Shown here piece by piece: positions 1-25,802 of a DNA stretch of 25,802 bases. A program made the position numbers and the translations under genes. The stretch's first letter is position 1, and each line of letters begins with the position of its first letter. A model generated the notes under the pieces. The model searched no databases. It saw only the letters and a program-made list of their open reading frames with translations, and was not told the origin of the DNA. The stretch comes from a virus: IMG/VR virus record IMGVR_UViG_3300044994_000177, positions 1-25,802 of that record. One strand, 5' to 3'.

Positions 1-121
1 CGACGGCGGCACACTGTCAGGCAACTGGCTGGTAACGTCTGCCGCTCTGAGTATTGAAGATTCGCAGGTGGTCAGGGAGTCGTACACCCTTGTAAATCGC
101 GGAGTCATCGCGCTAACCTAA
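1..121 (+). CDS. Tail-tube-like protein, C-terminal end (partial)
   Basis: The open frame enters from the left edge (codons from base 2) and stops with TAA at 119-121, giving 39 residues. The tail resembles the last residues of the next gene: both show a V..E.Y...NRG pattern followed by a short hydrophobic/Thr ending (NRGVIALT here, NRGAVTIT there). The sequence therefore shows two tandem genes with related C-termini. Phage tail tube proteins are the family expected just before the chaperones and tape measure, so I infer this is a paralogous tube or tube-related subunit. The start lies outside the window, so total length and domain content cannot be judged. Confidence 0.55.
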   Translation, partial: DGGTLSGNWLVTSAALSIEDSQVVRESYTLVNRGVIALT

Positions 122-122
122 A

Positions 123-908
123 ATGTCAAACAGAGTTACAGCCCTTCAGTTGGTTTCGCTCAACATCGGCACGTCTGGACCCGGCTCCGACATTAAAGCC
201 GTCTTGATTAACGGGCAAATGAGCATCACGATGGCGACCGCAGATGCACGCGGCATGGGCACGGGGCAGGCGATCGAACGCCACGTTCCGGTCAAAGAGT
301 CGGCAACCGGTGCTATCGAGTTTCTGCGCTTCCAGTCAGGCAACGAGATTACCAACCTAAACGTGACGGTTTTCTCGCCCGGCGGCGTTGAACTAGGCAC
401 CATGCGCTCGTGCGCTATTTCGTTTGAGGTCGAAACGGAGGACGGTTCCGCAGCAGCTACCCGTTGGACGTTTGCCAACCGGTTAGGTCAGACAATCAGG
501 GTGCGTGGCACATTGACGGCGAACACGTCCGGCGGTAACGCGCAAAGAACGGCGATTGCTGGCGTTCTATCTGGCACGGCGGTTACAATGACGTTCGCAA
601 CGGGCGCGGGCAACTCTATCGGATTTCCGGCGCGAATTGTGAGCGTCGGCACAGCGAGCACTAGGGGAGGTATCACCACTTACGATATCGAACTAATCAG
701 CAACGGGGGTTCTGCAACGGTTACCGGTTACAACGCGTTTTTGCAAGGCGTCGGCGCCGCTACATATTTTCTCAGTATGAACGCAGGGGACGGCTCGTTG
801 GTGCAGATGGATTGCCTTTTTACGAGCGGTGAGGTCACCGTTGAAAACGGTGCAATTGTCACCGAGCGTTACGAATTTGCAAACAGAGGAGCAGTCACGA
901 TTACATGA
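123..908 (+). CDS. Major tail tube protein (probable)
   Basis: 261 residues, starting at ATG one base after the previous stop. The composition is rich in Gly, Thr, Ser and Val with alternating hydrophobic residues, as expected of a beta-barrel tube subunit, with no signal peptide or membrane segment. Its place immediately before the frameshifting chaperone pair and the tape measure is the classical position of the tail tube gene in long-tailed phages. A Gly/Ala/Thr-rich middle (about residues 130-200) could be an inserted domain. The C-terminus resembles that of the partial gene upstream. Assignment is by position and composition; no catalytic motif exists to confirm it. No clear Shine-Dalgarno precedes it, so translation is probably coupled to the upstream gene. 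Confidence 0.65.
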   Translation: MSNRVTALQLVSLNIGTSGPGSDIKAVLINGQMSITMATADARGMGTGQAIERHVPVKESATGAIEFLRFQSGNEITNLNVTVFSPGGVELGTMRSCAISFEVETEDGSAAATRWTFANRLGQTIRVRGTLTANTSGGNAQRTAIAGVLSGTAVTMTFATGAGNSIGFPARIVSVGTASTRGGITTYDIELISNGGSATVTGYNAFLQGVGAATYFLSMNAGDGSLVQMDCLFTSGEVTVENGAIVTERYEFANRGAVTIT

Positions 909-1027
909 CAGACAAAAACAAAAAACCAAAACAAGAAGTGGAGCAGACAGAAGAGAAGGACGTTGGCGCCGGCGGTCGCTTGTGCGAGCCGGTTGTAGAG
1001 AGCGAGGAGGAATCGGACGGTGCTTAG
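905..1027 (+). CDS. Small acidic protein, 40 residues, unknown
   Basis: ATG at 905 overlaps the tail tube stop as ATGA and the frame ends with TAG at 1025-1027. The peptide begins MTDKNKKPKQEVEQ and continues very rich in Glu, so it has a basic start followed by an acidic body and is probably disordered. The frame is -1 relative to the tail tube gene, so a frameshifted C-terminal extension is an alternative, but the ATGA overlap argues for a separate coupled gene. The next gene's GTG (1020) lies before this stop, so it is linked on both sides. Function unknown. Confidence 0.5.
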   Translation: MTDKNKKPKQEVEQTEEKDVGAGGRLCEPVVESEEESDGA

Positions 1028-1316
1028 TTTGCCCGAATTGATGGCGATTCAGCCGAGCAGCAGGCGCGTCTACATCGGCGTTGTCGGGTTCGTTCACATC
1101 CTGTTTTTCAGGCTGGCGTTCCGATTGACGCCGGTTGACCTTAACGCTAATCAGACGGTTTCTCTTGCAGGCGTTGCGTCGGTTAGGCTGGGCGTTTTGT
1201 TCGACCAGCTAATCAGGGCGTTGGGCGGCAAAGATGGTCTTTGGGAATCAGACGAGCAACGGGCATCCGCTGGCGTCGGCTCTGTTACAGGTAGAGTATT
1301 TATCGAAATCAGATGA
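1020..1316 (+). CDS. Tail-region hypothetical protein (98 residues)
   Basis: Starts at GTG 1020, inside the end of the small acidic gene. An AGGAGG-type ribosome site lies at about 1003-1008, a slightly long spacing; the in-frame ATG at 1041 is an alternative start. The protein is a mix of hydrophobic strands without a recognisable motif. Residues 20-35 are hydrophobic (VGVVGFVHILFF-like) but are not a convincing membrane helix in a tail operon. It ends in an ATGA overlap with the chaperone gene. Position between tube and chaperones suggests a tail completion or minor tail role, but I do not recognise the family. Confidence 0.6.
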   Translation: MLSLPELMAIQPSSRRVYIGVVGFVHILFFRLAFRLTPVDLNANQTVSLAGVASVRLGVLFDQLIRALGGKDGLWESDEQRASAGVGSVTGRVFIEIR

Positions 1317-1792
1317 GTAGCTTAAATAATCTAATTGACCTCGCGCCAGAGCGCAAAACCGAGGTGGTGGTTCAGGCGGGCGGCGAGATCTTGCGGTTCA
1401 TTCTGCCGACGACCTTCGACGACTTTATGACGATTCGGCGCCAGTCCAGCCAGTGGGCTTTAGACTATATAGAAGGGCGCGTTTTTCCGCCTGCAACATA
1501 CGCCGGTCTTCCGCTGGCGACTTCGGAGGACGTTCTGGCGTCTTGCTGGATGCTTGCGGCGATGGATGCCGACCCGCAAAACACATGTTGGCTGTACTCG
1601 CGTCTGGCTGCTGTCCATTGGGAGGTCTTTGGTCAGATTATGCAGGCGGTCACAGACGAGATAGGCGTTTCGACGGTCGAGGTTGAAAAGGTCCGTATCG
1701 AGGACGCTAAAAAAAATTGCAATCCAACAGCATGTACCGATGGCGACTGCAACTCGCCCGAGACGTGTACGGAAGGCACTACAGCGAACTAA
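1313..1792 (+). CDS. Tail assembly chaperone, zero-frame product (gpG-like)
   Basis: 159 residues, ATG overlapping the previous stop. Tail assembly chaperones bind the tape measure and recruit tube subunits. The residues up to about 132 look like an ordinary folded protein (FILPTTFDDFMTIRRQ, then an Ala/Trp-rich helical part). At codons 133-135 (AAA AAA AAT) the gene crosses a run of eight A, beyond which the zero frame encodes a Cys-rich tail (Cys 136, 141, 146, 152) before TAA at 1790-1792. The -1 frame is open from the A run to a stop that overlaps the tape measure start, the arrangement of lambda G/GT. The order G, GT, tape measure is the strongest support. Confidence 0.8.
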   Translation: MSSLNNLIDLAPERKTEVVVQAGGEILRFILPTTFDDFMTIRRQSSQWALDYIEGRVFPPATYAGLPLATSEDVLASCWMLAAMDADPQNTCWLYSRLAAVHWEVFGQIMQAVTDEIGVSTVEVEKVRIEDAKKNCNPTACTDGDCNSPETCTEGTTAN

Positions 1793-1896
1793 CGCCGGAG
1801 CAAGCGAACAACCTAACCGAACTGCTCGCGCTGGCGATAATCGAGAGCGAAGAGCAAGACAAGGCGTTTAAGGACATCAGGCAGAGGAAACAATGA
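1313..1896 (+). CDS. Tail assembly chaperone, -1 frameshift fusion (gpGT-like)
   Basis: If ribosomes slip back one base at 1711-1717, translation continues with TTG at 1717 for 59 more codons and stops with TGA at 1894-1896, giving about 194 residues. The added segment (contains MYRWRLQLARDVYG, HYSELTPEQ and ELLALAIIESEEQDK) is protein-like, helical and charged, unlike the Arg-rich +1 frame. Its stop overlaps the tape measure ATG as ATGA. It has no good start of its own near the junction except an internal ATG at about 1732. In the known family the fusion is a minor product whose T part contacts the tube subunit. I infer the same here from arrangement and reading quality. Confidence 0.8.
1709..1717 (+). 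promoter_or_regulatory. Programmed -1 frameshift slippery site
   Basis: Eight consecutive A (1709-1716) followed by T. In the chaperone frame the codons are AAA AAA AAT, so A_AAA_AAT at 1711-1717 fits the X_XXY_YYZ heptamer. The -1 frame downstream is open to the tape measure start, and the zero frame stops at 1792. Confidence 0.75.
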
Positions 1897-3698
1897 GCGT
1901 TGACAGGTTAGTAACTTCAGTTGAGCTTCGGGACGGTGTAAGCGGTCCTGCGCGTGGTGTTCGCCGGTCAACCGATGATGTCGCCAAGAGTATGGATAAG
2001 CTCTTAGGCAAACAGGGCGGCGATGCCTTCCGGAATCTGAATACCCTCTTCCCCTCCTTGACCAGCAATATTACGAATTTCGCGAACGTAATACCCGCTG
2101 CGGGTGCGAAGTTTTCGGCGTTCGGCAAGTTGCTGGCTAACCCTGTTGGGCTAGGTGCTTTGGCTGTCGGTCTGACTGCGGCGGCGGCGGCGTTTGGTGC
2201 GTTTTCATCGCTCGCTACGGCGGCGACGGGCTATGTAACAGGATTCATGCAAGCGGTCGGCAGCTACGCGGGTTCCGGTCTACGTGCGTTCGGGCAGTCT
2301 ATATTCTTCGGACTGAGTAAACCGTTCATTGAGGCAGCTAAATCTATGGATCAGTACGAGCGCAAGTTCATTGCCATTATGGGCAAAACACAGGCACGGC
2401 AGATGGTCAATTTTGTCGTTGGCTACGCAGAGAATTCTCGCCTGCTTTTGCCTGAGCTGATGGACATTGCGCGCATCCTCCCGCGTCTTGGGTTGGGCAA
2501 TCAGATTGAGCGGATGATGCGGATGGTGGAGACGCTCGCGGTCTCTGGTCCGGGCGATGCAAACTCAAACGCGCAGGGCGTGCTAGCGGCGTTGCAGATG
2601 ATAGCCGGCGGACGCGGTGAAATGGCGATGCGCCGCAGGTTGATGCAGTTTGGAGTCACGGAAGACCGTTTGCGTGAATTCGGCGGCATCGACGACCTGA
2701 AGAGCGCGACGCCTGCTCAGATGTTCGAGGCGTTGGCGCGTCTGACTGAAAATTTCAGCTACTTCAAAGACGTTCTCGCCAGCAACGCGAATAGTATCGA
2801 CAACGTCTTGGGCAGCTTTGAGCAAACTATCATGATGGCAAAAGCTGCCATCGGTAAAGCGGTTGCCGAGTTCATGTTGCCCGCTCTTACAGGTGCCCAG
2901 CAGGTCATTAAATACGTTTCAGAATCGGGACTTCTGGAAAAGGTCACTAAACAGATTGGCACCCTATTTGGTGCGGATGACGAGAACGCTATGGGTCGCT
3001 CGATTGCGTTTATGGCGGCGGCGGTGGAGCGGCTATCTGAAATTTGGGATATCGTGGTCGAGTACTTCAAAGACCTCTGGGGCGCGCTCTCGGGGATTCT
3101 GTCCGCGTCTTGGGCGACTTTGGCGGACATCCTCACCCAATTTCTGACAGCGTTCAGGCAGCCAATGATCCTGTTGGTTCAGGCTCTAGGCTTGTTCGTC
3201 CCAGCCGCCGCAATCGTAGCCCAACAGTTAAAGGCGTTGTCTGGCGACATCAAGGCGGGCAACCAGACTAAGGACGCGTTTGACATGTTCGGTCAGATTT
3301 TTGAGGCATTTCGACAGCGTGGTTTTGAGTTTGGCAAATCGATTGCCGACAGAGCCAAAGAAATAGAGGAGGGCGCGAGAGCGAGGGCTGACCAGCCCGC
3401 GACCGCCCCGAGCTTGCAGAACGTTACGAGACTTGAGGATGAGGACGACCTCGGACTTGACGCGGTGCTTGGGAAAACGTCCCCTCTGGTTGCTGCTGTC
3501 ACTGAAAACACGAAAGCCCTTCGCGACATGGCGGCGGTCGTCATGGGTGGCGGCGAGTTAGCGCGAACCGGTGTAACGGCGTCGGATTTGTCAGGTGTTC
3601 AGAGCGCGTCGGCGTTTGCGCGTGCGTTGGAGCAGGCGTTGGAGTCGTTGGCGGTTCGGGGTCATCGCTCCATTGCGATTTCCCGCCCGATGCCCTAA
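1893..3698 (+). CDS. Tail tape measure protein
   Basis: 601 residues with a good ribosome site (AGAGGAAACA) before the ATG at 1893, which overlaps the frameshifted chaperone stop. It is largely helical, with Ala/Gly-rich hydrophobic stretches at about residues 70-125 (GLGALAVGLTAAAAAFGAF) and 385-450, and an N-terminal coil starting VDRLVTSVELRDGVSGPARG, typical of tape measures. It sets tail length and is thought to be ejected with the DNA. At 601 residues it is short for the family; at the usual 0.15 nm per residue a tail of roughly 90 nm is expected (inference). Residues 500-535 are charged and probably disordered. The stop overlaps the end of a convergent minus-strand gene by four bases, so there is no room for an ordinary terminator. 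Confidence 0.9.
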   Translation: MSVDRLVTSVELRDGVSGPARGVRRSTDDVAKSMDKLLGKQGGDAFRNLNTLFPSLTSNITNFANVIPAAGAKFSAFGKLLANPVGLGALAVGLTAAAAAFGAFSSLATAATGYVTGFMQAVGSYAGSGLRAFGQSIFFGLSKPFIEAAKSMDQYERKFIAIMGKTQARQMVNFVVGYAENSRLLLPELMDIARILPRLGLGNQIERMMRMVETLAVSGPGDANSNAQGVLAALQMIAGGRGEMAMRRRLMQFGVTEDRLREFGGIDDLKSATPAQMFEALARLTENFSYFKDVLASNANSIDNVLGSFEQTIMMAKAAIGKAVAEFMLPALTGAQQVIKYVSESGLLEKVTKQIGTLFGADDENAMGRSIAFMAAAVERLSEIWDIVVEYFKDLWGALSGILSASWATLADILTQFLTAFRQPMILLVQALGLFVPAAAIVAQQLKALSGDIKAGNQTKDAFDMFGQIFEAFRQRGFEFGKSIADRAKEIEEGARARADQPATAPSLQNVTRLEDEDDLGLDAVLGKTSPLVAAVTENTKALRDMAAVVMGGGELARTGVTASDLSGVQSASAFARALEQALESLAVRGHRSIAISRPMP

Positions 3699-3832
3699 AG
3701 TTCTGACAGTTCGCGCTCCGCTTCGTTAGCAAGTGCCAGTTCGGCGAGCTTCTCCATCCGCCACATTTCAGCGAGCAGTTCGAGTTCTACGAAGTCTTCC
3801 TCGGTTAGGTTCTGCGGGTCGATGGTGTTCAT
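3695..3832 (-). CDS. Small acidic helical protein, 45 residues, unknown
   Basis: The minus-strand frame reads from ATG (3832-3830) to TAG (3697-3695). The start is preceded by a strong AGGAGG seven bases away, and the ATG overlaps the stop of the upstream minus gene as ATGA. The peptide (begins MNTIDPQNLTEEDF) is rich in Glu, Leu and Ala with heptad-like spacing, so probably one or two helices. It is the last gene of the three-gene minus cassette and runs into the tape measure end. Coupled start, good ribosome site and non-random composition support a real gene. Function unknown. Confidence 0.65.
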   Translation of the reverse strand: MNTIDPQNLTEEDFVELELLAEMWRMEKLAELALANEAERELSEL

Positions 3833-4263
3833 TTTGTTCCTCCTGATTGTACCCCGCCGAACTCAGCGACAAGGGCGCGTATCCTCATCATCTCGTCGAG
3901 AAATGCTTCAGATGGTTCGGTTCCAGCGGTGTATTGCAGGACGCCGCCGGTGAAGCTAATCAGACCGATTGAGCGAAACTGCGCGAACGGGTTAGCGTTT
4001 TTACTGGGCTTGACAGACAGCACGAACGAGAACGATTTCCAAGTTCGGTCATCGTGCGAGCCGAACGTATAGCAGCACATATGCTCGCGTTTGCCGCCCT
4101 TGTAGTCTTGGCAAACTGAGACCCGCCCGCCCGTCTCGCTGACACAGCGGAGAAGCTGCACCGACCCGCCAGCCGCTATCAGGATTTGGGCTTTCAGGTA
4201 GTCGAGCCTTTGTTTGGGTTCGGTAAGCGACACGAGCAGCTTTTTCAGTTGTTCGCGGGTCAT
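3829..4263 (-). CDS. Hypothetical protein of the minus-strand tail-region cassette (144 residues)
   Basis: I chose the ATG at 4263 (MTREQLKKLL): it overlaps the upstream gene's stop as ATGA and lies seven bases after GGAGG. The ATG two codons earlier (4269) sits almost on that ribosome site. The N-terminus is a charged helix (residues 1-25), followed by a beta-rich body with three scattered cysteines (RCVS, VCQD, MCCY) and a C-terminal helix ending GGVQSGGTK. No family recognised and no signal peptide or membrane segment seen. It belongs to a cassette read against the tail genes, so it is more likely an accessory (moron-type) function than a virion part. Confidence 0.7.
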   Translation of the reverse strand: MTREQLKKLLVSLTEPKQRLDYLKAQILIAAGGSVQLLRCVSETGGRVSVCQDYKGGKREHMCCYTFGSHDDRTWKSFSFVLSVKPSKNANPFAQFRSIGLISFTGGVLQYTAGTEPSEAFLDEMMRIRALVAEFGGVQSGGTK

Positions 4264-4601
4264 TTGCATTCCTCCAACGCTGCCAGACGGTCAGCTAGCC
4301 TAGAGCCACACTCAACGACGATTTCGCCGCCCGACGCCATCGCGTGCAGGTGCGCTGGGTAATGCTCATCCAGTAGTGCGATTGGCGGATTCATCGAGTC
4401 GCCAACGAGAGCCTCGTATTTGGTGACCCGTGGGTCGTCGTGGTCGTATTCCGTCTCGTGCGGGTTGTAAGTCCAGCGGAGTTCGTCGCCGTCGATTGTG
4501 ACGATGACGGGACCGCAGCCCCTGTAATCGCCGGTGCTTCGCGCGTCGAACGTGCAGTAGACCATAGGGTGGTGAGTTTTTGTGTTGATTTGTGTTTTCA
4601 T
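4260..4601 (-). CDS. Hypothetical protein, first gene of the minus cassette (113 residues)
   Basis: ATG at 4601 is preceded by AGGA at five bases. The sequence is acidic and His/Asp/Tyr-rich in the middle (YNPHETEYDHDDPRV), with a beta-strand start (MVYCTFDAR, VIVTIDGDELRW) and a helical C-terminus ending in AALEECK. The second Met (residue 13, MVYCTF) is an alternative start, but the first has the ribosome site. It is the promoter-proximal gene, about 40 bases downstream of the predicted transcription start, and overlaps the next gene by four bases. I do not recognise a family. Confidence 0.7.
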   Translation of the reverse strand: MKTQINTKTHHPMVYCTFDARSTGDYRGCGPVIVTIDGDELRWTYNPHETEYDHDDPRVTKYEALVGDSMNPPIALLDEHYPAHLHAMASGGEIVVECGSRLADRLAALEECK

Positions 4602-4648
4602 GTTTTCCTGAGCGTCTTACCAGGTTCGTTTTTTTGTGCGCTATATAT

Positions 4649-4679
4649 ATTATGACGCACCACACAAAGGAAAGGTTTC
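4649..4679 (-). promoter_or_regulatory. Minus-strand promoter/operator element, copy 1
   Basis: Read on the minus strand it is GAAACCTTT, 16 bases, CATAAT. The same two blocks with the same 16-base gap occur at 15077-15107 before the other minus operon. CATAAT is a plausible -10. Its complement extends to TATTAT, so the element could also fire towards the plus strand. The start codon at 4601 follows with a leader of about 42 bases that carries AGGA. The upstream block is not a classical TTGACA. Confidence 0.65.
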
Positions 4680-4745
4680 AGAAATGGGCACTTTTCGGAC
4701 TTTTTTCTAATTTTGCATCAGATGTCTACATGTTCGCTCGTCGTG

Positions 4746-4751
4746 TATACT
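4746..4751 (+). promoter_or_regulatory. Candidate plus-strand -10 for the tail-tip genes
   Basis: TATACT lies in an otherwise GC-rich stretch, 75 bases before the ATG at 4827. No convincing -35 sits 16-18 bases upstream (the nearest TTGCAT is too far). A plus-strand promoter is needed here functionally, because the minus cassette interrupts the tail operon. TATTAT at 4648-4653 is an alternative. Confidence 0.35.
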
Positions 4752-4826
4752 AGTTCGGGGTCAAAAAGGGCGTGGTTTTCGGTTGTGGTTCCCCGTGTGT
4801 TCCCGCGCCCGACCCTGTAAACTGAG

Positions 4827-7334
4827 ATGACGATAAGCGGCGCAAAGGTCTGGTTAGACCATCAGCAACAGCGCGTCGGCGTGCATCGCCACAGCGTGAC
4901 AGCGTTCGCCAAAATCGAGGCGGATAACTCCGCGTTCTTGTCTGGCTGGCTCCAGAATCGCTTAATCACCGAGCCGCCGTACAATGTTTTCATCGAGCCG
5001 ACCGCCTACTCGGCGATGCTTTGCCCTATGGCTGCATCCAGACGCTGGCAGACTAACGTCTCGGGCATTTTCGAGCGGTTGCAGCTGTCGGATTTCGGGC
5101 AGGAGGGCACCGGCGGCGCGTTCATTCAGGGGCAATCCAAATTAGCCGGTGACTATTGGATACACGCCCGCAACACGACCAACCGAACGCTGCGCTCGAA
5201 CGCCACGCTGGTCAAAAATCAGGGTATCTTTGTTGCGCTCTACGTCGAGCAGATTGGCACAGACGTATTCGAGGTCGCCCGCGTCGGTTGGGCTGACGCC
5301 GGCATAACATCCTGCGTGCATATTCGGTTCTACTCGGACGGGCGGGCGGAGGTCTACGAACCAGACGGCACGTTCGCAACCTATTCATGGTTAGGCGAGG
5401 CTCTCAAGCCACAGCAGACAGACCGGCGCGCGGTTTCGGTGTTCATCGTGCCCGGACGCCAGCGCGAACTCATCGTATGGACAGACCAGGGTTCTTCCTT
5501 CAGTCACGCGCGCAACCTCAGCGCAACCGCATTAGCGGAACTCGACCCAGAAATCACGCCGGCTACTAAATGGTTCATCCATCTGGAGGGCACTGGTCGC
5601 AACGTTACGTTGCAAGGTAAACCGATTTTGTACGATGCGGAAGGGGTGCTTTATAGTGTGCCTCTCTATTTTGCGGCGCCTCCACCCGACACACTAGACA
5701 ACGAGGAATTGGAGTACGAGATTTACGGCGATTTTGTTTCTGACGTTCCTCAGCCTCAGTTAGTCGATGACGCTGGCAACCCGTTTATTCCGGACGGCAC
5801 CGAGCAGCAGGCGTTCATAGCCGTCGAACTGTTTAGCGCGAATGGGCGGGCGCGCACGCCGTTTATCTACGGGTTGGGCGCGACGTACCCGCCGGTCACC
5901 GTTAACACACCCGCCGATGACGTGGAAATCACCGCCCATGTTCAGGGTCTGTCGCTGCGCGTCCCTCAAAGCGCAGTTGGCGTTACGGCATCGTTCGACA
6001 TCGTGCGCCCTTCGGAGCTTGATGATTCTGATTCAGTTGACTATGTCGCCCGCCTCCGAGAGCTAGATAACCGACCGTTCAAAATCGAGGTTGGCGGTTA
6101 TGCGCTGATGGATGGGTACCTCGAAATCCCGAGCTACAACGATAGCTGGCACGAGGACGGCGTCCGCCTTCGCTGCACGGCAAACGACGGGTTCGCAAGC
6201 CTCAACCGGTATTTGTTCCGTGACCCGCTCCCGTTTGACGGGTCAACGCTTAGCGCGAACCTTGAATACCTCCTCGACACCTGCGGGGTGACCGAGCGGT
6301 CGATTGCCCGTTTTCCGAGTCCCGAAGACCCCGAGAAGGAATACGAAATTTCACAAGACGGTTGGCGCGCTGGTGGCTACCGATTCTCCTATCGCGCCAA
6401 TGCCGGCGATTCGGTCGGTCAATGGATTCAAACGCTGATTGATACGCATTTTCCGCACTATATATACGGGTTTAGACCTTCCGGATCCGGTAATTCCGAG
6501 TTCTTCGTCAAATCGCATATAGTCAGCGATGAGGAAATCGAGGACTCGCCAAAAATCTACTCAACGATTCAAGACGCTATCGACTATCTGGTTGACGAAC
6601 ACGCCATGACGGAGGTGGACGCCTCGAAGATTGCCAGCCAGATTACAGCCCAGAACCTTTACCGGCGGTCACTTCCAGCGGAGGCAACCGAGGTTAGAAT
6701 TACGGGCTATGACCGCATCAAGGAGCAGTTTTTGCAGGCGTACAAAATCGACGAGGTGGCAGAAGACCCCGAACTGCCGACGGTTGAGCGTCCGCGTAAC
6801 TGGTGCGGTGAGAAGCGCGTTGTTGCCATGTTCGATAACAGACTATCGTCACAAAAGCAGGTCGAAGAAATCTGTTACTGGAAATTCGAGCAGCTAACGA
6901 AAGTGCGCGACATGATAGAATTTGATTGCGGGCTGATTATGCACGAAGACGGGCGACCGCTCTGGCGGGGTGACGTCTTCCGCCTCATCCCGCCGAAGCC
7001 GCCAGGGGATGACGACGAGGGCGACCCGCCGAAGCCGCCAGGGGATGACGACGAGGGCGACCCGGAACCGATTATCGAGGGTGAGGTTTACCGGATTGTC
7101 GCAATGGACATGCGGTTTTCGCTGGAGAACGAGGAGGAGCAGTCCCTTGCCCGCGTCGTGCATTACACCTGCGAGCGGATTGGCGAAGAAACGCCGTGGG
7201 GTGGTCGCGCGTTTGGAACGACTATAGCCGACATCTACGAAGCGCGCGTTTGGCGGAACTGGGCGAATAAAAATGGCGGCGACATGATGACCGGGCAGCC
7301 GATACTAGCTATGCCTGTCGCTGCGGGTGGTTAG
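4827..7334 (+). CDS. Tail-tip/hub-type structural protein (835 residues)
   Basis: Begins at ATG 4827 with only a weak GAG before it. The first large gene after the tape measure, the usual place of Dit/Tal or baseplate-hub proteins. The N-terminal part (about 1-280) is beta-rich with several Trp residues. The middle (about 350-480) contains VRLRCTANDGFASLNRYLF and LDNRPFKIEVGGY segments, reminiscent of tail hub domains. At residues 722-745 a 12-residue Pro/Asp unit (PPKPPGDDDEGD) is repeated exactly twice, apparently a flexible linker, after which a short domain (EGEVYRIVAMDMRF) precedes a tail ending in AAGG. Function as a tail-tip component is inferred from size, position and composition. 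It is followed directly by the next large gene. Confidence 0.6.
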   Translation: MTISGAKVWLDHQQQRVGVHRHSVTAFAKIEADNSAFLSGWLQNRLITEPPYNVFIEPTAYSAMLCPMAASRRWQTNVSGIFERLQLSDFGQEGTGGAFIQGQSKLAGDYWIHARNTTNRTLRSNATLVKNQGIFVALYVEQIGTDVFEVARVGWADAGITSCVHIRFYSDGRAEVYEPDGTFATYSWLGEALKPQQTDRRAVSVFIVPGRQRELIVWTDQGSSFSHARNLSATALAELDPEITPATKWFIHLEGTGRNVTLQGKPILYDAEGVLYSVPLYFAAPPPDTLDNEELEYEIYGDFVSDVPQPQLVDDAGNPFIPDGTEQQAFIAVELFSANGRARTPFIYGLGATYPPVTVNTPADDVEITAHVQGLSLRVPQSAVGVTASFDIVRPSELDDSDSVDYVARLRELDNRPFKIEVGGYALMDGYLEIPSYNDSWHEDGVRLRCTANDGFASLNRYLFRDPLPFDGSTLSANLEYLLDTCGVTERSIARFPSPEDPEKEYEISQDGWRAGGYRFSYRANAGDSVGQWIQTLIDTHFPHYIYGFRPSGSGNSEFFVKSHIVSDEEIEDSPKIYSTIQDAIDYLVDEHAMTEVDASKIASQITAQNLYRRSLPAEATEVRITGYDRIKEQFLQAYKIDEVAEDPELPTVERPRNWCGEKRVVAMFDNRLSSQKQVEEICYWKFEQLTKVRDMIEFDCGLIMHEDGRPLWRGDVFRLIPPKPPGDDDEGDPPKPPGDDDEGDPEPIIEGEVYRIVAMDMRFSLENEEEQSLARVVHYTCERIGEETPWGGRAFGTTIADIYEARVWRNWANKNGGDMMTGQPILAMPVAAGG
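6990..7061 (+). repeat. Perfect 36-bp tandem repeat, two copies
   Basis: Bases 6990-7025 and 7026-7061 are identical and lie in frame inside the 835-residue tail protein, encoding PPKPPGDDDEGD twice. Exact identity, including synonymous positions, points to a recent duplication or ongoing slippage; each change would add or remove 12 residues without shifting frame. Confidence 0.95.
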
Positions 7335-10300
7335 GTGGTCTACAAAACAGGGCGCGAGCGGCGGGCAGAGTGGAGCGTCGCCGGTGAATTTAACTGCAGG
7401 TACTGGCACCGCGTGGGTTTTTTGCCTAGCCCGCCAGACCCGAACATCAGGAGCCGTGGCGGTACTCAGTCGCTCAAACTTGGGATAACGCAGAACTCAA
7501 CCTCCGTTGCCTTCTTCGAGATGATTCTGGAGCCGGCGGTTCCGAGCTTCGACCCGTTCGGTGATGTGTTCGGCAGTCTGCCGCTGCCTGTTACACTGGT
7601 TGACCAGCAGTTTAGTATCGGCGTTCAGACGGGCGGCGCGCCCGCTCTGGCACCTGATAGCGACATCGGCGCGGCGTTCTGGTTTGCGCTTCCAAGCCCG
7701 ACGCCCGCTCAATTTGAGTCTGAGTGCACCGTTGACTATGAGGTCACCTTCGGGGTTGACCTTGAGGAGTATTTCGAGGTCATCGAAATTCCCAACCCGA
7801 GCGACCCGAACGGATTTCCAGCCTATGGGGGCGTCCCAAACAATCCGTGGAACGGCTTCCCCGCGTTCGATGGCTCTAAGCATCTGCGCATTCGGTGGTT
7901 CGAGGCGACCAAACAGCACGGCAAAATCAACGCCGATGCGACTTTAACGGTCACCAGCACGGAGGGCGGCGGGTCTGCACGCGTTAGCGCCGAATCTGAT
8001 ATTGACGTGATTATCGAGTGGCACGAATATGGGCTCACAGTAGAGACGGAGAGTCTGGCGGCTGACACATTTCAGACAACACACAGCGGGAGCCAGACAT
8101 TTAACGGCGTACTGTTGCGCGCGCCCGGAATGCAGATATCTGGCAGCGGATACCTGAACGCATGGGGTGAGCCGTTTGTTATGTCGGTCTCGGGCGTGCC
8201 GGCTGAAGACAATTATCAGAGCGTCTCGATCACGGACGCGACGATTTCGCCTCCCTACGAGCACGCCTATAATCTACAGCTGCGCAACTGGACGTCCGCC
8301 TACCCGTTTGGTCAAAAAATACGACTCCGGAAGGGCGGAACCGACGTCCATCCGATCACCGATGTATTGCTAGCGACGCCGAACCTGTCAGGCGAGTTCG
8401 AACAATATAGGGCGGCGGGCAAGTTATGGCGCAATGGCGGGCTACATTTAAACTATAGTCTTGACACGACGGGCGCGGTTGGTTGGTATCTCGAAGACCC
8501 GTTTAAGCAGACCGAGCCGAGTATCAGCGCGAACCAGAAAGAGGCGGCGCGCGACTGGCGGATAATGCTCAGCGGGACGGCTTGGGACGCGGCGGACTGG
8601 GAGATGGACAACCCGCACACCATAGGCGCGTTCTCCTCTGCTGACTGGTCGGTCACCAATGCATCTGTTGCCAGTTCTACGCCCTACACAGATGTTGAGC
8701 CGGTGAACCCCGCTAACCCGATAGTGTTCACTTTGGACACAATCGCGCTGGCAGATTTTCGCGCCTATCGGTTCCTGCGGTTCCCGATTACGTACCTCCC
8801 GTTTTCTATACCGACGACTGAACCGGCAGTTCTGACCATAGACGGGCGCACGTTTTCAGCATCGTTCGATGACACCTCTACGGAGATTGTTTTTGACCTC
8901 TGCAACCCCGACGATTTAACCCCGCCGCTCCAAACTCAAGATTCTATCTGGGACGGGCTAGGTGACGGCACATTCGGGGTCGGGCAGGCGGGCGCGGTTA
9001 CTCTGTCGTTCAAGCTCGCTGCAAACGATTTCATCAGCTTCACCGGCTGGCAGATGTTCGTATCTGACTCCGCCGCTCTGACTTGCCAATCATCGTTTGA
9101 ACGTTGGGTGGAGGGTAGCCCCGAACGCAAGCGGTTCCTCTGGCTGAACACCGACCACCGAATCGGCTACGAACGAGAGGACATGCAGCGGACGGGCGTT
9201 GCGCCGTTCTATTCGTACAGTTGGCGGTCGATTTCGCAGCTAGTGGGCGACCAGCCGAAGGGCATCACAATTACCGAAAAAACGACGTTCCCCGCAGACG
9301 ATTTTCATAAAAATGCACGCGACGCGATCAATCTAGGCGGCAACGGCTGTATAATCACAGGCCCGATCGACGCTCTGGTTTACGAGGAGACAATCGGCGT
9401 GGACGCTCTGACGCCGCGCAAGCTCAGAGGCCAGATGCAATGGGACTCGGCGATTGGCTATCCGATAATCGGCAATTGCTGGGACCTCGAGCCCTACCCC
9501 GATGGGACAGACCCGAGCATCAAGCGCGCGTTGGGGATGCGTTCCCGCAAGTACCTGCGCTCGACTTCGTGGGGTCTAGTCATCGGTTCCGGCGGCAGCA
9601 TGGGCAGCGACGTTGTGGACGCGCTGGACATTGTGGCAAACGAGCCTTACACGGACACAACCGACGCAATCGGCAGGTACACGATGCAGCACCTGAGGGG
9701 CGGTGCAGACCACACCATCAGCTACACGGCGGCGAGCCTGTCGAACGCCATCACGGTTGCGCCGAGGCATTGGCACCGGACAGCTTTCACCGGCGAAACT
9801 CGGTTCATCGGTGCCTACGCGGTTTCGCCCAGTCTGCAACACGTGTTAGGTTCTTTCGAGCCGACGCCCAGCGGTCTTCGCATCGGTCTGAGCTTTGCTG
9901 GTAACGAACCGTTCCCGCTGGTGTTTCAGCTTTTCGTAACATCGACTCCTGCCCAGAACGACGGCATGGGTCTGGCTTTTTCAGACGCTGGAACCCTCTA
10001 CGTGGTCTGGCGCGACGCCGGAGACGTCAAACTAGGCAGGGCAGATACATATTCAGCAATTACGACTATGGCAACAATCGCAGCGGGGACAGACCCGCAA
10101 ATCGACGTCAGCCGCACCGGCTGGCTGTACATCTACTGGCGGGACGGGAGCGAAATTAAAGGGCAAATCCGAGACCCGCGCGGAAACATTGTCCAAAGCG
10201 TATTCTCGGCGGTCGCATCCGGTGTAACCGGCGGGTTTTCTGCTCGCTGGAGTCCCACCGCTGGCGGGAGTTGGCGGATGATTATCATCTACACCAGCGG

Positions 10301-10349
10301 CGGGAACGTCGTTCAGGTCACAAGCCCTGACGGCGTGGTTTTCAGCTAA
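7335..10349 (+). CDS. Large tail fibre/tip protein (1004 residues), candidate receptor-binding
   Basis: Starts at GTG 7335 immediately after the previous stop, with GGGTGG as ribosome site inside the end of that gene. Very long, beta-rich and Trp/Tyr/Gly-rich with no membrane segment. About residues 860-960 contain repeated short motifs of the kind seen in BNR/propeller-like blades (LYVVWRDAGDVKLGRAD, then LYIYWRDGSEIKGQIRD), spaced about 45 residues apart. As the last and largest gene of the tail block it is the best candidate here for host recognition, but that is inference. The stop (10347-10349) overlaps the end of a convergent minus gene by eight bases. No chaperone or esterase motif was recognised. 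Confidence 0.6.
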   Translation: MVYKTGRERRAEWSVAGEFNCRYWHRVGFLPSPPDPNIRSRGGTQSLKLGITQNSTSVAFFEMILEPAVPSFDPFGDVFGSLPLPVTLVDQQFSIGVQTGGAPALAPDSDIGAAFWFALPSPTPAQFESECTVDYEVTFGVDLEEYFEVIEIPNPSDPNGFPAYGGVPNNPWNGFPAFDGSKHLRIRWFEATKQHGKINADATLTVTSTEGGGSARVSAESDIDVIIEWHEYGLTVETESLAADTFQTTHSGSQTFNGVLLRAPGMQISGSGYLNAWGEPFVMSVSGVPAEDNYQSVSITDATISPPYEHAYNLQLRNWTSAYPFGQKIRLRKGGTDVHPITDVLLATPNLSGEFEQYRAAGKLWRNGGLHLNYSLDTTGAVGWYLEDPFKQTEPSISANQKEAARDWRIMLSGTAWDAADWEMDNPHTIGAFSSADWSVTNASVASSTPYTDVEPVNPANPIVFTLDTIALADFRAYRFLRFPITYLPFSIPTTEPAVLTIDGRTFSASFDDTSTEIVFDLCNPDDLTPPLQTQDSIWDGLGDGTFGVGQAGAVTLSFKLAANDFISFTGWQMFVSDSAALTCQSSFERWVEGSPERKRFLWLNTDHRIGYEREDMQRTGVAPFYSYSWRSISQLVGDQPKGITITEKTTFPADDFHKNARDAINLGGNGCIITGPIDALVYEETIGVDALTPRKLRGQMQWDSAIGYPIIGNCWDLEPYPDGTDPSIKRALGMRSRKYLRSTSWGLVIGSGGSMGSDVVDALDIVANEPYTDTTDAIGRYTMQHLRGGADHTISYTAASLSNAITVAPRHWHRTAFTGETRFIGAYAVSPSLQHVLGSFEPTPSGLRIGLSFAGNEPFPLVFQLFVTSTPAQNDGMGLAFSDAGTLYVVWRDAGDVKLGRADTYSAITTMATIAAGTDPQIDVSRTGWLYIYWRDGSEIKGQIRDPRGNIVQSVFSAVASGVTGGFSARWSPTAGGSWRMIIIYTSGGNVVQVTSPDGVVFS

Positions 10350-10509
10350 TCAGCATCCCGAGGACGCCGACCGCGAAACCGACGAGCGAACCGGCGATAA
10401 GGCGAGCCACCCAGTCAGCGGTCTGAACGTCTTCGCCCCGCGCGCGGCGGGTCGCCAAATCCATGACGACGAAGAGCAACACGGCGGTCATGCAGATGGC
10501 GATAATCAT
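10342..10509 (-). CDS. Small membrane protein (55 residues), last gene of the minus operon
   Basis: Starts at ATG 10509, which overlaps the upstream stop inside a GGTGGGCAAATGA element. Two hydrophobic helices are visible: residues 1-15 (MIIAICMTAVLLFVV) and about 35-53 (LIAGSLVGFAVGVLGML), separated by a charged loop (ATRRARGEDVQTAD). The size and topology resemble small holins or holin-like pores, and a secreted RlpA-like protein is encoded in the same operon, but no holin family is recognised. Its end overlaps the 1004-residue tail gene by eight bases, convergently. Confidence 0.65.
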   Translation of the reverse strand: MIIAICMTAVLLFVVMDLATRRARGEDVQTADWVARLIAGSLVGFAVGVLGMLIS

Positions 10510-10518
10510 TTGCCCACC
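10506..10518 (-). promoter_or_regulatory. Start/stop coupling element GGTGGGCAAATGA, copy 1
   Basis: On the minus strand it provides a GGTGG ribosome site, the last codons GTG GGC AAA TGA of the upstream gene (ending RVGK) and the ATG of the downstream membrane protein gene. Identical 13-mers occur at 11822, 12576 and 14816. Confidence 0.85.
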
Positions 10519-10997
10519 CTGATTTTGAACGGTGCCAACCCGCACTCTGGCGCGCAACCGAACGAGCGGATGAGAACCAACAAATGTAGAACGGGAATCG
10601 ACAGACGGGCTTCTTTGTTCGGTCTGATTTCCAGTTCCGTTTCATAGTTCGAGCCTAGCATAATCTGGTTCCGTGAATTCACCCGCAGAAACAGCCGTTG
10701 GCTGTGCAGGCTCTTGCCGTCGATGATTCTCAGTGAGATGTCAATCTCAACAAAATCACACTGTTTGTCCACCGTGTATCTATAGCGGGTCACGAACGGG
10801 CACTCGCGCAGCGCGTCGATGCTGGACTTCCGGGCGTCGAGCCCAGTTGCTGCGCGCAGAACATCTCGCCAGTAGACGTCGAGCGGCATGGTTAGGCGTT
10901 GCGCCTCAGCGCGGTCTGCCAGCCGTTGGAGTTCGGCGAGAATCGCGTCTGATTGCTCGGTGATGATTTCTTCCATCACGTCTTGGGCGTTGCTCAT
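10506..10997 (-). CDS. Hypothetical protein (163 residues)
   Basis: ATG at 10997 overlaps the upstream stop as ATGA. The N-terminal 45 residues form an amphipathic, Glu/Ala/Leu-rich helix (EEIITEQSDAILAELQRLADRAEAQR), a probable coiled coil. The rest is a mixed alpha/beta domain with several Arg and four Cys (ECPF, KQCD, GCAPECG), without a recognised motif. It ends KIRVGK, where VGK comes from the shared coupling element. No signal or membrane segment, so likely cytoplasmic. Function unknown. Confidence 0.65.
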   Translation of the reverse strand: MSNAQDVMEEIITEQSDAILAELQRLADRAEAQRLTMPLDVYWRDVLRAATGLDARKSSIDALRECPFVTRYRYTVDKQCDFVEIDISLRIIDGKSLHSQRLFLRVNSRNQIMLGSNYETELEIRPNKEARLSIPVLHLLVLIRSFGCAPECGLAPFKIRVGK

Positions 10998-11203
10998 TGC
11001 AGCCTCTCGAAGCCGAGGTTCATTCGGTCTTGTTCTAGGCGTTCATGACCAGCTGAGACGCTGGAAACGAAATGCACGACGAGTAGCGCGAACGCTGCGG
11101 CGATGACTAACCCGATAATGAGGTTGGCGATCCGCTGCTTACGCTGTTTGGCACGGACGCGGGCGATTTCCGCGTCGGTTGGGTAGTGGTTCATGGTTTT
11201 CAT
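10994..11203 (-). CDS. Single-pass membrane protein with charged ends (69 residues)
   Basis: I use the ATG at 11203 (MKTMNHYPTDAEIARV), which overlaps the upstream stop as ATGA; a longer frame upstream has no coupled start. Residues 4-24 are polar and basic (RVRAKQRKQR), residues 25-45 form one strong membrane helix (NLIIGLVIAAAFALLVVHFV), and the rest is a charged helix (SAGHERLEQDRMNLGFERLQ). The basic stretch before the helix suggests N-in, C-out. The layout recalls phage spanin or holin-associated proteins, but there is no lipobox or family motif. Function unknown. Confidence 0.65.
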   Translation of the reverse strand: MKTMNHYPTDAEIARVRAKQRKQRIANLIIGLVIAAAFALLVVHFVSSVSAGHERLEQDRMNLGFERLQ

Positions 11204-11595
11204 TTGTACTCTTTTGGAATGGGCACTTCCGTCCATTCCGCATCCCCTCTGTGCCATAACCTAAGCGGTGTGAAGTCAGCCCGATTCGTGGTTCCAGGGC
11301 ATCCGATATCGCCCAACATATGCCATGGAGCATCGCCCCAACCGAGCAGGTAATCCATAGCTTGCCCTGGTGTTGTCAGGATTTCGAATGGACCAGAACC
11401 TGCATAATGCTTTATCCCTGAGCAACAGAGAAATTCTCGCCCACAGCCTTCGCATGTAACGATCATCTCTAGTGCCCAGACGTCGTAAACACCGAGCAGG
11501 TCAGGGTGAAATTCCGCATAGCGCGGCACTCCGTTTTGGTCATGCCAGAGCGGTTCGCCTAACCTGTCTCTAATGTCTTCGTAGAGCGGGTACAT
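11200..11595 (-). CDS. Cys-rich hypothetical protein, possible zinc site (131 residues)
   Basis: The ATG at 11595 forms TGATG with the upstream stop and follows GGAGG at four bases; a TTG one codon earlier is too close to the ribosome site. A cysteine cluster CEGCGREFLCC lies at about residues 48-58, with further His and Cys downstream (GIKHYAG, DIGCPG), so a structural zinc site is plausible. The remainder is rich in Trp, Gly and Asp. Family not recognised. It sits between the HicB-like gene and a small membrane protein gene, both overlapping it by a few bases. Confidence 0.65.
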   Translation of the reverse strand: MYPLYEDIRDRLGEPLWHDQNGVPRYAEFHPDLLGVYDVWALEMIVTCEGCGREFLCCSGIKHYAGSGPFEILTTPGQAMDYLLGWGDAPWHMLGDIGCPGTTNRADFTPLRLWHRGDAEWTEVPIPKEYK

Positions 11596-11825
11596 CAATC
11601 CTCCTCCGGCAACGGGATTTCAACGCCCGACTTCATCAGGTCGTCGTAGGCTAGTTTGCGCCGAATTTCCAATCCGTGAATCGCCTCGTTCGGTGAGACC
11701 CCATCGTGCATAGCAACCCCTTTACCGAGTGCAGGTATCCACGCAATCCATCCGCCGCCCTCCTCAGCGGAGAGCCGCCTAATGCACATTGTGTAGTTCA
11801 GCTTGTGCCATTCCTGTCGGGTCAT
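11595..11825 (-). CDS. HicB-like protein without a HicA partner (76 residues)
   Basis: ATG at 11825 lies within the coupling element at 11822. Residues 24-74 follow the HicB partial RNase-H fold pattern: GGGWIAWIPALGKGVAMHDG (strand, then the P.L.G.....G turn), SPNEAIHGLEIRRKLA (helix) and a terminal G...PLPEED, matching the usual G..IP.P ending. HicB antitoxins normally pair with HicA, a small RNA-binding toxin. Neither neighbour looks like HicA (no short basic dsRBD-like protein with GSHH), so this is a solitary member. In phages such orphans may act as antitoxins against host HicA or as regulators; this is inference. No C-terminal DNA-binding domain is present. Confidence 0.6.
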   Translation of the reverse strand: MTRQEWHKLNYTMCIRRLSAEEGGGWIAWIPALGKGVAMHDGVSPNEAIHGLEIRRKLAYDDLMKSGVEIPLPEED

Positions 11826-11834
11826 TTGCCCACC
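11822..11834 (-). promoter_or_regulatory. Start/stop coupling element GGTGGGCAAATGA, copy 2
   Basis: Joins the 119-residue gene (ending SEVGK) to the HicB-like gene, whose ATG overlaps the stop. Exactly the same 13 bases and reading phase as the other three copies. Confidence 0.85.
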
Positions 11835-12181
11835 TCGGAGTACGCAACGTGGAATATGTAAAAGCCTTCACGTGGAAGGTGGCCTTCGTCTGGCGCTTCA
11901 AAGTTGATGTCGTCAATCTCTAAATCACTGCTACTCGCCCAAGCCCCCAACGCCCAACCGGAATCACTCAATTTGTCCAGCACCAGATCGCGAAGGTCGC
12001 AGTCTCCAGTGAGGAAGTCGCGCAACTTCTCAGGAGTCACGCCAACGACCCAAAAATCGTAAACGACAGAGTCAATGCCGACCCCGACATGCAGTTTCCC
12101 GACAAAATCTTTCAGCACAATTACCTGCGGTCCGTCGTACCAAGCCAACGTCTGAGCCAGAGAGAGTGTGCGCATCATCAT
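11822..12181 (-). CDS. Hypothetical protein (119 residues)
   Basis: Three ATG codons in a row start the frame (12181, 12178, 12175); the first overlaps the upstream stop as ATGA, and GGCGGAG lies just upstream. I report the outermost, though the second or third has better ribosome spacing. The protein is acidic, with a short N-terminal helix, a beta-rich part (VIVLKDFVGKLHVGVGI, VVYDFWVVGV) and a C-terminal acidic region with HVAYSEVGK at the end. No signal peptide and no recognised domain. Function unknown. Confidence 0.65.
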   Translation of the reverse strand: MMMRTLSLAQTLAWYDGPQVIVLKDFVGKLHVGVGIDSVVYDFWVVGVTPEKLRDFLTGDCDLRDLVLDKLSDSGWALGAWASSSDLEIDDINFEAPDEGHLPREGFYIFHVAYSEVGK

Positions 12182-12579
12182 TTCTCCGCCTCGATACGCT
12201 GGACGCGCACTTGCCGCAGTCCGGGCTTGGCGTTGCCGGTTACCTCGTTCCACGCACCCCAGCTGAGGTCGATACGCTCTTTACCTGCGTCCCTGAAACG
12301 TCGGTTCATCGTGTCCGTCACGGTCACAACCACCCGCCGGTCTGGGTTGCGAGTCCAGACGATGAGCCGCGTGCCGAACGACCAGCCCTCTTTCAGCCGC
12401 CGTGGATCCACCGCAGCCGTCAACCTGTCGGGTCTGAAACGCTGCCCGTTTGCCATCCTCTTGGTGCCTGCGTGGTAGCGGTCTCCGGGGTAGCCGTAGG
12501 TGCTAGCCGTCAGCGTGTAGACCGGCTCTGGCTTGGCGGGCTGAATGAGTACCAGCGCGCAGAGGGCAATCGCAATCAT
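12178..12579 (-). CDS. Secreted RlpA-like double-psi beta-barrel protein
   Basis: 133 residues from ATG 12579, the start set by the coupling element; a longer frame upstream would lose the signal peptide. Residues 1-19 (MIAIALCALVLIQPAKPEP) look like a short signal sequence or membrane anchor without N-terminal positive charges. The rest follows the RlpA/DPBB layout: ASTYGYPGDRYHAGT, ANGQRF, LTAAVDPRR, FGTRLIVW, VVVTVTDTMNRRF, then IDLSWGAWNEVTG, equivalent to the RlpA sequence around its catalytic Asp and the DLS element. Family members bind or cleave peptidoglycan outside the cytoplasm. In a phage it could help lysis or alter the wall; it is far from the CHAP endolysin. Activity is not shown by sequence alone. 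Confidence 0.7.
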   Translation of the reverse strand: MIAIALCALVLIQPAKPEPVYTLTASTYGYPGDRYHAGTKRMANGQRFRPDRLTAAVDPRRLKEGWSFGTRLIVWTRNPDRRVVVTVTDTMNRRFRDAGKERIDLSWGAWNEVTGNAKPGLRQVRVQRIEAEK

Positions 12580-12588
12580 TTGCCCACC
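12576..12588 (-). promoter_or_regulatory. Start/stop coupling element GGTGGGCAAATGA, copy 3
   Basis: Joins the 118-residue repeat protein gene (ending AKVGK) to the RlpA-like gene. Same 13 bases and same frame as copies at 10506, 11822 and 14816. Confidence 0.85.
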
Positions 12589-12932
12589 TTCGCCGCCCAT
12601 TCTAGGGACGAACCGCAATGGTCTGCCAGCTGGAAAGCACGTTCTGAATCGCCTACTTGTTCAATAATCTGCTCCGCCCATCTGCGATCGGAGCCGCAAA
12701 GAGAAACCATGCAAATTGCCAAGCGAGCGTCTTTTGACGCCTCGATAACTTGTTCTGCCCACTCTCGGTCGGAGCGGCAGTGATAGGCCATTTCGCAGGC
12801 GTAGATACCGCTTCCTGCCTGCTCGATGATTCGCTCTGCTTCCGCCCTAAAATCAGGGATTTGGGCTGCGATCCGAAACGCCATCTCAGGCGTCAGGTAG
12901 CAATTGTAGTTAGCTTTATGTTCTTCGTTCAT
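12576..12932 (-). CDS. Helical repeat protein with three 27-residue units (118 residues)
   Basis: ATG 12932 overlaps the upstream stop and follows GGAGGAGA. After a 31-residue N-terminus come three consecutive 27-residue repeats at about 32-58, 59-85 and 86-112. Each starts AE(R/Q)(I/V)IE and ends (S/D)xxxW, with a conserved (H/L)C(G/R)S near the end (HCRSDREW, LCGSDRRW, HCGSSLEW). Each unit looks like two short helices, so a small solenoid is expected, possibly for protein binding; it resembles DUF4116-type repeats in style, but I cannot assign it. A paralogue with two units lies at 14816-15070 in the same operon. Both end in VGK from the shared junction element. Confidence 0.7.
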   Translation of the reverse strand: MNEEHKANYNCYLTPEMAFRIAAQIPDFRAEAERIIEQAGSGIYACEMAYHCRSDREWAEQVIEASKDARLAICMVSLCGSDRRWAEQIIEQVGDSERAFQLADHCGSSLEWAAKVGK

Positions 12933-13276
12933 TGTGTGTTCTCCTCCGCAAATCGCTGGAAAATCCCGCTCTCGCGCAAATCATCCAGCACCGCGTTAAA
13001 CTCGTCTTCGTCACCATCGCAAACGTGTAACTCGCCCTCGCTAATCGTGACAGTTGTTGTGTCCGGCAAGCAGAATACCGAAGTCACCCGCCAGCGTCCA
13101 ATCTGCACCGAGACGGACGCGGAAATATCGGTTATGCCATATGCCAGATGAGTCAGCATATCGTCGTATCGCACATAGAGTGCAACACATAGAAATTCGT
13201 CATCCGGCATTGGCTCCCAGCCCAGCACCTCGCAGAGCCTGCTAACCGCCTGCTCCATCATTTCTTGTCTAGTCAT
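12929..13276 (-). CDS. Hypothetical protein (115 residues)
   Basis: I take the ATG at 13276 (MTRQEMMEQAV), eight bases inside the end of the Rad52-like gene and seven bases after GGAG; the earlier TTG at 13288 overlaps that ribosome site. The N-terminus is helical, the middle is beta-rich (VALYVRYDDMLTHLAYGI, ASVSVQIGRWRVTSVF) and the end is acidic (GELHVCDGDEDEF) with a last helix. Its first residues MTRQE match those of the HicB-like gene. No known domain seen. Confidence 0.65.
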   Translation of the reverse strand: MTRQEMMEQAVSRLCEVLGWEPMPDDEFLCVALYVRYDDMLTHLAYGITDISASVSVQIGRWRVTSVFCLPDTTTVTISEGELHVCDGDEDEFNAVLDDLRESGIFQRFAEENTQ

Positions 13277-13898
13277 TCTTAACTCCAAGAGTGAGATAGT
13301 TCATCGTGTCATCGCCGGTTGCGCAACCAGCCTCGACAGCAGACGCGAGCAGACCATAGGGTTCGCCCATTGCCGTAATCGCCTCGAACTGCTCCTTGCT
13401 GACGCCAGCATCTTTCACAAGCTGTTTCTTCTGCGCAGCAGTCAGCACCGCCGGTTTTTCAGCACGCTCCGGCTCTCGCAATCCTTCATGGTCTGGCTTC
13501 TCCCAGAGCCAATTACCGAAGGCGTCCCCGAATGTCCTAAGGGCGCGTTTCAGCGCGTCGGTCACTGCCTCTTTCGATGCTTTTTCACTGTCGCCAGAAC
13601 CCCAGCCTGTATCCTCGCGGGTGACGGACGAGCCGCATACATTTGCGGTTACCTTGACCACTGCGAGCCAGCCGCTGGATCCGATTTGCCGGAGGTCGGT
13701 AACACTGTAGCTCCAGCCGCCAAAGCCGAAGATTTTGTTGGCTTGGTCGATGGCAACATAGCCCGCTATGTAGTCGAGCGTTTTACCCCCTGCACCCTGC
13801 CGCTGCTTGATTAACGATTTGTCAATCTGTTTAGCCAACATCTGTTCCTGCGTCTCGCGGGGAAAGTGCTGGTCGATTTTGTCGCCGGCTTTCGTCAC
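13269..13898 (-). CDS. Rad52-family single-strand annealing protein
   Basis: 209 residues starting at GTG 13898, which overlaps the upstream stop as GTGA and follows GGAGG at six bases. The family anneals complementary single strands in phage recombination. Visible hallmarks: QRQGAGGKTLDYIAGYVA (about 32-49), IFGFGGWSYSV (56-66), a strand pair with VKVTANVCG, then SVTREDTGWGSGD (91-103) followed by the signature helix KASKEAVTDALKRALRTFG (106-124) and DAFGNWLW. This is the Rad52/Rad22 core in the usual order. The C-terminal 75 residues are Lys/Glu/Ala-rich and probably bind partners such as SSB. It is preceded by a Gam-like gene and a tiny SSB-like frame, so this is the phage recombination module. 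Confidence 0.92.
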   Translation of the reverse strand: MTKAGDKIDQHFPRETQEQMLAKQIDKSLIKQRQGAGGKTLDYIAGYVAIDQANKIFGFGGWSYSVTDLRQIGSSGWLAVVKVTANVCGSSVTREDTGWGSGDSEKASKEAVTDALKRALRTFGDAFGNWLWEKPDHEGLREPERAEKPAVLTAAQKKQLVKDAGVSKEQFEAITAMGEPYGLLASAVEAGCATGDDTMNYLTLGVKND

Positions 13899-14413
13899 TT
13901 TGAACCTCCGAGCTTGACGGCGAACGACTCGCCAGCAGGCACGACTTCAGCAACGCCAGCAGCCAGAGCAGACTCTAGAGCTTCGCCGGTCAGCTTCGAG
14001 ACCAACGGCGATTTGGTGATTTTCACCGCTTCCGGCGTGTAAGCCTCAAGCCACGGCAGCGCGTCCTCTGTCAGTGCCACCCGTTCGGGCGTGGTTCGGA
14101 AGCTAAGCCGACCATATGGCAGCGTCAGCGTTTTGGTTTTCTGGTCTGCCAGCTGCTCCCGAGCGAACGATTCAAGTTCACCGGAGAATCTGGTTTGCAG
14201 CCAGTTCAGCCGCGACTCATGCTGTTTAACCAGCTTTTCGAGGTTGGATTTTGCCGCTTCCATGGCTGCCTGCTCGGCTAGCATTTTTCGCATCACCCAG
14301 TTAGCGGAGTCCGCATCTCGAACGTGGAATTGCTCAGCGGTTTCGTGTCCTAAAATCTCGCCAGTTTCTGGGTTGACGAGAAACCCGTCTATGTTGATTG
14401 TTGTGGTTTCCAT
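13895..14413 (-). CDS. Gam-like host-nuclease inhibitor or DNA-end protein
   Basis: 172 residues from ATG 14413, eight bases after the SSB-like mini frame. Residues about 40-95 form a long coiled coil (ANWVMRKMLAEQAAMEAAK to SFAREQLADQ). This is followed by a strand motif KTLTLPYGRLSFRTTPE, which matches the K(T)L.(Y/F)G..SFR hallmark of Mu Gam-like and related phage proteins, then a helix-turn with ALPWLEAYTPEAVKITKSP. Mu Gam binds DNA ends and blocks exonucleases; related proteins often accompany annealing proteins, as here. The gene product is cytoplasmic. Exact biochemical role is inferred from the family and the neighbourhood. Confidence 0.7.
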   Translation of the reverse strand: METTTINIDGFLVNPETGEILGHETAEQFHVRDADSANWVMRKMLAEQAAMEAAKSNLEKLVKQHESRLNWLQTRFSGELESFAREQLADQKTKTLTLPYGRLSFRTTPERVALTEDALPWLEAYTPEAVKITKSPLVSKLTGEALESALAAGVAEVVPAGESFAVKLGGSK

Positions 14414-14421
14414 TGTGGTTG

Positions 14422-14490
14422 TTAGTCCTCGAACGGGTCGAACGGTTCGGGGTCTCGCCCCAGCCGTCCGATGATGATTAGTTTATTCAT
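14422..14490 (-). CDS. 22-residue SSB-like mini-ORF (N-terminal SSB stub)
   Basis: Minus-strand ATG (14490-14488) to TAA (14424-14422). The peptide is MNKLIIIGRLGRDPE followed by PFDPFED. The first 15 residues match the start of bacterial and phage SSB (MNKVILIGRLGRDPE), while the last seven are an acidic, Phe-containing tip that recalls SSB tails. The body of the OB fold is missing. The ATG overlaps the preceding gene's stop as ATGA, and the frame lies exactly where ssb would be expected, beside Gam-like and Rad52-like genes. It is either a deletion remnant of ssb or a functional micropeptide; the sequence alone cannot decide. Confidence 0.6.
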   Translation of the reverse strand: MNKLIIIGRLGRDPEPFDPFED

Positions 14491-14819
14491 TGTGCTTCTT
14501 GTGTTTCGTAGCGCACCCAGCGGCAAGCCCGCTGATAGTCTGCGCTCGTTGTCATGCCGAGTTCGCGGCAAATCGTCCTAATGGTTCGGTCGCCTTGCAG
14601 CCAAGCTTTAACCACCGCCTCCCGCTGTTCGAGACCATCGACTGTGAGGGGTTTCGCCGGTTGGCGTAGCTGCTCTTCTCGCGCCCATCGTCTAACCGAC
14701 GCTTCACCGCAACCAACTTGCGCGGCTATCTGGCGATAACTGAGCCGAGTCGAGACCAGCAGGTGCAATGCGTGGGCGCGCTCAGCGACAAGGACGGGTT
14801 TTCGTGGTCGCCCTCTCAT
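14487..14819 (-). CDS. Helix-turn-helix regulator with AT-hook-like start
   Basis: 110 residues from ATG 14819, which overlaps the upstream stop inside the coupling element. The N-terminus MRGRPRKPV carries an AT-hook-like RGRP core that would insert into the minor groove. Residues about 28-50 (LSYRQIAAQVGCGEASVRRW) are a clear helix-turn-helix, and a second, weaker one follows (TIRTICRELGMTTSADYQRA, about 80-100), so the layout is two tandem HTHs as in resolvase/transposase-like DNA-binding parts. There is no catalytic domain. As second gene of the recombination operon it is a reasonable candidate to regulate its own promoter at 15077-15107, but this is inference. Confidence 0.65.
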   Translation of the reverse strand: MRGRPRKPVLVAERAHALHLLVSTRLSYRQIAAQVGCGEASVRRWAREEQLRQPAKPLTVDGLEQREAVVKAWLQGDRTIRTICRELGMTTSADYQRACRWVRYETQEAQ

Positions 14820-14828
14820 TTGCCCACC
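14816..14828 (-). promoter_or_regulatory. Start/stop coupling element GGTGGGCAAATGA, copy 4
   Basis: Joins the 84-residue repeat protein gene (ending RQVGK) to the HTH gene. Same 13 bases and same phase as the other copies. Confidence 0.85.
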
Positions 14829-15070
14829 TGCCGCAACCACTCACGAGATGAGCCGCAATCCTCAACCATCTTTATTGCCACCCATGTATCGCCTGCTCGC
14901 TCAATGATGCGTTCCGCCCACTCGCGGGGCGAGCCGCAGTCGCGAACCATTTGGTAGGCGTCTTCGGCAGCCTCCTCGATAATTCGCTCAGCTTCCGGAC
15001 GAAACTCAGGGTCGGCTTTCGCTCGCCGATATGCTTCGTAGGGCGTCGGTTGTTCTGTGTTTTCGTTCAT
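14816..15070 (-). CDS. Helical repeat protein with two units (84 residues), first gene of the minus operon
   Basis: I choose ATG 15070 (MNENTEQPTPYEAY): the longer frame to 15091 would begin inside the promoter. Residues 27-51 and 52-78 are two copies of the unit seen in the protein at 12576-12932 (AERIIE......DCGSPREW and AERIIERAG...DCGSSREW); the first lacks two residues. The predicted -10 (CATAAT, 15082-15077) ends only six bases before the ATG and no ribosome site fits in between, so the mRNA may be leaderless. Role unknown; its paralogy with a gene of the same operon shows within-genome duplication. Confidence 0.7.
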   Translation of the reverse strand: MNENTEQPTPYEAYRRAKADPEFRPEAERIIEEAAEDAYQMVRDCGSPREWAERIIERAGDTWVAIKMVEDCGSSREWLRQVGK

Positions 15071-15076
15071 ACACCT

Positions 15077-15107
15077 ATTATGACGCGTCAAACCACGTAA
15101 AGGTTTC
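15077..15107 (-). promoter_or_regulatory. Minus-strand promoter/operator element, copy 2
   Basis: GAAACCTTT, 16 bases, CATAAT on the minus strand, identical in blocks and spacing to 4649-4679. It heads the 14-gene minus operon. TATTAT on the plus strand (15076-15081) could also serve the resolvase gene at 15124, so the element may be bidirectional or an operator for both. Confidence 0.7.
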
Positions 15108-15123
15108 GTCTGATTAGGAAATC

Positions 15124-15606
15124 ATGAAAATTCTAGGTTTGGACATGGGCACAACAGCCGGCGCAGCGTTGCAGGATGCCGGCGGCTTGCGAGTCTGGGA
15201 GGGGAACTTCACCCCACGACGTGGCGCGTCCTATGGTCTGCGGTTTATCGAGTTCTCCGCATGGCTGGACAGCATATACAGCGAGTGCCAGTTTCAGCTT
15301 GTCGCCTACGAGCAAATTATCGGCATTTCCAACCGTGGCGGGCAATCTGCGCAGCAACAAATCTGGGGCGGGTGTTTAGCAACGCTCGCGGTCTGGTGCG
15401 ATGCGCGAAGTATCGATTACGTGGGGCTATCGGTCACGGCGTGCAAGAAATTGGCGACAGGTAAGGGCAACGCCAGCAAAGATGAAATGCTAGCGGCGTT
15501 TGAATCTGCAACGGGCCTGAGTGCATCCCATGATGTCGCCGATGCTTACTGGGTCATGCGGTTAGCGGAGCGGGAGTTTACGGCAGGTACCACGCTTCAG
15601 CCATGA
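15124..15606 (+). CDS. RuvC-like Holliday junction resolvase
   Basis: 160 residues from ATG 15124, with AGGA six bases before it. The RNase-H-fold resolvase signature is present: LGLDMGTTAGAA (Asp7), a YEQ after a hydrophobic strand (LVAYEQI, Glu63), the Lys-rich VTACKKLATGKGNASKDEM typical of the loop before the last helix, and SHDVADAYWVMRLAE (Asp137 and Asp140). These are the four acidic positions expected. It would resolve recombination or replication junctions before packaging, acting with the Rad52/Gam module read divergently from the same intergenic region. Length (about 160) is normal for RuvC. Confidence 0.85.
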   Translation: MKILGLDMGTTAGAALQDAGGLRVWEGNFTPRRGASYGLRFIEFSAWLDSIYSECQFQLVAYEQIIGISNRGGQSAQQQIWGGCLATLAVWCDARSIDYVGLSVTACKKLATGKGNASKDEMLAAFESATGLSASHDVADAYWVMRLAEREFTAGTTLQP

Positions 15607-15632
15607 ATTGCGTAGTATGATTCCTGCCAGTG

Positions 15633-16472
15633 ATGAACAAATCCAGTGTACCACAAGTGTCGGTGGACGCAACCGGTGAACGACCGCCCAGCCGCATAAA
15701 CGGCAAGCAGAACCCAGAATATCAGCGGTGGCGATACCGCCAGAAGCAAGCAGCCGCAGCCGGCGACCTGAACGAAACCAACGCACTGCTAGAGACGCTG
15801 ATTGCCGAGGTGCAGACGCTTTCACAGCTTCTCCGCGACCTGTCTCAGACTATCGCCCAGCAGTCCATGTTGTCACAACATTTAGAGGGTGTTGCGCGAC
15901 AATTTGAACCCACAACTGCAACAATCGCACAACATGTTGTGAATGTTGTTAACAACACGCACCAAGAACGACCCGATGTTGTCACAACATTTGAACCTGA
16001 AAATCAGAGCGTTGAACCTAATGTTGTGAATGTTGTTAACAACACGCAGCCAACAAAAAGCCCCCCCTCTTCTCCCCCCCTAATTTCCCCCCTTCCCCCT
16101 AACAACCCCCTACCCCCCTATAATCCCCCCAACATCACCCCCCAAAAAGAGATCCCCCCTTTAGGGGATAAATCCCCTCCCCCCTACGCCAAAACCGGCG
16201 GGGTTAATGGCGTCTGGGAGCGTCTCCCCGCAGACTGGCAGACCCCCGAGATGCGGGCAATGCTCGATGCGTTCGAGATGCACAGGAAGTCGCTGCGCAA
16301 GTCGGCGTGGACGCCCATTGGTTGCCAGCAGAAAGTCACCGAATGGCTGAAACACGACCTGCAAACGGTGATTGACTCTGGCTGGCACAGCATCGAGCAA
16401 AATTGGCAGGGTATCATCGTCCGACCCGACCGAAACCAGCGCAAAATGCCGATTATCCCCGAGGGATGGTAA
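15633..16472 (+). CDS. Replication initiator candidate carrying the origin
   Basis: 279 residues; ATG 15633, directly after an in-frame GTG (15630). Residues about 20-50 are basic (RINGKQNPEYQRWRYRQKQ), 55-95 form a leucine-rich coiled coil, 100-140 contain a repeated NVVNVVNNT segment, and 140-190 are almost pure Pro/Asn/Ser linker. The C-terminal domain (TPEMRAMLDAFEMHRKSLRK, then TVIDSGWHSIEQNWQGIIV) resembles the C-terminal helical domain of DnaD-like phage replication proteins, ending in the I..S...nW.G pattern. Lambda-type initiators also carry the origin inside their gene, and palindromic repeats plus a C-rich tract are present here. Next to a helicase-loader-like gene. Confidence 0.6.
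   Translation: MNKSSVPQVSVDATGERPPSRINGKQNPEYQRWRYRQKQAAAAGDLNETNALLETLIAEVQTLSQLLRDLSQTIAQQSMLSQHLEGVARQFEPTTATIAQHVVNVVNNTHQERPDVVTTFEPENQSVEPNVVNVVNNTQPTKSPPSSPPLISPLPPNNPLPPYNPPNITPQKEIPPLGDKSPPPYAKTGGVNGVWERLPADWQTPEMRAMLDAFEMHRKSLRKSAWTPIGCQQKVTEWLKHDLQTVIDSGWHSIEQNWQGIIVRPDRNQRKMPIIPEGW
15867..16048 (+). repeat. Iteron/palindrome cluster, candidate origin of replication
   Basis: Two copies of ATGTTGTCACAACAT (15867-15881, 15976-15990, nearly palindromic), one perfect 14-bp palindrome CACAACATGTTGTG (15928-15941), and a 28-bp exact direct repeat at 15934-15961 and 16021-16048, each containing the palindrome TGTTGTTAACAACA. All share a TGTTGT/ACAACA core. The cluster lies inside the initiator gene. 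Confidence 0.75.
16061..16185 (+). repeat. C-rich low-complexity tract, G-quadruplex potential on the minus strand
   Basis: More than ten runs of four to seven C separated by short A/T spacers, encoding the Pro/Asn linker of the initiator. The minus strand therefore has many G runs close enough to fold into G-quadruplexes. It directly follows the iterons. Confidence 0.85.
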
Positions 16473-16485
16473 AACAAATTCGAAC

Positions 16486-17013
16486 ATGCAACTGACCACC
16501 GAGACAGTGAAAGCCGCCCTCAAACTCTGGGCGCGGCACCTGAAAAACCCGCCCCAACTGACCGACGAAATGGCAACCGACTGGCGGTTGATTTTTGATT
16601 CTGAAATACCGGACCAGACCTTCAAAAGCCTTGCCGTTGCAGCACTCCGAACCCTGACATGGTTCCCCGCTCCAGCAGAGTTCGCGGCACTTATGGAGAC
16701 CGGACTGGACGAACGCGCCGAATTGGCGTGGCTGCACGTCAAGCGGCGCGGTGGCAACATCAAAACCCCCGCCGATGTTGGCGGCGAACCGTGCGCACTA
16801 TGGGCAGCTGCAAGTCTGGGCAAACACGCTCTGGAATCGCTCCGTCATCACCCATCAGACCCGTTCAACGAACGCGAACTGAAAAAGGATTTTCTGCTGC
16901 TATACAAGCTGGCATGGCGCCGTGGTCTAGGGCTTGAGACCTACAGCGGGAAACGTCCGGAACTGCCGCAATCCCAAATCAGCAGAAACCAACAACTGCC
17001 GGAACACGTCTGA
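16486..17013 (+). CDS. Helicase loader/inhibitor candidate (G39P-like)
   Basis: 175 residues from ATG 16486; the frame is open further upstream but that part overlaps the initiator gene and looks like a shadow. The first 80 residues match the plan of small phage helicase loaders: a helix (TETVKAALKLWARHLKN), an LTDEMATDWRLIFDS helix and an AALRTLTWFPAPAEFAALME end equivalent to the F-P-P-x-A-E motif. The C-terminus is Arg/Glu/Gln-rich (LETYSGKRPELPQSQI). Loaders of this kind bring a DnaB-type helicase to the initiator; no helicase is encoded in the window, so a host helicase may be used. Adjacent to the initiator with 13 bases between. Confidence 0.55.
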   Translation: MQLTTETVKAALKLWARHLKNPPQLTDEMATDWRLIFDSEIPDQTFKSLAVAALRTLTWFPAPAEFAALMETGLDERAELAWLHVKRRGGNIKTPADVGGEPCALWAAASLGKHALESLRHHPSDPFNERELKKDFLLLYKLAWRRGLGLETYSGKRPELPQSQISRNQQLPEHV

Positions 17014-17024
17014 AACCAGAGCCG

Positions 17025-17576
17025 ATGAGTAAGCCCGCATTTGTCCGCACCATGACCGACGCTCAGTGGCGAAACGCAACCACCCACGAAAAAGCCCTGC
17101 ATGTCGCGAGAGGTAAAGTCGGCGTCAGAGGCGAATGGGGACACGGGCGCGGCTTCTGGGTCAACCAATTTCTGGCGTCCGTCGGGCTAAGTCCCGGCTA
17201 CAACTGGTGCGCCGCTTTCGTGCGCTGGTGCCTACTCCAAGCAGGCGCGCCGGCTAACAGACTTCCGAATGCGAGGCAGTCGGCAGGCGTCTGGGCATGG
17301 CGCAACTGGGGACGCGAAACGCTCCGACTGAAGCGGAACAACCCCGAACGCGGAGATCTGTTCTTCTGGATTAACCCGAACGGCACCGGTCACATCGGCT
17401 TCATCGCCGAGGTCTTCCGCGACAAGAACGGCAACTGGGCAAGCCTGCGCACGCTTGAGGGCAATACGAACGCCGCCGGTTCACGCACTGGCAACGCCGT
17501 TGCAGAGCAGAGGCGCAGCCGAGCGTTGCTGCAGTCCAAGCACGACTTCGGGTTTGTCAGCCTCAGAGGTTTGTGA
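17025..17576 (+). CDS. CHAP-domain endolysin
   Basis: 183 residues from ATG 17025; ribosome site weak (GAGCCG). The CHAP fold is visible: YNWCAAFVRWCLLQAG with the nucleophile Cys62, PERGDLFFWINPNGTGHIGFIAEV with His123, and TLEGNTN (about 143-149), which supplies the third polar position. CHAP enzymes are amidases or endopeptidases that cut peptidoglycan. The N-terminal 35 residues are basic (TTHEKALHVARGKVGVRG) and no signal peptide is present, so a holin is needed for release. Two small membrane protein genes follow at once, completing a lysis cassette. Confidence 0.85.
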   Translation: MSKPAFVRTMTDAQWRNATTHEKALHVARGKVGVRGEWGHGRGFWVNQFLASVGLSPGYNWCAAFVRWCLLQAGAPANRLPNARQSAGVWAWRNWGRETLRLKRNNPERGDLFFWINPNGTGHIGFIAEVFRDKNGNWASLRTLEGNTNAAGSRTGNAVAEQRRSRALLQSKHDFGFVSLRGL

Positions 17577-17818
17577 TGAGCGAGAAAACGGAAACGCAAA
17601 TCATCGAACAAGTCAGCCGCATGATGGCACTGGTCAAAACAATAGTCGCGCTGGTGTGCGTTCTCGGTCTGGCAACGTTCTGGATTGCCATGATGCAGTT
17701 TCAGCTAATGGCACTGGGCGATGACGTTGGGCGGGTAAAATCGCAACTTGAACGCCTAACGGAGGAGACAACCGCCAGCCGCGAGCGTCTTATCAGGCTG
17801 GAGGAAAAATCACGATGA
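17576..17818 (+). CDS. Membrane protein with coiled-coil tail, lysis cassette (holin/XhlA-type)
   Basis: 80 residues; ATG 17576 shares TGATG with the endolysin stop and follows AGAGG at about six bases (a GTG one codon earlier is in frame). Residues 1-20 are polar, 22-42 form one membrane helix (LVKTIVALVCVLGLATFWI), and about 50-80 are a coiled coil (VGRVKSQLERLTEETTASRERLIRLEEK). The combination of one membrane helix plus a coil recalls XhlA-type or other lysis-associated proteins, though XhlA has the reverse order. Likely works with the endolysin and the next gene. Confidence 0.65.
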   Translation: MSEKTETQIIEQVSRMMALVKTIVALVCVLGLATFWIAMMQFQLMALGDDVGRVKSQLERLTEETTASRERLIRLEEKSR

Positions 17819-18006
17819 ATTTTCAAAACGTTTTAGCTGGAGCAGTGGCAGGATTCCTTGCCGCTCTAATTGTTGACCTCAACGCGTGGAAACACGCAAT
17901 CGAGCAGGGGTTGGGTTTCGAGTTCGATTGGAAACTCGCGCTCGTTCGATGGGTTACGGGCATCATCTCAGGCGCGTTAGCGGGTCTGGGTATTTCAAAT
18001 CTTTAA
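17815..18006 (+). CDS. Small holin candidate (63 residues)
   Basis: ATG 17815 overlaps the previous stop as ATGA. Two hydrophobic segments: residues 5-21 (NVLAGAVAGFLAALIVD) and 43-62 (LVRWVTGIISGALAGLGIS), separated by an amphipathic acidic stretch (HAIEQGLGFEFDWKL). Two membrane helices in a very small protein directly behind an endolysin is the typical class II holin layout. Followed by a hairpin terminator, so it closes this operon. No specific holin family recognised. Confidence 0.65.
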   Translation: MNFQNVLAGAVAGFLAALIVDLNAWKHAIEQGLGFEFDWKLALVRWVTGIISGALAGLGISNL

Positions 18007-18024
18007 CGGGTAAGAGCAAACAAC

Positions 18025-18061
18025 GGGCGGTTGTTCCCCTTCGCAGCCGCCCCAAAATTTT
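18025..18061 (+). terminator. Hairpin terminator after the lysis cassette
   Basis: GGGCGGTTG (18025-18033) pairs with CAGCCGCCC (18044-18052), a nine-pair stem with one G-U pair and a loop of ten, followed by CAAAATTTT. The T run starts five bases after the stem and is only four long, so termination may be partial. Confidence 0.55.
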
Positions 18062-18070
18062 AATCACTTT

Positions 18071-18457
18071 ATGCCAGCAGGTCGAAAGCGCGATTCCGAA
18101 ATAGACGAGAAAATCGAGCAGGTCATTAAATTGATTGAGCAGGGTCTGTTCGTCAACCACGCGGCGGCGTCGTGCGGTTTGTCAAAAGACACTCTGTATA
18201 ACCGAATGCGCGAAGACCCGGAGGTGAGGGCGCGAGTTATCGCAGCAGGCGACAAGGCGTTCGGTCTGATGGAGAAAATCGTTATGCGCGCTGCCTTGCA
18301 AGACTGGAAAGCCTCCGCATGGTATCTCGAACGCCGGAAGCCGGAACTCTATGGTCGCCGAATGAAACTCGACATCTCTAAGATGAGTACAGAACAATTG
18401 CAGGAACTGCTAGAGCAGCTAGACGACGAAAGGTTCGAGATTGACGAATCACTATGA
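18071..18457 (+). CDS. terS: Terminase small subunit
   Basis: 128 residues from ATG 18071, no ribosome site, with a TTTAAT hexamer six bases before. N-terminal helix-turn-helix: residues 14-45 (IEQVIKLIEQGLFVNHAAASCGLSKDTLYNRM), which would bind the packaging site. The centre contains the small-terminase hallmark ASAWYLERRKPELYGRR (about 78-94), and an acidic, Leu-rich C-terminus (EQLQELLEQLDDERFEIDE) expected to contact the large subunit. It acts as a ring that recognises phage DNA for packaging. The large subunit lies downstream, unusually separated by a damaged gene and a reverse-strand gene. Confidence 0.85.
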   Translation: MPAGRKRDSEIDEKIEQVIKLIEQGLFVNHAAASCGLSKDTLYNRMREDPEVRARVIAAGDKAFGLMEKIVMRAALQDWKASAWYLERRKPELYGRRMKLDISKMSTEQLQELLEQLDDERFEIDESL

Positions 18458-18642
18458 TAACGCAGGTCCCCGTTAAGAAGATTATTCCGCACCCGAAGAA
18501 CGCAAGGCGCTGGCAAACAACGCGACGCGAAGACCAGATGCCGTTGCGCTCTTTACAGATAGCAACCTCAATGTCGGGATTACTCCGTCAAGATGGGACG
18601 GATACCGCGAGCATGGCAACAACATCAAAGACGCGGTCGTAA
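18454..18642 (+). CDS. ParB-like N-terminal stub with a nonsense-like tail
   Basis: ATG 18454 overlaps the small terminase stop as ATGA. The first 20 residues (MITQVPVKKIIPHPKNARRW) match the start of ParB/Srx-like domains (V....I.PHP.NAR), which occur beside phage terminases, often fused to methylases. After residue about 21 the composition becomes Thr/Ser/Arg/Met-rich and shadow-like, and the frame stops at 18642. In the -1 frame a protein-like reading begins at about the same place (see 18477-18758). I read this as a gene that has lost its frame, or one needing a frameshift. Confidence 0.4.
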   Translation: MITQVPVKKIIPHPKNARRWQTTRREDQMPLRSLQIATSMSGLLRQDGTDTASMATTSKTRS

Positions 18643-18758
18643 GAATAAACCACCACCTCAGAGGGTTGGGCGAGGTGGTGGAGCGAGTCCGTTGTAAATC
18701 GATGTCTTACGGCATCATCAAGTTTTCCAAGCCAGCTCCTGAACTCGGGAGTGGTTGA
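18477..18758 (+). pseudogene. Protein-like frame without a start, -1 to the ParB-like stub
   Basis: Open from after TAA (18474-18476) to TGA 18756-18758, about 93 codons, with no ATG until MSYGIIKF near the end. The reading is protein-like: DAVALFTDSNLNVGITPSRW, YREHGNNIKDAVVRINHHL and GEVVERVRCKSMSYGIIKF. It lies one frame back from the 18454 gene. Possible explanations: a natural frameshift mutation, a programmed -1 frameshift, a rare start codon, or a sequencing error. No strong slippery heptamer was found in the overlap. The end overlaps the convergent DUF5131 gene by about 40 bases. Confidence 0.45.
18650..18681. repeat. Perfect 10-bp inverted repeat (stem-loop)
   Basis: CCACCACCTC (18650-18659) and GAGGTGGTGG (18672-18681) are exact complements around a 12-base loop, just after the stop of the 18454 frame. 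No T run follows on either side, so it is not a classical terminator. Confidence 0.75.
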
Positions 18759-19527
18759 AGTGTTCCGCCAACTGCTTGGCGTTCATCTGGAGAGGAACTG
18801 GCACTGGGTCGATGAACTTGCCGGGCATCTGGTGCCAGACCCAAAAGGTGCCGTCCTCATGCTCAAGGCAAACGCCCGTCTCTGTCCTGAATCCGCTGGA
18901 CTGCTTGAAGAAGTAGGCGGTGCCTGATTTCAGACAATTGTCTCGGACTGTTCGCGCCCAAGCGTGTTCCATATGCCGAAAGCCGGGACCAGACTCACCG
19001 CCGACGATCACCCAGTCGATGCCATCGAATGTAGAATCAAGCTGACCAATCAGAGGTTCAACAGACAGGAATTTAACCGCCGCGCCACACTGGCGAATCA
19101 TGTCTACACGCTTCTCAACTCTGTTGTCCTCAACAGATGCGCCCATCCAGATATGCTCGCCCCAATTGAGTTCCAGCTTTGCCAGTCTTTCCGGGCGTTT
19201 GGTCAAAATCTGAAATACCAAATCCGGTCGAGCGTTCATCGCGTCAAAAACATTGGCGATAAAATCGTCGGGTACTGAATCGTGCAGCAAATCCGACATC
19301 GAGTTGACAAACACCCGAGAGCCAGACTTGATTGGTTTCAGTTTCTGGAGCCGCCCTGGGTGGCACTTGACATTCACAGCCGAATTGCGAGCCGTCCACT
19401 TTTCAGAAGTCCAGCCACGATTCAAGCTCAATCGTTCCGCGTAGCAGTTCCGGCAGCCTTCGCTAACTTTAGAGCAACCGGTTACCGGATTCCAGGTTGC
19501 ATCCGTCCATGATATTATGGTTCCCAT
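18718..19527 (-). CDS. DUF5131 (phage Gp37/Gp68 family) protein
   Basis: 269 residues from ATG 19527. The N-terminus ISWTDATWNPVTGCSKVSEG followed by CRNCYAERL is the family hallmark, with Cys18, Cys25 and Cys28 as a probable metal or iron-sulfur site. Further family segments are VFVNSMSDLLHDSVPDDF, VFQILTKRPERL, IWMGASVEDN, VKFLSVEPLIG, IDWVIVGGESGPG and a late TAYFFKQ. The fold resembles radical-SAM-like barrels, but the spacing CX6CX2C is not the canonical CX3CX2C. Biochemical function is unknown. It is read against the packaging genes, with its own putative -10 (TACAAT, about 19540) ten bases before the start, and is bordered by the damaged gene and the large terminase. Confidence 0.88.
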   Translation of the reverse strand: MGTIISWTDATWNPVTGCSKVSEGCRNCYAERLSLNRGWTSEKWTARNSAVNVKCHPGRLQKLKPIKSGSRVFVNSMSDLLHDSVPDDFIANVFDAMNARPDLVFQILTKRPERLAKLELNWGEHIWMGASVEDNRVEKRVDMIRQCGAAVKFLSVEPLIGQLDSTFDGIDWVIVGGESGPGFRHMEHAWARTVRDNCLKSGTAYFFKQSSGFRTETGVCLEHEDGTFWVWHQMPGKFIDPVPVPLQMNAKQLAEHFNHSRVQELAWKT

Positions 19528-19554
19528 GACATTTGTAATTGTACCCTAAATCAT

Positions 19555-20928
19555 ATGTATGAGTTATCTATAAAACATCAGCTGCGGGAAGCTGTTCGCG
19601 CCCGTCTTGAGCGGCGGTTGTCGCTTGCCAGTGACCAGTCAGCGGGCGAGTCATTTCTGGAATGGTTCGAGCGAACGAAGCCCAAAAAATACACTGTCCC
19701 GCACCACGTGCAGATGATTGGTCACGAATTGCAGCGTATAGAGTCTGGCAGCCTAGAGCGTCTGCGTATCCACATGCCGCCGCGTCACGGCAAAACCGAA
19801 ACTTGTACGCTGAATTTCCCGATGTACTATATGCTGCGGCGGGAGCAAGCGCGGGTACTCATCACCTCTTACAACCAGACCAACGCATCTAGATTTTCGC
19901 GTACTCTTCGGAATCGCTGGGTCGCAATGGGGCAGAACCTTGAAACATCCGCCGCCTCTCACTGGTCGGACGGGCACGGGCGCGAACTGTCGGCGCGCGG
20001 TGTAGGCTCGCCGCCCACGGGGCAAGGGTTCGACCTCATCATAATCGACGACCCGATTAAGTCACGCATCGAGGCGGACAGTGCTACCTATAGAGACAGG
20101 GTTCATGCTTGGTTTACAGACGACCTTTTAACACGTCTGGAGCCGGGCGGGAAAATTGTACTCATTGCCACCCGCTGGCATCATGACGATTTAGCCGGAC
20201 GCATTGGCAAGGACTGGGAAACGCTCGACTTGCCCGCAATCGATGAAAACGGAAACGCTCTATGGTCAGAACGTTTTCCAATTGACGCGCTCAATCAGAT
20301 TCGAGAGCAGATGAAGCGCGAAGAGGGCGAGTATAGCTGGGAGGCGCTTTACCAGCAGAACCCGACGCCGAAGACTGGCTCGCATTTTGACATCGGCAAA
20401 TTGCAATTTATCGACGTTGTGCCAAACGTTGTTGAGACCGTGCGGGGCTGGGACTTCGCAGCGACTAAAGGCGATGGCGACTATACAGCGGGCGTCAAAA
20501 TCGGAAGAACAGAGGGCGGCGAATTTGTGCTGCTTGATGTTGTGCGGGGTCAATGGGGCGCGCTCGACGTTGAACGGATGTTGGCGGCAACAGCAGAAGC
20601 GGACGGCAGAGCGTGCAAAATTGCCATGCCGATAGACCCGGGCGCAGCGGGTAAATTCCAGTTCGCGCGGTTCCAACGGTTGCTCTCAGCGTTTGCGGTG
20701 CATGGCGAGACGGTCAGTGGTTCCAAAATCGTCAGGTCGCAGGCGTTGGCGGCGTGCATTGAAGCGGGCAACCTCCTCATCCCGAGGGGCGCAAACTGGG
20801 CAACCGATTTCGTGGAAGAGCTTAGGCAATTCCCAAACGGCAGGAACGATGACCAAGTGGACGCGGCGGCGGAATCCTATAATCATCTGGCTGGCATGGG
20901 TCGGGTAAACAGATGGGAAGTATTTTAG
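19555..20928 (+). CDS. terL: Terminase large subunit
   Basis: 457 residues from ATG 19555, no ribosome site; a TACCCT hexamer is seven bases upstream. ATPase domain: Walker A MPPRHGKTE (74-82), a strand VLITSYNQTNASRFS, Walker B LIIIDDP (161-167), and the coupling segment VLIATRWHHDDLAGR. Nuclease domain: RGWDFAATKGDGDYTAG with Asp300, MPIDPGAAGK, and NDDQVDAA with Asp436, the expected metal-binding acids of the RNase-H-like packaging nuclease. It cuts concatemers and pumps DNA into the prohead together with the small subunit and portal. Length is normal, and no disruption is visible. Confidence 0.95.
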   Translation: MYELSIKHQLREAVRARLERRLSLASDQSAGESFLEWFERTKPKKYTVPHHVQMIGHELQRIESGSLERLRIHMPPRHGKTETCTLNFPMYYMLRREQARVLITSYNQTNASRFSRTLRNRWVAMGQNLETSAASHWSDGHGRELSARGVGSPPTGQGFDLIIIDDPIKSRIEADSATYRDRVHAWFTDDLLTRLEPGGKIVLIATRWHHDDLAGRIGKDWETLDLPAIDENGNALWSERFPIDALNQIREQMKREEGEYSWEALYQQNPTPKTGSHFDIGKLQFIDVVPNVVETVRGWDFAATKGDGDYTAGVKIGRTEGGEFVLLDVVRGQWGALDVERMLAATAEADGRACKIAMPIDPGAAGKFQFARFQRLLSAFAVHGETVSGSKIVRSQALAACIEAGNLLIPRGANWATDFVEELRQFPNGRNDDQVDAAAESYNHLAGMGRVNRWEVF

Positions 20929-20966
20929 CGTTCCAAAACACCAGATAAGCGCGTCTATAACTACAC

Positions 20967-21608
20967 GTGAATTATTTCGAGCGTTTCCCCGCGTCCCCTC
21001 GCGCCCGAGAATTTGTTGACGGTTTCATTGGCGACAACGCCGATAACCGTTACTTAGTCGTCGAGGCAAACACAGGATTCGACCTCGTTACGTTTGACCC
21101 GGGAGTGGTTACGATTCTATCGCCAGACCCGTCAGGCGCGGGAGCAGGCATCACCCGACCGGAGCTTTTCCCTGTGGGCAATGGTTCCTTTTTCCGGTGG
21201 ATGGCAGAAATCCGGCACAACACGGCGGCTGAATACGATACAGACCTTGCCATCGGTCTGAACATTTCAATTTCGCATTTTTCCGCACCGTTCCCCGATG
21301 CGATTTATTTTACGATTCCAGCACAGAATACCCGTTGGCGGTGCGTCATTCGCAACGGCGGCAACGAGGTTTACAACGCCGAGGTAGGGAGCGTGTTCCC
21401 GCTGGACACAATCCAGACTCTGGCGATTCGCGGCGATATCGACGCCACCGGCAAGTTCCGGTGCATTTTCTACATTGACAAGGTCGCTGTTGCGTCTGCT
21501 GAACTTCCGTTCCTGCCCTGCGATTTGGGACCCGGCGTGCTAGCTATAGGGCAGCTGACAGGCAACCTACAGCTTCTGAGCTGGGGCACCCGCGCTCGCA
21601 TCATTTAG
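20967..21608 (+). CDS. Beta-sandwich protein between terminase and portal (213 residues)
   Basis: Starts at GTG 20967, 38 bases after terL, without a ribosome site. The protein is beta-rich, with aromatic and Asn residues in alternating patterns (FFRWMAEIRHN, DLAIGLNISISHF, AIYFTIPAQNTRWRCVIRN, FRCIFYIDKVAVASAELPF), much like LamG/concanavalin-type jelly rolls. There is no signal peptide. Placement between large terminase and portal, in the structural block, suggests a virion surface or decoration role, perhaps glycan binding, but the sequence does not prove it. No family recognised. Confidence 0.6.
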   Translation: MNYFERFPASPRAREFVDGFIGDNADNRYLVVEANTGFDLVTFDPGVVTILSPDPSGAGAGITRPELFPVGNGSFFRWMAEIRHNTAAEYDTDLAIGLNISISHFSAPFPDAIYFTIPAQNTRWRCVIRNGGNEVYNAEVGSVFPLDTIQTLAIRGDIDATGKFRCIFYIDKVAVASAELPFLPCDLGPGVLAIGQLTGNLQLLSWGTRARII

Positions 21609-21609
21609 C

Positions 21610-22872
21610 ATGTTCGACTGGTTCAAGGCGATTTTCAGCACGCGACAGGTGCAACCCTACACGGGGGGCATCGCGCACTTTCCGGGTTCGTTCGATACGA
21701 ATCTGGACTATAGGCGAGAGGCTGGCGACCTCACACTAAACGCTGTTGTATCAATCTGCATCCAGTTTCTGGCAAACAAAGCCGACGAAGCCCCGCTAGT
21801 TTATCAGCGTCTGACCGACGACGGTTGGCAGGACGCAGGCGAGCATGAAGTTCTCGAGCTCCTCGAAACCCCGAATCTTGACTACGATTTACCCGCGCTG
21901 ATGTTCGGCACCATCGCCAGCTATTCAACTGCCGGCAACGCCTACTGGTACAAGGTTCGCGAAGGTCGCAAAATCAGGGAGCTAACCTACCTGCCGCACT
22001 ATTCAGTCACGCCGGTATTCGATGAGCGGCGGATATCGAACCGTGCGATTTCAGCTTACAGAATCTCGACCGTCGAAGGGCAGGTAACCGTTCCCTCATC
22101 CGATATCGTGCATCTGCGGCACGGCATGAACCCTCGTTCGCCGGCTTTGGGCATCTCACCGCTGGCTGCCGTCCTGAAAGAAATCACGGTTGACAACTGG
22201 GCGGCGAGCTACTCGGCGAACCTGCTGAACAATCTGGGCGTCGGTTCGTATCTGCTCTCGCCCAAGCTGAACGATGGTAGCGCGCCGAACAAAGAACAAG
22301 CCGCACAGATTCAGGACAGGTTCAACCAGCTTCGGCGCGAAGGTGTCGGGCGTCCGATTGTATCGGCGTTCGCACTGGACGTCAAACAATTGAACCTTAC
22401 ACCGGAAGACATGGCGCTGGATACAGTGATTCGGCATCCGGTCTCCCGCATATGTGCTGCTCTGGGCCTAGACCCAATGGCTCTGGGTTTGCCTAGCAGC
22501 TCCAAAACCTACAACAACTACGGCGAGTCGCTGCAAGCGGCACTTGAGAATGGCGTCGTGCCCATGCTCAGCAGTCTGGCAAAGCAGATTACGGGGTCGC
22601 TACTATGGGATGAGGGACATTCCAGAGAGTATCGGTTGGCGTTCGACATTTCGGGGATGCGCGGTTTGCAGGAAGACGTGGACAACCTTCACGCGCGGGT
22701 TCGTGGTGATTTTAACGCGGATTTGATTGACCGAGAGACGGCAAAAATCGTACTCGGTTATCCAGTGGAACCCGGAGACAGAGGACTGTATGCATCAGTG
22801 GCAAAAAACCCGTGGGCGGCATCAATGCCGGCACCTCGCGCTGACAACGACTCAGACCAGACTAGCGAATAA
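21610..22872 (+). CDS. Portal protein (HK97 type)
   Basis: 420 residues from ATG 21610, one base after the previous stop. Family features: N-terminal FDWFKAIFSTRQ, LNAVVSICIQFLANKADEAPLVYQR (the strand-helix after the N-arm), YSTAGNAYWYKVREGRKIREL, VTVPSSDIVHLRHGMNP, SPALGISPLAAVLKEITVDNWAA, GRPIVSAFALDVKQLNLTPED, and PVSRICAALGLDPMALGLP. This is the full order seen in HK97-like portals. It forms the dodecameric ring at the DNA-entry vertex. The C-terminal 20 residues are acidic and Ser/Asp-rich. Length is typical (about 400-450). Confidence 0.93.
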   Translation: MFDWFKAIFSTRQVQPYTGGIAHFPGSFDTNLDYRREAGDLTLNAVVSICIQFLANKADEAPLVYQRLTDDGWQDAGEHEVLELLETPNLDYDLPALMFGTIASYSTAGNAYWYKVREGRKIRELTYLPHYSVTPVFDERRISNRAISAYRISTVEGQVTVPSSDIVHLRHGMNPRSPALGISPLAAVLKEITVDNWAASYSANLLNNLGVGSYLLSPKLNDGSAPNKEQAAQIQDRFNQLRREGVGRPIVSAFALDVKQLNLTPEDMALDTVIRHPVSRICAALGLDPMALGLPSSSKTYNNYGESLQAALENGVVPMLSSLAKQITGSLLWDEGHSREYRLAFDISGMRGLQEDVDNLHARVRGDFNADLIDRETAKIVLGYPVEPGDRGLYASVAKNPWAASMPAPRADNDSDQTSE

Positions 22873-22915
22873 AATAACGACCGTTGCCGAGCCGGTCGGG
22901 TTCGTGCGGTCGAAA

Positions 22916-23524
22916 ATGAACCCCGCTCAGTCCAGTTTCTACGCATCGCTTATTCGTTACCGTGACGATTTCTGGCAGGAGGCACGAATCTACACGCGGA
23001 CGCTCGACGTGGACAAATGGTATCAGTCATTTTCATCAATGCTGGTTGATGTTCACGCCCGCTCGGCGTTTCATGGCGCGTGGCTCTCAACAGACAAAAG
23101 ACCGCAACGGTTAGATGAGGAGTTCCTCCGCGTCGGGCGGATGGTTGCCCAGAATCAGGCGCAATGGGTTCTCAAGTTTCGAGCCAAACTAGAGGACAAC
23201 CCCGAACTAACCACGGAGCAGATAGCGCGGCAAATGTCAATGTATCTAGGTCGGGCGCAAGGCACAGCCAACGAAGCTTTTCTGCATTACTCGCCGCCGC
23301 TTGATATTTTCGCATGGCAGACTACGAGCGGTGAATCGTGCCCAAGCTGTGAATATTTCGGGAGTCTTGAGCCGATGCCCGCGCAGGAGTGGCCGACAAG
23401 CCCGAGGGCGAACGATACAGAGTGTTTGTTTAACTGCAAGTGCGTGTGGATTCGAGAACCCGGAAGCCAGTCTGAGACGTCTGGATTTATGCCCGCAGTC
23501 TTCTGGGCTGAGGATGAAGAGTAA
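22916..23524 (+). CDS. Head morphogenesis/minor capsid protein (SPP1 gp7-like)
   Basis: I report ATG 22916 (MNPAQSSFYASLI), giving 202 residues; GTG 22904 is also possible, and starts further upstream overlap the portal gene and read like a shadow. There is no clear ribosome site, so the start is uncertain. The body is helical, and the C-terminal part has the family cysteine pattern: SGESCPSCEYFGS, then PRANDTECLFNCKCVWIRE, the C..C...C...C.C arrangement common in phage head morphogenesis (Mu gpF/SPP1 gp7-like) domains, which may bind zinc. Encoded between portal and protease, the usual place. Likely an internal or portal-associated minor head protein. Confidence 0.7.
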   Translation: MNPAQSSFYASLIRYRDDFWQEARIYTRTLDVDKWYQSFSSMLVDVHARSAFHGAWLSTDKRPQRLDEEFLRVGRMVAQNQAQWVLKFRAKLEDNPELTTEQIARQMSMYLGRAQGTANEAFLHYSPPLDIFAWQTTSGESCPSCEYFGSLEPMPAQEWPTSPRANDTECLFNCKCVWIREPGSQSETSGFMPAVFWAEDEE

Positions 23525-24406
23525 ATGAGCGAGAGAGAGTCAACAAGGGCGGGTCTGCAAACCCGTCAAATTGATAGCGTAGAAATTCGCGCCTTGGAGG
23601 GTGAGAATACCCGAAAAGCCGAACTACGCGCGGCAGTGGTCGGTAACCTAGACTCCCACCGCTCAGTGTTTTTCCCGGGCGCGTTCGAGGGCACGACGGA
23701 AGATTTTGTCCGCGGCGGTCATCTGCTGGTTGCGCATAACTGGGATTTGCCAAATATTGGCATGATTGAATCGGCGCGGCAAGAAGGTAACGCGCTGCTG
23801 GCAACAGTGCATTTCTACAACACGCAGGCTGGAAACGACATGTACCATGTGCTGCGGGAACGCTCAGCAGCCGGCAAGACTATGGGCGCCTCTATCGGGT
23901 TCTTTATCGAGACCGAGCGGCACTATCGCGACGGGCGCGAACTGCTGGCAGACGCTGAACGCATGGGCGTTGATTTGAGTTTGTTTGACCCTGCATTGGC
24001 GCAGGTCGATGGCGAGGTCTGGGGCATTCAGAAGGTTAAAAGCCTCTACGAAGTCTCGCTGGTGGTTGCGGCATCGAATCCGCTAACAGAAGCCACGAAC
24101 GTGCGGCAATTGAAAGCCGCCGAAGAATTGCAACTTGCTCTTGACGCGGTTGCTAGGGTGTCGGAGCGTTACCGGCAAATCCGAGAGATTCGGGTTGCTG
24201 AAGGGCGCGACCTGTCACCCGACAAGAAAGCCGAGCTTGCAGCGGCTAAAGCATCACTTGACGCGCTGTCTGCCCAACTGGCGGATATCGTGTTCGACGA
24301 CTCGTTGCCCAGAGCGACGGGTCAGACCAAAGACAGCATCGCGCCTCGTTCTTTGTCGTGCAGAATCATGGCAAACGAACTGGAAATGATGCTCAAATAC
24401 ATCTAA
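23525..24406 (+). CDS. Prohead protease (HK97 family, S78)
   Basis: 293 residues, ATG directly after the previous stop. The herpesvirus-type assemblin fold is visible: VEIRALEGENTRKAELRAAV, SVFFPGAFEGT, GGHLLVAHNWDLPNIGM (catalytic His71), and KTMGASIGFFIETE (catalytic Ser123), followed by YEVSLVVAASNPLTEAT, the conserved E(V/I)S.V...NP.(A/T) segment. It trims the capsid protein N-termini and itself during maturation. The C-terminal 90 residues are a charged coiled coil (VARVSERYRQIREIRVAEGR and later), longer than in minimal proteases and possibly interacting with the capsid delta domain. Confidence 0.92.
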   Translation: MSERESTRAGLQTRQIDSVEIRALEGENTRKAELRAAVVGNLDSHRSVFFPGAFEGTTEDFVRGGHLLVAHNWDLPNIGMIESARQEGNALLATVHFYNTQAGNDMYHVLRERSAAGKTMGASIGFFIETERHYRDGRELLADAERMGVDLSLFDPALAQVDGEVWGIQKVKSLYEVSLVVAASNPLTEATNVRQLKAAEELQLALDAVARVSERYRQIREIRVAEGRDLSPDKKAELAAAKASLDALSAQLADIVFDDSLPRATGQTKDSIAPRSLSCRIMANELEMMLKYI

Positions 24407-24408
24407 AA

Positions 24409-25692
24409 ATGAAAATCGAAGACATCAAGAAAAAGGGTCTTAAAGTCGTTGCCGATTTGCGGGAGCTGGGCGAAAGTCTGGCTGCTGGCAAAATCGGCGA
24501 GGACGAGTACGAGACCCGATTGGCAGAGCTGCAAGCTGAAGCCACACTCATCGAGAAATCGGCGAGCGTGAACAAGCGCGCAGCAGAATTGGAGTCGTCA
24601 TTTGCGTTCGAGACCCGGCAGGTTGGAACTGCTCAGGTTTCGCAAACCGCAGAATCGACGACCGTTGAATCAGAGGGGTTGGCACTAAGCGACAAGCAGT
24701 TCAGAGCCATCTCGACCCCTGAGTATCGGGATGCGTTCACCGACTATGTTCGGCGCGGCAACAACGCTGCTTCGGCATCGTTCCGAACGTTGCAGGTTGG
24801 TCTCGACACGAACGGTGGATACCTCGTTCCTGCTGACTACCTCAACCAGATTGTCACGCGCGAGCCGGCACCGGCTAGTGTTGTTGACTACGTGCAGCAG
24901 ATTAACACGTCGAGCGACCGGTTGCAGATTCCGCGTTCGGCATATGCAGGGCAGACCGGCGACACGAACGGCGACATCTACTCATCGAACCTTCGCATCC
25001 AATGGACTGCGGAGACCCAGCAGGCAACGGACGTTACCCCCACTTTCGGCATCCATGAGATTCCGGTTTGGGGCGCGAAAGTCCAAGTGCCGATTACCCG
25101 TCAGATGATGGAAGATTCCGCGGTGGACATCATGGGCTACATCTCGAACGAGATTGGCACCACGTATCGCCTCGGAACTGAGGACGCGATTCTGAACGGT
25201 GACGGGGTCAACAAGCCGAAGGGCGTGTTGCGCTCTCCGGGCGCGACCTACGAACCGCCCACGACTAATGTTGGCAACCCTGTTACTCCGCAGGGTCTGG
25301 CAAATCTGGTCTATCAGGGTTTGCCGCAGCAGTATGCTGCAAATAGCAGAGCGGTTATGAACCGGTCGCTGTTTGCGACGCTGGCGATGATTACGCAGAA
25401 CTCAAACCTTGTTTGGGATGGCGTCTTCACCACGGCGGTTAGCAGAGCGGCGGGCGAGGCACTTTTCGGTTACCCGATTAGCTTCTCCTCGTTCATGCCT
25501 GCGGCTGGCGGCGGTAATAACATCATCGCCTATGGCGACTGGTTCCAATCGTACCTCCTCGTTCGACGTCTTGGAATGTCGGTCGAGATGGATATCAGAC
25601 CTGCCGAAGAGGTCGGGCGCATCGTTGCTCGAACTCGGTTTGGCGGCGATATCCGCAATCCTCGCGCGTTGCGCATCGGGGTGCAAAGCTAA
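24409..25692 (+). CDS. Major capsid protein (HK97 fold)
   Basis: 427 residues. ATG 24409, two bases after the protease stop, fits the gene; a longer frame upstream overlaps the protease. Residues 1-70 are a charged coiled coil (KKGLKVVADLRELGESL, RLAELQAEATLIEKS), corresponding to the delta scaffold domain that the protease removes. Then follow SDKQFRAISTPEYRDAFTDY, FRTLQVGLDTNGGYLVPADY (the G-G-Y-L-V-P hallmark), WTAETQQATDVTPTFG, PVWGAKVQVPITRQMMEDSA, DAILNGDGVNKPKGVL, and the C-terminal GDWFQSYLLVRRLGMSVEMD, all standard for this family. The exact cleavage site cannot be read from sequence. Confidence 0.95.
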   Translation: MKIEDIKKKGLKVVADLRELGESLAAGKIGEDEYETRLAELQAEATLIEKSASVNKRAAELESSFAFETRQVGTAQVSQTAESTTVESEGLALSDKQFRAISTPEYRDAFTDYVRRGNNAASASFRTLQVGLDTNGGYLVPADYLNQIVTREPAPASVVDYVQQINTSSDRLQIPRSAYAGQTGDTNGDIYSSNLRIQWTAETQQATDVTPTFGIHEIPVWGAKVQVPITRQMMEDSAVDIMGYISNEIGTTYRLGTEDAILNGDGVNKPKGVLRSPGATYEPPTTNVGNPVTPQGLANLVYQGLPQQYAANSRAVMNRSLFATLAMITQNSNLVWDGVFTTAVSRAAGEALFGYPISFSSFMPAAGGGNNIIAYGDWFQSYLLVRRLGMSVEMDIRPAEEVGRIVARTRFGGDIRNPRALRIGVQS

Positions 25693-25802
25693 TGCATAAC
25701 CTAAGTTCAAAATCAACAATCCAGCACATCGGGCAAAACCTGACTGCTGGAACAGATGGCGCGTTCGTCCAGCCTGCCGTGTCGGTGGACATGTCGGGCT
25801 TT
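25692..25802 (+). CDS. Post-capsid gene, N-terminal part only
   Basis: ATG 25692 shares TAATG with the capsid stop. The frame is open to the right edge, giving 37 residues: MHNLSSKSTIQHIGQNLTAG followed by a Val/Asp/Gly-rich start of a beta region (VSVDMSGF). Genes here are usually head decoration or head-tail connector proteins, but too little is visible to say which. Confidence 0.6.
   Translation, partial: MHNLSSKSTIQHIGQNLTAGTDGAFVQPAVSVDMSGF

Follow-up and report, generated by a model that had tools for sequence, protein, structure and literature searches.

One exact 13-base start joint at four gene boundaries of a viral genome, possibly copied as an edge of exchangeable gene modules

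An exact 13-base sequence recurs at four gene boundaries of a viral genome, where it closes one gene and opens the next. In the window, by which we mean the whole stretch of 25,802 nucleotides analysed (IMG/VR record IMGVR_UViG_3300044994_000177), a scan of both strands places the 13-mer at 10506-10518, 11822-11834, 12576-12588 and 14816-14828, always on the minus strand, and a separate pattern scan returned the same four exact sites and none for a reversed control pattern. At all four joints the upstream reading frame ends in GTG GGC AAA TGA (Val-Gly-Lys-stop) and its TGA is overlapped by the downstream ATG in a four-nucleotide ATGA overlap, just as an earlier note on this DNA had described. 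The copies are confined to leftward non-structural genes and share one orientation. ATGA coupling joints and boundary sequences are already known; what is new is one exact 13-base joint repeated in a genome. In the best reading, to which we give about an even chance, copying inside a single genome has multiplied a coupling joint whose copies double as boundaries of gene modules, and the whole case for the boundary role is suggestive.

The genes that meet at these joints all lie on the minus strand. The copy at 14816 joins a repeat protein gene (14816-15070), which ends in Val-Gly-Lys as judged by alignment and open reading frame ends, to an HTH gene (14487-14819), and the copy at 12576 joins a second repeat protein gene (12576-12932) to a weakly RlpA-like gene (12178-12579). 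At 11822 an orphan gene (11822-12181) meets a small gene (11595-11825), and at 10506 another orphan gene (10506-10997) meets a small membrane-like gene (10342-10509). Among the gene names given earlier, HTH is well founded (Pfam HTH_23, 33.4 bits, above the cut-off of 24.6), RlpA-like rests on a weak match (DPBB_1 at E 1.7e-4, short of the Pfam cut-off), and the HicB-like gene found no match in a Pfam search at E 0.01. The genes on both sides had also been called otherwise unrelated, which needs correction, since the repeat proteins upstream of joints 12576 and 14816 are homologous (51% identity), and the two joints are 71% identical over 56 nt, that is, the 13-mer plus the bases preceding it. 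The four copies therefore do not represent four independent events, and three unrelated upstream contexts are left; a short sequence is thus common to four gene boundaries in three unrelated upstream contexts.

Only the exact copies exceed what shuffling yields: a given 13-mer is expected fewer than 0.001 times in 25.8 kb on both strands, and sites with up to three mismatches number 11, where 100 shuffles of the window gave 7.23 on average. The sharing was further gauged on stop/start joints bearing a Shine-Dalgarno (SD) motif, compared pairwise over the nine bases that precede ATGA. The window holds 12 such joints, four of them with the exact 13-mer, and 6 of the 66 pairs are identical over nine bases (3/55 once both repeat-gene joints count as one). 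Between loci, such identity was found in 2 of 57,573 pairs from motif-selected loci and in 2 of 26,257 pairs from an unselected control, or about 1 in 10,000 or rarer, and chance is an unlikely source of the shared joint sequence. Within genomes, 2 of 1,033 pairs from the motif-selected loci shared nine bases (Fisher p 0.0018), one of the two lying on a contig that the motif search itself had brought up, but none of 306 within-locus pairs did so in the unselected control (167 of its 240 loci, after removal of 73 near-duplicates); reuse of joints within a genome as a common phage habit was dropped on these figures. The unusual feature is the presence of four exact copies within one genome, not the motif as such.

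By kind, the 13-mer is an ordinary SD-bearing ATGA joint of the type predicted to couple translation. The coupling proposed in the earlier note is backed in silico, from sequence only, by the overlap at four of four joints and by the SD motif before each downstream start, whose predicted duplex with the anti-SD amounts to -7.6 to -10.9 kcal/mol, assuming a canonical anti-SD. Among 37 hand-listed starts the four joints rank 3, 5, 10 and 13 in predicted SD pairing and are thus not the strongest of this phage, whose other starts use GGAGG-like sites. All 13 bases are identical among the four copies, including positions outside the SD pairing, whereas the base just before the 13-mer, which would strengthen that pairing, varies (A in three copies, G in one); this speaks for copying. 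Termination-reinitiation coupling is known at ATGA overlaps with an internal SD motif, and the joints resemble those systems in the four-nucleotide overlap and in having an SD motif within the upstream gene's 3' end; they differ in that one exact 13-base version stands at four joints of one genome and that coupling here is predicted (PMC6728339).

Evidence for a boundary role comes from a near-identical sibling contig. The two contigs have exchanged an allelic cassette (11204-12923, minus strand) with edges at start-codon joints: in the window it comprises the body of the repeat gene and four further genes and contains the copies at 11822 and 12576, and in the sibling its place is taken by a different repeat gene plus a non-coding spacer, together 316 nt, between flanks that are 99.6-99.8% identical. 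The match runs as far as 12924, nine bases into the repeat gene, and is regained at 11203, which is the A of the next gene's ATG, so that the edges lie on, or at most nine bases from, two start codons. Neither edge is a copy of the 13-mer, a point against the copied-joint reading. The proposal that the element gives homology for shuffling genes is partly supported, by this exchange at start-codon joints and by a change of downstream gene at the 13-mer in one unrelated phage family, described below. The copies at 14816 and 10506 recur in the sibling, which is an independent contig. Its homologous repeat gene has a different end and lacks an overlapping gene, and the alignable tails of the two repeat genes diverge within the 13-mer at 12576. 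No contig that has lost the stretch between two 13-mer copies was found.

Relatives of the joint region beyond the sibling were sought among viral contigs with the Rad52-family gene described below, the repeat-protein alignment and the gene at 10506-10997, and none were found. The repeat proteins matched nothing in genome contigs or phages, nor did the gene at 10506-10997 in phages; the other joint genes had no match in genome contigs or viral contigs, and against phages three of their searches gave none and two gave one and two weak partial matches. A distant blastn search of phages with the whole gene block was likewise empty. A terminase search led to two near-identical contigs and three distant ones; L125, of the near-identical pair, does not cover the joints. 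The sibling contigs derive from IMG/VR samples 3300045922 and 3300045911.

In the preferred reading of copied coupling joints, GGTG(G) in the last codons of one gene would recruit the ribosome, or hold it in place, so that translation can begin at the ATG overlapping that gene's stop. Exact copies would most likely have arisen when an existing gene boundary was copied during the gain or exchange of small genes, the copied piece probably being the 3' end of the repeat-protein gene plus the start signal that serves the following gene. The joints would then act as module edges at which genes can be swapped while reading frames and start signals stay intact, a step supported by the cassette with start-codon edges. 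A plausible agent is the phage's own Rad52-family annealing protein, encoded at 13269-13898 on the minus strand (Pfam PF04098, E 4e-25), a possible candidate recombinase for short-homology exchange. Its gene sits within the same leftward block as the 13-mer joints. Relaxed recombination is described for phage Rad52-like proteins, and the likeness to those systems lies in the presence of this gene (PMC3945230).

The joint at 12576 shows the pattern of likeness expected after a crossover or a copying event there. Its upstream side resembles that of 14816, more closely than any of about 1,460 random pairs resemble each other, and its downstream side weakly resembles that of 10506, with 0.6% of random pairs scoring as high; the latter likeness is weak given 12 comparisons, and hydrophobic leaders are encoded at both starts. 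An independent parallel for the preferred reading comes from one unrelated phage family, in which upstream genes are 88-93% identical over 60 nt, downstream genes are unrelated and the switch falls at the 13-mer joint: alignments stop at the joint's last base in all three L051 pairs aligned (L020, L119, L065) and also in L071 versus L020. The 13-mer was the search key for that family, and its conservation there reflects the selection of matches. Phage boundary sequences of a related sort have been described, in which an extra gene repeats at its 3' end about 50 bp of the 3' end of its upstream neighbour and recombination between them is proposed. Like those, the present joints are a short common sequence at gene ends; unlike them, they have 13 bases in four copies and double as start signals for the genes that follow, and exchange between copies was not seen (PMC3029335). 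It has long been asked why the breaks in phage mosaics fall at the edges of genes. One answer is that breakage is random and selection acts afterwards, the other that recombination takes place at short boundary sequences that phages share. A start signal that is also a repeated gene edge would make the second answer testable through deletions of a known 13-base site.

It is possible, though not probable, that the joints converged, with host and phage favouring this form of ribosome site plus ATGA and unrelated joints reaching the same 13 bases independently, so that only 12576 and 14816 share descent. Matches to the 13-mer elsewhere were sought in IMG/VR, 8 of 121 being dropped for closeness to a contig end. 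Among the matches listed, the 14-mer formed by the 13-mer and a leading A lies at ATGA joints in 22 of 47 clusters, and these 22 are mutually non-homologous, which speaks for convergence. That rate is far above the one for any ATGA (754/8,641) but does not exceed the figure for all ATGA sites that bear GGTGG (9 of 22 sites in all 240 control loci), and a special tie of the 13-mer to joints was dropped for this reason. The earlier note would have been refuted by related phages that show the element only as ordinary diverged ribosome sites, and this applies by half: outside this phage the motif falls at joints with much the same frequency as GGTGG-ATGA of any kind, so that as a motif it is an ordinary ribosome site, and within this genome the four copies remain unusual. 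Convergence is also favoured by the unrelated contig L006, which carries four successive near-identical joints. Against it stand the GGAGG-like form of the phage's other starts, the finding that the four copies are not its strongest, the retention of non-pairing bases and the rarity of nine-base sharing between loci; even a generous sharing rate of 1% bounds a triple match at 0.006 (8 joints) to 0.017 (11 joints).

Rather doubtful, in our judgement, is the stronger proposal of a portable start joint, in which the 13-mer works wherever it is placed and offers just enough homology for the Rad52-family protein to move genes in and out. If it were true, translation signal and recombination site would be one sequence, and the joints of L006 and L147 would be further instances. 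In L147, an unrelated viral contig, similar repeated joints surround a DNA methyltransferase gene.

A regulatory element that a protein or RNA of phage or host would bind, so as to control a set of leftward non-structural genes, is improbable. The parallel that the earlier note drew with the start-associated sequences (SAS) of cluster K mycobacteriophages, which are 13 bp long, occur in 11-19 copies, usually lie 3-7 bp before the start and in about half of the cases have 17-bp inverted repeats, holds for position near starts and fails for consensus, copy number and spacing. Both are repeated 13-bp sequences near non-structural gene starts with an SD-like core and one main orientation, and the upstream stop sometimes lies inside the SAS; unlike the SAS, the present element has another consensus and only four copies, each containing the start codon (PMC3203893, PMC12699233). 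The window holds no site within two mismatches of the SAS consensus and five with three mismatches against a chance mean of 5.10. RNA structure at the four joints does not exceed that of shuffles (z -0.48 to 0.33), nor does it in the non-coding spacer of the sibling.

Selection on the protein end, in which Val-Gly-Lys would be a tag or a functional tail at the C terminus and would bring the DNA identity with it, is very improbable: Val-Gly-Lys/Arg does close three of three repeat-protein members, but codons and overlap are identical in all four copies, the upstream proteins at 10506 and 11822 do not resemble the repeat proteins around their ends, and no relatives keeping Val-Gly-Lys with other codons were found. 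Chance repetition or an assembly artefact is similarly remote, for although the mismatched sites are no commoner than in shuffles, the four exact copies all lie at the same kind of place, two of them recur in the independent contig, and a 13-base repeat is not long enough to confuse standard assembly.

In the open-licence full-text literature searched, the 13-mer appeared in one paper, on the salt response of a haloarchaeon. Of at least 120 matched stretches, 35 were checked as whole records, and none of these held more than two exact copies: 32 held one, and G025, G026 and G028 two. The two copies of G026 sit at its two contig ends.

Four exact copies of the 13-mer lie on the minus strand of the window, at 10506, 11822, 12576 and 14816; at all four, the upstream gene terminates in Val-Gly-Lys-stop with identical codons, and the ATG of the next gene overlaps this stop as ATGA. 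Exact minus-strand matches and the ORF ends thus bear out the earlier note, whose description of the flanking genes as unrelated stands only in part. It holds for the upstream genes at 10506 and 11822, which have no recognisable kinship to the repeat proteins upstream of 12576 and 14816, and fails for those repeat proteins, which are homologous (51% identity), so that common descent can account for the joint in this pair. The 25,802-base window carries HK97-type genes (terminase, portal, prohead protease and capsid), and its leftward block (about 10.3 to 15.1 kb) includes a Rad52-family gene and a Mu Gam-like gene. Two neighbouring minus-strand genes of this block, 11595-11825 and 12929-13276, share the N terminus Met-Thr-Arg-Gln-Glu, and the 13-mer precedes only 11595-11825. 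A 22-codon ORF at 14422-14490 (minus strand) is, by eye, presumably the truncated start of a single-strand binding protein.

The sharing of joints, the stop/start overlaps, was compared with chance in sets gathered by mechanical rules, which let in some spurious joints: ATGA preceded by 45 or more open codons and followed by 40 or more, with a predicted Shine-Dalgarno (SD) pairing energy no weaker than -6 kcal/mol. The nine bases before ATGA are identical in 6 of the 66 pairs formed by the window's 12 such joints, or in 3 of 55 with both repeat-gene joints treated as one. Identical pairs number 2 of 57,573 between and 2 of 1,033 within genomes in the motif-found loci, motif joints removed, and 2 of 26,257 and 0 of 306, respectively, in 167 de-duplicated loci found via two unrelated patterns. 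The window is therefore exceptional in this sharing. Reuse of joints as a general habit does not follow, since the within-genome excess in the motif-found set comes from two loci, L006 and L147, and the motif itself led to one of these. Locus L006 has four near-identical joints in succession; in L147, one gene (16680-17357), which we take to be a DNA methyltransferase, is flanked by two identical joints of non-13-mer sequence that agree in the 11 bases ahead of ATGA.

The proposed parallel with the start-associated sequences of cluster K mycobacteriophages breaks down in three respects: consensus, copy number and spacing. Among 37 hand-listed starts, the copies rank 3rd, 5th, 10th and 13th in predicted pairing with the canonical anti-SD; GGAGG-like sites are used elsewhere in this phage, and the copies are predicted to be good sites, not its best. 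The motif with a leading A gave at least 121 matches in at least 120 IMG/VR stretches. Among the 121 matches listed, 74 are at joints and 39 away from them, while 8 lie close to a contig end; joints account for 22 of 47 clusters once homologues are collapsed. Among these listed matches, the cluster rate lies well above that of any ATGA (754 of 8,641) and is no higher than in unselected loci for GGTGG-bearing ATGA (9 of 22 at joints), so that the motif, judged by sequence, is by kind an ordinary SD-bearing coupling joint, arising repeatedly. Translation of the downstream gene would be coupled at such joints, a process tested for other genes in PMC6728339. More than two exact copies occurred in none of 35 whole records inspected from the matches listed.

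A near-identical sibling contig, L126 (record G001; 99.6-99.8% identity in measured flanks), retains copies 10506 and 14816, with no further site at up to two mismatches. In place of window 12923 to 11204, a 1,720-nt block containing copies 11822 and 12576, it carries 316 nt, consisting of a different repeat gene, whose Val-Gly-Arg-stop end is overlapped by no gene, and a short piece of non-coding DNA. Within the repeat gene the two contigs agree over the first nine bases, and identity returns precisely with the ATG that starts the gene at 11203; the cassette edges are start-codon joints, neither of them a 13-mer copy. At 12576, the tails of both repeat genes, as far as they can be aligned, diverge inside the 13-mer. 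Upstream, copy 12576 resembles 14816, and no random pair scores as high; downstream, it resembles 10506 at a score reached by 0.6% of random pairs, in one of 12 comparisons and with the caveat that both starts encode hydrophobic leaders. Such a two-sided likeness, weak on the downstream side, is the pattern expected of a copied or crossed-over boundary. The repeated 13-mers probably arose by copying of a gene boundary, and the Rad52-family protein may take part in the exchange (compare PMC3945230). The nearest precedent for the proposed exchange is the boundary-sequence discussion and Island3 gene 68 case of PMC3029335.

In one IMG/VR family among the matches listed, the upstream gene ends Leu/Met-Lys-Val-Gly-Lys-stop at the 13-mer. 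The upstream gene is common to 47 of the 49 loci with this ending, and is followed by one kind of gene in 45 and by another in 2. Pairwise alignments of L051 with L020, L119 and L065, and of L071 with L020, match through the last base of the 13-mer, with no match directly past it. Since the family was retrieved by searching with the 13-mer, this exact end is in part predetermined, which does not apply to the abrupt change that follows an upstream stretch of up to 93% identity. Two family records, G025 and G028, hold two copies each; those of G028 (L069 9500-13337) are part of a repeated tail-type module.

Elsewhere in the window, about 180 bases at 15867-16048 hold exact palindrome-like repeats in two pairs, of 17 and 28 nt, which are operator-like. 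The DUF5131 gene at 18718-19527 (minus strand) is intact in the window and differently disrupted in its siblings, with most of 18786-19496 missing in L126 and 116 other bases replacing 18511-19351 in L125. Furthermore, about 3.2 kb of L126 (16249-19462) bridges the right and left ends of the window, which suggests that the map, of about 29 kb, is circular or permuted.
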